From Bacteriovorax sp. (lineage in GTDB: Bacteria > Bdellovibrionota > Bacteriovoracia > Bacteriovoracales > Bacteriovoracaceae): 58,236 bases of DNA. The first letter of the stretch is position 1, and the number at the start of each line of letters is the position of its first letter. The notes beneath the pieces are model-generated. The model saw nothing but the letters and a program-made list of their open reading frames with translations. It searched no databases and was not told the origin of the DNA. The stretch spans positions 1 through 58,236 of the forward strand of contig JACMNL010000071.1 of the NCBI GenBank assembly GCA_014378525.1, given 5' to 3'. Shown in pieces: positions 1-58,236 of this stretch. The position numbers and the translations under genes are program-made.

Positions 1-7
1 GGGTTTT

Positions 8-166
8 ATGGCTGTTAAGAAAGCAACAAAGAAAGCTGCTAAAAAAGTAGCAAAGAAAGCAACTAAGAAAGCAGTAGCGAAAAAAGCTACAAAGAAAGTA
101 GCTAAGAAAGCTGCTAAGAAAAAAGTAGCTAAAAAAGCTACAAAAAAAGCTGCTAAAAAAGCTTAA
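8..166 (+). CDS. KAAKK-repeat histone H1-like basic protein
   Basis: This open frame encodes 52 residues made almost only of Lys, Ala, Val and Thr in repeats such as KKATKKAAKK, with no acidic or aromatic residue. Such lysine/alanine repeat proteins resemble the C-terminal tail of histone H1 and bacterial nucleoid-associated basic proteins, so non-specific DNA or RNA binding is the likely role. It starts with ATG at 8, with GGG four bases upstream as a possible ribosome site, and ends just before a strong terminator. The window edge cuts off the upstream region, so a longer 5' part cannot be excluded, although the frame looks complete. The function is an inference from composition only. Confidence 0.75.
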   Translation: MAVKKATKKAAKKVAKKATKKAVAKKATKKVAKKAAKKKVAKKATKKAAKKA

Positions 167-185
167 TTTTTTAAGCTGATCAGTT

Positions 186-213
186 AAAAAAGGGACCTTC
201 GGGTCCCTTTTTT
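186..213 (+). terminator. Intrinsic terminator after the KAAKK gene
   Basis: A perfect stem GGGACC/GGTCCC (192-197 and 202-207) closes a TTCG tetraloop. It is flanked by six As on the left and a run of Ts on the right, so the stem can extend. This is a textbook Rho-independent terminator. Confidence 0.93.
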
Positions 214-343
214 ATTTGTGCCGACAACAAATCACTTCAAAAAGTCTCTAATCGTTTACTTCTCCCCCCAAGACTGCTAATTTCCACCCTCAACATTCAT
301 CATAAAAACTTAAGCATATAAGGCTTTTTAACAGGGTAATCTT

Positions 344-1804
344 ATGGCAACAGGTCTTGGAACCAGAGGCGACGGTCCTCGCGAGAAAATTACAATCGAT
401 CCTATTACAGGTGAAAAAAATGTCGTCATGGGCGATATGGTTTTCCCTCCACGCAAAGTCTGGATGAAAACTTTCGGATGTCAGATGAATTATCACGATT
501 CAGACCGCATCGCTGCCCATCTTCAGGACTTGAATTTTACAGTTACATCCGAATTGGATGAGGCCGACATGGTTTTATTCAACACATGTGCAGTCAGAGA
601 CCTTTCAAATAATAAGTTCTACTCACAATTAGGCGAGATCAAGCACGCCAAGAAAAAGAAAAACGGATTAGTGGTCGGAATCGGCGGCTGTGTGGCCCAG
701 ACTGAAGGAAAAGAACTGGTAAAAAAATATCAGCATCTTGATTTTGCTTTTGGAACAGACGTTATCGACACGATTAACGATATGGTGTTTAGAGTTTATG
801 CCGGCGATTCAAAATTCACCATCAACTCATGGGATCGTTCAGAAAATTTTTCCATTGAAACAAAAGTCTCAGCGGACTCACCACAAGCATTCGTAAACAT
901 CATCAAAGGCTGTAACAAGTACTGCACGTACTGTATCGTCCCATACACACGCGGAAAAGAAAGAAGCCGTCTAATGGCCGAAGTCGTAGAGGACGTTCGA
1001 AAGTTAGTGAAGTATCAGGGCATCCAGGAAGTGACGTTGCTTGGTCAGAACGTAAACTCATACGGAAAAGAAAACGGTGAGACACTTGCACAGTTAATTA
1101 CTGAACTCGACAAGATCGAGGGCCTTGAGTTAATCCGTTATACAACTTCTCATCCATACGATGTTTCTGATGAACTGATCGCCGTTCATGGAACATCAAA
1201 AAAATTATCAAAGCATCTGCATCTTCCGGTTCAATCAGGTTCAGCTACAGTTTTAGAAAGAATGCACCGAGAATATACGCCGGAGCACTACCTTGGACTT
1301 CTGGAAAAATTGAGAGCAGCTCAGCCAGAGATCGTTCTTACGACTGATATCATCGCAGGGTTTGTAAACGAAACTGAAGAAGAGCACAAAGAGACGCTGG
1401 ATCTTTTAGATAAAGCTCAATTCGATGCAATTTTTTCTTACGTTTATTCTCCGCGAGCAAAAACACGTGCTGATAAAATGGAAGACTTACTTCCAAATGA
1501 AACAAAAAGTCTTCGTCTTCGTGAAATCCAGGCCCATCAGTTAAATATCCAGAATAAAATTCACCAGACCATGATCGGAAAAACGTACCGTGTATTAGTT
1601 GATTCAGACGGGAACATGGGCGGCGTAAAAAAATGGAAAGGTCGCACAAACTGTAACAGAATTGTCCACTTTTTAGCAGAAAGTGCAGAACAAGAGTTAA
1701 AATGGCACTGGGTTGACGTTAAAATCACGTCGGCAACAGCACTTTCAACACAAGGTGAGCTGATTTTAGATCTTGGTAAAAAAGCTCCGTCTTTATTACA
1801 TTAA
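344..1804 (+). CDS. miaB: tRNA-2-methylthio-N6-dimethylallyladenosine synthase MiaB
   Basis: MiaB is a radical-SAM methylthiotransferase that adds a methylthio group to i6A37 in tRNAs reading UNN codons. The N-terminal UPF0004 domain has Cys46 (FGCQMN), Cys82 (NTCAVR) and Cys116 (GGCVAQ), which bind one Fe-S cluster. The radical-SAM motif is Cys190, Cys194 and Cys197 (CNKYCTYC). A TRAM-like RNA-binding region follows from about residue 405. At 486 residues it is slightly longer than typical because about 38 residues precede the usual start near KVWMKTFGCQ. AGGG seven bases before ATG 344 supports this start, but Met29 or Met32 is possible. It appears to be monocistronic. Confidence 0.95.
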   Translation: MATGLGTRGDGPREKITIDPITGEKNVVMGDMVFPPRKVWMKTFGCQMNYHDSDRIAAHLQDLNFTVTSELDEADMVLFNTCAVRDLSNNKFYSQLGEIKHAKKKKNGLVVGIGGCVAQTEGKELVKKYQHLDFAFGTDVIDTINDMVFRVYAGDSKFTINSWDRSENFSIETKVSADSPQAFVNIIKGCNKYCTYCIVPYTRGKERSRLMAEVVEDVRKLVKYQGIQEVTLLGQNVNSYGKENGETLAQLITELDKIEGLELIRYTTSHPYDVSDELIAVHGTSKKLSKHLHLPVQSGSATVLERMHREYTPEHYLGLLEKLRAAQPEIVLTTDIIAGFVNETEEEHKETLDLLDKAQFDAIFSYVYSPRAKTRADKMEDLLPNETKSLRLREIQAHQLNIQNKIHQTMIGKTYRVLVDSDGNMGGVKKWKGRTNCNRIVHFLAESAEQELKWHWVDVKITSATALSTQGELILDLGKKAPSLLH

Positions 1805-1818
1805 ATTTTATTTCATTT

Positions 1819-1840
1819 AGGGGGGAATTTATTCCCCTCT
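1819..1840. terminator. Stem-loop after miaB, possible terminator
   Basis: AGGGGGGAA and TTCCCCTCT pair around a TTTA loop, nine pairs including one G-T. It sits just past the miaB stop codon. There is no T-run on the plus-strand side, so it may be a weak terminator or a 3'-end stabilising hairpin. Confidence 0.4.
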
Positions 1841-1887
1841 CATCCTTACAAAGTCGTTAGTTGGTAGAATAGAGTCGAGGTGATTCT

Positions 1888-2499
1888 ATGAGAAATCTTC
1901 TACTCGCTATAATGATACTGACTCCGATATCAAGTTTCGCAATTGTTAACGAAATTTCCGGTGACTTTGGATACGATCGTACGATCTATGGTGATAAACG
2001 CCAGAACTCCAATGTGACGAGAACATATTCAGCAGGACTTTCAACTTATTTCTGGGACTACACGGCCCTCGATTTAAACGCATCGAGAACAAAAGATGTG
2101 ACCACTGAAAATCAGACATACATCATCACCAGCGGTTTCAATTTAATTGGCCAGCAAAATAGAGTGACGACTGATGTTTACAGTATCGGTATCAAACAAT
2201 CGTTTGCTCCTAGAAGTGCCAGACTTATTCCCAGTATTTCTGTGGGGTATGCACGACAATTTACCGAAAGTTCACAGGACCTGGTCATTCAAAATACCAC
2301 TACCAATACTCAGTTCACTAATACTGATACAACTCCGAAACAAAAAGTGAATTCCGTGTATGGTACTTTTGCACTTCAACTCAAATTGACTGACGGGCTA
2401 TCTTTAAAAGGTTCAATAAAAACTTTATTCCCGGCCTTTAAATTTAATCAGGCCAAAGACACTTTAAAATACGCATTCGGTTTTTCGTGGGCCTTTTGA
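1888..2499 (+). CDS. Putative outer-membrane beta-barrel protein
   Basis: This is a 203-residue protein with a signal peptide (about residues 1-18, ending SSFA). Alternating polar and hydrophobic segments rich in Ser, Thr, Tyr and Asn follow, and the last residue is Phe (FGFSWAF), the usual beta-signal of outer-membrane barrels. Its size suggests eight to ten strands. AGGTG lies upstream of ATG 1888. It overlaps the next gene by four bases (TTGA) and is probably co-transcribed with that lipoprotein peptidase. No specific family is recognised; the barrel call rests on sequence pattern. Confidence 0.7.
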   Translation: MRNLLLAIMILTPISSFAIVNEISGDFGYDRTIYGDKRQNSNVTRTYSAGLSTYFWDYTALDLNASRTKDVTTENQTYIITSGFNLIGQQNRVTTDVYSIGIKQSFAPRSARLIPSISVGYARQFTESSQDLVIQNTTTNTQFTNTDTTPKQKVNSVYGTFALQLKLTDGLSLKGSIKTLFPAFKFNQAKDTLKYAFGFSWAF

Positions 2500-3563
2500 A
2501 GAAAAAAATACTTTTAAACATTTCGCTGTCTGCTGTTTTACTCCTTGGAGCAAGCTGCGCCAAGTTTGACTATCTTTATGAGCAGGGAGTGGGGCAGATG
2601 TCGATTCTCTCGAAGGGAAAAGACAATCAGGAGATGCTGAAAAGTGTCCGCGTTCCAAAAAATCATAAAGAAAAAATCCAGAAGATTCAGGACCTGAAAA
2701 AATATTTTTATCATTACTGGGATAAAAAAGAGACGAAAATTTATTCCCAGACGACGATGCTTACAAACAGGGCCGTCACTTATCTTGTGATCGCTTCTCC
2801 TTATCAGGAAATTAAAGCGGTCGAGAACTGCTTTCCTTTGATGGGATGTTTTCCTTATTTAGGTTTTTTCAGCCTGACTTCAGCGAAGAGATTTGCCAAA
2901 GAAAAAGAAGCTGAAGATTTAGTGACGTGGACACGTCCGGTCTATGCTTATTCAACATTGGGTTATTTTACCGATACAATTCTTTCATCGTTTTTCGAAT
3001 ACGATGACTATGAACTGGCCGAACTTATTTTTCATGAACTTTTTCACACCATCTTTTTTGTCAAAAATCAGGTTGATCTCAATGAGAACCTGGCGATGTA
3101 TTTTTCAGAGCACATGCTGGAAGATTATTTTAAATCCATTAATCAGCTCGATTATTTAAAATTTCAGATGAAAAAAGATGCTGATGAAAAAAAACTAAAG
3201 CATCAGGTCGTAATCCTCGCCAACGAATTGCAGGAGCATTACAAAAGTCTGCTGCCAAAAACCAAAGCTGAAGGTGAAGAAATCCTGAATGAATTTATCG
3301 AAGGGAGATTCAAGGGCGAGGTTATGAAAAAGTGCCAGGAGCTGGACATTCAACCCAAGGATTGTTTCCCGCTTGAGCGCAAATGGAATAACGCAAGTTT
3401 CGCAGCGTTTTTAACTTATGAGAAGAGCTCCAATGACCTGGCAAGTCTTCAAAAAAAGCTTGGGCTTGATTTGAAAGGCTACTATAATTGGATTGCCAAG
3501 AAGTACGAGGAATTCCAGAATCAAAGTTCTGAGGAGGACTTCGAAACATATCTCTTCAAATAG
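2496..3563 (+). CDS. Lipoprotein, putative zinc aminopeptidase (PF10023-like)
   Basis: The N-terminus is a lipoprotein signal with lipobox LGASC, so the mature protein should be membrane-anchored in the envelope. The motif FHELFH matches HExxH zinc peptidases, and NENLA about 16 residues later supplies the likely third ligand. This spacing fits the uncharacterised putative aminopeptidase family PF10023. The start is unclear. TTG 2496 gives MKKKILLN and overlaps the preceding stop as TTGA, pointing to translational coupling; GTG 2487 adds three residues. The substrate is unknown, and peptide degradation at the cell surface or periplasm is an inference. Confidence 0.75.
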   Translation: MKKKILLNISLSAVLLLGASCAKFDYLYEQGVGQMSILSKGKDNQEMLKSVRVPKNHKEKIQKIQDLKKYFYHYWDKKETKIYSQTTMLTNRAVTYLVIASPYQEIKAVENCFPLMGCFPYLGFFSLTSAKRFAKEKEAEDLVTWTRPVYAYSTLGYFTDTILSSFFEYDDYELAELIFHELFHTIFFVKNQVDLNENLAMYFSEHMLEDYFKSINQLDYLKFQMKKDADEKKLKHQVVILANELQEHYKSLLPKTKAEGEEILNEFIEGRFKGEVMKKCQELDIQPKDCFPLERKWNNASFAAFLTYEKSSNDLASLQKKLGLDLKGYYNWIAKKYEEFQNQSSEEDFETYLFK

Positions 3564-3574
3564 GAATTTGCCAG

Positions 3575-4534
3575 ATGGTACATACGAGACATATTCTTTT
3601 CATCGATCCTCTTGAAAAATTAAATCCCAAAAAAGATTCAACATTAATGCTCGCAACAACTATGAAAGAGCAGGGTGTGGAAGTTTATCTTCTTTTTGAA
3701 AAAGATTTTTATGTCAGCAATAAATCAAAAAATATCCTGAAAGTTTACGATTTTAGCGGCCACTTCTATGAAGATGGTGCTTATTTAAAATCTTTTGAGC
3801 TCGGAAAATCCTTCGATGTAGAAATATCAACAAAAGATACAGTTCACATGCGCATTGATCCACCATTTGATACGCGCTACCTGCGATACTTATGGATGCT
3901 TCGTTATTACAAAGTCCAGGGAATCAATGTTGTGAATTCTCCCGATGGAATTTTGCGATTCAATGAAAAACTTCACGCTTATACACAAAAATCTTCGCTG
4001 GAAACTTACGTTGGAAGCAGTGTCGAAGGTTTTATGCGTTTTGTAGATTTGATGAAAAAAGACAATGAGGAACTGATTTTAAAACCTCTGGATTTATACC
4101 AGGGCTTCGGCGTTGAAAAAGTTTCAATTAACGATGCTAACCTTGCTTTTAAATTCGAAGAAAAAGTAAAAGAGAACAACGGCGCCATCGTCGCTCAACC
4201 TTTCTGCAAAGAAGTTGTGAATGGAGAAATTAGATCGCTTTATTTTAAAGGTAAAGAATTAGGATCAATTTTAAAAGTTCCTAAAAAAGGAGAGTTTCTG
4301 GCGAATATCGCTCAGGGAGCTGCTTTTCATGCAATTGAACTTGAGCCTGCCGTGAAAATAGAATGCGATCGTATCTGTGTAGAGCTCATGGCCGAAGGAA
4401 TCGACTGGGTGGCCTTTGATATTTTAGGAAATAGTGTTTCTGAAATTAACATTACTTGCCCGGGACTTTTGGTCGAAGTAAGTTTTGCGCACAAAAAAAA
4501 CTTAGCGCTGGAAATTATTAAACAGCTTCATTAA
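3575..4534 (+). CDS. gshB: Glutathione synthetase-like ATP-grasp ligase
   Basis: This 319-residue protein matches prokaryotic glutathione synthetase in length and layout. It has the substrate-domain motif MRIDPPFDTRY, an ATP-grasp lysine region (LILKPLDLYQGFGV) and a C-terminal metal/substrate motif EINITCPGL, equivalent to EINVTSPTG in classic GshB. It should join glycine to gamma-glutamylcysteine with ATP. The change from SPTG to CPGL and the absence of a nearby gshA leave room for a related ligase with another substrate. AGGAATTTGCCAG precedes the ATG. The gene starts 11 bases after the peptidase gene, so it probably shares its transcript. Confidence 0.82.
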   Translation: MVHTRHILFIDPLEKLNPKKDSTLMLATTMKEQGVEVYLLFEKDFYVSNKSKNILKVYDFSGHFYEDGAYLKSFELGKSFDVEISTKDTVHMRIDPPFDTRYLRYLWMLRYYKVQGINVVNSPDGILRFNEKLHAYTQKSSLETYVGSSVEGFMRFVDLMKKDNEELILKPLDLYQGFGVEKVSINDANLAFKFEEKVKENNGAIVAQPFCKEVVNGEIRSLYFKGKELGSILKVPKKGEFLANIAQGAAFHAIELEPAVKIECDRICVELMAEGIDWVAFDILGNSVSEINITCPGLLVEVSFAHKKNLALEIIKQLH

Positions 4535-4575
4535 GAACATTTTCCAATGACTGACTGGCAATCATAAATTTTTTC

Positions 4576-5343
4576 TTAGTTAGGTAAATCGTAAGTGTTA
4601 TCTGTCGCCATATCCATGCTGAAAGCAACACATTCAGTTTGTGCTGTAGCAGGTGTTCTGTAAGGAATATCTAAGTATAGTGTTCCAGCTGTACATGCTG
4701 CCGTTTGAGTTGCAGAAAGCGCACCATAGATACTTGCCTGACATCTGTGATCTGAAGATACACCAACAACTTCCAGAATGTATGGTTCAGTCGTTCCGCC
4801 TGGAACTGTAAAGCGTGCTGTGTTTGAATAAGCACCAACTGTCGCAGTAAGTTCTTTAACTTCACCGATTGAATCCACTGTTCTTCTGAACATGACATAA
4901 ACTTTTAATTTTTTAAAATTAGTCGTCAGGTATTGTCCACAAGTTCTACCTTGTCTCGAAATTTCATTTCCTACCGCATAAGAAGGCTTCATTCTCACTG
5001 CAAAACTTGCATCTGTTCTAAACTGACTTGGTGAAATTGAACTAGGTAGTCCTGTTGCTGAAGACCATAGTGTTGTTCCGTATGCACCAGGACCGTTAAA
5101 AACTAATCTTGGAAGATTGCTGAAATAACAACTTGTTGCTCCTGAACGGTATACACCACCAGGGCATCCTGTTGTCGTTGTTGTTCCATCATTAACTACA
5201 GTTCCATCAGTGGTAGTAGTAGTTGAGCCATTACTTGTAGATGTTGTAGATTTTTTATTTGTCGTGCTCGATGATTGAGTACAACTTACAATTGCTGTAG
5301 ATAACAGCAGAATAAAAAAAGATGTTCTTGTAATGTTTTTCAT
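4576..5343 (-). CDS. Lipoprotein of unknown function with Ser/Thr-rich linker
   Basis: A signal sequence ends in lipobox IVSC (Cys near residue 21). A linker of about 35 residues made almost entirely of Ser, Thr and Asn follows, then a cysteine-containing C-terminal domain of about 195 residues. At least six cysteines after the linker suggest disulfides and an extracytoplasmic place. AAAGGG lies nine bases before the ATG. The gene is convergent with the gshB-like gene and divergent from the sigma-like gene. I recognise no family. Confidence 0.75.
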   Translation of the reverse strand: MKNITRTSFFILLLSTAIVSCTQSSSTTNKKSTTSTSNGSTTTTTDGTVVNDGTTTTTGCPGGVYRSGATSCYFSNLPRLVFNGPGAYGTTLWSSATGLPSSISPSQFRTDASFAVRMKPSYAVGNEISRQGRTCGQYLTTNFKKLKVYVMFRRTVDSIGEVKELTATVGAYSNTARFTVPGGTTEPYILEVVGVSSDHRCQASIYGALSATQTAACTAGTLYLDIPYRTPATAQTECVAFSMDMATDNTYDLPN

Positions 5344-5403
5344 AATCAGACCCTTTGGGTTTTTAATCTCTCTCCTTAGTCTATTCGACTCATTTGGTAA
5401 TTT

Positions 5404-5497
5404 ACTTGAAAATTAAATATATCTTGGGCCCGGAAAGGCGAAGCAGCGTTTCAAGTGCCTGATTCTTGGTGTTGCCGGTAGTTGTAATCGATTCAGG
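5404..5497 (+). ncRNA. Candidate structured RNA or 5' leader upstream of the sigma-like gene
   Basis: Two adjacent helices can form. ACTTGAAA (5404-5411) pairs perfectly with TTTCAAGT (5449-5456) around a 37-base loop containing GGGCCCGGAAAGGC. CCTGATTC (5458-5465) pairs with GATTCAGG (5490-5497) with one T-T mismatch. A short GGGC/GCCC pair (5500-5503 and 5524-5527) lies further on. The segment is more G+C-rich than its surroundings and precedes a gene with no clear Shine-Dalgarno. It could be a regulatory leader or a separate small RNA. It matches no riboswitch class I know. Confidence 0.35.
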
Positions 5498-5557
5498 ACG
5501 GGCGTAGAATAGATAGATGAAAGGCCCTAAGGACTGGGTCTCTATATAAAAGAAAAA

Positions 5558-6061
5558 ATGAAAACTATTGAACTCGAAAAATTCATCCAAAATTTAAGCA
5601 CTGATCTCTACAGCTTCGCTTTTATTTTAATCCCCGACGACCTTCAGGCAACACAACTGATGATTGATTCCGTCAGCGCTTTCATGATTAAAAATAAAGT
5701 TTTAGTCGAGAAATGGAAGAGTGGAAACGAGTCCGATCTCGTTCTGCATTCAACTGATATAAAGATACATCTTTATAAAGCGATGTATGACCTTTCAAAA
5801 AAGCGCTACTCTCAATTGCGTTTGAGTTTTAAAGACATCGAGGACCAGTCAGGATTTTTCTCACTGGAGTTTGATGATAAGGCCGTTCTGTTTTTGCAGG
5901 AGCGATCAGAGTTTTCAATGGAGCTGATAGAATTTATTTTAGGTAAAACGCGGGGAGAAGTCCTGGCGCATTTATATTCTGCACGTATTTCTATGGTGAG
6001 CAAACTTCCTCGCCGCAATGAAAAAAGTGACGGGCAGATTCATTTTAGAAACCACAACTAA
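5558..6061 (+). CDS. Degenerate ECF sigma factor-like protein
   Basis: This 167-residue protein has the size and helix layout of an extracytoplasmic-function sigma factor. Residues about 13-45 (LYSFAFILIPDDLQATQLM) resemble the region 2 core helix. Residues about 128-150 (ILGKTRGEVLAHLYSARI) resemble the region 4 helix-turn-helix, where family members read GxSxGTVKSRLxRAR. The similarity is weak, so promoter recognition is uncertain. The next gene encodes a small zinc-finger membrane protein of anti-sigma type, which supports the reading. The ATG follows an A-rich stretch without a real Shine-Dalgarno and a structured 150-base leader, so translation may be controlled. Confidence 0.55.
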   Translation: MKTIELEKFIQNLSTDLYSFAFILIPDDLQATQLMIDSVSAFMIKNKVLVEKWKSGNESDLVLHSTDIKIHLYKAMYDLSKKRYSQLRLSFKDIEDQSGFFSLEFDDKAVLFLQERSEFSMELIEFILGKTRGEVLAHLYSARISMVSKLPRRNEKSDGQIHFRNHN

Positions 6062-6071
6062 GGATCAATGA

Positions 6072-6512
6072 GTGGACAGGCGTAGCTTTCAAAGTAGTTC
6101 GGTAAATTTTAATTCCAAGACTAAATGCATACACACTAAAAATATCTTTTCGCTGCTTGATTTAAAGCAATCTGAAGAGAGTTACAAAAAAATCAAAAAG
6201 CATGTTGATTCATGCCAGACATGTGAAACTGAATTTAAAAAATTTGAACTTGAAAGTATTGAAGTAAAAATTCACATCCCGAAACCTCAAATCGATACTG
6301 AAACAAAAGAAATCTATACGAGAGAAGTCAGCGAAATTTTTAAGGCCTTTGACCTGAATGAAAAAGCTGCTCTTCGGGCTAAAATCAAGTCAAAAATTAA
6401 AGGGATCGATTCATTTGGACTCTCGATTCTCAAGACCCTGGCGAGTAGAAAAATGATCGCGACGTACGCTTTTGCAGGCGTGATGTTTATTGTTCTAAAA
6501 CAATTCTTCTAG
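6072..6512 (+). CDS. Putative anti-sigma factor with zinc finger and one membrane helix
   Basis: This 146-residue protein has HVDSCQTC near residues 44-51, the HxxxCxxC part of the zinc-binding anti-sigma (ZAS/zf-HC2) fold. A mid-region of charged helices follows, then a single C-terminal hydrophobic helix (about residues 125-146, AFAGVMFIVL). The layout fits a membrane-bound anti-sigma factor holding the upstream sigma-like protein. GTG 6072 is the only sensible start: ATG 6068 runs into a stop after five codons, and AAGGA sits eight bases upstream. Its stop overlaps the stop of the convergent TonB-like gene through CTAG. Confidence 0.6.
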   Translation: MDRRSFQSSSVNFNSKTKCIHTKNIFSLLDLKQSEESYKKIKKHVDSCQTCETEFKKFELESIEVKIHIPKPQIDTETKEIYTREVSEIFKAFDLNEKAALRAKIKSKIKGIDSFGLSILKTLASRKMIATYAFAGVMFIVLKQFF

Positions 6513-7516
6513 TTAATTTGTAGCTGATAAAAGATGGAGAACTGCTTGCGGTTTTTCGTAAAAACTTTTGGCGGATTGGGCTGACTCAATTGTTTTAATG
6601 TTTCTTCAAAAAAATAATGTAAATCATCACTTTCATCCGATTTTAAAATCTTCACGGTGACAATATTTCCTTCCTGATCATAGTCGATTTTCCCAATGAG
6701 AAGATGCCTTTTATCGAAGACAGCAGCAAGGCCTGGTCTTTCAACAACAATCTTTTCATAGTTGGCATAAATTTTTGAAAAATAATTCTGATAGCTTCTG
6801 ACGTAAAAAGAATAATAAGCTTTTTCATCAGAATTCAATTCATCTTCTGAAACACCCTCGGGTCTTTCATAGCGGATTTCGAAATTTGAAATTCTGTCTG
6901 TTGCTTTGTTTTGCGGGGCCGTGAAGTTTTTAGAGGCCTGAGTTTTTAATTCTTCCTGCTCAGTCGTGCGCGGAATAACTTTATCCTGCTTGTAATTAAA
7001 ATAAAAATGCCCGCCGGAGCTGGTATCAGTAGTTGGTTTTATATTGAGAAAATCGCGCGCAAGATCGTTCTGTGTTTTTTTCACGGGCTTAGCTTCTGCT
7101 TTTGCCATTTCCGGTTTTTTATCGGCCAGTGCTCCTTTTGGTCCCGGTTTATTTTCTTCTGTTGGTTTCTGCAAAGTAGGTTTTGGAAGTTGAGGAGCGA
7201 GGCTTTCCATTGAAAGCGGGTTAGGTGAACCTTTTTTTGCGGGAGTGTTTACTATCGGTTTTGGTTTTATGTCAGGGCGCTGTAATTCTTTTTTTCCACC
7301 CTTTATTCCCACAGTTCTGTATTTTTCAACTTCTGAATGGCTAATGAATTTAATCTGATCGAGTTGAACAGGCCGCTTCGTTATTTGCGAAAGCTGGTCT
7401 AACATTCCAAAATTATTTAAGGGTCTTTTAACAAAGGCAAGAATTGCCGCATGAACGATAAGAGCGGCCACCAGTGATGTGATAAATTTCTGTTTGGAAT
7501 CAGAATGATTGATCAT
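6509..7516 (-). CDS. TonB/TolA-family energy-transducing protein
   Basis: One N-terminal membrane helix (about residues 12-29) is followed by a long Pro/Lys-rich, charged periplasm-spanning region (about 75-150). The C-terminal domain (about 235-335) contains the pattern KIDYDQEGNIVTVKILKS, typical of TonB C-terminal domains that touch outer-membrane receptors. No exbB or exbD lies in the window, so partner proteins must be elsewhere. Envelope energy coupling or a structural link to the outer membrane is the likely role. The upstream ribosome site is weak. The gene is convergent with the putative anti-sigma gene. Confidence 0.7.
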   Translation of the reverse strand: MINHSDSKQKFITSLVAALIVHAAILAFVKRPLNNFGMLDQLSQITKRPVQLDQIKFISHSEVEKYRTVGIKGGKKELQRPDIKPKPIVNTPAKKGSPNPLSMESLAPQLPKPTLQKPTEENKPGPKGALADKKPEMAKAEAKPVKKTQNDLARDFLNIKPTTDTSSGGHFYFNYKQDKVIPRTTEQEELKTQASKNFTAPQNKATDRISNFEIRYERPEGVSEDELNSDEKAYYSFYVRSYQNYFSKIYANYEKIVVERPGLAAVFDKRHLLIGKIDYDQEGNIVTVKILKSDESDDLHYFFEETLKQLSQPNPPKVFTKNRKQFSIFYQLQIN

Positions 7517-7644
7517 TCCGGTATCTTACAACCAACGCTCCTGAAAACACAGGTATTTTTATCCTATATATTGACCCATTTTCAGAGGGAGGTAGAATTA
7601 AAGAGGGCAAGTATGCCCGTTAATTTTGCAAGGATTGCAATCTC

Positions 7645-9102
7645 ATGAAAAAGCTAGCAAGTGTTCTCGAAAGTAAAAGAAGTATCGCGGGATTATTTAT
7701 CCTGGCCGGTCTGATTTTTACAACTTACCAAATTCAAGAAAACTCTGGGCAAATCAAACGCCTGACAAATTTTGAAAGCGGGATTCAAACTTGTTTCACT
7801 AGGGTCAATCAAACATACACTGCAAATATTTTAGGCGATTCATCATCAGCTTATTTAACGCAAAATTTCCAGAACCTGACAGAAGAATGTCTGGCAGAAG
7901 GAATTCTTGGTGTTGAAGGCGCATTCGCAAAAGAGCTTGGCGGAGCAGCTAAACAATTATCAAATCTTGCTTCAAACGTTCACTGGTTTCACGAAGATAT
8001 TTTAACGCCGAATGCAGCGAAGACAAAAAATGCTGAAGGCCGCGATGTCGGATCACGTTTTGAAAAAATCGAATCGACAAAAGATGAAATCCTGGAATCA
8101 ACTGCAGTATATAAAAATGAAATTTCTAATTCCCTTAATCAGGAAAAAAATATTTTCTACGCAGCTGCAACACTTTTAGTGATGCTGATGCTGTCAGAAT
8201 ACATGAGCATGACGAGAAAACGTCTTTCAAACAATGCCCGTGAAAAAGAAGCTCAAGCTGAACTTTTGGATAACGGCGGAGCAACGAGTGTAAAAGTTGG
8301 AGAGATCGTGAGAGTCGCTCTTGAGCAAAACGGCCTAGTAAACTGCTCAAAACTCTTTTCTAACTTCCATGCTTACGCTTCAATCGAAAAAGGTAAAAAT
8401 AAAATGTCCCTTGAGACTTTGATTACACCAATGGGACAGAATGCTGCCCAGGCCAGAAAATTAAATACAACGACACTGGACCAGATCTGGGAAGACGATA
8501 CAAAAGCGATTGCTGCTGACAGTTCTGCAACTGCAAAACTTGAAAATGTTAACCTTGAACAAACCAGCTCTGCGGTTATCGATCTTCTTGCTGAAAAACT
8601 TTTTTCTCAAGGCGTGCAATTAGATATCAATATCGCTGACAACTTAATGATCCGTGCCCGACAGGAAGAAATTGAGCAGGCGCTTTATCATTTATTCGCT
8701 TATTCAATCAACTCAACCCAGTCGGATAACGGCGAGAAAAACATTTCGATCTTCGCTCATAAGCTTGGCGATGTAGTCGCTTTCGATCTTATTCATTCAG
8801 GCGCAGGATTTGAGGAATCAATCTTAAAACAAAGAGTAGGTCTTGGCGGAGCTGTCGGAACTCTCGATGTAGATCTTCAGGTTTGTCAGTCACTTCTCTC
8901 TGAAATGGATGCAAAAATCCAGCTTGATAACAAGATCGATCAGAATGGAAATTCTGTCGGTGGTAGAGTGAAAATTATTTTTAAAGCTGGTATTCAAGCA
9001 GAAAGTGCAGCCAGCACCGGTCGTCTTGTAGATTTGAAAGTCGGAAGTAAAAAAGAAATTCTGGCATCAATGAACGTTCACTCCAACTTAAATTCTATTT
9101 AA
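7645..9102 (+). CDS. Two-helix membrane sensor-like protein with HATPase-like C-terminus
   Basis: The layout is a short cytoplasmic N-terminus, a membrane helix (about residues 14-27), a periplasmic helical domain of about 135 residues, and a second membrane helix near 170-186. A cytoplasmic part of about 300 residues follows. Its end has features of a histidine-kinase ATPase fold: an N-box-like stretch (QEEIEQALYHLFAYSINST) and glycine-rich turns (GAGFEE). I find no H-box with a phospho-accepting His and only weak G boxes. It may be a degenerate or atypical kinase, or a scaffold. AAGGATTGCAATCTC precedes the ATG. The gene's end overlaps the convergent gene by four bases. Confidence 0.5.
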   Translation: MKKLASVLESKRSIAGLFILAGLIFTTYQIQENSGQIKRLTNFESGIQTCFTRVNQTYTANILGDSSSAYLTQNFQNLTEECLAEGILGVEGAFAKELGGAAKQLSNLASNVHWFHEDILTPNAAKTKNAEGRDVGSRFEKIESTKDEILESTAVYKNEISNSLNQEKNIFYAAATLLVMLMLSEYMSMTRKRLSNNAREKEAQAELLDNGGATSVKVGEIVRVALEQNGLVNCSKLFSNFHAYASIEKGKNKMSLETLITPMGQNAAQARKLNTTTLDQIWEDDTKAIAADSSATAKLENVNLEQTSSAVIDLLAEKLFSQGVQLDINIADNLMIRARQEEIEQALYHLFAYSINSTQSDNGEKNISIFAHKLGDVVAFDLIHSGAGFEESILKQRVGLGGAVGTLDVDLQVCQSLLSEMDAKIQLDNKIDQNGNSVGGRVKIIFKAGIQAESAASTGRLVDLKVGSKKEILASMNVHSNLNSI

Positions 9103-11945
9103 CGACTCACTTCAGTTCTTAAAATAACAGCGATCAGCTCTTCTGTTTCTTTCAGAAGGGCGATTCTGGTCGCTTTTAAATCCTCAAAACTTTTCGTCGT
9201 TTGAATTAAATCATGTGCTGTCGGAACTTTCAGGTTCAGAAGAATGTCTGCGACTTTTACGCCTGTAGCATTCTGAAGGACAAACTTAATAAAATGTATC
9301 ATCACTGGCGTAGAGTGCAGGTGAATAATTTCTTTTTCCTGGAATTTAAAAATCAGGATAGAAGTGTCTTCCGTATTTTTAATTACCAGACTCGTCATCG
9401 GAAGCTGAAGCTCCTGATTGTTTCTGATTTTATACTCAACATAAACGTCATCGTTCTTTGGATAAATCGCATGAGTTTTAAGCTTTACCAGTTCGCTTCC
9501 AATCAGTGAATTGCTGAAGTTGAAGCTTTGTGGTTTGCCGTCTTCAAGAGACTCAACCATGCCGTTCATTTGCAGTTTGAAGTGCGATAAGAGCCCCAGT
9601 AGGTGCCATGGAAAATCTTTTGAATGAGTCTGCATGTGAGATTTCATCGCATTGAATTTTGCTTTTATTTCTTCAGGGTGAAGGTTTTTCATGTCTTCCG
9701 CTTCAAGATCCAGGATATTGAAATGCGACTTGATATTATTTGGCATCAACTGTGTTGAAGCAAAAAAGTTTGGAACGAGCAGAGATTTTAATTTAGCTTT
9801 TAGTTTTGATGGCCCGTCAGACAGCTGAAGCTGGATAATCTGGTGGCCTAAAACAGAAGAAAAATACTCTCTGAAGACATTCAAATTAATTGAAGGGTGT
9901 TTTGGAACAAGTCCGAAATAACTATGGAAAGCTGTACCGTACTGTTCTAATTTACCTCTGTAAGCATCAATCGGAGTCAGTTCAAGTTTTACATCCATGG
10001 GGTCATTCTGATTGATGATCAGAAGAAGTGGATACTGTTTTTCCGGGCCGAATTTCAGTCCCAGTAGTTCACTTGAAACACTTTTTTTCGAGATGCTTAA
10101 ATCTTCATGAGCGATAAGTTCGATGTTAAAGAACGTATCGAGTGATGTACTGCTTTTTGTAAGATTTTTGAAAAAACTCGGGTGAGGCAAGTGACTTGAA
10201 TCGTGGTTTCCCACAGATGAAACAAGTTTACCATCCATGATGGCATCCTGATGGAATTCAAAATGAATATCTTTTTCAATTTCTGTTACGAAGATCGGCG
10301 TCGTCACCGGATTTTTATTCTTCATGAAAGTCTGAAGCTCTTCAACCAATTTGTTAAATTTATTAAAACGAGTCAGGTTACCTTTGAATTCAAAAGACAG
10401 GCATGACTCTTTTGCTTTTCTATTCACGTTGAATAAATGTTTATTCAAAACAACGTCCACTGTTCTTCTCGTCAGGATATAGGCAAAATGAGCGATCTCG
10501 CCCTTACCTTTCAGTTCTTCCATATTCAGTTGAGCTTCAACTTTAAAGTCTTTTAAAAGCTGTTCTACACGGTCACTGTGACTTGGTACAAATAGTTTTT
10601 GATTGGTGAAAACATACACGATTGCATCTTTTTTCATCATTGGCTTTTGCGCCAGGATTTGCTGGATTAAAAAGTGGTGCGGATTGGTTTTAGGAAGCTC
10701 TGTTAAATTTAAAACGATGCGATTATAGAGCGTATCACTCGATGGAAGTTCTCCAAGGTTGAAGAACGATGCCTGGCCAATGCCATCATCTGGTGAGTGT
10801 TTATATTTTTCACGCATGATCTTACAGATGAACGGAATAATTTCGTATTTGTGTTCAGCTCCGACTCTCGTCAGGAAACTCAGGAATTGTAGTTCCTGAC
10901 AGATCTTTAAAAATTGTCCGTCGATAAATTCCGCGCCTTCAAATTCAGGGCAGATTAAATTGTTCCACTGAGAAAGCTTAATGCTCGATTCCTGCGCCAG
11001 CCAGTGAGAAAGGGCCATTGAAGAAACATTGTTACCAGCAAAACGAGTGTTGATCGTTTTGGGAAGCAGGCAAAGCTTTTGATCAGAAAAAGATTTTTTC
11101 TTCTGCTCTGGTTTTAACCATGCAGGGAACTTTAAAAGTAAGTCATTGACCAGAAGGCCGAATGTTAAATGCGAAAGTGAGTGAGAGTAATTTCTGATTG
11201 AGTAAATCTTGTCGTCTTTGGGAGTTGAGATCAGCTTAATTAATTCTGTTAGTGTCACGTTTTCAAAAGCATCTTTCAGTTTTACCAGTGAATCTTTGTA
11301 CTCCATCGTCGGACGGTACCAGCTGTACTGGTTGATCTGAAGAGAGTCGCACATTAGTTCAGTTGAAGAGTCTTTTACAAAAATTCTTCCTAAAAAAGAA
11401 AGCGGGTTCATCAGCACATCTTCAGAGACAACCAGACGCTGCTCTTTTGCCAGATCCATAATGAATTTAATTCTGAAAAGATAAATAGCGACCGCTCTGA
11501 AGCAGTGAACTTTCAGGAAGTCGTCGATGTGTTTTTTTAGTGGAGATGTCTCATCCTGTACGTGCAGCCAGAAATCATTTTGCTGGCCCAACAGAGACTT
11601 GTCTATATTGGCGTATTCTGCAAAGTGCATGAACTCGTTGTAAGTCTGCAGTTTCATCGATTTACTGCTCGAACATGATTTTTTAAAAAGTGCCTGAGCA
11701 TCGATCGTTAAATTTGATAAAGAGTTTTTGATGACGATGGCAGAAGCTGTAATAAGCCCTTCGCCTTTCCATCCCGGGATAAAAAATTCTGAAGGATTAA
11801 ACGCTGAAACCAGAGACGACGATTCCTCACCTGCAAATGGAGGTGTAAGGCCTTCGAAAGGCCAGCTCTGTTGTGGTTTACTGTTGAATGAATCCAACTT
11901 CTTTATCCTAAAAAATAACCAACCAAATGAATTTGTTTTTGGCAT
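9099..11945 (-). CDS. Large protein resembling a degenerate N6-adenine methylase with specificity region
   Basis: This 948-residue protein has no signal peptide. Residues about 432-495 (DAIVYVFTNQKLFVPS, then a helix and FAYILTRR) resemble the last strands of the SAM-binding fold in M.TaqI/HsdM-type methylases, where members read 'fvlPnsfL...AiLil'. Residues about 685-720 (EYFSSVLGHQIIQLQL...KLKSLLVP) and 905-935 (LKVPTAHDLI followed by a helix) resemble the two target-recognition half-repeats of HsdS and Type IIG enzymes. The catalytic NPPY motif is not visible; the equivalent place reads VLNLTELP. No restriction gene is adjacent. The Shine-Dalgarno is weak. The methylase reading is an inference; the safe call is unknown cytoplasmic protein. 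Confidence 0.6.
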   Translation of the reverse strand: MPKTNSFGWLFFRIKKLDSFNSKPQQSWPFEGLTPPFAGEESSSLVSAFNPSEFFIPGWKGEGLITASAIVIKNSLSNLTIDAQALFKKSCSSSKSMKLQTYNEFMHFAEYANIDKSLLGQQNDFWLHVQDETSPLKKHIDDFLKVHCFRAVAIYLFRIKFIMDLAKEQRLVVSEDVLMNPLSFLGRIFVKDSSTELMCDSLQINQYSWYRPTMEYKDSLVKLKDAFENVTLTELIKLISTPKDDKIYSIRNYSHSLSHLTFGLLVNDLLLKFPAWLKPEQKKKSFSDQKLCLLPKTINTRFAGNNVSSMALSHWLAQESSIKLSQWNNLICPEFEGAEFIDGQFLKICQELQFLSFLTRVGAEHKYEIIPFICKIMREKYKHSPDDGIGQASFFNLGELPSSDTLYNRIVLNLTELPKTNPHHFLIQQILAQKPMMKKDAIVYVFTNQKLFVPSHSDRVEQLLKDFKVEAQLNMEELKGKGEIAHFAYILTRRTVDVVLNKHLFNVNRKAKESCLSFEFKGNLTRFNKFNKLVEELQTFMKNKNPVTTPIFVTEIEKDIHFEFHQDAIMDGKLVSSVGNHDSSHLPHPSFFKNLTKSSTSLDTFFNIELIAHEDLSISKKSVSSELLGLKFGPEKQYPLLLIINQNDPMDVKLELTPIDAYRGKLEQYGTAFHSYFGLVPKHPSINLNVFREYFSSVLGHQIIQLQLSDGPSKLKAKLKSLLVPNFFASTQLMPNNIKSHFNILDLEAEDMKNLHPEEIKAKFNAMKSHMQTHSKDFPWHLLGLLSHFKLQMNGMVESLEDGKPQSFNFSNSLIGSELVKLKTHAIYPKNDDVYVEYKIRNNQELQLPMTSLVIKNTEDTSILIFKFQEKEIIHLHSTPVMIHFIKFVLQNATGVKVADILLNLKVPTAHDLIQTTKSFEDLKATRIALLKETEELIAVILRTEVSR

Positions 11946-12144
11946 AAAATAGTTACAAATATGGGTTCGGAAGTCATGAAAAAAGTTCGAAAAAATGAAC
12001 TATTTATTTGACGCAAGTCCTTTAAAATACAGAGATATCAGAAACATCTAAAGATATGTTCATGAGGCGACGATAGGTTAGCATGAAACTCGTATTAAGG
12101 TGCGCAGTTTCGTTATGTATTTTTCGTTTTTACGAGGGGCGTCT

Positions 12145-12732
12145 ATGGCAGACAATATTTTAGATGATGTGGATGAAATTTTAGGTGTTTCAGAAGAAGA
12201 CAAAAACTTCAATGAATCTGAACTTCAAGACATCATGTCTGAGATCGAAGATCTTGAAAAAGAATTCGATACTGTTGTGGAAGTGACTCCTATAAGTTTG
12301 CAGGAAAAAATTGATGCAGAACTAGCAATGGAGCTTGAAGAAATTGCCAATGCAGAAATTGTTACAGAAGAAATCACAGACGACGAATTTACAGCAATTG
12401 AAGAAGAAGTTGTGGCCCCTAAAGCGCAGGTTCTTGCTTTCGAAAAAACAAAACCAGCACCAGCACCAGCTCCAGCATCTTCACCATCAACTTCAAAATC
12501 TGAAGTTAGTTTTGCAGCACACGGGCAGATGACTCTTAATCTTGATTTCATAGTTGGATCTGAAACAGCGAAGCTTTCAGTTGATCCGGTTAAAGGTCTT
12601 ATCGTCACTCTTTCTGGTGTTGAACTTTGTATCAACGAAGATTCCGGGTGCACAGTCTCAATGGAAAATGGAATGAAATTTACAATTCCTTTGGCATCTC
12701 CTTCAGTTTCAACTAAAAAGAAAACAGCTTAG
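12145..12732 (+). CDS. Acidic protein of unknown function with Pro/Ala linker
   Basis: This 195-residue protein has three parts: an acidic, probably helical N-terminus (residues 1-90), a proline/alanine linker (KPAPAPAPASSP) and a C-terminal beta-rich domain (about 120-180, MTLNLDFIVGSE). There is no signal peptide. ATG 12145 is preferred over an in-frame ATG at 12100 because GAGGGG sits six bases upstream of it. It lies 33 bases before rsmD and is likely co-transcribed with it. I recognise no family; an adaptor or regulatory role is only a guess. Confidence 0.7.
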   Translation: MADNILDDVDEILGVSEEDKNFNESELQDIMSEIEDLEKEFDTVVEVTPISLQEKIDAELAMELEEIANAEIVTEEITDDEFTAIEEEVVAPKAQVLAFEKTKPAPAPAPASSPSTSKSEVSFAAHGQMTLNLDFIVGSETAKLSVDPVKGLIVTLSGVELCINEDSGCTVSMENGMKFTIPLASPSVSTKKKTA

Positions 12733-12765
12733 TTTCTTTTTAAAAAAGATTTCAAGAGAGAAGGT

Positions 12766-13368
12766 GTGAGTCTTAAAATCCTTGGTGGTTTTGCCCGCGG
12801 ACAAGTTTTAGCTGTGCCTAAAGGCGATCTCATTCGTCCTACCTCTGTCATGCTCAGAAGAAGAATTTACGATTTTTATCAGGACCTGGAAGGAGTCACA
12901 TTTGTTGATTTATGTGCGGGCTCGGGTGCTATGGGGTTCGAAGCCTGGTCCCGTGGGGCCGACATGGTTTATCTCAATGAAGTAAACAAACATGTGCTCA
13001 TGACTCTTGAAGATAATAGAGAAACTATTCTCGTTCGCAATCATCATAAAAAATGCGGCGACATCGCCTGCAGTTATTTTTCTGCTGAAAAGTGGCTTAA
13101 GCAGTTCAAGTCTACATACGAAAAAATGTCGAAAGAGCAGCAGGAAGAAACGATTATTTTTCTCGATCCTCCTTACTCTGAACAACGCATTTACCTGGAC
13201 GTCATCGCACTTTTAAAAGAACCTTGGTATTTTGGTCAACTTTGGATTGAGTCTGAACCAAAAAAAGGTATTCCACAAAAAATTCTCCAAGAGCTCGGTC
13301 TCACTCCTGTCAAAGTCTTTGAGCAGGGTGAGAACTTTATCTTTGTGACAAATTTTCCCCAAGCGTAA
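12766..13368 (+). CDS. rsmD: 16S rRNA guanine-N2-methyltransferase RsmD
   Basis: RsmD methylates G966 of 16S rRNA using SAM. The 200-residue length is normal. Visible signatures are the N-terminal LKILGGFARGQ (usually RIIgG..kGr.l), RPTSVMLRRRIYDFY, SAM motif I VDLCAGSGAMGFEA, and catalytic DPPY at residues 134-137. The start is GTG 12766, with GAGAGAAGG just upstream; no ATG fits. The neighbour upstream is the acidic unknown protein and downstream is an aminotransferase. Confidence 0.92.
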   Translation: MSLKILGGFARGQVLAVPKGDLIRPTSVMLRRRIYDFYQDLEGVTFVDLCAGSGAMGFEAWSRGADMVYLNEVNKHVLMTLEDNRETILVRNHHKKCGDIACSYFSAEKWLKQFKSTYEKMSKEQQEETIIFLDPPYSEQRIYLDVIALLKEPWYFGQLWIESEPKKGIPQKILQELGLTPVKVFEQGENFIFVTNFPQA

Positions 13369-13388
13369 GTATTTTATGGAATAATATT

Positions 13389-13408
13389 CTTAGAAATGTT
13401 TTTCTAAG
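13389..13408 (+). promoter_or_regulatory. Hairpin abutting the aminotransferase ribosome site
   Basis: CTTAGAAA (13389-13396) and TTTCTAAG (13401-13408) form a perfect eight-pair stem with a TGTT loop. The right arm overlaps the AAGGG Shine-Dalgarno at 13406-13410, which serves ATG 13417. It could mask the ribosome site or, with the Ts in the loop and right arm, act as a weak terminator for rsmD. Confidence 0.4.
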
Positions 13409-13416
13409 GGTAATTT

Positions 13417-14649
13417 ATGGAACTTAGTTCTCGCGTAAAAGGCATGGCAGAAAGTGTGACACTCAAGCTTAATTCAAAAGCGATGGAGTTAACTGAAGCT
13501 GGAAAACAAGTTTACAATCTTACAGCAGGACAACTTCCATTTAGACCGCCTCAGGATTTCATTGATTCAATCAGATCTGAACTCGATTTTTTAAAGTCAT
13601 ATCAGTACAGTCCCGTTTCAGGTTTTGCCGATCTAAGAAAAAAAATTATCCAGCACATTGAAGAGACCAGAGGAATTAACTTTTCGAGTGAAGTTCTCGA
13701 CGGTGAAAATTTTGAATGTGTAATCTCGAACGGTGCCAAACATTCAATCTCAAATATTTTAGGCGCGATCATTGACCCGGGTGATGAAGTTATCATCATC
13801 GCACCTTACTGGATTTCTTATCCTGAAATGATTAAATTCTGCAGGGGAGTTCCGGTTATTGTAACATCATCGATCTTCGATGTTTTTACACCGCCGCTTA
13901 ATGAAATCAGAAAAGCAATTTCTGAAAAAACAAAAGCAATCATCATCAATTCTCCCAACAATCCGGCGGGAATTCATTACTCAAGCGAGTGGATGAGTGA
14001 CTTTGCTGATTTACTTTTAGAGTACCCTGACGTCGCTGTGATCAGTGATGAAATTTATTTTGAAGTTTGTTATTACGATCCGAAGCCGACTTATTTTTAT
14101 CAGAAAAAGCCTGAGCTTTTAAAGCGCACTATCATCGTCGATGGTATTTCAAAAGCGTTCGCTTCAACTGGATTAAGAATCGGTTATTGTGTCGGCCCGA
14201 AAAATATCTGTAAAGGAATCGAAAATCTTCAGGGACAGCTTACAAGTTCAGCAAACTCTCTCGTTCAACGTGCGATGATGAATTACAATTTTTCAAACTC
14301 GTCACAATTTTTAACTCCGGTGAAAAACCATCTTCGCGACAACGCTACAATCATCCGCGAAAAATTCAAAGACAACGAACTGATGAAGTGCTGGTACCAG
14401 CCGGTATCTGCCTTTTATTTTATGATCGATTTCACCCAGACACCGGTCTTTAAAAAGTACCTGAAGGATAAAAACGATACGACAGATTATGCGGTCCAGA
14501 TTTGCGAAGACATGCTTAATACTTTGGGTGTCGTCATAGTTCCCGGGACAGATTTCGGAATGATAAACTCCGCGCGAATCAGTCTGGTACTACATAAAGA
14601 AGTATTTTCTGAGGCCATCACTAAAATCGTGCATTTCCTTAACAACTAA
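13417..14649 (+). CDS. PLP-dependent class I aminotransferase (aspartate aminotransferase-like)
   Basis: This 410-residue fold-type I aminotransferase transfers amino groups between an amino acid and a 2-oxo acid, most likely aspartate/oxoglutarate. It has YSPVSGFADLR in the N-terminal substrate loop, SPNNPAGIHYS, and VISDEIYFEV with the PLP-contacting Asp and Tyr. The Schiff-base Lys246 lies in DGISKAFASTGLRIGY, with the Arg that contacts the PLP phosphate. Subgroup Ib enzymes usually read SFSKTYAMTGWR; the DGISKAFASTGLR variant leaves the substrate open. The start is ATG 13417 with AAGGG upstream. Confidence 0.88.
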   Translation: MELSSRVKGMAESVTLKLNSKAMELTEAGKQVYNLTAGQLPFRPPQDFIDSIRSELDFLKSYQYSPVSGFADLRKKIIQHIEETRGINFSSEVLDGENFECVISNGAKHSISNILGAIIDPGDEVIIIAPYWISYPEMIKFCRGVPVIVTSSIFDVFTPPLNEIRKAISEKTKAIIINSPNNPAGIHYSSEWMSDFADLLLEYPDVAVISDEIYFEVCYYDPKPTYFYQKKPELLKRTIIVDGISKAFASTGLRIGYCVGPKNICKGIENLQGQLTSSANSLVQRAMMNYNFSNSSQFLTPVKNHLRDNATIIREKFKDNELMKCWYQPVSAFYFMIDFTQTPVFKKYLKDKNDTTDYAVQICEDMLNTLGVVIVPGTDFGMINSARISLVLHKEVFSEAITKIVHFLNN

Positions 14650-14652
14650 AGA

Positions 14653-14670
14653 CTTCCTTCATTAAGGAAG
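14653..14670 (+). terminator. Probable terminator after the aminotransferase
   Basis: CTTCCTT (14653-14659) pairs with AAGGAAG (14664-14670) around CATT, four bases after the stop codon, followed by AATTT. The T-run is short, so it is likely a weak terminator. Confidence 0.45.
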
Positions 14671-14731
14671 AATTTCCCCTGCATTTCATGTTTTCCCGCG
14701 AGAAGGCATAATGTTATGAGGGGTATTTTAG

Positions 14732-15712
14732 ATGTCTTTAAAGTCGATTCAAATTCTTATCATTGCATTCATGATTTTTACGATTTCTGCGTGCGGAAAA
14801 AGCAAGAGTCAGGAAGTGAAAGATGCAGTTTTAAGCGCCAACATTTTATTAAGCGATAAACAATGTCAGCAGGCCATCGATCTTCTTGAAGGAATCGGAA
14901 GACAAACCAGAGACGCTAATTATTTAAAAGTTTTATCAAGTGCCTATGCCTGCAGAGCAGGTTATTCGACAGTGACATTTTTTGGAACAGATATTTCTAA
15001 AACTGCAACTCCATCACCACTCGGCGGCCTTTCTACATTTACTACATCACAGGTTGCAGTCACAAATCCTCTGGTTAACGATTCAAATTATAAAGATCTT
15101 CTTGAAGCGATTAACATCCTTCTTTACGCAGGTGGAATTTCTTCATCAACAGAGCCGACCGCTCAAGAGCGTGCAAAATATTTTTCTGGTGGACAGGCCG
15201 GAGACATCAACAGTGAACTAGCATTCATGATGATGGTTCAGCTTGGAAAATTTATGAAAGTTTATGCCAATGCTAACATCGGCGGTGTAAAAGGCGGAGG
15301 TGGCGCGGGTAATAATTGCTTTACTGATTACTCGACAACTCCAGCAGCAGTACAAACCTACGTCACTACAGTTCTTCCGGGAGCATGTAATTCGGTAAGT
15401 AGTTCGCATGCGCAACTTGCTCTGGGATTAAGTACACGTCGTGTGCGTTTATGCCAGGGGGTCGTTTTGATGAATTCAATACTCGATGTTCTTCCAAGTG
15501 TTCTTGCTTCTGCGGGCGGCGGAAGTACTGCTGATCTCTCAACCGTTACAACTCAAATTAATACTCAAAAAGCTTTATTGATTACTGCCTATCCGACTGT
15601 CGGGCCTACAGCAACAGTCATGAGTCAGTACAATTGTGAAACGGATGCATCGATCGATGTCGATACACTGGCCTCTTATTATGCAGTCTTATTTGAGGCA
15701 CTCATCCAATAA
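14732..15712 (+). CDS. Lipoprotein of unknown function, partner of the downstream barrel
   Basis: The signal ends in lipobox ISAC (Cys near residue 21). The first third is helical with repeat-like LSDKQCQQAIDLLEGI and LKVLSSAYACRAG, suggesting TPR-like hairpins. The remainder is rich in Gly, Ser and Thr with a glycine run (KGGGGAGN). The stop overlaps the next start as TAATG, so the protein is translationally coupled to a beta-barrel and probably works with it at the outer membrane. GAGGGG precedes the ATG. The family is not recognised. Confidence 0.72.
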   Translation: MSLKSIQILIIAFMIFTISACGKSKSQEVKDAVLSANILLSDKQCQQAIDLLEGIGRQTRDANYLKVLSSAYACRAGYSTVTFFGTDISKTATPSPLGGLSTFTTSQVAVTNPLVNDSNYKDLLEAINILLYAGGISSSTEPTAQERAKYFSGGQAGDINSELAFMMMVQLGKFMKVYANANIGGVKGGGGAGNNCFTDYSTTPAAVQTYVTTVLPGACNSVSSSHAQLALGLSTRRVRLCQGVVLMNSILDVLPSVLASAGGGSTADLSTVTTQINTQKALLITAYPTVGPTATVMSQYNCETDASIDVDTLASYYAVLFEALIQ

Positions 15713-16857
15713 TGAAAAAAACTTTTTTAATCTTATTCATTTTACTTTTTTCTGCGGCCGCTGGTGCACAGGAAGTTGGGTATGTTGGAAGAAGTCCTAA
15801 AGCACTTCTGATGGGTGACGCTTACACAGCAATCGCCGATGATGAGTACACTTTATTTTATAATCCGGCCGCACTTGGAAAAAATAAAGGCGTAAGTCTA
15901 ACACCACTTGATCCTAGTATCGGCGCTACAAATGTGCTGGGAGATACAGACAGATTTAAAAATTTCCCCAAAGCTGATCCAGCGGGAATTGCAGCGAAAA
16001 TCTTAAACTATCCCGTCTCTCTACAGGCCTCGGTTTTTCCCGGCCTAAAAATGGCGAGTTTTGGATTTAACTTATTCGCCAGTTCAAAAACCAATTTAAT
16101 TTTAAGAAATGCAATTCACCCGGTTCTCGACGTAGATTATCGTTACGATAAAGGTTTTATTACCGGCTTTGCATGGAACGTGGGAAGTGGAGCTTTTTCT
16201 TCACGCATAAAAAAAACATCCAAAACAAAAGTAACAACCGGCCAAAGACTTTCAATCGGGGCCGCATTTAAATTTATTAACCGCGAAGGGATGCAGGATC
16301 ACTACGATCTCTTCGGAACATCTTTGCTTAATAAAATTAATTCGGGTGCCACTGATCTTACAAGTTTGAAGCAGGCATTGGGTTATTCAAAAGGTAAGGC
16401 GTATGGTGCAGACGTAGGTGCTGAGTATGCCATTTCTTCAGGAAATAATGTTTTAACAAGCGGCATCTCAATTCTTGATGTTGGTGGAACACGTTTTAGA
16501 AGAACAGAAGGTACGGGGGATATTCCAGTTCAAGAAATGAGTATTAATACGGGTGTTGCTTTCAAGCAAGACTTCGGTTTATTTGATTATACACTTTCTG
16601 CTGATCTGCGCCCACTGAATCAACCGATCGATTTTTCCAGAAAATTTCATCTCGGTGCTGAGTTTGCAATCCCGCTTATCACTGTGTACGCCGGGTGGAG
16701 TGAAGGTTATGTTTCTTACGGAGCTTCTGTAAAGTTATGGCCGGTAAAATTGACTGCAGGATTCTATGGTGTGGAAATAGGATCAAAATTTCGTGAACAA
16801 GAGGCCAAGCGCTTCATCGTCTATTTAAGTCTTTTCGACTTTTCTTTTGATATCTAA
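15712..16857 (+). CDS. Outer-membrane beta-barrel, PorV/UPF0164-like
   Basis: A signal peptide (about residues 1-19, ending AGAQ) leads into GYVGRSPKALLMGDAYTAIA and TLFYNPAALG. This opening is characteristic of the PorV/PorQ and UPF0164 group of FadL-like barrels, which typically read GARA..mGgAftA.ad...yyNPAgla. Many amphipathic strands follow across 381 residues and the protein ends YLSLFDFSFDI. Its start overlaps the preceding lipoprotein stop by one base. Transport or a surface-anchoring role is possible; the ligand is unknown. Confidence 0.78.
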   Translation: MKKTFLILFILLFSAAAGAQEVGYVGRSPKALLMGDAYTAIADDEYTLFYNPAALGKNKGVSLTPLDPSIGATNVLGDTDRFKNFPKADPAGIAAKILNYPVSLQASVFPGLKMASFGFNLFASSKTNLILRNAIHPVLDVDYRYDKGFITGFAWNVGSGAFSSRIKKTSKTKVTTGQRLSIGAAFKFINREGMQDHYDLFGTSLLNKINSGATDLTSLKQALGYSKGKAYGADVGAEYAISSGNNVLTSGISILDVGGTRFRRTEGTGDIPVQEMSINTGVAFKQDFGLFDYTLSADLRPLNQPIDFSRKFHLGAEFAIPLITVYAGWSEGYVSYGASVKLWPVKLTAGFYGVEIGSKFREQEAKRFIVYLSLFDFSFDI

Positions 16858-16945
16858 TTCTTTACAATTTTTATCAAGAGACATCGAAATGAAAGTCAGT
16901 TAATACTCGACTGTTTCGCTCTGTTTTAAATACACGGAGGTATTG

Positions 16946-18256
16946 TTGAAAAAGACTTATGTACTGGACACTAACGTCCTTCTTTTTGACCCTGCTGCCT
17001 TTAGAAAATTCGGCAAAAACACAGTCTTTATCCCTCTGATCGTTATCGAAGAAATTGATCGTTTCAAAAAAGATCAAAACGAAAACGGAAGAAACGCCAG
17101 AAACTTCTCACGCTTCATTGATGATTTAAGATCTCAAGGGCCACTTGCTCAAGGTGTGACATTAGATAGCGGCGGAACGCTGATCGTTTCTGTGGATTTA
17201 ATTGTTAACGATAAAAGTCTTCCGATTGATGTAACAATCAACGACAACCTGATTTTATCAAGTGCACTTGCACTTAAATTAAAAGGTGAAGACGTTCTTC
17301 TTGTAACTAAAGATATCAACCTACGTCTGAAAGCAGATATTCTCGGAGTACCTGCAGATGACTACGGTCAGATGGATGTTACGTTCGAAGAACTTTATTC
17401 AGGACAAAGAACATTTGAAGTTTCAGGTGAGAGACTAAAGGAATACGAAGCCAATCGTTTTCTTGCTCTTGATGAAGATGAGACAATGGGTGTTTTTGCC
17501 AATGAATATTTCATACTTCAGGAATTCCACAACCCAAGAAGAAGACTTCTTGGAAGATATCACCAGGGTAAAAAAGGAATTGTTCCTTTAATTTCTCTTC
17601 GTGAAGGTATCTGGGGAATTTATCCAAAAAACGTTGAACAACAATTTGCTCTCGATGCTCTTTTAAATGATGAGATCGCTCTTGTCTCTCTTGTTGGTAA
17701 AGCGGGAACTGGTAAAACACTTCTTGCGATCGCAGCGGGTTTAGAAAAAGCAATCGTTCAGGGAAAATACTCTCGTCTATTAGTCTCTCGTCCAATCCAG
17801 CCGATGGGACGCGACCTTGGTTATTTACCAGGGGACGTAAACGAAAAGTTAGCTCCATGGATGCAGCCGATCTTCGACAACATGGATTTCCTTTTCAATC
17901 AAAACCGAAAACAGGCAGGGACTTCATACGAAGAACTTATCAACCAGGGTATGTTACACGTTGAACCTCTGACTTATATTCGTGGTAGATCAATTCCAGG
18001 CCAGTACCTGATTGTCGATGAAGCGCAGAACTTATCTCCACACGAAGTTAAGACTATCGTGACTCGTGCAGGTGAAGGCACAAAAATCGTTTTAACGGGT
18101 GACCCGCAACAGATCGATTCACCTTATCTTGATGAAACGAACAACGGTCTTGCTTACGTTGTAGAACGCTTAAAGACTGAAGATATTATTGCTCACACAA
18201 CACTGAAGGTTGGTGAGAGATCTCCTCTTTCTGAAGTTGCTTCGAAACTTTTATAA
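16946..18256 (+). CDS. PIN domain-PhoH family ATPase (PhoH2/YlaK type)
   Basis: The N-terminal PIN nuclease domain (residues 1-140) has YVLDTNVLLFDP, INDNLILSSAL and LLVTKDINLRLKA, which hold the conserved acidic residues. The C-terminal PhoH ATPase domain (about 225-435) has Walker A GKAGTGKT at 251-258, SRPIQPMGRDLGYLPGD and Walker B-type IVDEAQN, then LTGDPQQID. PhoH2 proteins are described as RNA helicase/ribonucleases. TTG 16946 gives the best spacing to GGAGG (five bases); an adjacent TTG at 16943 would add one residue. The protein is likely cytoplasmic. Confidence 0.9.
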   Translation: MKKTYVLDTNVLLFDPAAFRKFGKNTVFIPLIVIEEIDRFKKDQNENGRNARNFSRFIDDLRSQGPLAQGVTLDSGGTLIVSVDLIVNDKSLPIDVTINDNLILSSALALKLKGEDVLLVTKDINLRLKADILGVPADDYGQMDVTFEELYSGQRTFEVSGERLKEYEANRFLALDEDETMGVFANEYFILQEFHNPRRRLLGRYHQGKKGIVPLISLREGIWGIYPKNVEQQFALDALLNDEIALVSLVGKAGTGKTLLAIAAGLEKAIVQGKYSRLLVSRPIQPMGRDLGYLPGDVNEKLAPWMQPIFDNMDFLFNQNRKQAGTSYEELINQGMLHVEPLTYIRGRSIPGQYLIVDEAQNLSPHEVKTIVTRAGEGTKIVLTGDPQQIDSPYLDETNNGLAYVVERLKTEDIIAHTTLKVGERSPLSEVASKLL

Positions 18257-18272
18257 GTTTGGACAAAAATAA

Positions 18273-18842
18273 ATGAGCGACCCTAGGTTACAAAGAAAAT
18301 TTCTACGTGCTCCCCTCAAATCGACATCACTGTATGTCGACGGGGAGCATGTTTTTAAATCGCGCATCCTGAATGTTTCAGAAGGCGGGGTTTTGCTTTC
18401 AGAATTACCGCATATTCCTGAGATCAATTCACTTCCGATCGCACTTAACCTGATTCACTACCCAAGATTTCAAACTCTCTCACTTGAGCAGTTGAAACAG
18501 CTGTCAGTTGATGATTTTCCACGCTCGATTGTGAAGACTAAAGTGCGCATGGTAAGAACTTTTGAAAATCAAAGTAATGTCGACCGCGTTTTCATTAATT
18601 TCATCGGCTGCGAATTTTACAATACTGATCCCGAATTCAAGATGATCATTTTTCAATATGTGGAAACGTTTGCGAAGAATACAGTTTATCTTTTAAGTCT
18701 TTTTGAATCGCTTGGAAACAGAGTCGAGCAGCTGGAGACACTTAGAACTGTGGCCCATTTACTCGGGTATGACCGTCGTATGAAAGTTCCGCTCCTTCGT
18801 GCAAAAGTTCTTCATGACTATCAGAGTTTAGAGAGTCTTTAG
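18273..18842 (+). CDS. PilZ domain protein, likely c-di-GMP binding
   Basis: This 189-residue protein opens with RKFLRAPL, the RxxxR motif, followed about 30 residues later by NVSEGGVLL, matching the (D/N)xSxxG motif. Together they bind cyclic di-GMP. The C-terminal half is helical (about 130-189) with no recognised output domain. It lies 16 bases after the PIN-PhoH gene and is probably co-transcribed. The ribosome site is weak. Which process it controls is unknown. Confidence 0.82.
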   Translation: MSDPRLQRKFLRAPLKSTSLYVDGEHVFKSRILNVSEGGVLLSELPHIPEINSLPIALNLIHYPRFQTLSLEQLKQLSVDDFPRSIVKTKVRMVRTFENQSNVDRVFINFIGCEFYNTDPEFKMIIFQYVETFAKNTVYLLSLFESLGNRVEQLETLRTVAHLLGYDRRMKVPLLRAKVLHDYQSLESL

Positions 18843-18927
18843 CAGGCATTTTTTTCCCTCAAACCAAAATCCTCACAATCACTAACCAACCTCTATTTAA
18901 TTCCGATTAGTTTGACAGAGGTTGCAC

Positions 18928-19461
18928 ATGTTTCCAAAGTTTTTAATTTTGATGGTTTGTATTTTGCTTTCTTTTGAAGTTTTTTCAGAAGAGGCGATTG
19001 AAAATATTCCAAGAGAAAAAACAAAAATCTTAAATAACTGGGAAGTTGTTTCAGGTCTAAAAAGTGTCAATGAAAAAAAATACAAAGGTAGTCAGAAAGA
19101 AATTTTTAAAAAACAAAAAGGGCAAGTTATGCTCAAGCGCACCCGAAGAAAAGGACAAGCGTTGTTGAATGTTGAAAATGAAGATGAAGCTCAGGTTGTT
19201 TATAATCCGAAAAGGAGAGCATCCGGAACTATCGATGGAACACTGATTATTTACTTTAATCAGATGGTGGATCAAAAAGAAGTCCTGAAAAATTTCCCTA
19301 TAAAAAAAATGCGCCAGGAAGCTGGCCTGAAGTTCGGCATTTATAAAGTGAAGGCCGGCAATGATATTGAAAAAGTAGTAGAGGACTTAAAAAAAGATCC
19401 GCGAGTTAATAACGTAGAGGTCGAAGTACTCTCCAGTAATAGAAGTATAAAACCACTATGA
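18928..19461 (+). CDS. Secreted protein with inhibitor I9/subtilase-propeptide-like domain
   Basis: This 177-residue protein has a signal peptide (about 1-18) and a basic middle part (KRTRRKGQALL). Residues about 98-168 run TLIIYFNQM...LKFGIYKVKAG...KKDPRVNNVEVEV. This beta-alpha-beta pattern, ending in 'dp.V..ve', is that of subtilisin propeptides and I9 inhibitors. It overlaps the downstream subtilase gene by four bases (ATGA), so the two are made together. It may act in trans as the chaperone or inhibitor that the subtilase lacks next to its catalytic domain. ATG 18928 with AGAGG six bases upstream is preferred over TTG 18922. Confidence 0.7.
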   Translation: MFPKFLILMVCILLSFEVFSEEAIENIPREKTKILNNWEVVSGLKSVNEKKYKGSQKEIFKKQKGQVMLKRTRRKGQALLNVENEDEAQVVYNPKRRASGTIDGTLIIYFNQMVDQKEVLKNFPIKKMRQEAGLKFGIYKVKAGNDIEKVVEDLKKDPRVNNVEVEVLSSNRSIKPL

Positions 19462-22400
19462 AAATAATCGTTTTCATTTTATTACTTTTTACTCTTGGCG
19501 GATGTCTCGTCAAGAAGCCTGACGTTCCAGACTCTATCGTTTATGAAATTTCTTTCAGCGGTGCTCCTGTCTACGATGATTTATCAAATACTGTTACCTT
19601 CAAAGTAAATTATAAAAATGCCAAATCAATATCGCTGGTAAATGCCAATGTCACTTTAGTTAAAACCGGAACACTGACAGGAATTGCCAATGTTTCAGGT
19701 GACGGGCTTGAATCCAGAACTATTACAGTTTCTGATTTGAATGGAGTCGGAACAATCGCTGTCAGTATTGCAGGCGGTACGGCACTTTATTCAAAAACAA
19801 TTTCTGCCAAGGCCATTGGCCCTTCGGCCGCATATACAATGGTCCATACTCCACCGGCAATCACAATTTCAACTCCAAGTCCTGCACGTTCAGCAAGTGG
19901 GCCAGTATCTTTTACTGTTAATTATACAAATGCGACTGCAGTTGTTCTTGATTCATCTTTTATTACGCTTGTTAAAACTGGAACTGCAGACGCAGTTTTT
20001 TCTGTAACGGGTTCAGGATTTTCTAGAACTGTAACTTTAAGCAGTATGACAGGATCGGGGACTATTGGATTTTCCATTGCGACTGATTCAGCTCTCAGTA
20101 GCACAGGTATTTATTCTTCAAGTACATCTTCACTTGTTCCTGTGACAGTCGATAATGCTCCTCCTGTTATTTCTTTTTCAAGTCCATCGGCCTCTATTTC
20201 GAGTGCAGGCCCAGTCAGTTATACTGTCAGTTATACTGAGCAGCCGGCGATATCTTTGACGACAGGAAAAATCACCTTAAATAAAACGGGAACTGCTGAT
20301 GGAGTCGTCAGTGTTTCTGGCAGCGGAAATCTTCAAAGAACAGTATCTATATCGAGCCTAAGCGGAAATGGAACTCTCGGGATTTCTCTTGCGGCCAATA
20401 CTGCTGTTGATGATGTTGGAAACGTATCTCTTGCAGCTGGGCCTTCTACCACTTTTACAGTTGATACAATTCCTCCGACATTTACGGTGTCAGCTCCATC
20501 AGTAACAGTTACAAATAGCGGGCCGGTAACTTACAACGTATCATATACCGGTGCTTCATCAGTTACACTCACTTCTTCAAATATTGTTTTAAATAAAACA
20601 GGAACAGCGAATGCGACAGTCGCAGTCAGTGGAACAGGATCCACTACAAGGACAGTGACTTTAAGTAGTATTACGGGTGATGGAACATTAGGTTTCACGA
20701 TAGGTGCCAATACTGCAACGGACTCGGCCGGAAATTATGCTGTTGCTGGAAGCGCTTCTGGAACTTTTAATGTCGACAATACAGCTTCAGGAATTTCATT
20801 CTCAGCTCCTTCACTGGCCACTACAAATAATGGTACTGTTACTTTTACAGTGACCTATAGTGATGCTGCTTCAATTTCTCTTATTGATTCCGATGTCATT
20901 TTAAATAAAACAGGAACAGCAAACGGAACGGCGACCGTCACTGGTAGCGGTTCAACAACAAGAACAATTACAATCACTGGTGTAACCGGAAATGGAACTA
21001 TTGGTGTAAAACTCGCTGCAGGTACGGCCATTGATACGTCAGGAAATTTAGCGCTAGCGAGCGGAAGTTCTTCAAATTTTATTGTTGATAACGTTAGGCC
21101 TACACTGGCGATCTCAGCTCCCTCTGCACTCATAAGTAAAACGGGGCCAATAACTTATACAATAACTTACTCAGGTGCGACGGCGATTTCATTGGCGGCC
21201 GGTAATATAACTTTAAATAAAACAGGAACTGCTGACGGATTGGTTGCTGTAACAGGTACCGGGATAACAACAAGAACTGTTACTATCAGCGGTATTACCG
21301 GAGATGGTACTCTTGGAATCTCATTGGCAGCAGCAACGGCCACTGACGATGCGGGAAATGCTTCACTCGCTTCATCTGCTTCGACAACTTTCGCCGCTGA
21401 CAATACTCCGCCGCCAATCTCAATTGGTACTCCTTCAAAACTTGGAACAACTTCAGGTCCAGTAACCTACACTATAACGTATTCTGGAGCATCTGCGGTC
21501 TCTCTTACTTCAGCTAATGTGACATTAAATAAAACTGGAAGTGCCAACGGAACAGTTGCCGTCTCTGGAAGTGGAACAACTACAAGAGTTGTCACAATTT
21601 CCGGAGTGACAGGAAACGGTTCACTAGGAATTTCAATAGCAGCAGGAACTGCAGTAGATGTGGCAGGAAATTCTGCAATATCTCCGTCTGCTTCATCAAC
21701 CGTGTATGTAACAGACGATCCATTATTTTCATTCAGCTGGCATTTATACAACTATGGACAGACTTCTTTTTCAACAGGGGCCGGGTTCGCGGGTTATGAT
21801 TTGAATATCCTCGGAAGTTATAAAAATGGATTTAAAGGTGCAGGAATAAATGTTCTAGTTTCTGATACCGGAGTAGAGGCGACACACGAAGATCTTGCTG
21901 CTAATTATTTGAGCGGATCAGTGAGTGTTGATTTTGTGAATGGAACAACGCCGAGCTTTTTAAATTCTACAGCACTGCCTGATTACACCGATGCTGAAAG
22001 TTTTCACGGCACTTCAGTGGCCGGATTAATTGCAGCGGCCTCCGGAAATGGACTTGGCGGACAAGGTGTAGCACCGTCTGCAAAAATCGCGAGCGCCAAC
22101 TTTCTTCGCTCTGGTGGAACGCTGACAGAAGAGCTTGCACAGATCGACGGAAATTTTTCGATCATCAATCAAAGCTGGGGTTATAGTCAATGTGCTATTA
22201 CGACTCCGGACGCAGCTTATGAAGCGAAGATGAAAACAGACAGAAAAATATATATTAAGTCTGCAGGAAATAGTTTTGATCAGGCCATGAATGAATGTGG
22301 CGGACCAAATGTGATGAGACATGGTAGTTCTGTGGTGGATGCCATGGATAACAATCCGTACATGATTATTGTAGCTGCTATGAATGCACGTGGATTGAAA

Positions 22401-23267
22401 TCATCTTATTCTTCTCCAGGATCAAATATCTGGATTACTGGAATGGGCGGAGAGTACGGTGATACGGCACCTGCGATGATTACAACAGACTTAGGCGGCT
22501 GCACGTATGGATCGTCTCCAGCATTTGCTTACAACAGTTTTCAGCTATCCTCTCATCCGCTCAATACACAATGTAAATATACGTCCGTGATGAACGGAAC
22601 TTCTTCTGCTGCTCCAATTTTATCCGGAGTTGTGGCGATGCTTTTAAGTGCGAATAACACTTTAACTGCGAGAGATGTAAAACATATTCTAGCAACGACT
22701 GCGCGGAAAATTAATCCGACAGCAGGTGCCACAGTTAATGCATATGCCACTGCACTTTCAGGTCACGTATGGCAGCAGGGATGGGTTACAAACGCAGCTG
22801 GATATCCATTTCATAACTATTATGGATTCGGTCTTGCGGATGTGGATGCGGCGGTTGCGATGGCCACTGGCGGATACAGTGCGCTTCCTGTAGAAGTGCA
22901 AACAAATTACGTCAATTCAGGGACAGTCAATCTGGCAATTCCTGATAATAGTGCAACAGGTGTTCAGAGTTCAATCACTACAGCTTCTACACTTACTGTT
23001 GAGGCCATACAGATTAAAACTCATATCACTCATGCAGATATCGGACAGCTTGGTATTGAAGTAACTTCACCCAGCGGAACAAAAAGTATTATTCTGAATA
23101 TAAATAATTCGCTTCTGGGGCTTGCTGATTTTTCTAATGAAGTTTTTTTATCAAATGCTTTTTACGGCGAAACTGCGACAGGTATATGGAAAGTAAAAAT
23201 TATAGACGGGCTTAGCGGTACTACTGGAACTTTGCATGACTGGGACTTAAATATCATCGGGCATTAA
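19458..23267 (+). CDS. Lipoprotein subtilisin-like serine protease with seven repeats and P domain
   Basis: The 1269-residue protein starts with a lipobox (LGGC, Cys near 16), so it should be tethered to a membrane. Seven repeats of about 104 residues follow (about 25-750), each with a core such as LNKTGTADGVVSVSGSG and a linker like TVDNTPP, resembling bacterial Ig-like stalks. The S8 catalytic domain has Asp803 (VSDTGVEATHEDL), His850 (FHGTSVAGL), oxyanion Asn938 (SAGNS) and Ser1049 (MNGTSSAAP), so the triad is complete. A proprotein-convertase P domain ends the protein (IGQLGIEVTSPSGT...WDLNIIGH). No propeptide lies between the stalk and the catalytic domain. Likely role: surface protease held away from the membrane. 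Confidence 0.92.
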   Translation: MKIIVFILLLFTLGGCLVKKPDVPDSIVYEISFSGAPVYDDLSNTVTFKVNYKNAKSISLVNANVTLVKTGTLTGIANVSGDGLESRTITVSDLNGVGTIAVSIAGGTALYSKTISAKAIGPSAAYTMVHTPPAITISTPSPARSASGPVSFTVNYTNATAVVLDSSFITLVKTGTADAVFSVTGSGFSRTVTLSSMTGSGTIGFSIATDSALSSTGIYSSSTSSLVPVTVDNAPPVISFSSPSASISSAGPVSYTVSYTEQPAISLTTGKITLNKTGTADGVVSVSGSGNLQRTVSISSLSGNGTLGISLAANTAVDDVGNVSLAAGPSTTFTVDTIPPTFTVSAPSVTVTNSGPVTYNVSYTGASSVTLTSSNIVLNKTGTANATVAVSGTGSTTRTVTLSSITGDGTLGFTIGANTATDSAGNYAVAGSASGTFNVDNTASGISFSAPSLATTNNGTVTFTVTYSDAASISLIDSDVILNKTGTANGTATVTGSGSTTRTITITGVTGNGTIGVKLAAGTAIDTSGNLALASGSSSNFIVDNVRPTLAISAPSALISKTGPITYTITYSGATAISLAAGNITLNKTGTADGLVAVTGTGITTRTVTISGITGDGTLGISLAAATATDDAGNASLASSASTTFAADNTPPPISIGTPSKLGTTSGPVTYTITYSGASAVSLTSANVTLNKTGSANGTVAVSGSGTTTRVVTISGVTGNGSLGISIAAGTAVDVAGNSAISPSASSTVYVTDDPLFSFSWHLYNYGQTSFSTGAGFAGYDLNILGSYKNGFKGAGINVLVSDTGVEATHEDLAANYLSGSVSVDFVNGTTPSFLNSTALPDYTDAESFHGTSVAGLIAAASGNGLGGQGVAPSAKIASANFLRSGGTLTEELAQIDGNFSIINQSWGYSQCAITTPDAAYEAKMKTDRKIYIKSAGNSFDQAMNECGGPNVMRHGSSVVDAMDNNPYMIIVAAMNARGLKSSYSSPGSNIWITGMGGEYGDTAPAMITTDLGGCTYGSSPAFAYNSFQLSSHPLNTQCKYTSVMNGTSSAAPILSGVVAMLLSANNTLTARDVKHILATTARKINPTAGATVNAYATALSGHVWQQGWVTNAAGYPFHNYYGFGLADVDAAVAMATGGYSALPVEVQTNYVNSGTVNLAIPDNSATGVQSSITTASTLTVEAIQIKTHITHADIGQLGIEVTSPSGTKSIILNINNSLLGLADFSNEVFLSNAFYGETATGIWKVKIIDGLSGTTGTLHDWDLNIIGH
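19855..21715 (+). repeat. Tandem coding repeats in the subtilase stalk, period about 312 bases
   Basis: Unit boundaries recur at about 19855, 20155, 20474, 20788, 21099 and 21411, with a diverged first unit before 19855. DNA phrases such as TTAAATAAAACAGGAAC recur in the later units. The central units are closest to one another, which fits internal duplication followed by drift. Confidence 0.8.
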
Positions 23268-23277
23268 GTGAAAACTT

Positions 23278-23318
23278 AAATTCTGCTTTAACAAATTTTT
23301 ATCGTTAAAGCAGAATTT
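23278..23318. terminator. Bidirectional terminator between subtilase and small coiled-coil gene
   Basis: A perfect 15-pair inverted repeat runs from AAATTCTGCTTTAAC (23278-23292) to GTTAAAGCAGAATTT (23304-23318) with an 11-base loop. It lies exactly between two convergent genes. The stem ends are A/T-rich in both directions. Confidence 0.75.
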
Positions 23319-23326
23319 ACAACTAA

Positions 23327-23608
23327 CTAATGAAGCTTGTCCTCGATAGATTTTTTAAGATCTTTAACCGAGTCAGCAAGGTGTCTTGATTCTTTTTCTA
23401 AACGTGTTGTGAACTCATTCATCATAAGTTTTGTTCTAGAAAAAAGATCGTCTACTTCTTCGCTTCTTTTAATTTGATCCATTAGCGAGTTAGACTCATT
23501 CATTAAATCATTGAAGCTTAAAACCTTAAGGTAATCAGAGAAGTTTCCTTCTCTCTTAGCGTTTTTCCATTGATCTAGACTGACTAGATTCTCACCATCG
23601 ATATTCAT
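23327..23608 (-). CDS. Small coiled-coil protein of unknown function
   Basis: This 93-residue, highly charged protein is predicted to be mostly helical, with a heptad-like pattern in the second half (LMDQIKRSEEVDDLFSRTK, then FTTRLEKESRHLADSVKDL). There is no signal peptide or membrane helix. GGGGGA eight bases before the ATG is a strong ribosome site, supporting a real gene. It faces the subtilase gene and sits next to peroxiredoxin on the same strand, separated from it by a terminator. No function can be assigned. Confidence 0.7.
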   Translation of the reverse strand: MNIDGENLVSLDQWKNAKREGNFSDYLKVLSFNDLMNESNSLMDQIKRSEEVDDLFSRTKLMMNEFTTRLEKESRHLADSVKDLKKSIEDKLH

Positions 23609-23769
23609 TTATTAATCCCCCAAAGATTTTCAGCTTTATCCACTATGGAAGACGGTTATTCAAATCTATTACGGTGAGGATGAAGAAATTATATGATTGG
23701 CGGTGAGTAACAATAAAAAGTATGTATTTCATTGGAGAAAATCACAGTTTGTGAAGAGATTCCAGAGGC

Positions 23770-23794
23770 AAAAAGGGAGAGTTTTCACTCTCCC
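23770..23794 (-). terminator. Terminator after the peroxiredoxin gene
   Basis: On the minus strand GGGAGAGT and ACTCTCCC form an eight-pair stem with a four-base loop followed by TTTTT. It lies ten bases past the peroxiredoxin stop codon. Confidence 0.88.
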
Positions 23795-23803
23795 ATATAA
23801 AAA

Positions 23804-24391
23804 TTACTTAAGCGTTTTAAAGTATTCTTGTGATCCTTTTGGATCAGCTTTCATTGTCGCTTTTCCTTTTGTCCAGCCAGCAGGGCAAACTTCACCGTGC
23901 TTAGCTGTGTACTGGTAAGCTTCAACTGTACGAAGAACTTCATCAACATTTCTTCCTACTGAAAGATTGTTAACTGTACATGTCTGAACAATGTTTTTAT
24001 CGTCGATTACGAACACACCACGAAGTGCCACAGCGTCGTCAGCTAGAACGTCGTATGAGCGTGCAATGTTCTTTGTAAGGTCAGCAAGGATAGGGTGTAC
24101 CATTTTCCCCAATCCACCTTTGTTACGCTCCATTTGAGTCCACGCAAGGTGAGAGAAGGCAGAATCTACAGAGCATCCAATCACTTCGCAGTTCATTTCT
24201 TTGAACTTTGAAAGGTTGTCTTCGAAGGCCGTGATTTCTGTCGGGCATACGAATGTAAAATCTAGAGGGTAGAAGTATAGAACTTTCCATTTACCTGCAA
24301 AGTCTTTGTGTAGAGAAAGGTTTTTGATTTCTCCGTTAACCACAGCTTCAGCTGTGAAATCGGGAGCAGTTTTACCAACAAGTCTAGACAT
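23804..24391 (-). CDS. 2-Cys peroxiredoxin (Prx1/AhpC type)
   Basis: This thiol peroxidase reduces hydrogen peroxide and alkyl peroxides. The peroxidatic Cys49 lies in DFTFVCPTE and the resolving Cys169 in GEVCPAGW, the typical 2-Cys pair. GGLG near residue 94 plus the C-terminal YF (EYFKTLK) are the features linked to peroxide-sensitive 'eukaryotic-type' Prx1. The chosen ATG gives MSRLVGKTAPDF with GGAGG five bases upstream; an ATG 12 bases earlier overlaps that site. It is divergent from clpP and transcribed alone between its promoter and terminator. No ahpF is nearby, so thioredoxin is the likely reductant. Confidence 0.94.
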   Translation of the reverse strand: MSRLVGKTAPDFTAEAVVNGEIKNLSLHKDFAGKWKVLYFYPLDFTFVCPTEITAFEDNLSKFKEMNCEVIGCSVDSAFSHLAWTQMERNKGGLGKMVHPILADLTKNIARSYDVLADDAVALRGVFVIDDKNIVQTCTVNNLSVGRNVDEVLRTVEAYQYTAKHGEVCPAGWTKGKATMKADPKGSQEYFKTLK

Positions 24392-24446
24392 GGGAGCCTC
24401 CATAAAAAGTAGTTAATGAGCATTAGGAACCGAAAAGATACCCGTA

Positions 24447-24475
24447 ACTTTAATCGTCTGGGCCCCTAAGATCAA
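24447..24475 (-). promoter_or_regulatory. Candidate sigma70-type promoter for peroxiredoxin
   Basis: Reading the minus strand, TTGATC is followed after 17 bases by TAAAGT. The spacer contains the palindrome GGGCCC. The start would fall about 45-50 bases before the ATG. No peroxide-regulator site was identified. Confidence 0.4.
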
Positions 24476-24624
24476 GTCTAAATGCAACCTAAAAACTAAA
24501 AATAACGCATACTTATCTTCTATCAATTTATAATTTTTTGGATCAAAATAGTTAAAGATTCAAGGCTTAGGTGCCGATAAATCTATGAATTGAAAATTGC
24601 GATTACACTACTATGGAGAAAAAA

Positions 24625-25245
24625 ATGGATCCAAAAGCTTATATCCCGAACCCGATTGTTATTGAGCAAACTGCAAGAGGTGAGCGCCAGTACGATATTT
24701 ATTCTCGTCTACTTTTAGATAGAATTATCTTTTTAGGTACAGAAGTTAACGATACGGTAGCGAATTTAATCATGGCACAGATGATGTTCCTAGAGCAGTC
24801 TGATGCTGAAGCGCCAATTCACTTTTACATCAATTCTCCAGGGGGGTCAGTGTACGCTGGTCTTGGTATTTACGATATTATGCAACACATTTCATGTCCG
24901 GTTTATACTTACTGCGTAGGTATGGCCGCTTCAATGGGATCTCTTTTATTAACTGCAGGAGCTGCAGGATTCCGTCACTCAATGCCACACTCACGTATCA
25001 TGATTCACCAGCCATTAGGTGGAGCAAGAGGGCAGGCGTCTGATATTCAGATCCAGGCCAACGAGATTCAGGACCTGAAAAAACAGTTAAATGGAATTTA
25101 CGTGCGTCACACGAGTGCTGGTATGACTATGGAGCGCATTGAAAAAGAGACAGATCGTGATAACTATTTAAATCCATCGAAAGCAATCGAGCTGGGATTG
25201 ATCGACGTGATCATTGATAAGTCTGGAAGAAAATTAAAAAAATAA
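24625..25245 (+). CDS. clpP: ATP-dependent Clp protease proteolytic subunit ClpP
   Basis: ClpP forms a 14-subunit serine-protease chamber fed by ClpX. The catalytic triad is visible: Ser103 in GMAASMGS, His128 in MIHQP and Asp179 in [23 protein letters not shown] lines the active site. ATG 24625 is preferred because GGAG (24615-24618) sits six bases upstream; ATG 24613 overlaps that site. The 206-residue length is normal. clpX follows after 39 bases, the usual operon order, and peroxiredoxin is divergent. Confidence 0.96.
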
Positions 25246-25284
25246 TTGGGTTCGTAGAAAAGCATATAGCGAAGGAAAATAGAG

Positions 25285-26598
25285 ATGACAAAAGACAAAG
25301 CGAATTTCGGAAGTGCTCTTCACTGTAATTTTTGTGGGAAATCACAAAAAGAAGTTAAGAAGTTAATCGCAGGACCTGGTTGCTATATTTGCGACGAGTG
25401 TATCGAGCTATGTAACGATATTATTTTTGAAGATTCACAAAAATCAAATGCAAAAGCTGTAGTTGATAATGTTCCAAAGCCTCATGAGATTAAAGCTCAC
25501 TTGGATAACTATGTTATCGGACAAGACAGAGCGAAAAAAATTATCTCGGTTGCGGTTCATAACCACTACAAGAGAATTGCCCACAAGACGGGTGACTCAC
25601 GAAAAGGTGATGCAGTTGAACTGGCAAAATCAAACATCCTTTTAGCTGGGCCAACTGGTTCCGGTAAAACTCTTATCGCACAATCTCTTGCGAAGTTTCT
25701 GAACGTTCCATTTGCCATTGCAGATGCAACGTCATTAACTGAAGCAGGGTACGTTGGAGAAGACGTTGAGAACATCATTTTAAACCTTCTTCAAAACTGT
25801 GACTTCGATGTTGAACGCGCTCAACGCGGAATCGTTTATATTGACGAGATTGATAAGATTGCAAGAAAATCTGAAAACCCGTCGATCACTCGTGACGTTT
25901 CAGGTGAAGGTGTTCAGCAAGCTCTTTTAAAAATCGTAGAAGGAACTATTGCTTCTGTTCCACCGAAAGGCGGCCGCAAGCATCCTCAACAGGAATTTAT
26001 CCAGGTTGATACAAAAAATATTCTTTTCATTTGTGCCGGTGCCTTCGTAGGTCTGGATAAAATTATCGAAAAGCGTATGACAAAAAGACCAATGGGTCTG
26101 ATCTCGGAGAAATCTGAAATCGCTCAATCAGTGATTGAAAAACTTGGTGGTATCGAGCCTGAGGATCTTTCGAAGTTCGGATTAATTCCAGAGTTCATCG
26201 GACGTCTTCCAGTAAACGCTATGTTAACTGAACTTGATGAAGCAGCACTTGTTTCAATTTTAACTGAACCAAAAAATGCTTTAACTAAACAGTACATGAA
26301 ACTTTTTGAATACGAAGGAATCGAACTTGAGTTCGAAGCTGACGCTCTAAAAGAAGTTGCACGTCAGGCACTTGATAGAAGAACAGGAGCACGTGGTCTT
26401 CGCGCGATTCTTGAGCAGTCAATGTTAGACGTCATGTACGACATTCCTTCAAACGAAAAAGTTTGTAAGGTTATCGTGACAATGGATTCTGTAACTGGAA
26501 GAGGAACTCCGAAAGTTATCGAAGGGCCAAGAAAAGTTCCGGCAGCATCCTCTGCTACAACAGCTGTTGCTCCTAAGAAAACTGTCGAGTCAGCTTAA
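25285..26598 (+). CDS. clpX: ATP-dependent Clp protease ATPase subunit ClpX
   Basis: ClpX unfolds tagged proteins and passes them to ClpP. The N-terminal C4 zinc finger is clear (CNFCGKS and CDECIELC). The AAA+ domain has Walker A GPTGSGKT near 122-129, [15 protein letters not shown], Walker [12 protein letters not shown], the IGF-type ClpP-binding loop region and sensor 2 (RRTGARGLR). It is 437 residues, with a short Ala/Thr-rich tail beyond the usual end. It is co-transcribed with clpP and ends at a strong terminator. Confidence 0.96.
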
Positions 26599-26625
26599 CT
26601 AAAAATTCTGAAAATTTTTTATAGA

Positions 26626-26655
26626 GGCCGCTATTTTTAGCGGCCTTTTTTTTTG
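26626..26655 (+). terminator. Intrinsic terminator after clpX
   Basis: GGCCGCTA pairs with TAGCGGCC around a TTTT loop, followed by nine or more Ts. Confidence 0.93.
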
Positions 26656-26993
26656 TCTAATATAAAAATATCACGTAGAAAACAGTCGGATATAGGTGCA
26701 TTGTTGCACCTATCATACCGATTTTTTTTCAACTTACACTTCCTTACAATATGCCCCTATGATGTTGTTCAAAGAATACTATGAGTTAGCTTCAAGAGTA
26801 TTTTCATACACTATAAAAAGCACCATATGCTTTATTTATATGCCGGAAAAAAAAGCAATTTGTACCATTTATTTTAATTTGCAGAATGAACGAAATCTAT
26901 GTCATGATTTTATTAGACCCTTCGTATTCCTCAAGGAAATCAGGAAGTGAGCCTAGGAATAGGAAGGTGGTAACAAATAGTGCAGGAGGTACT
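26656..26993 (+). other. clpX-lon intergenic region
   Basis: This stretch of about 340 bases is very A/T-rich. It contains a small inverted repeat AAAGCA/TGCTTT (26817-26833) and the AGGAGG site for lon at its right end. A frame at 26696-26950 is open, but it has cysteine- and aromatic-rich, non-conserved content and no ribosome site, so I do not call it a gene. The lon promoter must lie here, but I see no convincing heat-shock consensus. Confidence 0.5.
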
Positions 26994-29408
26994 ATGTCTC
27001 AAGGTTCTTCAGATTCTAAAAAGTTCCCATTATTACCCCTAAGGGACATGATCATTTTCCCGCACATGGTAGTACCTCTCTTTGTGGGAAGAGAAAAATC
27101 CATCTCTGCTCTTGAAGAAGCGCAAAGAAACAACAACGAAATCTTTCTAGTCACTCAGAGAGATGCATCAGTTCTAAATCCAGATAGAGAAGATATTTAT
27201 GAAACAGGTGTTGTAGTAAACATCATTCAAATGCTTCGTCTTCCAGATAACACTGTAAAGGTGCTTATCGAAGGAAAATATCGCGCAAAAATCAAAACTT
27301 TTGAATCGGGTAGCGAAGGCTACTTTGCTGAAGTCGAGAAATGCGTATCAGAAACGAAGGACCCAGTTACTCTTGAAGCTACCATCAGAAGCATCAAAGG
27401 AATCTTTGAACAGTATGTGAAGCTAAATAAGAGAATTCCGCCTGAACTTTTGATGAGCATTTCTTCGATTACGGATCCTTCCCGTTTAGCAGACATCATG
27501 GTGGCTCATTTAACTATGAAGATCGCAGAGAAGCAGGAAATCCTTGAAGCTGTTGAAGTAGGAAGAAGACTAGAACTACTACTTGAAAAAATGCAAGGTG
27601 AAATCGAAATTATCAACGTTGAAAGACGAATCCGTACTCGTGTAAAAACGCAAATGGAAAAGTCGCAGAAAGAATACTATTTGAATGAGCAGATGAATGC
27701 GATTCAAAAAGAGCTTGGCCAGAAAGATGACGGCAAAACTGATATCCAGGAAATGGAAGAGAAGTTAGCTGCTAAAAAAATGCCGGAAGAAGCTCGCGAG
27801 AAAACTGCGAAAGAAATTAAAAAACTTAAATCAATGTCTCCAATGTCAGCTGAATCAGCTGTTGTTAGAAACTATGTTGACTGGATGCTTTCACTTCCAT
27901 GGGATGAATATACTACTGACAATAATTCCGTAGCGAGAGCGAAGGAAATATTAGACGACCACCATTATGGTATGAAAGATGTTAAAGAAAGAATCACAGA
28001 ATATCTTGCTGTTCGTTCACTTCTAAAAGGTGAAGGAAAAGGAACTATTCTTTGTCTATCTGGTCCTCCGGGAGTTGGTAAGACATCTATTGCGAAGTCT
28101 CTTGCTGAATCTCTTGGAAGAAGTTTTCAACGTATCGCTCTTGGTGGTGTACGTGATGAATCTGAAATCCGCGGGCACAGAAGAACTTACGTTGGAGCAA
28201 TGCCAGGGAAGATCATGATGGCCATGAAAAAGGCCGGAACATCGAATCCACTTATTCTTTTAGATGAGATCGATAAAATGTCATCTGATATGCGAGGTGA
28301 CCCTTCAGCAGCAATGCTTGAAGTATTGGATCCTGAGCAAAACAAAAACTTTGCCGATCACTATATCGAAGTTGAATACGATCTTTCGAAAGTTATGTTC
28401 GTAATGACAGCTAACGATTTAGGAAAAATCCCGGGTCCACTAAGAGACCGTATGGAGATCATCCATTTATCTGGTTACACTCCACAGGAGAAACTGGAAA
28501 TTGGGAAACGTTATTTACTTAAAAAAGCAGTGGCTGCTAACGGCTTAACTGAGCACGAAGTACAAATTGGCGATTCATGTATGACTGATATCATCCGTGG
28601 CTGGTCAAAAGAAGCTGGTGTTCGTGAGTTCGAAAGACAACTGAACACTGTCGTAAGAAAAATCGCTACTGAAGTTGTTACAAAAGAAATCCCGGCTGGA
28701 AAAAAATTCAATGTAACTTCTAAACAACTTTCTAAATATCTTGGGCCACGTCGTTTTGACAGCACAGATATTGAGTCAGGTTCACAAGTTGGTCTGGTAA
28801 ACGGATTAGCATGGACCTCAGTTGGTGGTGAACTACTTCACATTGAAGTTGTGACCGTAGAAGGAAACGGAAAAATCCAGATCACTGGTAAGCTGGGTGA
28901 AGTAATGCAGGAGTCGGCAAAAGCAGCTCTTTCTTACGTGAGAGCAATCTCTCCTAAACTTGGAATCAGTGCTGAATGGTATACAAAAAATGATATCCAT
29001 ATCCACGTACCGGAAGGAGCTACGCCGAAAGACGGGCCATCTGCAGGTGTGACAATGGTAACAGCTCTGACTTCAGCTATTACAGGAATCGCAGTTCGCC
29101 AGAACGTAGCAATGACTGGAGAAGTAACAATCAGAGGACGTGTACTGCCAATCGGTGGATTAAAAGAAAAACTTTTAGCTGCAAAACACGCAGGTGTTAA
29201 AACAGTTATTATCCCGGCAAGAAACGTAAAAGACTTAGCTGAGATCCCTGAAGAAATCCAGTCAGGATTAGACATCCATCCGTGTGAGCACGTAGATCAG
29301 GTTTTAAAACTTGCTCTGGACCTTACTCAGCCGGAAAAATTCCTTCTACCAGTTTCTCCAAACCTTACGGTTGTGGAAGGAGCAAGAGGAATGGAAGTAG
29401 CAAATTAA
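26994..29408 (+). CDS. lon: ATP-dependent Lon protease
   Basis: Lon is a homo-hexameric AAA+ serine protease that degrades damaged and regulatory proteins. The N-terminal substrate domain begins FPLLPLRDMIIFPHMVVPLF. Walker A is GPPGVGKT at 357-364, followed by RSFQRIALGGVRDESEIRGH. The catalytic Ser683 lies in KDGPSAGVTM, and the partner Lys is in the GGLKEKLLAA region about 43 residues later. Start ATG 26994 follows AGGAGG by four bases; an open frame extends upstream to 26886 but lacks a ribosome site. The resulting 804 residues fit LonA. Confidence 0.96.
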   Translation: MSQGSSDSKKFPLLPLRDMIIFPHMVVPLFVGREKSISALEEAQRNNNEIFLVTQRDASVLNPDREDIYETGVVVNIIQMLRLPDNTVKVLIEGKYRAKIKTFESGSEGYFAEVEKCVSETKDPVTLEATIRSIKGIFEQYVKLNKRIPPELLMSISSITDPSRLADIMVAHLTMKIAEKQEILEAVEVGRRLELLLEKMQGEIEIINVERRIRTRVKTQMEKSQKEYYLNEQMNAIQKELGQKDDGKTDIQEMEEKLAAKKMPEEAREKTAKEIKKLKSMSPMSAESAVVRNYVDWMLSLPWDEYTTDNNSVARAKEILDDHHYGMKDVKERITEYLAVRSLLKGEGKGTILCLSGPPGVGKTSIAKSLAESLGRSFQRIALGGVRDESEIRGHRRTYVGAMPGKIMMAMKKAGTSNPLILLDEIDKMSSDMRGDPSAAMLEVLDPEQNKNFADHYIEVEYDLSKVMFVMTANDLGKIPGPLRDRMEIIHLSGYTPQEKLEIGKRYLLKKAVAANGLTEHEVQIGDSCMTDIIRGWSKEAGVREFERQLNTVVRKIATEVVTKEIPAGKKFNVTSKQLSKYLGPRRFDSTDIESGSQVGLVNGLAWTSVGGELLHIEVVTVEGNGKIQITGKLGEVMQESAKAALSYVRAISPKLGISAEWYTKNDIHIHVPEGATPKDGPSAGVTMVTALTSAITGIAVRQNVAMTGEVTIRGRVLPIGGLKEKLLAAKHAGVKTVIIPARNVKDLAEIPEEIQSGLDIHPCEHVDQVLKLALDLTQPEKFLLPVSPNLTVVEGARGMEVAN

Positions 29409-29437
29409 AATTATTATCTGAAAATTTTTTTATACTA

Positions 29438-29463
29438 GACCCTCGAAAGAGGGTCTTTTTTTT
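29438..29463 (+). terminator. Intrinsic terminator after lon
   Basis: GACCCTC pairs with GAGGGTC around a GAAA tetraloop, followed by eight Ts. Confidence 0.93.
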
Positions 29464-29496
29464 GCTATTTTTTAGAATTACCCTCAATATATAAAT

Positions 29497-31749
29497 ATGG
29501 CCCAAATCATTATTGTTAACGAAGATAAAGACTTCTCACGTGTGTTACAGAAAAAAATCGTACAGAAGTATGGATTGGAATCTGTAATCTTTCATGACGT
29601 TGCCCAGGCCACTTCAATGATTGGATTATTACCTGAAATCCAAATGATCATTTCTTCAGAATCAATCCATAAAAAGCTTTGTGACTATTTAATAAAAAGT
29701 AGTAGTGATGAAGATGCAGTTGAGATAAAAGTTCTTGTGATCGGGAGTGGGAAATCGCTCTATCCATTTCTATCAACAGTTCCTTCAACTCTTGCAATTG
29801 ATAAACTAATTCATCATACAGGTTTTGTTCTGAATCTAGAGGAAGCTCCTGGTTGGGATGCCGCTGCTGAAGCTCAGGCTATTAAAGAAGCTGAACTTAA
29901 AGCAGAACAGGAAAGAGAAGCTGAAATACAAGCAGCAAGAATTGTAGAAGCTGAAATAAAGGCAGCCGAGCAAAGGGCTGCAGATTTAAAAGCAGCACAG
30001 CTAAAAGCACTTCAGGATAAAGCAAACCAGGCCAAAGCAGCTCAAATTAAGCTGGCCCAGGAGAAAGTTGCTGAAGCTGCAGCAATCAAAGAAAAGGAAG
30101 CGCAGGAAAAAGCCGTTCTTGAAAAAATAGCTCAGGAAAAACTGGTACAGGTTAAAGCAGCTCAAGAAAAAGCAGCTCAGGAAAAACTAGCGCTACGAAA
30201 AGAAGCTGTGGAAAAAATCGAGCTGGAAAGAGCTGCCCGTGAAAAAATTATTCAGGAAAATCTTGCACAAAAAAAAGCGGCAGAAGAAAAAGAAGCTCAG
30301 GAAAAAGCAGCGCTGGAATTAATTGCACAGGAAAAAGCAGCACAGGAAGCAGCAGAAAAAGAAAAAATTCTGAAGGAAAAAGTGGCCAGAGCAAAAGCTG
30401 CTCAAGGGAAAGCCATTGCGCAAAAAATTGAAAAAGCAAAAGAAACAAAATTCAAAGCCGCTCTGGAGAATGAAGCTAATCTTAAAATTGCTCATGAAAA
30501 AGCAACTGAAGAAAAAATAGCCCAGGAAAAGCTCGCAGAAAAAAAAGCAGCTGAAGTAAAAGCTTTAAAAGAAAAAACGGCTGAGTTAAAAGCAATCCGT
30601 GAAAAAGCAGCACAGGATAAAGCTGCCGAATTAATAGCAGCAAAAGAGAAAGCAGCTGAAGTCGAAAAAGATGATGATGAAGATCAGAAGACAACAGTAT
30701 TTAAAATGCCGAAACTTTCGCCAGATAATTCAGAAGAGCAGATTAAAAGTGATTATGTAGCGATTAATACCAAGTTTCTGGTTCATCTGGATATGCTGGA
30801 AAATAAGTTTAATCTTTTTTCCCGAATAAAAAAAGATGATGGTTTTAAGTATAATATAAAGATTGCTGCAAATTCAAAAATGTCGAAAGTTGATATCGGC
30901 CGGATAATTATGCGCGGTGGAAAAGATCTTTATGTTAAAAGTGATGACTACCCGGTTGCCAGTGAATATTTCACCATTCCATTTCTGCAAAGATTTAAAG
31001 ATCCGACCTTGTCTCAAGTTGAGCGCATGGTACTTAACTCTGACAGCTACGATATTCTTCTGGATGTTTTCAAAGAATCATCGTTCACAAAATATACTAT
31101 TGAGCTCATTAAAGAGCTGGTTAAATCAATTGATGTGCTTTTAAATTTACCAAATCCGATTGAAGGTTACTTCAATATATTGAAGCAAAAAAGCTTATCC
31201 TATGGGTACTGTCACAGTTATCTGACTGGTCTGCTAATTTTTAAAACCATAGAAAATTTTACCTGGAAAAAAGACCAATCGAAAAATAAAATTTTATACC
31301 TGGCACTTTTTCACGACCTGTCCCTTAACAACAACAGATTAATTGAAGCCCACCATAATCTTACGCATGAAATGCCAAAATTAACTGAAGCAGAAAAACA
31401 TATTCTCAATGTACATGCTGAAGCTTCGGCCAGCATCCTGGAGAAAATTGTCAGGGCACCTAAGGAGCTTACAGTTTTAATCCGCGAGCATCACGGCTTG
31501 AAACAGGGCAACGGATTTTTAGAAACATTGAGCCTCAGTATCTCGCCTTTAAGCATGGCCTTCATGGTGACAGAGGAGTTTGTAACGAGTTACCTGAATC
31601 TTTGGAATTCTTCTGATAAAGAAAATGTTCACGAATTTGTGAGGACCTATCCTGATGAAGTTTTTAAAACCTTGGCTTTGAAATATGACAGACTGACTTA
31701 TATGGATGTCGTAGCAGAATTAATGAAACTAATAAGCGGGCTTAAGTAA
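29497..31749 (+). CDS. Receiver-like/long coiled-coil/HD-domain protein
   Basis: Residues 1-115 look like a response-regulator receiver fold (IIIVNEDKDF, LPEIQMIISSE, IKVLVIGSG). The phospho-accepting Asp is replaced by Ser53, so it is probably not phosphorylated normally. Residues about 128-388 are an unbroken Ala/Lys/Glu repeat (EKAAQEKLA style) that must form a long helix or coiled coil. An acidic linker follows (KDDDEDQK). The C-terminal 340 residues include His606-Asp607 in LALFHDL, HAEASASIL and REHHGLKQGNG, resembling an HD or degenerate HD-GYP phosphohydrolase. Cyclic-nucleotide signalling is possible. There is no clear Shine-Dalgarno, but Met1 starts the receiver fold exactly. Confidence 0.68.
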   Translation: MAQIIIVNEDKDFSRVLQKKIVQKYGLESVIFHDVAQATSMIGLLPEIQMIISSESIHKKLCDYLIKSSSDEDAVEIKVLVIGSGKSLYPFLSTVPSTLAIDKLIHHTGFVLNLEEAPGWDAAAEAQAIKEAELKAEQEREAEIQAARIVEAEIKAAEQRAADLKAAQLKALQDKANQAKAAQIKLAQEKVAEAAAIKEKEAQEKAVLEKIAQEKLVQVKAAQEKAAQEKLALRKEAVEKIELERAAREKIIQENLAQKKAAEEKEAQEKAALELIAQEKAAQEAAEKEKILKEKVARAKAAQGKAIAQKIEKAKETKFKAALENEANLKIAHEKATEEKIAQEKLAEKKAAEVKALKEKTAELKAIREKAAQDKAAELIAAKEKAAEVEKDDDEDQKTTVFKMPKLSPDNSEEQIKSDYVAINTKFLVHLDMLENKFNLFSRIKKDDGFKYNIKIAANSKMSKVDIGRIIMRGGKDLYVKSDDYPVASEYFTIPFLQRFKDPTLSQVERMVLNSDSYDILLDVFKESSFTKYTIELIKELVKSIDVLLNLPNPIEGYFNILKQKSLSYGYCHSYLTGLLIFKTIENFTWKKDQSKNKILYLALFHDLSLNNNRLIEAHHNLTHEMPKLTEAEKHILNVHAEASASILEKIVRAPKELTVLIREHHGLKQGNGFLETLSLSISPLSMAFMVTEEFVTSYLNLWNSSDKENVHEFVRTYPDEVFKTLALKYDRLTYMDVVAELMKLISGLK

Positions 31750-31773
31750 CAAGGCCCGCTTATTATCAAAATC

Positions 31774-32106
31774 TTATAGAGAAACAGTACATTCTAAATA
31801 AGTGCTGGCATCATTTCCTCTGTGGTCCAGAAGAATTTTAGAAATAGAAACTTCAACCTGATCAATATCGTTAGCTTTAATATTTAAAAATTTTGTTCCA
31901 CCATTTAAGTAAAATGGAGCTCTCATCGATTGAGTTGCTGCAATCTCTCCAGTTGAATCATTGATCACGATTCCATTTGCTGAGTTAAGAAGACCGAAAC
32001 CTTCTGAAGTTGCTGATACGAAATCTTCTCTTGTTTCAGCTGTCACTATACATTTTTGTAAACCGGATTTTCCTTCATATTTTCCAGCTGGAAGAATATT
32101 TTTCAT
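31774..32106 (-). CDS. Small protein, signal-less paralogue of the 42928-43365 protein
   Basis: This 110-residue frame opens with ILPAGKYEGKSGLQKCIV and ends YLECTVSL. The secreted protein at 42928-43365 has LPIGTYQGQDDAGNSCNVV and ends ESVECVVNL, so the two look like distant relatives with two conserved cysteines. This copy lacks a signal peptide and has no ribosome site. A signal-like frame lies immediately upstream in another reading frame, stopping at the overlapping ATGA. It may be a decayed gene or one joined by a frameshift. The function is unknown. Confidence 0.5.
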   Translation of the reverse strand: MKNILPAGKYEGKSGLQKCIVTAETREDFVSATSEGFGLLNSANGIVINDSTGEIAATQSMRAPFYLNGGTKFLNIKANDIDQVEVSISKILLDHRGNDASTYLECTVSL

Positions 32107-32204
32107 TGCACAAAGAGTTCAATTTGATTAAGCGATAAGTTTTGTTGTGATCTATCGCAAAAAAACAACCAGACAAGCACAGAGAGGATCAAATACTTCT
32201 TTAC
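32103..32204 (-). pseudogene. Possible detached signal-peptide remnant upstream of the 110-residue gene
   Basis: Reading the minus strand from 32204, the frame gives VKKYLILSVLVWLFFCD, then LSLNQIELFVQ and a stop overlapping the next ATG. This looks like a lipoprotein signal, but its first codon is GTA where GTG or ATG would be expected. An in-frame TTG lies at 32192. It suggests a lost start plus a frameshift in an ancestral secreted protein. Confidence 0.35.
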
Positions 32205-32295
32205 GTAGTTCGCATGGCCTAGAGTTAACTTGTTAAAATAAGGAATAAGTTTTCAAAGGGAAAAGAGATTTTTCTGTATATATTATTTTTTTAAA

Positions 32296-32324
32296 TTGAC
32301 AGACTTAGGTCACTTTATTATCTT
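32296..32324 (+). promoter_or_regulatory. Promoter of tRNA-Val
   Basis: TTGACA (32296-32301) is separated by 17 bases from TATCTT (32319-32324), about 24 bases before the tRNA 5' end. This is a good sigma70-type match. Confidence 0.7.
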
Positions 32325-32347
32325 CAACAGCACTAAAGAAATACAGT

Positions 32348-32423
32348 GGGAGTTTAGCTCAGCTGGTAGAGCGCTACCCTTACAAGGTAGATGCCGGGGG
32401 TTCGAGCCCCTCAACTCCCACCA
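32348..32423 (+). tRNA. tRNA-Val (anticodon TAC)
   Basis: A complete 76-base cloverleaf is visible. The acceptor GGGAGTT (32348-32354) pairs with AACTCCC (32413-32419). The D-stem is GCTC/GAGC, and the anticodon stem CTACC/GGTAG encloses CTTACAA with anticodon TAC at 32381-32383. The T-arm is GGGGG-TTCGAGC-CCCTC, and the 3' CCA is encoded. It reads the GUN valine codons, mainly GUA and GUG. A T-run follows as a likely terminator. Confidence 0.97.
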
Positions 32424-32441
32424 TTTTTTTTGTCATTTTTA

Positions 32442-33020
32442 TTAAATCCCAATTAAATTTTTCTTAATCAACCTGATCGCCATCGCGAGTAGAATCGTTC
32501 CAAAAAATTTACGTAGAATAATACTTCCAGTAACACCAATCTTTCTATTGATGAAGTCCGACGACTTTAAAACCCCGTAAACAAAAATCAAATTGAGTAC
32601 GATCCCCAGCATGATATTTATTTTATGAAATTCAGAGTTAAGTGAAATGAGCGTTGTCATAGAGCCCGCGCCTGCGATCAATGGGAAGGCCAGAGGCACG
32701 ATCGGGGAGGTGTCTTCGAGTTGCGGGTCATGTTTAAAGATCTGGATGTTTAAAACCATCTCCAGCCCTAAAAAGAACATGATCAATCCACCGGCCACGG
32801 CAAAAGACTGGAAGTCCACTCCGAACAGATCAAGAATTGATTCCCCGATAAATAAAAACGCAAAAAGTAGTATTCCTGAAACCAGGGTGATCTTCAGTGA
32901 GTCGAGTTTTTTAAACTTCTTTTTCAGGTCAATAATGAAGGGCAGGGCCCCCATGATATCGATGACGGAAAAGAGAATAAGCGTTACGGAGATGAGTTCT
33001 TTGAAATTGATTGTATTCAT
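32442..33020 (-). CDS. MarC-family (UPF0056) inner-membrane protein
   Basis: This 192-residue protein has six hydrophobic helices. Family signatures are LFSVIDIMGALPFIIDL near the N-terminus, FQSFAVAGGLIMFFLGLEM and PLAFPLIAGAGSMTTLI. MarC-type proteins are multi-pass membrane proteins of unclear function; a proposed drug-resistance role was not upheld in E. coli. It is transcribed alone, convergent to the tRNA gene. Confidence 0.88.
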   Translation of the reverse strand: MNTINFKELISVTLILFSVIDIMGALPFIIDLKKKFKKLDSLKITLVSGILLFAFLFIGESILDLFGVDFQSFAVAGGLIMFFLGLEMVLNIQIFKHDPQLEDTSPIVPLAFPLIAGAGSMTTLISLNSEFHKINIMLGIVLNLIFVYGVLKSSDFINRKIGVTGSIILRKFFGTILLAMAIRLIKKNLIGI

Positions 33021-33188
33021 CCTCTAAGCTTATCAATTCCTATAAAAAATACAACGACTTCAATTAGTTCACCTAACGATCAGGCTTTCTGGTATCAACC
33101 TCGAAACATTTCAAGTCCCGGGGGGGATGATTAAATAAGACGTCGGCAGCTCCGAATGAAGCGGCAGGCACTTGTTTAGAAAGTTCAC

Positions 33189-33283
33189 AGGCCTTTGAGC
33201 AGCAGGTAAGTTTTACAATATCAGCAATGGGAACCAATCATTGCTGATAAGGTAAAGACATCTATTGTTCAAGGCCTTTTTTA
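33189..33283 (+). promoter_or_regulatory. Attenuator-like leader upstream of the App1-type phosphatase
   Basis: AGGCCTTTGA (33189-33198) can pair, with one bulge, with TCAAGGCCT (33269-33277), which is followed directly by TTTTTT, a terminator shape. Inside sits a perfect ten-pair hairpin ATCAGCAATG/CATTGCTGAT (33220-33229 and 33239-33248). The T-run ends only a few bases before the GGAG site (33287-33290) of the next gene. The 33100-33188 segment upstream is G+C-rich and could be a sensing domain. No known riboswitch class is recognised. A separate small RNA ending here is the alternative. Confidence 0.45.
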
Positions 33284-33295
33284 TTTGGAGCAGCT

Positions 33296-34063
33296 ATGAA
33301 ATCAAAATTCTTATTTTATGCATTTTTAATGATGATATCAGTACAAAGTCTTCAGGCAAAAACTCTGATCGTCAGTGATGTTGATGACACAATTAAAATG
33401 ACAGATGTTCTTGGCAAAAAAATTGATGTTGTTCTTCACGGAATTTTTAAAGAAACAGCATTTGCAGGAATGAGTGAACTTTATCAGGTACTGGCAAAAG
33501 AAGATACGACCATTTATTACGTGAGCGGGTCTCCAAAAATAATTAAATTCAGAGTCAGCGATTTTCTTGAGGATAATAAATTTCCTCAAAGAAAAAATAT
33601 GGTTTTAAAAAATAAGACAAGTGACGATACTTATTCTTTTAAAGTTTCAGCGATCAGAGAGCTTATAAACAAGATCCACCCGGATAAGATGATTCTTATT
33701 GGGGACGATACTGAACATGATTCTGAAGTTTACACAACGATTTCACAGGAAAATCCAGGCATCGTTAATGGAATTTATATTCGTGCAGTTCAGAACAAAA
33801 CAGTTGTTCACCAGAATTTTTTCTCAGCAGTTGAGATTGCGGGTTCAGAACTCTTGAAAGGAAATTTAACCGATAAGGATTTTACTTCTGTGAGCAATGG
33901 ATTTTTAAACCAGACACATAGAAGTGGTATCTCAATTAAAAAACGTTACTGCCCTGAAGAAGGCAGAGCTTATATTGCAGAACTTGAGCAAAATGTTGTT
34001 AATCAAACTGTGATTGATCTTCTCGAGAAGACCCAGTCAAAAATTATCACTAGTTGTAAATAG
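33296..34063 (+). CDS. Secreted App1-like phosphatase (DUF2183, HAD fold)
   Basis: A signal peptide (about 1-21, ending LQAK) precedes IVSDVDDTIKMTDV, the DxDxT nucleophile motif. YYVSGSP is the second motif, and LIGDDTEHDSEVY holds the metal-binding acidic residues. This set is that of the App1 family, whose yeast member is a phosphatidate phosphatase. The bacterial protein is probably exported to the periplasm or outside and removes phosphate from lipids or other esters. GGAG precedes the ATG by five bases. Cysteines near the C-terminus (KRYCPEEG and the final ITSCK) could form a disulfide. Confidence 0.85.
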   Translation: MKSKFLFYAFLMMISVQSLQAKTLIVSDVDDTIKMTDVLGKKIDVVLHGIFKETAFAGMSELYQVLAKEDTTIYYVSGSPKIIKFRVSDFLEDNKFPQRKNMVLKNKTSDDTYSFKVSAIRELINKIHPDKMILIGDDTEHDSEVYTTISQENPGIVNGIYIRAVQNKTVVHQNFFSAVEIAGSELLKGNLTDKDFTSVSNGFLNQTHRSGISIKKRYCPEEGRAYIAELEQNVVNQTVIDLLEKTQSKIITSCK

Positions 34064-34095
34064 CCTGGTTAAGGCAAAGGCCCAGGAAATAATAA

Positions 34096-34491
34096 TTATA
34101 TTTTTAAATGATCAGGTGTAAATGATAACGGCATGAGGTCTGAAAACTTCATGCTGGTTTCTTTACCGGCAACGTCGCCAATAATCACTTCCATTGTCGG
34201 ACTCGCGAACTCACTCATTACCTGACGGCACATTCCACACGGCGGCCATCCTTCTTTTGTATAGACATAAACTTTTTCAATCTGCATTTTTTTATCAGAC
34301 ACAGCTTTTAAAATCGCCACACGTTCAGCACAGATTGTACCTCCGTAACTTGCGTTCTCAACATTGCAGCCGGTATAGATAGTTCCATCGGACATTTGAA
34401 TCGCACTTCCAACCAGAGCTTTTGAGTAAGGAGAGTATGCATTTTTCGAAGCCTCTTCAGCTTTTTCGCGCAGGATTTTTTTGATGTCCAT
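34096..34491 (-). CDS. cdd: Cytidine deaminase
   Basis: This zinc enzyme deaminates cytidine and deoxycytidine to the uridine forms. CAERVAI carries the zinc Cys and catalytic Glu, and PPCGMCRQVM supplies the other two zinc cysteines. YSPYSKALVGSAI and GCNVENASYGGT bind substrate. At 131 residues it is the small tetrameric type. Its ATG overlaps the preceding gene's stop by one base (TAATG), and AAAGGGG sits upstream. It is the third gene of a nucleoside-salvage operon. Confidence 0.95.
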   Translation of the reverse strand: MDIKKILREKAEEASKNAYSPYSKALVGSAIQMSDGTIYTGCNVENASYGGTICAERVAILKAVSDKKMQIEKVYVYTKEGWPPCGMCRQVMSEFASPTMEVIIGDVAGKETSMKFSDLMPLSFTPDHLKI

Positions 34492-35324
34492 TATTTTACC
34501 CCTTTGAATTTTTCAATTGCTGTATTGAGAAGGTTGGTGAAGTTATCCATAACTTTTAATGCTTCATCTTTAATGTCTTCATGTTTTAAAGTCTGGTTCA
34601 CAATTCCTGCACCCATATTTGTGACACAAGAAATCCCGCAAACCTTTAAACCGATGTGATTGGCGATAATCACTTCGGGAATAGTGCTCATACCGACAAC
34701 ATCACCACCAAGAATTCTGATCATTTTAATTTCAGCAGGAGTTTCATAAGTCGGCCCCAGAACTCCGGCGTAAACACCTTTTTGAGTTTTGATTTTTAAT
34801 TCTGATCCTGCAGCCTCGATCAACTGAATAAGTTCAGGATTAAAAGCGCGGCTCATATCTGGAAAACGAGGTCCCATTGAATCATCGTTCGGGCCGACCA
34901 ATGGATTTCTGCCGGAAAGATTTATGTGATCAGTAAGGATCACTAAATCACCGGGAGCGTAACTTAAATTAACTCCGCCTGCTGCGTTCGTTAGAATCAC
35001 GATATCAACGCCGAGCTTCGCCATCATTCTCATCGGGAAAACAACGTCATCCATTTCGTGGCCTTCGTAAACGTGAAAGCGTCCCTGAAGTGCGACCACT
35101 TCAACACCTTTTACTGTTCCTAAAACTAGTTTTCCATCGTGACCTGGAACTGTTACTTTTTTAAAGTGAGGGATATCGTTATATGGGATAAGAGTTTTGT
35201 TTTCCATTTTATCGACGAAAGCTCCAAGACCCGATCCTAAAACCACTCCGATTTTTGGAGCGGTTTTTTTCACCGTGTGAATGTGAGCAACTGCTTTATC
35301 AATTTTTTGTTGTAGTGTTTCCAT
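34491..35324 (-). CDS. Purine-nucleoside phosphorylase (trimeric type)
   Basis: This 277-residue enzyme splits purine nucleosides with phosphate to base and (deoxy)ribose-1-phosphate. GVVLGSGLGAF binds phosphate, GRFHVYEGH carries the conserved His, and LTNAAGGVN and MGAGIVNQTL complete the trimeric PNP pattern, distinct from hexameric E. coli DeoD. Start and stop codons overlap both neighbours by one base, so translation is coupled with deoA and cdd. Confidence 0.93.
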   Translation of the reverse strand: METLQQKIDKAVAHIHTVKKTAPKIGVVLGSGLGAFVDKMENKTLIPYNDIPHFKKVTVPGHDGKLVLGTVKGVEVVALQGRFHVYEGHEMDDVVFPMRMMAKLGVDIVILTNAAGGVNLSYAPGDLVILTDHINLSGRNPLVGPNDDSMGPRFPDMSRAFNPELIQLIEAAGSELKIKTQKGVYAGVLGPTYETPAEIKMIRILGGDVVGMSTIPEVIIANHIGLKVCGISCVTNMGAGIVNQTLKHEDIKDEALKVMDNFTNLLNTAIEKFKGVK

Positions 35325-36691
35325 TATTTTTTCTTCTTGGTAATAGTCGTTTTTTTCTTAGCTGCAAATTGCGTATGTACTTCGAGAATCAATTTTTTCT
35401 TTGCACGGGGTTTTGCCGGACTGATGGTAATATCTCTGGTGTGAACAAAGTGAGTAATTTCTTTTGCAATGGCAATCTGACTGTCATGACAATGAATCGT
35501 CATCAGCACATCACCTTTAGCCACCTTGTCGCCGATTTTTTTATTCATAACGAAACCGACAGCAAAATCAATTACTCCGGAAGTTGTCTGGCGTCCACCA
35601 CCTAAACGCACACAGTGTTTTCCAAGTTCAGTGCATTCCATTTTTGTGATGTATCCGGCCTTGTGTGCTTTTACTTCGACCGTGTTTTTTGTGTGCGGTA
35701 GAAGTGAGTAGTCGTCGACGACGTTAACATCGCCGCCCTGATTTTTAATCAGCTCGCGGAATTTTTCCAGCGCACTTCCATCATCGATGGCGGCCTGTGC
35801 TTTTTTTATTCCGTCTTTCAATGTTTTAGAAAGTCCTGCGAGATAAATCATTCCACCTGCAAGTGCGACTGATAAATCAGTCAGGTCTTTCGGTCCTCTG
35901 CCTTTTAGTGTTTCGATACTTTCGATGACTTCGAGTGCATTTCCAACAGCAAGTCCCAATGGCTCAGACATATCAGTGATCATCGTCATCATATTTTTAT
36001 CAAAACGATGTCCGGTTTTTCTGATACTCGCTGCAAGTTTTTTTGCATCACTTAGTTTAGACATGAAAGCACCGTTGCCGGTCTTGATGTCCATCACAAT
36101 TCCTTTTGCACCTTCGGCCAGTTTTTTACTCATGATCGAAGCAGTGATTAACGGAATTGATTCAACAGTTGCCGTTACATCTCTTAGGGAATAGATTTTT
36201 TTATCAGCTGGAGCGATGTCCTTCGTCTGTCCGATGAGAACAAGTCCACGCGTATGAAGAAGCTCTTCAAACTCTTCGAGAGAAATATCTGTCTTGAAAC
36301 CTTTGATTGATTCTATCTTATCAATTGTCCCGCCGGTGTGGCCCAGACCACGGCCGGCGATCATCGGAACTTTCACTCCGCAAGCCGCTGCTATAGGGGC
36401 AAGAATGAAAGTGGCCTTGTCGCCAACTCCACCAGTTGAGTGTTTATCGATAAAATGTTGTTCTGGAAAGTTGAGAACTTTACCCGAGTATAACATTGCA
36501 TCTGTTAAGTGAGCTGTCTCTTCAATGTCCATTCCACAGAGGTAAATGGCCATGAGAAGTGCACTCATCTGATAGTCAGCAATTGTCTGATCGAGCATCC
36601 CCTGGATGAACCACTGGATTTCTTCTTTGCTAAGTTTTTCTTTATCTCGTTTCTTTTGTATAATACTATAAGCTGAGTATGTTTGAGTCAT
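35324..36691 (-). CDS. deoA: Thymidine/pyrimidine-nucleoside phosphorylase
   Basis: The enzyme releases pyrimidine bases from nucleosides with phosphate. KHSTGGVGDKATFILAP binds phosphate and GRGLGHTGGTIDKIES is the family signature; MDIKTGNGAFM follows. The C-terminal PYNP domain reads VRLGGGRQTT. A short, very basic tail (TTITKKKK) extends past the usual end of the family. It is first in the operon with pnp and cdd. Thymidine-only and broad pyrimidine (Pdp) types cannot be separated with certainty. Confidence 0.93.
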   Translation of the reverse strand: MTQTYSAYSIIQKKRDKEKLSKEEIQWFIQGMLDQTIADYQMSALLMAIYLCGMDIEETAHLTDAMLYSGKVLNFPEQHFIDKHSTGGVGDKATFILAPIAAACGVKVPMIAGRGLGHTGGTIDKIESIKGFKTDISLEEFEELLHTRGLVLIGQTKDIAPADKKIYSLRDVTATVESIPLITASIMSKKLAEGAKGIVMDIKTGNGAFMSKLSDAKKLAASIRKTGHRFDKNMMTMITDMSEPLGLAVGNALEVIESIETLKGRGPKDLTDLSVALAGGMIYLAGLSKTLKDGIKKAQAAIDDGSALEKFRELIKNQGGDVNVVDDYSLLPHTKNTVEVKAHKAGYITKMECTELGKHCVRLGGGRQTTSGVIDFAVGFVMNKKIGDKVAKGDVLMTIHCHDSQIAIAKEITHFVHTRDITISPAKPRAKKKLILEVHTQFAAKKKTTITKKKK

Positions 36692-36793
36692 AGTTCTTTG
36701 CTCTTTGGTTTTTAAAAAATCGTAAGAGATAGAGTGTATTTTAACGACTCATAAAAATCAAAACTAACGCGTGGCAAAGGTAAAGGACTACTG

Positions 36794-37222
36794 ATGAAAA
36801 CGAATCTTCTAAAAAAATTACTAACTGCTTTAATAACTGCGGTCATTCTTGTGAATCCGATTCAGGTTATGGCGCAGGACTCTAAAGAGGGTAGCGTTGC
36901 TGATGAATCCCTTCAGGATTTAACTACCGTTATTGGTTCTGGTGTGGTCGGGGCCGTTCTTGGACTTTCAACTTTATCATTCGTAGATAAGCCAAAAGAT
37001 CACTTCAAAAACATCGCTATCGGTGGTGCTATCGGTATGGTTATCGGTGTTGGTCTCGTCATATTCAATCAGGCCAACAAGTCTGGCGCATCTTTATCAG
37101 AAAATAAATTGCCTCTATCTCCAGAGTCATTTGAAGGATTGGCAAGATCTGAATTTTCAGAGCAAAAAATTGCTGAAAATTATTTAATGCAACCAACATT
37201 TGGTTACAACTTCACATTCTAA
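36794..37222 (+). CDS. Small secreted or membrane protein with glycine-zipper segment
   Basis: This 142-residue protein has a signal peptide (about 1-28, ending VMAQ). Two hydrophobic glycine-rich segments follow (IGSGVVGAVLGLSTLSF and AIGGAIGMVIGVGLVIF), each able to span a membrane and pack through GxxxG contacts. The C-terminus ends YNFTF, which might fit an outer-membrane place. AAAGGA precedes the ATG. No family is recognised. It may be co-transcribed with the RNase G gene 87 bases downstream. Confidence 0.65.
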   Translation: MKTNLLKKLLTALITAVILVNPIQVMAQDSKEGSVADESLQDLTTVIGSGVVGAVLGLSTLSFVDKPKDHFKNIAIGGAIGMVIGVGLVIFNQANKSGASLSENKLPLSPESFEGLARSEFSEQKIAENYLMQPTFGYNFTF

Positions 37223-37309
37223 TCTATTCAACATGCGCCATTTTCCTCCTTTGAAACTTCGCGATTACTACGGTATCCTGATTTCAGTTTAAGTTTTAAA
37301 GGATTACCA

Positions 37310-38905
37310 ATGGCCAAACAATTAATTATCAACCAGACACTCAATGAGTGTCGGGCGGCGCTTATCGAGAATGGTGAAATTCTCGACTTTCTTATGGAGC
37401 GCTCTTTTCACCATAACCCCGAAGACTCACATGTCGATTTTCCATTTGTAGGTGATATCTACAAAGGAAAAGTTGTGCGTGTCCTTCCCGGAATGCAGTC
37501 TGCATTCGTCGACATCGGATATGAGAAAGCTGCTTTCTTGTATGTAGATGATGCTTACATTCCTACCATCGAAGAACAAAGAGAGATGGCGGAAAAAAGT
37601 AAAAAATCGATGGAAGGTAAAGAGAGACAGGGAGAAGTAATTCCAGACGAACTTTCAACTTTATCTGAAGCCGTGAACATGCGCTTTCGCCCTGACGTTT
37701 CAATCGAATCTTTTATAAAAGAAGGCGATGAAATTTTAGTTCAGGTAGCAAAAGAGCCGATCTCTACCAAAGGTCCGCGCGTCACCCGTCACATTACTTT
37801 CGCCGGAAGGCATATTGTTTTCATGCCGTTTATTGAGCACACAGGTGTTTCACGCAGGATTGAAAGCGAGAAAGAACGTGAAAGACTAAAAGAAATTTTA
37901 GAAACAGTAAGACCGGAAGGAACGGGGGTTATTGCCCGTACTGTCGCTGAAGGGCAGAGTTATAAAACATTAAAGTTCGACTTCAACATGCTGGTGAAAA
38001 TCTGGAAAGATGTTTCTAAAAAAGCTGAAAAGGTAAGAGCACCATGTGTGGTTCACCAGGACTTAAGTTTCATTCAAAGAGTTTTTCGAGACATCACTGA
38101 TGAAGACGTTGATGAAATTATTTTAGATTCAAAAGAAAATTTAAAAGAAGCAGAAAAGTTCGTTCAAAAATATCTTCCAACTATGAAAGGTAAGTTTAAG
38201 TTTTACGGTGAAGATTCGACACCTATTTTTGAAAAATTCGGAATAGATTTAGAAGTAGAGCGCGCAATCGACAACAAGGTATTCTTAAAGTCAGGCGGGT
38301 CTCTAAACATCGACCAGACCGAAGCACTTGTTTCTGTCGACGTTAACACCGGCAAATATATCGGAAGAAAAACTTTCGAAGAAACAATTTTAAAAACCAA
38401 CCTTGAAGCAGTTAAAGAAATTGCTTACCAGTTACGTTTAAGAAACTGCGGCGGAATCATCATCATCGATTTCATCGATATGGAAAAAGAAGAAAACCGT
38501 CAGACCGTATACAATGCACTTTTAGAAGCGTTGAAAAAAGACAGAGCTAAAACGAACGTTCTGCCAATCTCAGGATTGGGCCTTGTCGAGATGACGAGAA
38601 AAAGAACGCGCGACACTTTATCACGCATTATGTGTGAGCCCTGCCCATACTGTGAAGGGACGGGAAGAGTGAAATCGACGTTGTCAGTTTGTTATGAACT
38701 GATCCGTGAACTCAATAAAGTGCTCGCAAAATCAAAAGGCACTAAGGTTTCTATCTACGCTCACCCAGAAGTGACGGCGACATTAACCGGCGAGGATTTT
38801 GATTTGATCGATACACTTGAAGAAGCACACGGAAAATCAATTCAGATCAGATCTGAAAATAATTATCATATCGAGCAGTACGAAATTTTTCCTCAGGAAT
38901 ACTAA
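37310..38905 (+). CDS. rng: Ribonuclease E/G family endoribonuclease
   Basis: This is the short, RNase G-type form, 531 residues, without the degradosome tail of RNase E. The N-terminal S1 domain has DIYKGKVVRVLPGMQSAFVD. The catalytic magnesium residues are Asp344 (VSVDVNTGKYIG) and Asp387 (IIIDFIDM). The zinc-link is at Cys445 and Cys448 (CPYC) within CEPCPYCEGTGR. Compared with E. coli RNase G, the S1 domain carries an extra charged loop (about residues 88-120, EEQREMAEKSKKSMEGKER). It should process 16S rRNA 5' ends and turn over mRNA. AAAGGA precedes the ATG. Confidence 0.94.
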   Translation: MAKQLIINQTLNECRAALIENGEILDFLMERSFHHNPEDSHVDFPFVGDIYKGKVVRVLPGMQSAFVDIGYEKAAFLYVDDAYIPTIEEQREMAEKSKKSMEGKERQGEVIPDELSTLSEAVNMRFRPDVSIESFIKEGDEILVQVAKEPISTKGPRVTRHITFAGRHIVFMPFIEHTGVSRRIESEKERERLKEILETVRPEGTGVIARTVAEGQSYKTLKFDFNMLVKIWKDVSKKAEKVRAPCVVHQDLSFIQRVFRDITDEDVDEIILDSKENLKEAEKFVQKYLPTMKGKFKFYGEDSTPIFEKFGIDLEVERAIDNKVFLKSGGSLNIDQTEALVSVDVNTGKYIGRKTFEETILKTNLEAVKEIAYQLRLRNCGGIIIIDFIDMEKEENRQTVYNALLEALKKDRAKTNVLPISGLGLVEMTRKRTRDTLSRIMCEPCPYCEGTGRVKSTLSVCYELIRELNKVLAKSKGTKVSIYAHPEVTATLTGEDFDLIDTLEEAHGKSIQIRSENNYHIEQYEIFPQEY

Positions 38906-39194
38906 AGGAGAAAAAACCTAATGAGACTAGAAAGCTTAGAATGTCTTGACATTCTCCCTCTCATCCCATGACTTGCTCACCTTCGAATTAAAGTTTTTCA
39001 CGACTTCCCTTATTTATATGAGGGAAGTTTAGATTACGAAAAAGAATACCTTATTTTGATCTTATAAAAAATGTCCGGGAAAATGGCAGCGTTCACAACT
39101 TCAAAAAATGAATCTAATTCCGTAAATAATAATGCTAAGGACTCCAAACTAACTCCTTCGACAAGGCCTGTACGGGCCATGTCTAGAGCTTGTC
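38906..39194 (+). other. RNase G to oxidoreductase intergenic region, upstream part
   Basis: AAAGGAG (38904-38910) precedes a 16-codon frame at 38921-38971 (MRLESLECLDILPLIP) that could be a leader peptide. Inside that frame is a tight hairpin AGAATGTC/GACATTCT (38938-38955). ACTTCCCT (39003-39010) pairs with AGGGAAGT (39021-39028) around ten bases and may end the RNase G transcript. The rest has no coding signal. Confidence 0.45.
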
Positions 39195-39226
39195 TTGATA
39201 AGATTAGGATCCCTAAATGATATAAA
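39195..39226 (+). promoter_or_regulatory. MerR-type promoter with dyad in a 20-base spacer
   Basis: TTGATA (39195-39200) and TATAAA (39221-39226) are separated by 20 bases rather than the normal 17. The spacer holds an inverted repeat TTAGG-ATC-CCTAA (39204-39216). Long spacers with a central dyad are the hallmark of promoters untwisted by MerR-family activators, and the operon's last gene encodes such a regulator. A second dyad AGGGAA/TTCCCT (39233-39252) lies at the predicted transcript start. Confidence 0.55.
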
Positions 39227-39263
39227 TTCTTAAGGGAAAGTTTAACTTCCCTAGGAACAAAGT

Positions 39264-40520
39264 ATGAAAATTGCCGTTATAGGCTCAGGTATTTCCGGAC
39301 TCTCGTGTGCGTGGCTTCTTAATCGAAAAGAAGGCGTGGACGTGACTTTATTTGAGTCTGGAGACTATCTCGGCGGTCACTCCAATACAGTTGATGTGAC
39401 TATAAACGGTTTAACCCACCCGGTGGATACTGGCTTTCTTGTACATAACCCCAACACGTACCCCAACCTCATCGCATTTTTAAAATTCCTCAATGTTGAA
39501 GTGATTGATTCAGACATGACTTTTAGTGTGAAGCTCGGAGAGAAAAAAATTGAATGGGCCGGAACTGATCTAACGACTGTTTTTTCACAGAAAAAAAATC
39601 TCTTCAGTCCGTCGTTCTGGAAAATGATTCTGGATATAATTCATTTCAATAAAAGAACTCATGAGTATCTGGAGTATTCACGTTTAAAAAAATTAAGTCT
39701 GGGCGAACTTCTCAAAGAAAAAAATTACTCGAAAGAATTTTGCGACTGGTATCTGATTCCTATGGGAGCAGCTATCTGGTCGACCTCGACTGAAGACATG
39801 GAGAAATTTCCTGCCGAGAACTTTATCCAGTTCGGGATTAACCACTCTCTGTTTCAGGTTGAAGGACGTCCGGTATGGAGAACTGTAAAAAATGGTTCTC
39901 GTGAATATGTTAAAAAAATTGCAGCAGATTTACCCCGTATTTTTTTAAATGAAGCTGTCATTGCAGTGACTCGCGGAGAACAGGTTGAAGTCATAACAAA
40001 AAACAGAACAGAAAAATACGATAAAATTGTTTTTGCAACTCATACAGATATAACTTCAAGCATTTTAAAGGACGCGAGTGCGGCCGAAAAAGATGTACTT
40101 GATAATGTCCAGTATTCAGAGAATATCGCGTACCTTCACTGTGATGAAACACTTTTGCCGGATTCCAAAAAAGTCTGGTCAGCGTGGAATTATTTCAGTG
40201 AGACTGATGATAAAAACAACCGCGGTGTGGCCGTAAGTTATCTCATCAGTAAACTTCAACCATTGCCATTTAAGGAACCCATCGTTGTCACATTAAACCC
40301 AATGAGAGTTCCGCAAGCATCCAAGATCCTCAAAAAAATTATTTATCATCACCCTATGTTCGACCAGAAGGCGATTGATTCACAGAAAAAACTTATCAAT
40401 ATTCAGGGAAAAAATAATACTTACTTTGCAGGCGCATGGTGTGGTTATGGATTTCATGAAGACGGCCTGAACTCCGGAATCGCAGTCGCGAAAATGCTGG
40501 GAGCAGGTGTACCGTGGTAA
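39264..40520 (+). CDS. FAD-dependent amine-oxidase-fold oxidoreductase
   Basis: The 418-residue protein begins IAVIGSGISGLSCAWLL, a Rossmann FAD-binding motif, followed by LFESGDYLGGHSNTVD and ending GAWCGYGFHEDGLNSG, the pattern of the NAD(P)/FAD amine-oxidase group. The set FAD protein, DUF1365 and cyclopropane synthase is recurrent in Proteobacteria, where related genes take part in fatty-acid modification and response to light or singlet oxygen. Here it should act on membrane fatty acids. AGGA lies seven bases before the ATG, inside a structured leader. Confidence 0.88.
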   Translation: MKIAVIGSGISGLSCAWLLNRKEGVDVTLFESGDYLGGHSNTVDVTINGLTHPVDTGFLVHNPNTYPNLIAFLKFLNVEVIDSDMTFSVKLGEKKIEWAGTDLTTVFSQKKNLFSPSFWKMILDIIHFNKRTHEYLEYSRLKKLSLGELLKEKNYSKEFCDWYLIPMGAAIWSTSTEDMEKFPAENFIQFGINHSLFQVEGRPVWRTVKNGSREYVKKIAADLPRIFLNEAVIAVTRGEQVEVITKNRTEKYDKIVFATHTDITSSILKDASAAEKDVLDNVQYSENIAYLHCDETLLPDSKKVWSAWNYFSETDDKNNRGVAVSYLISKLQPLPFKEPIVVTLNPMRVPQASKILKKIIYHHPMFDQKAIDSQKKLINIQGKNNTYFAGAWCGYGFHEDGLNSGIAVAKMLGAGVPW

Positions 40521-41269
40521 ACAATCAATATATTGTTGAAGCGCTGATGTATCACGAAAGGCTGAAGCCTTTTAAGCACCGCTTTTTTTATAAAGTGTTT
40601 TACTTTAAGTTTCCAATAGATCAGTTAATAGATTTAAAAAGTCCTTTATTCTCATTGGGAAAATTTAATCTTTTTTCATTTCATACAAAAGATTATCTGG
40701 ATGGAAGTGACAGACCTCTTCGCGAAAAAATTACTGAGGTTCTGGCCGCAGAAGGATTTCACGTAAACGGAAATATCATTCTGCAAACAGCTCCCCGCAT
40801 GTTTGGTTACGGATTTAATCCGGTAAGTTTCTGGTACATTTACGGTGCAGAGGAAAAACTCGAAGCAGTGCTTGCTGAAGTCAATAATACATTCGGCGAC
40901 CACCATTATTATCTGATGCAGGGATTTTCTGAATATAAAAAGATCACGACTTCAAAGATTTTTCACGTCTCTCCATTTTTTGACATCAAAGGACAATACG
41001 AGTTCAGTTTCTTTTCAAAAAATGTCGTGATTAATTATTTTGATAAAGAAAATCAGAATTATTTTTTCAAGAGCTCACTTAAACAAACGAAGACTCACGA
41101 GTTTAATACTCTCAACCTATTAAAAATATTTTTAAAGTTTCCTCTGATGACTTTTCTGGTCACGGCAAGGATTCACTGGCAGGCACTAAAGTTGTATCTG
41201 AAAAAAGCGACTTTTTTCACCAGACCTGAGCCACCTGAAAAAATATTATCCAAGGAAGTGCAGCAATGA
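40514..41269 (+). CDS. DUF1365 family protein
   Basis: This 251-residue protein has the DUF1365 hallmarks: YHERLKPFKHRFFYKVFYF at the N-terminus and PRMFGYGFNPVSFWYIYG in the middle. GTG 40514 overlaps the upstream stop by seven bases, with AGG a few bases before. The family has no firmly known activity but is almost always coupled to cyclopropane synthase and the FAD protein; work on furan fatty acid synthesis places relatives in unsaturated-lipid chemistry. Confidence 0.88.
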   Translation: MVNNQYIVEALMYHERLKPFKHRFFYKVFYFKFPIDQLIDLKSPLFSLGKFNLFSFHTKDYLDGSDRPLREKITEVLAAEGFHVNGNIILQTAPRMFGYGFNPVSFWYIYGAEEKLEAVLAEVNNTFGDHHYYLMQGFSEYKKITTSKIFHVSPFFDIKGQYEFSFFSKNVVINYFDKENQNYFFKSSLKQTKTHEFNTLNLLKIFLKFPLMTFLVTARIHWQALKLYLKKATFFTRPEPPEKILSKEVQQ

Positions 41270-42456
41270 AGAATAATTATCAGCTGAAAACGAAAATTTT
41301 TCTGAAAATCATGGATAGAATCCAGATCGGTCATTTTGTCCTGGTATTTCCTGATGGAACTAAAAAAGAGTATTTTGGAAAAACTCCGGGCCGCACGGGT
41401 GAATTAATCATCCGTGACTTCGCAGCGATACCAAAAATTATTTCAAGCAGTGACATCGGTCTTGCGGAATCATACCGCGACGGACTGGTGGATTCACCGG
41501 ATATGACTTCACTTCTTTTATTATGCATTGAAAATCAGAGTGCACTGATGGCCGTGTTTAAAGGAAATTTTTTCGGAATGATTTACTACCGCATACGCCA
41601 TCTTCTAAGCAGAAATTCGAGGAAGGGAAGCCGTAAAAATATCCAGGCACACTACGATCTGGGGAATAGTTTTTACAAGCTCTGGCTCGATCCTACAATG
41701 ACTTATTCTTCGGCGATTTTTAAACATGAAGAAGAGTCTCTGGAGCAGGCACAAAATAATAAGTATCAGCGTATCATTGATACGATTCAACCTAAATCCA
41801 CTGATCATATTCTGGAAGTAGGCTGTGGATGGGGCGCATTTGCCACAATGGCCGCGGCACAAACGGGCTGTCAGGTGACATGTTTGACGCTCTCAAAAGA
41901 GCAACATCAATACGCTACAGAGTTGGTCAAAAAATTGCAATTAGAACACCTAGTAACCATCAAGATCTGCGATTACCGCGATCAGATCGGAGTCTTCGAT
42001 CATATTGTCTCAATCGAAATGGTAGAGGCAGTGGGCGAAGAGTATTGGGAGCAGTATTTTAACATGATTGAAGCGAAGCTTAAGCCCGGCGGAAAAGCTA
42101 TGCTGCAATCAATTTACATCGTCGACGATCTTTTCGAGAGCTATAGAAAATCTACTGACTTTATTCAGCAGTATATCTTCCCTGGAGGGATGGTTCTCGC
42201 ACCGCAGGTCTTTAAAAAATATTCAGCAAAAAACAATCTGGAGATAAAAGATTTTTTTCACTTCGGACTGGATTATGCGCGCACGCTGAAATTGTGGCGT
42301 GAAGAATTTAAAAATAAATTTGAACTGGTAAAAGGAATTGGTTTCGACGAAGCGTTTTTAAAAATATGGGATTTTTATTACGTCTACTGCGAGGCCGGAT
42401 TTTTATCGCGAAGAATAGATGTGGCACAAATAGTTTTAGAAAAAAAATTAGTTTAA
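41266..42456 (+). CDS. cfa: Cyclopropane-fatty-acyl-phospholipid synthase family methyltransferase
   Basis: This 396-residue SAM enzyme has the family order: NIQAHYDLGNSFYKLWLD, MTYSSAIF, the SAM loop LEVGCGWGAFA, IVSIEMVEAVGEEYW and FIQQYIFPGG. It transfers a methyl or methylene group from SAM to unsaturated acyl chains in membrane lipids. ATG 41266 overlaps the upstream stop (ATGA), with AAGGAAG upstream. Given the neighbours, it may be a UfaM-like fatty-acid methyltransferase rather than a true cyclopropane synthase. Confidence 0.92.
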   Translation: MKNNYQLKTKIFLKIMDRIQIGHFVLVFPDGTKKEYFGKTPGRTGELIIRDFAAIPKIISSSDIGLAESYRDGLVDSPDMTSLLLLCIENQSALMAVFKGNFFGMIYYRIRHLLSRNSRKGSRKNIQAHYDLGNSFYKLWLDPTMTYSSAIFKHEEESLEQAQNNKYQRIIDTIQPKSTDHILEVGCGWGAFATMAAAQTGCQVTCLTLSKEQHQYATELVKKLQLEHLVTIKICDYRDQIGVFDHIVSIEMVEAVGEEYWEQYFNMIEAKLKPGGKAMLQSIYIVDDLFESYRKSTDFIQQYIFPGGMVLAPQVFKKYSAKNNLEIKDFFHFGLDYARTLKLWREEFKNKFELVKGIGFDEAFLKIWDFYYVYCEAGFLSRRIDVAQIVLEKKLV

Positions 42457-42469
42457 GGAAGGAGTATAT

Positions 42470-42859
42470 ATGTATCCAATAAACGTAGTCGAAAAAGAAA
42501 CAACCATAAGTAAATATCTTTTACGAATGTGGGAGAGAAGGTACACATTTCCAAGACCGGAGCGCGACGCTAAAGGTGAGCGTGTTTACACCAATGAAGA
42601 TGTTGAAAAATTAAAACTCGTCAAGAAATTGATGGAAGAAGGCTACAGGCCATCGAAGATTATCAATCAGTCTCTGGCAGCACTTCAAGATTTGTCCAAG
42701 TCTTTTGCGGGATCAAAGGTTACTTCAGAGCTAAATATGGTAGTTCTGGTGACGAGCCCTGAGCTGGTCGATGATGTTCACGAAGCTTTGAAAAATCATA
42801 TGGTTAAGAAGGTTATTTTCATCAACAGTCAGGACGATATTAAAAGCATGACTCTGTAA
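42470..42859 (+). CDS. Short MerR-type transcription regulator
   Basis: Residues 1-75 form a MerR winged helix: LLRMWERRYTFPRPERD and RVYTNEDVEKLKLVKKLMEE match the LitR/CarA subgroup. Those proteins are usually about 300 residues with a C-terminal B12-binding light sensor. This one stops at 129 residues, and the remainder (ELNMVVLVTSPELVDDVH) shows no B12 motif, so its signal must differ or be absent. AAGGAAGGAG precedes the ATG. As last gene of the operon it probably controls the promoter near 39195. Confidence 0.82.
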   Translation: MYPINVVEKETTISKYLLRMWERRYTFPRPERDAKGERVYTNEDVEKLKLVKKLMEEGYRPSKIINQSLAALQDLSKSFAGSKVTSELNMVVLVTSPELVDDVHEALKNHMVKKVIFINSQDDIKSMTL

Positions 42860-42874
42860 TTAGTTTAATCCCCT

Positions 42875-42903
42875 TTGACTCAAAAGAGGGCCTTTGATAG
42901 GGT
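42875..42903 (+). promoter_or_regulatory. Candidate promoter for the small secreted protein
   Basis: TTGACT (42875-42880) and TAGGGT (42898-42903) are 17 bases apart, with the ATG 25 bases downstream and AGGGGG as ribosome site. Confidence 0.45.
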
Positions 42904-42927
42904 GTCCCTAATTACAGGGGGCATTTT

Positions 42928-43365
42928 ATGAAAGCTTTAATTGCAGCAGCATTGATGATCGTATCAGTTTCAACTTTTTCAGCAGAGACGGGTGCAGTAG
43001 ACTCACTTCTTTCAGTTCTTCCAATTGGTACATACCAGGGACAAGACGATGCAGGAAATTCGTGTAACGTAGTGGTTAACGACGTTAACTACCCGGCAAA
43101 AGTTCTTTCGATTACTGTATCAAACAACAAATCTACAATCTTCAAAATCTTAAATGAAGGTTCAGAGTTTTTATTCAGAGCATACAAAAAAGAATTTATT
43201 CAAACTGACCGTCAGTATGTTGATTCAAGCAGAAACTCTTATGTTGATAGAATCATCAGAACTGTAATTGCTGGTGACAACACTCTTTACGTTGTTGTAG
43301 CTAACGAAATTACTGTTAACAGAGACCGTACTGTTGAGTCTGTTGAATGTGTTGTTAATCTTTAA
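42928..43365 (+). CDS. Small secreted protein of unknown function
   Basis: This 145-residue protein has a signal peptide (about 1-18, ending TFSA). A beta-rich domain follows, starting LPIGTYQGQDDAGNSCNVV and ending VESVECVVNL, with two cysteines that may pair. A strong AGGGGG ribosome site, its own likely promoter and a strong terminator suggest good expression. It is a distant relative of the signal-less protein at 31774-32106. No known family is recognised. Confidence 0.78.
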   Translation: MKALIAAALMIVSVSTFSAETGAVDSLLSVLPIGTYQGQDDAGNSCNVVVNDVNYPAKVLSITVSNNKSTIFKILNEGSEFLFRAYKKEFIQTDRQYVDSSRNSYVDRIIRTVIAGDNTLYVVVANEITVNRDRTVESVECVVNL

Positions 43366-43384
43366 TGTTAAAATAAAATTTTAG

Positions 43385-43418
43385 AAAAAAAGGGAGCTCA
43401 AAGAGCTCCCTTTTTTTT
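43385..43418. terminator. Bidirectional terminator between the secreted protein and ileS
   Basis: GGGAGCTC (43392-43399) pairs with GAGCTCCC (43403-43410) around AAA, with seven As on the left and eight Ts on the right. It serves both convergent genes and overlaps the ileS stop codon. Confidence 0.92.
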
Positions 43419-46400
43419 ACATTTTTGTAAGTGAAAAATTCCCGGTCACACCGTCTTCGATACTGATCGCCGCTGCATTCGTAAGATTTACAGCTTCTTT
43501 AATATCCATCGCCAGTGTCTGGTCTTTAATATACTTCGCATGAATTGGATTCATCATGATAGCTTTCAGTTTATCATTCCCGTTATACGAGATTGAAATT
43601 CTGTCATCAACTTTGAAATCCATATTCTTTCTTTGCTTCTGGATACCACCGGCAATTTCGCGGGCGATCCCTTCATCAATTAAATCCTGATCAAGCTTAG
43701 TATCCATGTCGACAGAAATGAAACGGTTACTCATCGCCTCAGTTCCTTCTTTCGCTTCCCTGAAAATTAAAATCTCTTCTGGATAGAAAGTGATTCCATC
43801 AAGAGCGAGTTCGCCTTTTTCTTCAAGAGTCGCAAGTGCAGCTCCGTCGAGTTTTTCGATCATCACTTTATATTTCCCCATATCCTTTCCAAGTTTTTTA
43901 CCTAAAAGAGGAAGGTTCGCTTTCGCATAAAGTTTGATGAATTTATTTTCATCAGTCGATAGCTCGATGTTTTTTACGTTTAGTTCTATCTGGATATATT
44001 CAGACAGCTTCGAGATTTCATTCAGAAGTTTCTGATCTTTATGAATGATTGTTAAACGTCTAAGCGGCGTTTTAACTTTAATCTGCACCAAATTTCTCTT
44101 CTGACGGCCGAGAAGAATAATCTGCTGCATTCTTCCGACTGCCACTTCCAGGTCACTGTTGATTAAATAATCATTCGGCATCGGGTATTCACAAAGGTGA
44201 ACAGACAATGGCTCAGCAGGATTCATCTTTCTCATTTCCTGGAACACATACTCAGAGAAGAAAGGTGAGAATGGTGCCATTGAAATTGTAAGCTCTCTCA
44301 GAGCTGTATAAAGAGTCGAATAGGCCGCACACTTGTCATCAGTCAGTCCGTCGCCCCAGAAACGTGCACGGTTAAGTCTGATGTACCAGTTTGTTAAGTC
44401 TTCGATGAATGTGAAGAGAGCAGGGACTACGTTGTATAAATGGTATTCTTCCATTTCAAACGCGATGTTTTTCTTTAACGTTTGAAGGTTCGATAATAAC
44501 CAGCGGTCAACGATGTTATCAGATGTCTTAAAGTTTTTAACCGGAGACCAGCCGTCTACTTCAGCGTAGGTCTGGAAAAATTTAAATGAGTTCTGCCATG
44601 GAAGAAGAACTTTTCTAACCATGTCCTTTACACCAGCATCGACGAAGCGCTGCTCTTCGCCTTTAACTAATCCTGAGTTGATTAAATAAAGTCTTAAGGC
44701 ATCGGCACCGAAAGTTTCCATTAAGTCATCTGGTGGCGTGTAGTTCTTTAAACTCTTCGACATTTTTTTACCGTCTTCGGCCATAACGAGACCGTTAACG
44801 ATAACGTTTTTAAAAGCGGGCTTGTCAAAAAGCGCAGTCGATAAAACTGTTAATGTATAAAACCATCCACGCGTCTGATCGAGACCTTCAGCGATGAATT
44901 CAGCAGGGAAACCATGCTCGAACATTTCTTTATTTTCGAACGGGTAGTGAAGTTGAGCGTACGGCATTGAACCTGATTCAAACCAGCAGTCTAAAACTTC
45001 CGGAATTCTTCTGTATGTTCCTTCTTCGCCTGTTTGCTGGAAAGTTAAGTCGTCGACACTTTCTTTGTGAAGGTCAGTAACTTTTGTTCCAGTGTATTTA
45101 TAAAGTTCTTCGATTGAACCAATACAAATTCTGTTATCAGTTTTGTCGTTGATCCAGATAGGAATCGGAGTACCCCAGATTCTGTTTCTTGAGATCGCCC
45201 AGTCGCGTGCGCCTTCAAGCCATTTACCGAAGCGGCCTTCTTTGATGTGCGAAGGAGTCCAGTTGATCTGTGAGTTTGATTTTAGTAAACGCTCTTTAAT
45301 TTTTTCAACACTCACATACCATGATGGAATTGATTTATAGATCAGCGGAGTGTTGGTACGAGGGCAGAATGGATAACTGTGAACTAAAACGCCCTGGTCA
45401 TAAAGTTTACCTTCGTCCTTTAATTTTTTAATGATTTCTTTATCTGCAGTTTTTACGTGAACACCGGCGAAGTCGAAAACTTCAGATGTAAACTTTCCGG
45501 CATCATCAACCGGGCATTCGATCGCAGAGATCGAAGCTTCTTTCATAACTCTATTATCGTCTTCCCCGAATGCAGGAGCGATGTGAACGATACCCGTACC
45601 GTCACCAGTTGTAACATAGTTGTCGTTAAGAACTACGAATGCACCAACTGCTTCATCTTTTTTGAAGTATGGAAATAATGGCTCGTAACGAGTGCCTTTC
45701 AACTGAGCACCTGTGTACGATTCCAACACTTCATAATTTCTTTTTTTCGAATAAGCTTCAACTCTGTCTTTCGCGATGATGAACTTAATATCTTTATCTT
45801 TATCGTGAACTTTTACGTATTCGATTTCTGCGCCCATACAAAGAGCTAAGTTTGAAGGAAGGGTCCATGGAGTTGTCGTCCAGGCAGCGATATAAAAATC
45901 CTGGTCTTTAACTTTGAATAAAACAGTGACAGCAGGATCCTGTACGTCCTGATAGTTTGAAGTGGCTTCAAAATTTGAAAGAACAGTTCCAAGTGCCGTT
46001 GAGAATGGAACAACTTTTGTTCCCTGGTATATGTAATCTTTTCTCCACAGCTCGGAAATTACCCACCATACAGATTCCATGAATTCCGGGTCCATAGTTT
46101 TGTAATCATTTTTGAAATCAACCCAGCGGCCGATTCTTGTGATCGTGCGCTCCCATTCACTCGTGTAACGTTGAACGATGGCGCGGCACTGGTCGTTGTA
46201 GCCTTTAACACCGAATTGTTTTACGGCGTCCTGAGCAGACATTCCTAATTTTTTATCGATTTCGTTTTCAATCGGAAGACCGTGACAGTCCCAGCCAAAA
46301 CGTCTTTCAACGTAGCGGCCTTTCATCGTGAAATATCTTGGAACAATATCTTTTAATGTTGAAGCAAGTAAATGTCCGTGGTGTGGAAGACCTGTGGCAA

Positions 46401-46569
46401 ATGGAGGCCCGTCATAGAAAATATACGGTTTGCCTTTTTTTGTCTGATCAAGAGACTTTTTAAAAATGTCCTGCTCGCGCCAGAATTCCAGAATTTTATG
46501 TTCAGTTTTGACGAAAGAAAAAGAGGTATTCTCCGATTCATTTACTTCGGTATTGAGATCAGTTGACAC
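43417..46569 (-). CDS. ileS: Isoleucyl-tRNA synthetase, eukaryote-like (type 2)
   Basis: IleRS charges tRNA-Ile. The 1050-residue length and motif GLPHHGHLLAS near residue 60 (HxGH class I motif), with KMSKSLKNY near 600, identify a class Ia enzyme. Bacterial type 1 enzymes are about 930 residues and read PPYANGxIHxGH. The PPFATGLPHHGH form and long C-terminal extension fit type 2, which is often naturally resistant to mupirocin. Editing-domain motifs (AWTTTPWTLPSNLAL) are present. The start is GTG 46569 (minus), with GGAG five bases upstream. Confidence 0.95.
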   Translation of the reverse strand: MSTDLNTEVNESENTSFSFVKTEHKILEFWREQDIFKKSLDQTKKGKPYIFYDGPPFATGLPHHGHLLASTLKDIVPRYFTMKGRYVERRFGWDCHGLPIENEIDKKLGMSAQDAVKQFGVKGYNDQCRAIVQRYTSEWERTITRIGRWVDFKNDYKTMDPEFMESVWWVISELWRKDYIYQGTKVVPFSTALGTVLSNFEATSNYQDVQDPAVTVLFKVKDQDFYIAAWTTTPWTLPSNLALCMGAEIEYVKVHDKDKDIKFIIAKDRVEAYSKKRNYEVLESYTGAQLKGTRYEPLFPYFKKDEAVGAFVVLNDNYVTTGDGTGIVHIAPAFGEDDNRVMKEASISAIECPVDDAGKFTSEVFDFAGVHVKTADKEIIKKLKDEGKLYDQGVLVHSYPFCPRTNTPLIYKSIPSWYVSVEKIKERLLKSNSQINWTPSHIKEGRFGKWLEGARDWAISRNRIWGTPIPIWINDKTDNRICIGSIEELYKYTGTKVTDLHKESVDDLTFQQTGEEGTYRRIPEVLDCWFESGSMPYAQLHYPFENKEMFEHGFPAEFIAEGLDQTRGWFYTLTVLSTALFDKPAFKNVIVNGLVMAEDGKKMSKSLKNYTPPDDLMETFGADALRLYLINSGLVKGEEQRFVDAGVKDMVRKVLLPWQNSFKFFQTYAEVDGWSPVKNFKTSDNIVDRWLLSNLQTLKKNIAFEMEEYHLYNVVPALFTFIEDLTNWYIRLNRARFWGDGLTDDKCAAYSTLYTALRELTISMAPFSPFFSEYVFQEMRKMNPAEPLSVHLCEYPMPNDYLINSDLEVAVGRMQQIILLGRQKRNLVQIKVKTPLRRLTIIHKDQKLLNEISKLSEYIQIELNVKNIELSTDENKFIKLYAKANLPLLGKKLGKDMGKYKVMIEKLDGAALATLEEKGELALDGITFYPEEILIFREAKEGTEAMSNRFISVDMDTKLDQDLIDEGIAREIAGGIQKQRKNMDFKVDDRISISYNGNDKLKAIMMNPIHAKYIKDQTLAMDIKEAVNLTNAAAISIEDGVTGNFSLTKM

Positions 46570-46673
46570 GTGGGCTCCTTAGATTTGATTCACGGGAGAA
46601 ATTTTATCACTAAGCAGCTGGTTTTTCCAGTGAGAACCTTCATATATGAGAGGGGATTACCGATATTGTTTGT

Positions 46674-48116
46674 ATGAAATGGATGATTCTCACTCTCGCA
46701 CTCGGCTTAACAAGCAGCTTCTTTTTTGAAGTGCATGCAGACGAGTCAGTAAAACCGGCCAAAGTCGAATTCAGAGGACAAAAAGAAAGTGTCACCGACT
46801 GGGGGAATTTACCCGTAGAGTCTTTTTTATCTTTCAAAGACTGGAAAGAAGAAAGTGATATCAGAGACCAGGTTCCCGAATGGGAAAAGATTATCCGCGA
46901 GCGTAACCACAAAGAAATCGCCGGAAGAATTTACCAATGCGTAGGGATTTGCAGAGTCGATCACGGAGAAAGTTTTTTCAACGGATCTTACCGCACAGGA
47001 CTTTACGAAGGTGATGAAGTGCAGACTGTCGGCGATAGTTATGCCTGGATTTTTTTACTCGACGGAACAATGATCCGGCTGTCTCCGCAGTCATCAATTA
47101 CATTCAATGAATTCAATATTGGTATAAAAGAAAATTTTATAAGTGCACGAGTGAATGCCGGAAATATTTTATGGCTTTCACGCCATGAAAATAGTTTTAA
47201 ACCAGTTGATGTAAGGGAGACCGATATTTCTTTTTTCCCGTACTCGGAATATGAATCGCTGCCTGTTACTGATAAAAAACCCTATATCGAAGACGATCTG
47301 ATTGAGCTGGTTTCAAAACCGAATACCAACATGAATCACTATAAAAATCTCAATGAAAAAGTACAGGCCAATAATAAAATGACGAAAGGTAAACCTACGT
47401 ATGCATTTATTGTCATGCCGAATTCTACTCTGATGGGACTTTCTCCCAGCGTAGAAATCGTGGCCCTTGTCGGTGGAAAAACATTTTTTAAAAAGCGCTC
47501 TGATGAAACGATGGGGCTTGAAAAAAACGATGATTCACCCAATGATCTTTTTTTACAGATGCGAGGGTATGATAATAAAACCTTGAATACGATCCAGGAA
47601 GATACCTGGATTACCGTAGATGAAAAAGGTAGAAATTATGCACAAGAAAGCGATGTAAGAAGACTTGATGTCGGTGAGTTCATCACCAAAAGAATTCCGA
47701 GCATCATGCATGGACGAGAGATTTTTTTAGAGCGATACTCAGAATTTGCTTTCAGGGAAAAATACGATCCGCTCATTCTTGCAAAGAATGACGGCTACAG
47801 ACTCTGGGGAGCGTTGACTTCAAAAGAAGGTGAGAAAAAATCTGATTTAGAGCTGCGCCTGGAATTTTTAAAAGAGTATTTCAGGAGAGTGGAGACGACG
47901 AATCTTCTGGCGTCATCGCGATTTAAAGAGCGTCTGGAAGGCCGTGGTGAAAAAGCACTGACCATGGAATATGGGGATTACTTTTATGTGAAAGCGCTGC
48001 ATTTATACTATCAATACGGTGAAAAATTGCGCGACAAAACAGGTGACAAAGAAACCGGAGAAGTTTTAAACTCAACAACAAAACTACTCTGGAAAAAAAT
48101 GAATGGAATCAGGTAA
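46674..48116 (+). CDS. Secreted FecR-domain protein
   Basis: A signal peptide (about 1-22, ending VHAD) leads to a FecR-like domain (about 82-165). There, YRTGLYEGDEVQTVGDSYAW and IRLSPQSSITF match the 'G..l..Gd.v.t......l.l.dGt.i.l.p.S' pattern. The C-terminal 300 residues are charged and mainly helical, without known motifs. FecR domains occur in signalling and in extracellular structural proteins; no sigma gene is adjacent here, so a structural or binding role is more likely. It overlaps maf by 14 bases. Confidence 0.75.
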   Translation: MKWMILTLALGLTSSFFFEVHADESVKPAKVEFRGQKESVTDWGNLPVESFLSFKDWKEESDIRDQVPEWEKIIRERNHKEIAGRIYQCVGICRVDHGESFFNGSYRTGLYEGDEVQTVGDSYAWIFLLDGTMIRLSPQSSITFNEFNIGIKENFISARVNAGNILWLSRHENSFKPVDVRETDISFFPYSEYESLPVTDKKPYIEDDLIELVSKPNTNMNHYKNLNEKVQANNKMTKGKPTYAFIVMPNSTLMGLSPSVEIVALVGGKTFFKKRSDETMGLEKNDDSPNDLFLQMRGYDNKTLNTIQEDTWITVDEKGRNYAQESDVRRLDVGEFITKRIPSIMHGREIFLERYSEFAFREKYDPLILAKNDGYRLWGALTSKEGEKKSDLELRLEFLKEYFRRVETTNLLASSRFKERLEGRGEKALTMEYGDYFYVKALHLYYQYGEKLRDKTGDKETGEVLNSTTKLLWKKMNGIR

Positions 48117-48717
48117 ATTTACACTTGTACTGGGCTCTCAAAGTCCGAGACGCAAACAACTTCTTTCATGGATTAATATCCCGTTTCAAATTCTTACTGC
48201 AGATCTCGATGAAGTTTCGACAGAAACAGATTCAGAAAAAATTGCAGTAGATATCGCTTCTCAAAAGGCCCATGCGGTTTTAAAAAAAGCAGGTGATATT
48301 AAAAAACCTTTTATCATTTCTTCAGACACTATCGTTGTTTTGAATAATGTTCTCTACGCAAAACCAGCAGACAAAGAAGATGCGAGAAGAATCCTGAATG
48401 AACTGGCCGGACACACTCATGAAGTTATAACTGGCGTGAGTTTTTTATTTCATGATGATAACAACAGGCTTCGTGAACATACATTTTATGATTCAACTGA
48501 AGTGACCTTCACTGATATACCGAAAGAATTGATGGATAGTTATATTGAGACAGGGGATTCACTGGATAAAGCGGGTGCCTACGGCATTCAAGGACCAAGT
48601 CTCACGTTCATTTCAAAACTAAACGGAAGCTATTCGAACGTCGTAGGTTTTCCCATCGATAAAATTCTTAGCGAACTTGCTATCATCCTCGGCGATGACT
48701 GGCGAAAAACCTTTTAA
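48103..48717 (+). CDS. maf: Maf nucleoside-triphosphate pyrophosphatase
   Basis: Maf proteins hydrolyse non-canonical or modified nucleotides to monophosphates. LVLGSQSPRRKQLLSW is the signature nucleotide loop. SSDTIVVLNNVLYAKPADKE carries the catalytic Asp and Lys, and DSYIETGDSLDKAGAYGIQG completes the pattern. The dTTP- and 7mGTP-acting subgroups cannot be split with certainty. The start lies inside the FecR gene. Confidence 0.93.
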   Translation: MESGKFTLVLGSQSPRRKQLLSWINIPFQILTADLDEVSTETDSEKIAVDIASQKAHAVLKKAGDIKKPFIISSDTIVVLNNVLYAKPADKEDARRILNELAGHTHEVITGVSFLFHDDNNRLREHTFYDSTEVTFTDIPKELMDSYIETGDSLDKAGAYGIQGPSLTFISKLNGSYSNVVGFPIDKILSELAIILGDDWRKTF

Positions 48718-48724
48718 ATTTTTG

Positions 48725-48928
48725 TTAACGTAATTTCTTAGTCGGCCTGAAACTATTATTCTTCTTAACAGATCTTGTCGGTCTAAGGCTCAGCGTCTTC
48801 ATACCTGCAGAAGTCTTATCAAGCGATGATCTTGCGATCGTCACAGTTCTTCCCATGCTTGTAGCTTTTGAGTAGGTTGGAGTTTCTTCGATTGGTGTAG
48901 TTGTCGTAGATTGATTGTCAGTAGTCAT
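48725..48928 (-). CDS. Small basic Thr/Ser-rich protein
   Basis: This 67-residue protein has a Thr-rich acidic start (DNQSTTTTPIEETP) and a strongly basic end (RPTRSVKKNNSFRPTKKLR). There is no signal peptide or membrane helix, and it is likely disordered. AGAGGA at a proper distance before the ATG supports translation. Nucleic-acid or ribosome binding is possible from charge alone. Confidence 0.55.
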   Translation of the reverse strand: MTTDNQSTTTTPIEETPTYSKATSMGRTVTIARSSLDKTSAGMKTLSLRPTRSVKKNNSFRPTKKLR

Positions 48929-49278
48929 AAAATCCTCTTTTGTTAAAATTGTTAAATGTCGTAAATCCGGTTTTGTAACCCTATTCCGTCATTAACAATT
49001 CCTTCTCGGAGGTAATTGCAGAAGTGAGAACGAGGTTACTTAGAAGGTATTGTAGTCAATAGCATCTCCTTACAAATTCAAAACCGACTAAAGCACTCTT
49101 CTTATCGGTGTTGATGACTAAGTCCTTAAGCCAATTATACTCCCCATATTTCTTTTTTCCTACCCCCCCTGTAATAGGCAAACTTTCCCTGCTCCCGAAA
49201 GTTGTAAATCATTGAAATCTAGGTCATCCTAAGTACTTAATTAGCATAAGAAGTGCCAATAAAATAAGGTGAAGAAGC
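48929..49278. other. 350-base intergenic region before the TRAP operon
   Basis: No coding frame is convincing. AATTGTTAAATG (48947-48958) and CATTAACAATT (48990-49000) form an 11-pair dyad with one bulge around 31 bases, close to the start of the small basic gene. Further right are GGAGGT/ATCTCC and ACCGA/TCGGT pairings and a palindrome GACTAAGTC (49124-49132). The TRAP promoter must lie at the right end, but no clear consensus is seen. Confidence 0.4.
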
Positions 49279-50256
49279 ATGCGCAAGCTTGGACTGCTCG
49301 GATTTGTATTAACTTTATCATTCATTGCAACCTCATGTTCTATAAACAAAATGGCAGTAGGTGGGGCCTCTGGCCTAATCTCTAGTTCGAGTGATGGCCT
49401 TTTAGCAGAATCAAATTTCGAAATTTTTAAGAGTGGAGTGGCAGGCAATCTCGTTTTGATTGAAGGCATGCTCGCACAATCTCCGGAAAATTTAAATCTG
49501 CTTTCTGTTTTGAATAAAGGTTACGCGGGTTATGCATTCGCGGTGAATGAAACACAAATGTACGAAGAAGAATGGGCAGAGTTAAAGAGTGAAGAAGGGA
49601 AGAGGCAAGCACTTTTAAATTACACACGTTCAATGAATTTCGGTTTCCGTTATTTAAACGATAAAGGAATTGAATTGAAAGATGTTCTTGCTCACATGAA
49701 TGATGGCTCATGGATTAAATCTACACTTGATAAAAAATTAAGTGATAACAAACGCGATCTTGAAGTTGTCCTTTTTACTGCTCAATCAATGGCCGCTTTA
49801 ATTAATTTGCAAAAAGATAATATGGGTCTGGTTTCACAACTGACTGCTGCCAAAGGAATGTTCGACTGGGTTTGCTCAAAAGATCCTTCAATCAACTATG
49901 GTACATGCGATATTTTTAACGGCGCCTATGAAGCAGGACGCCCGGCCATGCTTGGCGGGAACCCAGCTAAAGGAAAAGAAATTTTTCTTAAAGCAATCGC
50001 TGCTCATCCACACAACTGGCTTATCAGAACAAGTTACATGCAGTTTTACTTAATCCCGCAAAACGATGAAACAGGATTTAAAGAGCAAATGCTTGCACTA
50101 AAAGTTTTACATGAAGACTTCGACAAATATTATATTTACTCCAACACAGAGAGAGTCGAAGCAGGTTGGAACAGAGAAACGAATTTAAGATTTTATCAGA
50201 CACTTGCTCTAAAACGATATGAACTTATGAACCGCTTTCAAAAGCAGTTCTTTTAA
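49279..50256 (+). CDS. TRAP-transporter-associated lipoprotein TatT
   Basis: The signal ends in lipobox ATSC (Cys near 20), followed by SINKMAVGGASGLISSSS, typical of the TatT (TRAP T-component) family. The body is a set of TPR-like helices (LIEGMLAQSPENLNLLSVL, AHPHNWLIRTSYMQFY). In Treponema, TatT forms a trimer that binds the DctP partner. It lies directly upstream of the DctP gene with a gap of about ten bases, which supports the call. It should sit in the periplasm, tethered to a membrane. Confidence 0.85.
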   Translation: MRKLGLLGFVLTLSFIATSCSINKMAVGGASGLISSSSDGLLAESNFEIFKSGVAGNLVLIEGMLAQSPENLNLLSVLNKGYAGYAFAVNETQMYEEEWAELKSEEGKRQALLNYTRSMNFGFRYLNDKGIELKDVLAHMNDGSWIKSTLDKKLSDNKRDLEVVLFTAQSMAALINLQKDNMGLVSQLTAAKGMFDWVCSKDPSINYGTCDIFNGAYEAGRPAMLGGNPAKGKEIFLKAIAAHPHNWLIRTSYMQFYLIPQNDETGFKEQMLALKVLHEDFDKYYIYSNTERVEAGWNRETNLRFYQTLALKRYELMNRFQKQFF

Positions 50257-50268
50257 AAGGTAATGAAA

Positions 50269-51240
50269 ATGAAAACAATTTTACTAGCGTTAACTTTACT
50301 CGCGACAACTCAACTGCAAGCGGCCATTAAAGTAGGAGTTCTTGCTCCTGAAGGAACTGGCTGGGCAAAAAACATTAAACTTATGGCCTCTGAAATCAAG
50401 GACGCCACAAAAGGAAATGTTGAATTTAAAATTTATTACGGTGGATCTCAGGGTGATGAGGTTGAAGTTTTAAGAAAGATCAGGCTAGGCCAGCTTCAAG
50501 GCGGAATTTTCACTGGAAAAACTCTCGGCGAAATCAGTGGAGATGTTCGTGTTATCGAAATTCCATTCACTTTCAACTACGACCGTGAAAAAGCAGTGAA
50601 GACATTAGAAGCAATGGAACCATTCTTCGACCAGAAATTTGCTGAAAAGAAATATAAAAGTTTAGCGACATTTGAAATCGGCCAGGTTTATTTCGTAACT
50701 CAGAAAAAAGTTACGGACTTAAACCAGATTAAATCTTTAAAGATCTGGTCGTGGGATGGAGATCCAATTGTAACGAATATGTTTGAAGCGATGAACCTTA
50801 ATGGAGTTCCTCTTGCTCTTCCTGACGTTCTTCAGTCTCTTTCTACAGGTGTTATCGATGCAGCTTACGCTCCACCAATCGGTATGATCGCTCTTCAGTG
50901 GAACACAAAAGTTAAGTACATGATCGACTTTCCGGTTTCATTTTCTATCGGTGCTTTTGTTATCACTAGTAACATCTGGAACAAGGTTAGCCCTGCTGAC
51001 CAGAAAGCAACTATGGATATTGCAAAAAAATATGAAAAATTAATCAACAGCGGAAATGCAAAAGACAATGCTGATGCTCTTGCTGCCATGAAAGACCAGA
51101 AAATTGAATTCGTAAAATTCAGTGATGCAGAAGTGAAAGTTGCAAAGACATATAGAGATGCAATGGTGAAAAAATTAACTGGGAAACTTTTCTCTGCTGA
51201 TTCACTAAAAAGATTAAACGCAGAAATGGCCAAGAAATAG
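50269..51240 (+). CDS. TRAP transporter substrate-binding protein (DctP family)
   Basis: A signal peptide (about 1-18, ending LQAA) precedes a DctP-fold protein. IKVGVLAPEGTGWAKNIKLM opens the fold, GSQGDEVEVLRKIRLGQLQG is the usual early helix, and SLKIWSWDGDPIV with VPLALPDVLQSLSTGVIDA forms the ligand cleft. The Arg normally found in the binding helix (usually R.p) is replaced by the WSWDGDP region, so the ligand may not be a simple carboxylate. ATG 50269 is eight bases after AAAAGG and is preferred over ATG 50263. Confidence 0.92.
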   Translation: MKTILLALTLLATTQLQAAIKVGVLAPEGTGWAKNIKLMASEIKDATKGNVEFKIYYGGSQGDEVEVLRKIRLGQLQGGIFTGKTLGEISGDVRVIEIPFTFNYDREKAVKTLEAMEPFFDQKFAEKKYKSLATFEIGQVYFVTQKKVTDLNQIKSLKIWSWDGDPIVTNMFEAMNLNGVPLALPDVLQSLSTGVIDAAYAPPIGMIALQWNTKVKYMIDFPVSFSIGAFVITSNIWNKVSPADQKATMDIAKKYEKLINSGNAKDNADALAAMKDQKIEFVKFSDAEVKVAKTYRDAMVKKLTGKLFSADSLKRLNAEMAKK

Positions 51241-51258
51241 TAACGGGAGAGAGACTCT

Positions 51259-51777
51259 GTGGGAATACTGAAAAAAATTGATTATAGCATCGACCGTTTC
51301 GCATCATTCTTATTAGTTTTATGCGTGCTTGCGGTTTTGTTTTGTAGTTCTAGCGCTATCATTTTAAGATGGTTTCATATCAATCTTTATTGGGTGGACC
51401 CGTTTGTCCGTCACACTGTTTTTCTTTCTGCTTTTTTAGGCGGAGTTGTGGCGACGGGAAGATCAAATCATATTTCGATTGACCTCATCAGCAAACTTTT
51501 AGAGTTAAAGCAAAAAGAGCATGCTCGCATTATCATTCACAGAATCGTTTTGATTTCTTCCGCCCTTATTATGTTATGGCTATTCAAAGCTTCAATTGGA
51601 TTTATGCAAAGTGAGATGGAATTCAGCAAAGTTGAATTCTGGGGGATCGGAAGCGGATTTTTAGTAGGTATCATACCTTTTGGTGTCACACTTATCGGCA
51701 TCAGATTTTTTGTTCTTTTTTTACTGAGCTTTGATAAAGATGCTCCGGCACTTCATGGCGTGGGAGTTGTAAAATGA
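51259..51777 (+). CDS. TRAP transporter small membrane subunit (DctQ family)
   Basis: This 172-residue protein has four predicted membrane helices. VRHTVFLSAFLGGVVATGRS followed by HISIDLI is the conserved DctQ core. It pairs with DctM in the inner membrane. GTG 51259 follows GGGAGAGAG. The stop overlaps the dctM start as ATGA. Confidence 0.9.
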   Translation: MGILKKIDYSIDRFASFLLVLCVLAVLFCSSSAIILRWFHINLYWVDPFVRHTVFLSAFLGGVVATGRSNHISIDLISKLLELKQKEHARIIIHRIVLISSALIMLWLFKASIGFMQSEMEFSKVEFWGIGSGFLVGIIPFGVTLIGIRFFVLFLLSFDKDAPALHGVGVVK

Positions 51778-53036
51778 ATGGAATAGCTGCTACAGTTGGA
51801 ATCTGTCTGCTTGCATGCATCGGAGTTCCATTATTTGCCATCATGTCACTAGCGGCCCTTGTCGCTTTTTCTATGGCCGATGTTCAGATCTCAGTTGTCG
51901 CGCAGGAAATTTATAAAATTGCTGCCCAGCCAACAATCGTTACGATCCCGCTTTTTACTTTTGCAGGATATTTAATTGCTGAAAGTAAATCTCCTGAAAG
52001 ACTGATGAGACTTGCTCAAACTGGTCTTGGATGGATTCCCGGTGGTATCTCTATCGTTACACTTATTGTGTGTGCATTTTTTACAGCATTCACCGGTGCT
52101 TCTGGTGTTACGATCATCGCACTTGGCGGTGTTATTTATCCGATCCTGATTAAAGAAGGTTATTCAGAAAAATTTACTCTTGGAACAATTACTGCTTCTG
52201 GTTCACTGGGATTGTTATTTCCTCCTTCACTTCCGATCATTCTTTACGGGATGGTAGGGAAGGTTGATATCGATAAACTTTTTAAGGCCGGAATCATTCC
52301 CGGATTTGTTATCATCATTATTCTTGGTGCGTGGTCACTATACAACGGACCGAGAAATCTGGAAAAGAGACCGTTCATCTTAAAAAACTTTTTACAGGCA
52401 TTGAGAGAAGCCTGGCTAGAGGCCATCCTCCCTGTTGCTGTTCTTATTGGTATCTATGGTGGATTTACCACTGTAACAGAAGCAGCGGCCTTTACTGCGC
52501 TTTACGTTCTGATTGTTGAAGTATGGATCTATAAAGATTTAAAGTTTTTTGAAGATGTTCCAAAGATTGCCATCGATGCCATGAGTTTAGTGGCCGCGAT
52601 TTTACTGGTATTATGTTGTGCTCTTGCATTCACTAACTGGATGGTTGATGAAGACATTCCATTAAAGATCTTTGCTTTGATGAAAGCGCATATTGATAAC
52701 AAGTACACTTTTTTATTGTTCCTGAATTTATTCCTGCTGATCGTTGGATCGGTGATGGATATTTTCAGTGCAATCGTTGTTGTAGTTCCTCTTATTCTTC
52801 CGATCGCACGTGACTTCGGAGTTGATCCGGTTCACATGGCGATGATTTTTTTAACGAACCTGGAAATCGGTTATCTGCATCCGCCGATCGGGATTAACTT
52901 ATTTATTGCGAGTAACAGGTTTAAAAAACCGATTACGGCCCTCTATGCTGCCTCCATACCGTTTTTGATTTTGATGGTCATCGCACTTGTCATCATCACA
53001 TATGTTCCGGCACTAAGTTTATTCTGGTTTAAATAG
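51774..53036 (+). CDS. TRAP transporter large permease (DctM family)
   Basis: This 420-residue protein with about 12 hydrophobic helices carries out sodium-driven import of the substrate delivered by the DctP protein. Motifs include IPLFTFAGYLIAESKSPERL, FTGASGVTIIALGGVIYP, TASGSLGLLFPPSLPIILYG and the C-terminal TNLEIGYLHPPIGINLFIAS. It is coupled to dctQ by a four-base overlap, and its stop codon is immediately followed by the next ATG. Confidence 0.95.
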   Translation: MNGIAATVGICLLACIGVPLFAIMSLAALVAFSMADVQISVVAQEIYKIAAQPTIVTIPLFTFAGYLIAESKSPERLMRLAQTGLGWIPGGISIVTLIVCAFFTAFTGASGVTIIALGGVIYPILIKEGYSEKFTLGTITASGSLGLLFPPSLPIILYGMVGKVDIDKLFKAGIIPGFVIIIILGAWSLYNGPRNLEKRPFILKNFLQALREAWLEAILPVAVLIGIYGGFTTVTEAAAFTALYVLIVEVWIYKDLKFFEDVPKIAIDAMSLVAAILLVLCCALAFTNWMVDEDIPLKIFALMKAHIDNKYTFLLFLNLFLLIVGSVMDIFSAIVVVVPLILPIARDFGVDPVHMAMIFLTNLEIGYLHPPIGINLFIASNRFKKPITALYAASIPFLILMVIALVIITYVPALSLFWFK

Positions 53037-54626
53037 ATGACGAAAAAAAGTTATTCAAAATTAATTATCATGTTGCTTGTGTGCTTAATCAGTACGCAGG
53101 CAACTGCTGATGATAATAAAATGCTGAATGACTATTATCAGGATGTTTTTATCGGAGAGAAGAGGACGCAGAACTATGCAGGCCCCCTGGATCCAAGAAG
53201 CAGGTTCAATGATTCTGTCGGTGACCTGATTTTACTAGATGATAATTTCAAAGATCATTATATCAATCAACAGATTCAGGAAGAGCCGTTTGACCTGCAC
53301 CATTTCTGGTTTAATGACCTGGTGGAAAAGTCGACGTGCCCGAACATTACTCTTGGTGAGAACATTGATTATATCCGTTATCTTTATCGCCTGGTGAGTA
53401 TGAGTTATCTTTTTGAAGGATTAAAACTTAACAATAAGCTTGCTGACGAGCTCGGCGTGAAAAATACCTGTCCGATTACTTTCAAAGCCGTTTTTGAAAG
53501 TTGTAAACCCCAGTCTAATGACATGAAGAAATTCCATGAAAGAGTTTATGGAAAATTTGTTAATGAGATTGATAAAATCAAACATCAAAGTTTTTCGAAA
53601 AAAGAAATGGCCTCATGGCTTGAAGAATTTCATCGTTCGACTTCATTGACGACGGATCCGACTTTTTCGAGACTTCATGACTGGTGTATCGCAAATAAAA
53701 AGAACTGCAGATCTATAGACATAAAAGAAATCAAAGAAGCTTTGAGTAGTTTCTGTACTAACGATACTCAGGTTGTGCAAACGATCTGCTCAGAAAAAGA
53801 CAGCCTGTATGGACTTAACTCAATTCCAACGCCAACCGATTTAATAAAAACATCAAACGCTTTCAACCTGATCAATCAATCGGGGATGGGGGAAGATTGT
53901 TTAAGAAGATTTGGAAAAGTTTTTCATGCACAGGAATCCGGTTACGGGATTTTATCGAAGCAGTATCCGCTTTTATATTCTTACCTCATAAAAACCAATA
54001 GCCGTTACCCGCAGGGAGAGTTGTTTCTTCCTGGTGCACTTAAAGAATTTGATATGAAAGGTCTCAGCGATTTTTTAACAGCATTGAAACCACCTAAAGT
54101 TGAGCCGGTGATTGTTGTGATCAAACAAAAACCTAAGCCTAAACCAAAACCGGTGGTAGTGGTTGCTCCTAAAGTTGAAGTGAAGAAGCCTGATGCACCG
54201 GTTGTTATTCCCGAGCCTCCTAAACCTCATGTGAGCGAGTTTGAGAGGGCCTCTGAAGAACTGAAGAGCAAAGGATTGAGTTCATTATCGCTCGATATGG
54301 ACGCCTTTAGAGACGACTTTGAATTTACTTCCGATATGATCGCAGAATTGTCAGGGCCGATTAAAAAGTTCCAGACCAGAGCAGCTTTAAACGACATGAA
54401 GTCTTATGACAGACTTGGCTCTGCAGAAGCACCGGTCGGATTAGTGTTCCTTAAATTTTTAATTGATACTGAAAATCATCAGGGCCTCTATAACATCATC
54501 ACAGTGATCGGCGATAAGTTTTATATCAGCAATGATATCGAGAAAAAAACTGAAGCCCACTATGCCCAGCTTAAGAACGACGCTTCTACCAAAAACCGAT
54601 GGACTATTATTCTGCTTAAAAAATAA
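53037..54626 (+). CDS. Secreted protein of unknown function in the TRAP operon
   Basis: A signal peptide (about 1-24, ending ATAD) is followed by a 325-residue cysteine-containing helical region with eight or more Cys. A Lys/Pro/Val linker follows (KQKPKPKPKPVVVVAPK), then a C-terminal domain of about 135 residues (ASEELKSKGLSSLSLDM...GDKFYISND). The ATG directly touches the dctM stop codon, so it is co-translated with the transporter. It may handle the substrate in the periplasm or link to the cell wall. No family is recognised. Confidence 0.72.
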   Translation: MTKKSYSKLIIMLLVCLISTQATADDNKMLNDYYQDVFIGEKRTQNYAGPLDPRSRFNDSVGDLILLDDNFKDHYINQQIQEEPFDLHHFWFNDLVEKSTCPNITLGENIDYIRYLYRLVSMSYLFEGLKLNNKLADELGVKNTCPITFKAVFESCKPQSNDMKKFHERVYGKFVNEIDKIKHQSFSKKEMASWLEEFHRSTSLTTDPTFSRLHDWCIANKKNCRSIDIKEIKEALSSFCTNDTQVVQTICSEKDSLYGLNSIPTPTDLIKTSNAFNLINQSGMGEDCLRRFGKVFHAQESGYGILSKQYPLLYSYLIKTNSRYPQGELFLPGALKEFDMKGLSDFLTALKPPKVEPVIVVIKQKPKPKPKPVVVVAPKVEVKKPDAPVVIPEPPKPHVSEFERASEELKSKGLSSLSLDMDAFRDDFEFTSDMIAELSGPIKKFQTRAALNDMKSYDRLGSAEAPVGLVFLKFLIDTENHQGLYNIITVIGDKFYISNDIEKKTEAHYAQLKNDASTKNRWTIILLKK

Positions 54627-54654
54627 AAAACCCGGAAGAACTCCGGGTTTTTTT
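54625..54654 (+). terminator. Intrinsic terminator ending the TRAP operon
   Basis: CCCGGA pairs with TCCGGG around AGAAC, flanked by six As and seven Ts. It starts at the stop codon of the last gene. Confidence 0.93.
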
Positions 54655-54700
54655 ATTAAGATTTTTTTGGGAGAGGAAGTTACTTAGTTAACTCTAAGTT

Positions 54701-55351
54701 TTAGTTAAATTTCTTTTCAACAGCTTTCAGTTGAGATGTAACACTTGCACTCATATCTAACATAAGAAGTAATCCGGCATTTTCCCCGTTAGCATCTTCA
54801 CCAACAAGTGAGATGTTCCCGATGCGGTTAGCTCCTGTGTAGTATCTTGCTGTAATGATCGATGAACCAATTCCTAAACTTTTAACTGGAATGAATACTC
54901 CGAAAAGTTTTGGGCCAAGGTAGAAAGACATATTTTTAAATTTTTCGATTGAAAATGCTACAGCTGGTAAACGTCCGCCCGCTACACCTGGAAGAGCACG
55001 TCCGCCTGGTAGAGTTGTAGGGTCAAGAGTTTGTAAGCTTGTATTGAAAACGTCTTTTAAAGATACTGAGATTGCCATTAGAGTTCCTGCCGATTGAAGG
55101 TCAGGAGAGATCTCTAAGTATGAGTTTGGATATTTTGGAATGTTATAACGAAGACCACCATCTAACTGAAGGCTTTGGAAAACCATCGAGATTAAAACGT
55201 TGTCTTGAGAAAGAGTAACAGACATGTTGTTAACACCGGGTACAGCGATGTTTTGAGCAGAAGTACCGTTACCACATGATGTAGAGAATACACCTACTGT
55301 GATTGCTGCCGTTAGAACTAGTGCTTTTGTGTTCGATAGTAACTTCATCAT
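54701..55351 (-). CDS. Lipoprotein of unknown function
   Basis: The signal ends in lipobox STSC (Cys near 26). The mature part is about 190 residues, beta-rich, with a Gly/Pro segment (LPGGRALPGVAGGRLP). Two adjacent ATGs are possible; the first has AAAGG eight bases upstream. Its gene lies past the TRAP terminator on the other strand. I recognise no family. Confidence 0.72.
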   Translation of the reverse strand: MMKLLSNTKALVLTAAITVGVFSTSCGNGTSAQNIAVPGVNNMSVTLSQDNVLISMVFQSLQLDGGLRYNIPKYPNSYLEISPDLQSAGTLMAISVSLKDVFNTSLQTLDPTTLPGGRALPGVAGGRLPAVAFSIEKFKNMSFYLGPKLFGVFIPVKSLGIGSSIITARYYTGANRIGNISLVGEDANGENAGLLLMLDMSASVTSQLKAVEKKFN

Positions 55352-55522
55352 ACGATTTGCCTTTAGATCCTGTTGTGGTTTTTCTTTTCAACTATTTTCA
55401 ACGACAGCGGACGTACCGTAGAAAACTCACAAACGTTTTTTCAAAGTAAAGCAAGAATACTGTTATGCTCAACTAATTTCAAGAAAGGCAAGTGAATGTG
55501 TTTTTTTGAGGAGTTAGAGAAG

Positions 55523-55544
55523 GGGCACTTTTTTCAAAGTGCCC
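55523..55544. terminator. Stem-loop downstream of the porin-like gene
   Basis: GGGCACTTT (55523-55531) pairs perfectly with AAAGTGCCC (55536-55544) around TTTC. It lies 49 bases beyond the porin-like stop codon on the minus strand. No T-run follows on that strand; on the plus strand ATTTTT follows after three bases. It is a likely 3'-end hairpin. Confidence 0.5.
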
Positions 55545-55592
55545 ACTATTTTTGCGATTCATAGATAAAGGTCTTAAAAGCGAAGGACTAAA

Positions 55593-56783
55593 CTAGAAAG
55601 CCGCTTTTAAAGTTAAGCTTCCAGCGTGGTCTTTATTTTCACCGAAAAAATGTCCGTAAGCTGCAAGAAGACCAAGATTTGGTGAGATCGACCACTTGGC
55701 AGTTGCGTCTGCTACAGAAATTTGTTGTAGCGGAGTTGTTGCAGTATTGTAAAATTCTCCCCAACCACCACCGATAGAGGCCATGAATTCTTCACTGAAA
55801 ACTTTTGAAAATCTTGCCATGTGAAGTGATTCGTCAGCTTGTTTATTTCCTAAACCAAAACCAATTGTCTTTAATTTAATAGAAGAGTTGTTGTGGTCCG
55901 GAGAGTTGTTGACGATTGATGAAAGTGAATCAAATCCACTTGCAATTAAACCACCATTTCTAACCACCATCGACTGTACTTCAATCTTAAAGATATCGAA
56001 GTCGTGAGAAAGTTTTAAAGCAGCAGCATGGTGATCATTTTTATAAAGAACATCTCCACCGAATAAAAGCGTGTAGTAGAAGTTCATATCAACCGGCCCA
56101 AGTTTTCCTTCGATTTGAGGGGACACTTGTTTGACTCTGTCCAGATTGATTCCATTGAATGCAGAAGTTGTCGGGTCGAATTTCTTCGACATCCAGTATC
56201 CTGTTTGAAGAGCGTACTTGTATCCAGTGAATGCTCCGTAATAGTTCAAAGAGAACATATCAACATCATCACGTGAGTTTGTTAAAGCACCTTCTGCTCT
56301 TTTGTCGTAAGCAAATGCAATAGCATCGTAGTTGTCGCGGATTTTAATAACCTGGATACGGTCACGTCTGTCGTCAGAAGTTAAAAAACTTCCCGGAGTC
56401 GTAACAACGTGACGGCCAACTGAAGTGATCCATCCGTTTTTTGTGTATTCAATAACTGCGTGATCTAAACGAGTCACATTGTCGCTTCCGAAACCATCAT
56501 CGTTTGTTCCTCCGATTGAAGTTCCACCAGCTGCGATACTTTTATGATTGTCGCCTTCCCAAGTGTTGCTTGAAAGAATAGCACCAACTTTAATCGCCAG
56601 ATTGCTGTCAGGCTTTACGTTGACGTTGAATCTGAAGAATTGATTGAAAGCTTGTGTACCGTAAGGGCCTGTTGAGTTTCTGAAGTAAGCGCGAACGTAT
56701 GCGTCTCCAGTGTAGTCGATTTTAGTTTCTGCATGCGCAGTAAACGCAAATAGAACCAGTGAACATAATAATGTTTTCATCAT
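55593..56783 (-). CDS. Porin-like outer-membrane beta-barrel
   Basis: The 396-residue protein has a signal peptide (about 1-19, ending AHAE). Alternating strands rich in aromatic and polar residues follow (AYVRAYFRNSTGPYG, DHAVIEYTKNGWITSVGR), and a Phe C-terminus (LTLKAAF) is typical of outer-membrane barrels. Sixteen or so strands would fit a porin. Of two adjacent ATGs, 56783 is six bases after GGAG; an open frame runs further upstream but without a ribosome site. Substrate unknown. Confidence 0.78.
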   Translation of the reverse strand: MMKTLLCSLVLFAFTAHAETKIDYTGDAYVRAYFRNSTGPYGTQAFNQFFRFNVNVKPDSNLAIKVGAILSSNTWEGDNHKSIAAGGTSIGGTNDDGFGSDNVTRLDHAVIEYTKNGWITSVGRHVVTTPGSFLTSDDRRDRIQVIKIRDNYDAIAFAYDKRAEGALTNSRDDVDMFSLNYYGAFTGYKYALQTGYWMSKKFDPTTSAFNGINLDRVKQVSPQIEGKLGPVDMNFYYTLLFGGDVLYKNDHHAAALKLSHDFDIFKIEVQSMVVRNGGLIASGFDSLSSIVNNSPDHNNSSIKLKTIGFGLGNKQADESLHMARFSKVFSEEFMASIGGGWGEFYNTATTPLQQISVADATAKWSISPNLGLLAAYGHFFGENKDHAGSLTLKAAF

Positions 56784-56892
56784 AAGAGTCTCCTGAGTTT
56801 TGAAGCCGAGAGAGTCTAACAGATGTTTTTTATTGTCAAAGAAAAAGGCCCTGCTCACGCTAAGTGCCATTTGAAATCTCTATGACTTAGGA

Positions 56893-57564
56893 TTATGTAT
56901 GAAAGTTTTTTAACTCAAGATAATCACCTTCGATAGTTTGGCTACCCGTAGAATGAGCAAAGGCCGTGACTCTCACAACTTGTGCATTTGTTGCAGTCGC
57001 AGATTTAATTCCGGTAGGAGAGTCTTCGAAAATAATTGTATTGGGATGTGTGGTTTTTAATCTCTTCATCGCTTCAAGATATGGATCCGGATGAGGCTTG
57101 GTTAATTCCGTTTGATTGCGTCCCATCTGCAGCTGCATGTAGTGATCGATGCCAAAACATTTTAGTGTTTCAAATACAACGATATCTTCACTCGCACTAA
57201 CAACCGCAAGTTTTTTATTTTCTTTTTTCAGGTGATTTAAAAATGGAAGAAGTCCAGGTGTGATGTATTGGTCTTTTTCTTCATCAGCGAGTGCCTTGAA
57301 TAATTTTATCAGGTGAAAATTTTTTTGTTCGATGGCCTTGTTGATTTCAACGTCTGAAAGTTGCGGGCATACAGTTTTTAAAACGATATAATCCGTCATT
57401 CCGTAGAACTGATCGATCGTCGAAACTAAGTCTACATGTACTCCGATTTCTGCTAGCACAAGTACTGCCGCCTTGGCATGAAGAGGTTCTGTATTGACGA
57501 GTGTCCCGTCCATATCAAAGAGAATCGCATCTTTATGCTTTACCAGAGTTTTTAGGTCAGTCAT
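56893..57564 (-). CDS. HAD-superfamily phosphatase/phosphomutase-like protein
   Basis: This 223-residue HAD enzyme of the beta-phosphoglucomutase-like subgroup has nucleophile motif FDMDGTLVNTEP, a cap domain (about 20-90), VVSASEDIV as motif II, a Lys in LTKPHPDPYLEA and FEDSPTGIKSA as the acidic motif. The subgroup acts on small sugar phosphates such as phosphoglycolate or hexose phosphates; the exact substrate cannot be told. It is divergent from the next gene. Confidence 0.88.
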   Translation of the reverse strand: MTDLKTLVKHKDAILFDMDGTLVNTEPLHAKAAVLVLAEIGVHVDLVSTIDQFYGMTDYIVLKTVCPQLSDVEINKAIEQKNFHLIKLFKALADEEKDQYITPGLLPFLNHLKKENKKLAVVSASEDIVVFETLKCFGIDHYMQLQMGRNQTELTKPHPDPYLEAMKRLKTTHPNTIIFEDSPTGIKSATATNAQVVRVTAFAHSTGSQTIEGDYLELKNFHT

Positions 57565-57631
57565 GTTTTGCCCGCTAAAATAATATGAGGAAATAAGCTA
57601 TCATTGTACTAGAGAGCACAAGGAATATTCT

Positions 57632-58096
57632 ATGAAAATCTTTCCAAAAGAAGCATCAGCTGCAGAATCTACTCCGGTTAAAGGAGGAAAAGGAATGTCC
57701 AAGCAGGCCCAGGCCACTGCGAGAAAAAAAGCTGAACTTCCACAGAAAAAAGATGTGAGCCCCGGGGAAATCCGCGAGAAGCTTGCTGCGAGAGTAGAGA
57801 CTTCTGATACCGCAAAAAATCTTGCTCTAAAAAATAATTCTAAAAAACTTGGTGATGGTTATATGAATGAAGAATTCAAACCTGCGCCGGTTATTGCGCC
57901 TGCTGAAACTGAGATTGAAGCTACTGAAGAGAAATCTCTCAACAGCAAAGATTTTGTTTTAAAAAGTGATATTGCGAAAAATGATCCGAAAGATTCGAAC
58001 ACGCAGGAAAAATTAAAATCAGTCATTCAAAAAGGCGGATTTAATTTCAATCCAAAAGAAAGAGAGACTCTGGAAAAGATTTTATCTGATCAATAA
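57632..58096 (+). CDS. Disordered charged protein of unknown function
   Basis: This 154-residue protein has a basic N-terminal half (MSKQAQATARKKAELPQKKD), a Pro/Ala/Glu linker and a final short helix (FNPKERETLEKIL). There is no signal peptide. AAGGAA seven bases before the ATG supports translation. The small size and conserved-looking terminal helix might fit an anti-sigma or binding peptide, but I cannot assign a function. Confidence 0.6.
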   Translation: MKIFPKEASAAESTPVKGGKGMSKQAQATARKKAELPQKKDVSPGEIREKLAARVETSDTAKNLALKNNSKKLGDGYMNEEFKPAPVIAPAETEIEATEEKSLNSKDFVLKSDIAKNDPKDSNTQEKLKSVIQKGGFNFNPKERETLEKILSDQ

Positions 58097-58129
58097 AATT
58101 CTCTATACAACAAGCAGGGCCTGAGGAAA

Positions 58130-58236
58130 TTATTCTTTGGGATTGAACCAGCAGTCAGGTCTTAAACCGACAGAATCGCCATTCTTTTTTGAACAAATAC
58201 CGCTTGAATCACTTGTATCTGATAGTGGATCATTTA
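58130..58236 (-). CDS. C-terminal end of a gene cut by the window edge
   Basis: On the minus strand a frame is open from the window edge to TAA at 58130-58132, giving 34 residues ending VGLRPDCWFNPKE. The start lies outside the window. The length is too short to exclude chance, but the gap beyond the convergent gene has room for it. Confidence 0.4.
   Translation of the reverse strand, partial: NDPLSDTSDSSGICSKKNGDSVGLRPDCWFNPKE

What the first reader, a model, noticed from the sequence alone, without database searches (positions are those of the whole stretch)
18928..23267. Subtilase whose propeptide appears to be a separate, overlapping gene
The protease has a lipobox and seven stalk repeats where a subtilisin normally has its propeptide, and the catalytic domain follows directly. 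The gene overlapping it upstream by ATGA encodes a secreted protein with an I9/propeptide-like domain. A chaperone/inhibitor supplied in trans by a coupled gene, with the protease held on a long stalk, would be an unusual secreted-protease module. It could protect the producer until the inhibitor is removed. The sequence shows the overlap, lipobox and triad; the I9 match and the trans role are inference.
Basis: partly seen in the sequence, partly recalled or inferred. Interest (0 to 1): 0.75.

Follow-up and report, generated by a model that had tools for sequence, protein, structure and literature searches.

The report
Lipid-anchored protease with separate propeptide gene
A protein-cutting enzyme in this bacterium has no built-in folding helper; the neighbouring gene appears to make it instead, an arrangement described for an enzyme pair from Aeromonas and found here beside most members of a family of apparently lipid-anchored proteases.

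Summary
A 177-aa exported protein (18928-19461) overlaps by ATGA a 1269-aa predicted lipoprotein (19458-23267): lipobox, seven stalk repeats, kexin-like S8 domain, P domain, no cis propeptide. The upstream protein models well (pLDDT 86); Foldseek's first match among 350,542 PDB chains is ORF2, the external chaperone/inhibitor of Aeromonas sobria protease ASP, the second a prosubtilisin propeptide (none reaches E 0.001). ASP is also the protease's best PDB sequence match (E 9e-78). New here: in this family the trans arrangement is usual. Of 111 distinct ASP-like proteases examined, 99 have a partner gene alongside (53 upstream, 46 downstream; 7 order switches on a quick tree), 8 are cut by contig or stretch ends, 3 have a more divergent neighbour, 1 has none. 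Lipoboxes: 73 of 76, against 1 of 37 other S8 proteases. I suggest that lipid anchoring favours a trans propeptide, since cis autocleavage would cut the enzyme off its anchor. Chaperone and inhibitor activity are inferred; the one docking model failed.

The parts
18928..19461 (+). Partner gene: exported ORF2-like trans propeptide (177 aa)
   Evidence: PF18492 ORF_2_N 23.8 bits, E 5.6e-5, below the curated cut-off of 29.2; model pLDDT 86; Foldseek rank 1 3wqb_B
18928..18987 (+). Predicted signal peptide of the partner (about 20 aa, cleavage site read by eye)
   Evidence: Sequence; helix 4-19 in the model
19219..19434 (+). Propeptide-like domain, residues 98-169
   Evidence: Secondary structure; Foldseek to prosubtilisin and Tk-subtilisin propeptides
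19435..19458 (+). C-terminal tail, residues 170-177, predicted to enter the active site; two residues longer than the family norm
   Evidence: Register of 98 tails; pLDDT under 50 at 173-177
19458..19461 (+). ATGA overlap of partner stop and protease start
19458..23267 (+). ASP-like predicted lipoprotein protease (1269 aa)
   Evidence: Best PDB sequence match ASP 3hjr/3wqb, E 9e-78
19458..19505 (+). Signal peptide and lipobox, Cys16
   Evidence: Sequence; lipobox rule
19506..21707 (+). Stalk with seven repeats of about 100 residues
   Evidence: Read by eye from the translation; one weak DUF7356 match, below cut-off
21837..22733 (+). Peptidase S8 domain, residues 794-1092
   Evidence: PF00082 E 5e-30
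22998..23255 (+). P domain, residues 1181-1266
   Evidence: PF01483 E 4e-17

Best explanation
The pair is a two-gene protease module of the ASP/ORF2 type. Both proteins are exported. The upstream protein is the detached propeptide: its C-terminal beta-alpha-beta-beta-alpha-beta domain docks on the catalytic domain and templates its folding, and its C-terminal tail lies in the active-site cleft as a product-like temporary inhibitor. Overlapping genes supply it together with the protease. The protease stays fixed to a membrane by its lipidated Cys16 through the repeat stalk. When the partner is degraded or released, the enzyme becomes active while still anchored. Supported by computation: fold, homology, adjacency, tail register, lipobox. 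Inferred: chaperone and inhibitor activity, timing, location, and the reason for being in trans (a cis propeptide placed before the catalytic domain would be cut off together with the anchor).
For: Protease best PDB match is ASP over catalytic and P domains, E 9e-78, against 3e-26 for furin and 1e-25 for kexin. Partner's best Pfam match is ORF_2_N; 26 of 67 family members match it at E<=0.01, best 3.7e-10. Model pLDDT 86, pTM 0.73; Foldseek rank 1 ORF2 3wqb_B (prob 1.00, TM 0.69 by target, 99 columns), rank 2 the prosubtilisin propeptide. A partner lies next to 99 of 111 proteases, 53 upstream and 46 downstream; of 68 partner-HMM hits at E<1e-4 among 1702 ORFs of the order-set loci, 67 lie within 200 bases of the protease (the HMM was grown on these same loci). 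Gene order needs 7 switches on the quick tree. Tail: 45 of 98 end in K/R (background 14%), 80 of 98 in K/R/N/Q/H, 0 of 98 in D/E; position C10 acidic in 87 of 98. Partner and protease distances correlate, r 0.57, shuffled maximum 0.10. Lipobox in 73 of 76 ASP-like against 1 of 37 other S8. The two genes sit together at a site that is empty in five genus-mates. Precedent: ORF2 is needed for ASP maturation and inhibits it, IC50 84 nM (PMC5638518, passages).
Against: The window partner is below the Pfam cut-off for ORF_2_N (23.8 against 29.2), and the ORF_2_N search of the own genome finds only this gene, not the partner of the second protease. A direct protein search with the partner matched only 8 of 129 order genomes, so the family rests on an HMM grown by iteration. 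The PDB sequence-profile match to ORF2 is not significant (E 0.12 and 0.16), and Foldseek's E for ORF2 is 1.9e-3, with no match at 0.001. The window's tail is two residues longer than the family register. The only docking test, a read-through fusion of partner and protease from L120, gave pLDDT 51 and says nothing. L137 has the protease and no recognisable partner. Shared descent alone would also give correlated distances. ASP is described as secreted (PMC5638518 abstract), so lipid anchoring is not required for a trans propeptide; and L005 is a lipobox S8 with 157 residues before its catalytic domain that may hold a cis prodomain (by eye; Pfam found none there).
Confidence: 0.82

Rival explanations
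1. The partner is only an inhibitor that protects the cell (an immunity-like protein); the protease folds without it.
For: Propeptide-fold proteins also act as free-standing inhibitors (recalled; a Plasmodium example appears in the listing, abstract start only). The conserved tail fits inhibition.
Against: No protease ORF of the named set matched the partner HMM, and half of the linkers before the catalytic domain are under about 60 residues, so there is little room for a cis prodomain; only the window protease was scanned with Pfam for one. In ASP the same type of protein is needed for maturation (PMC5638518).
Confidence: 0.12
2. The partner is an unrelated periplasmic protein that is merely co-transcribed.
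For: Sequence identity within the partner family is low (mean column identity 14%).
Against: First structural match is ORF2; adjacency persists through repeated order switches.
Confidence: 0.03
3. On the reason for the trans arrangement: lipid anchoring and the trans propeptide are linked only by descent. One ancestral lineage happened to have both, with no mechanical reason.
For: The ASP-like proteases are one family, so 73 of 76 against 1 of 37 does not count independent events; ASP itself is secreted (PMC5638518 abstract).
Against: The locus is rearranged repeatedly, yet no fused partner-protease was seen among the named-set loci.
Confidence: 0.45

Closest known systems
Aeromonas sobria serine protease ASP and its external chaperone ORF2 (3HJR, 3WQB; PMC5638518)
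   Same: Kexin-like S8 plus P domain without its own propeptide; separate adjacent chaperone gene of the same fold; C-terminal tail at the active site in ASP, predicted here.
   Different: Partner gene upstream here, downstream of asp; protease is a predicted lipoprotein on a stalk; the alignment to ASP ends at ASP residue 559 with 13 residues of the window protease left, so the extra occluding region around Arg566 appears to be missing.
Fervidolysin-type and I9 cis propeptides (PF22148, PF05922; prosubtilisin 3CNQ)
   Same: Same domain fold, with a C-terminal tail.
   Different: Here encoded by a separate gene; no PF05922 match among 67 members at E<=0.01. A conventional S8 of this genome, L002, carries PF22148 in cis (42.6 bits); of four more own-genome S8 scanned, L001 and L003 match weakly below cut-off, L005 and L006 not at all.
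Lipase-specific foldases (Lif), recalled, not tested
   Same: Separate gene for a steric chaperone of a secreted enzyme.
   Different: Unrelated fold and enzyme; named only as a functional parallel.

Membership tests
ASP/ORF2 system | S8 kexin-like catalytic domain plus P domain, closest to ASP | tested here: met
ASP/ORF2 system | Protease lacks its own propeptide | tested here: met
   Lipobox and repeats only before the catalytic domain; no prodomain match in Pfam
ASP/ORF2 system | Adjacent separate gene with the ORF2 fold | tested here: met
   Foldseek rank 1 3wqb_B, E 1.9e-3; 26 of 67 members match PF18492; the window member alone is below the curated cut-off
ASP/ORF2 system | Chaperone gene downstream of the protease gene | tested here: not met
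   Upstream here; of 99 proteases with a partner 53 have it upstream, 46 downstream. Order switches repeatedly, so I do not take it as defining
ASP/ORF2 system | C-terminal tail with Lys in the catalytic site | tested here: inconclusive
   Family tails end in K/R in 45 of 98; the window tail has Lys at the family's end position plus two residues; no usable complex model
ASP/ORF2 system | Protease needs the partner to mature; partner inhibits it | not testable with these tools
   Stated for ASP (PMC5638518, passages); not tested for this pair
ASP/ORF2 system | Extra occluding region (Arg566) of ASP | tested here: not met
   Alignment ends at ASP 559, 13 residues from the end of the window protease
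Inhibitor_I9 (PF05922) | Profile match | tested here: not met
   No match in the window protein at E<=1 or among 67 members at E<=0.01
Propeptide (I9-like) fold | Structural similarity to subtilisin propeptides | tested here: met
   3cnq_P rank 2, prob 1.00, E 0.056; Tk-subtilisin propeptides prob 0.96-0.97, E 0.7-1

The most novel reading that the evidence does not exclude
A widespread family of lipid-anchored kexin-like proteases, centred on Bdellovibrionota, works with its propeptide permanently in trans, because autocleavage of a cis propeptide would release the enzyme from its N-terminal lipid anchor. ASP/ORF2, named in print as the exception among subtilases, would then be one secreted offshoot of a large anchored class, and detaching the propeptide a general answer to the problem of activating an N-terminally tethered zymogen.
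Probability: 0.4. Interest if true: 0.72.

Novelty: new variant of a known kind. Interest (0 to 1): 0.58.

Why it matters
A 2022 survey of subtilases names ASP as the exception to propeptide-assisted folding in cis (PMC9549277, passage). The present data point to a whole family that keeps its propeptide as a separate gene, with proteases that are nearly all predicted lipoproteins. That gives a natural set of about a hundred matched protease-chaperone pairs for studying steric chaperoning, inhibitor specificity and gene-order evolution, and it offers a simple, testable reason why a propeptide should leave its protease.

Tried and rejected
Complex model: mixing separate partner and protease rows with fused rows failed because MAFFT placed all 60 partner rows on the protease part. 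NCBIfam gave nothing for the partner and a mycosin match far below cut-off for the protease. Tandem Repeats Finder does not see the stalk repeats. Promoter-like sites are at chance level, 10 against 11.8 in shuffles. pdb_via was not on the machine. The 2015 J Biol Chem paper on ORF2 is not held and was not read. Searches for prior reports; I saw listings and abstract starts only, except for passages of PMC5638518 and PMC9549277. No listed title or abstract start reports such a pair in Bdellovibrionota, but most subscription papers are not held. A first lipobox rule (63 of 77 and 58 of 78) was loosened after I saw that it missed evident lipoboxes; the loosened rule was run on the control proteases too, the first one was not.

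Rows dropped: of 106 rows (my count), mostly contig-split pieces or weaker matches, were not fetched; the other 80 rows are 78 genes. One search kept the best 80 of 242 relatives. In the merged set of 111, 12 have no detected partner: 8 are cut by contig or stretch ends (L132, L153, L154, L156, L176, L186, L189, L071); L108, L111 and L112 have an adjacent predicted exported neighbour, of which only L112's matches PF22148, E 0.004 and below cut-off; L137 has none in the stretch held.

Full report
What is there. Two co-directional genes overlap by ATGA: a 177-aa protein with a signal peptide (18928-19461) and a 1269-aa protease (19458-23267). The protease begins with a lipobox (LGGC, Cys16), continues with seven repeats of about 100 residues (counted by eye), then an S8 catalytic domain (794-1092) and a P domain (1181-1266). 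Pfam finds no prodomain before the catalytic domain. The catalytic residues are invariant in 14 aligned sequences, the window included.

What the protease is. Its catalytic and P domains match ASP of Aeromonas sobria (3HJR, 3WQB) at E 9e-78, far ahead of furin (3e-26) and kexin (1e-25). The alignment stops at ASP residue 559 with 13 residues of the window protease left, so ASP's extra occluding region seems to be absent.

What the upstream protein is. Pfam's best match is ORF_2_N, the family of ASP's external chaperone (23.8 bits, E 5.6e-5, below the cut-off 29.2), then Fervidolysin_NPro-like (20.7, cut-off 21). Of 67 aligned partners, 26 match ORF_2_N at E<=0.01 (best 3.7e-10) and 7 the fervidolysin prodomain; Inhibitor_I9 is not among the families matched. 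The AlphaFold2 model is confident (pLDDT 86.0, pTM 0.73), with an N-terminal strand domain (30-93) and a beta-alpha-beta-beta-alpha-beta domain (98-169). Foldseek over 350,542 PDB chains ranks ORF2 (3wqb_B) first (E 1.9e-3, prob 1.00, TM 0.69 by target length) and the prosubtilisin propeptide second (E 0.056, prob 1.00). The sequence profile puts ORF2 at E 0.12-0.16, not significant alone, though aligned to within one residue of its C-terminus. The ORF_2_N model, searched in the own genome, finds only the window gene.

The pair in relatives. A search of 129 genomes of the order found ASP-like proteases in 78 genomes (106 rows by my count); I obtained 78 distinct genes and left out 26 rows. The partner's own sequence finds relatives in only 8 of the 129 genomes, so I grew an HMM from 10 neighbours in four rounds. 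It finds a same-strand neighbour for 68 of 78 proteases, 32 upstream and 36 downstream; 67 of the 68 hits lie within 200 bases of the protease, among 1702 ORFs of these loci. A collection scan gave the best 80 of 242 loci, by their titles mostly Bdellovibrionota, with a few MAGs titled Pseudomonadota, SAR324, Campylobacterota, Acidobacteria and Myxococcota; there 72 hits, 71 within 200 bases. Many loci are in both sets. Merged: 111 distinct proteases, 53 with the partner upstream, 46 downstream, 12 without one detected. Of these 12, 8 are cut by contig or stretch ends, 3 (L108, L111, L112, one clade) have an adjacent predicted exported neighbour that is more divergent, and L137 has none. The seeds were chosen because they are neighbours, and only loci around proteases were searched, so this tests immediate neighbourhood within a few kilobases. 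On a quick tree of the 111 proteases (26 of 108 inner branches weakly supported) gene order needs 7 switches. Partner and protease distances correlate (r 0.57 over 95 pairs, shuffled maximum 0.10; r 0.32 among protease pairs under 50% identity), as shared descent would also give.

The tail. Counted from the C-terminus without gaps, 98 partner tails largely share one register: C10 acidic in 87 of 98, C9 and C8 hydrophobic in 97% and 86%; the last residue is K or R in 45 of 98 (background 14%), K/R/N/Q/H in 80 of 98, D/E in none. I looked for this after seeing the tails. A fixed distance from the last strand to the terminus, and a basic or polar end, is what a product-like tail in the active site of a kexin-type enzyme would need; ORF2 ends in Lys close to residue 336 of ASP, the catalytic serine (PMC5638518, passages). 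The window's own tail...SSNRSIKPL, keeps the register only if the last two residues are extra, which puts Lys175 at the usual end. I cannot explain this departure; L026, another pair with a 4-base overlap, ends in PL at normal length.

Lipid anchor. By one rule applied to each set, lipoboxes are found in 73 of 76 intact N-termini of the order set and 68 of 73 of the named set (the sets overlap), against 1 of 37 other S8 proteases from this genome and 12 relatives (loci, chosen there by S8 score). Of the eight misses, seven look like lipoboxes by eye; L142 does not. Of five own-genome controls scanned with Pfam, L002 has a clear cis prodomain, L001 and L003 weak ones, L005 and L006 none; most other controls show a prodomain-like stretch by eye. 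The one lipobox control, L005, has 157 residues between Cys and catalytic domain that may be a cis prodomain (by eye). The ASP-like proteins are one family, so this contrast is not many independent events.

History of this copy. The pair sits between a pilZ gene and a small minus-strand gene. In G008 (PilZ 96% identical) and four more genus-mates (loci L226, L227, L228, L230) these two genes are direct neighbours; in the 12 genus loci other than the window's, the partner has no tblastn hit at 1e-4 in the stretch held after pilZ, 1.5 kb or less. So the two genes came, or were lost, together. The genome has a second such pair (contig 91, L068) with the partner downstream by a 4-base overlap, on a different branch of the tree. 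The window protease sits in a supported 15-row branch (12 upstream, 1 downstream, 2 without) rich in Bdellovibrio-type records, although its highest identity, 52%, is to L053 of its own family outside that branch.

Mechanism. I take the partner to be a propeptide in trans: steric chaperone and temporary inhibitor, as reported for ORF2. The reason for being in trans may be the anchor: normal subtilisin maturation cuts between propeptide and enzyme, which in an N-terminally lipidated enzyme would free it from the membrane. This last step is a hypothesis. Direct docking evidence is missing: the fused model failed.

Known or new. [quoted passage not shown] The window pair is a variant: partner gene upstream, lipoprotein, stalk, no occluding region. 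The breadth of the anchored family does not appear in the listings, which cover open papers only.

Noticed in passing
window 23277-23319: 18-pair inverted repeat between the protease stop and a convergent 93-aa gene; the scan reports it as terminator-like on the minus strand only, so it may end the 93-aa gene rather than the pair.
   Followed up: no
L068 3934-6380 (G000 contig 91): Second ASP-like lipoprotein protease of the same genome, partner gene downstream with a 4-base overlap.
   Followed up: partly
L015: Partner-like protein (31% identity to window residues 22-129, E 5e-7) in genome G127, which is not among the genomes listed with an ASP-like protease; its neighbours were not read.
   Followed up: no
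A2 rows, for example L134, L138, L155: Many partners start with a hydrophobic segment without an evident cleavage site (by eye), so they may stay anchored in the inner membrane, while the window partner looks cleavable.
   Followed up: no
L108 4107-4565, L111 1931-2476 (-), L112 4277-4897: A deep clade of the proteases has a different predicted exported neighbour downstream; L112's matches the fervidolysin prodomain weakly. Perhaps a second origin of a trans propeptide.
   Followed up: partly
L137: ASP-like protease locus with several kilobases on both sides and no recognisable partner.
   Followed up: partly
L008, L011, L012: Own-genome S8 proteins whose catalytic domain seems to follow the signal peptide directly (by eye); not scanned with Pfam. 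How they fold is open.
   Followed up: no
window 24613-29408: ORFs that read as clpP, clpX and lon (recognised by eye, not scanned) lie just beyond a peroxiredoxin-like gene, so the pair is inserted near a core protease cluster.
   Followed up: no
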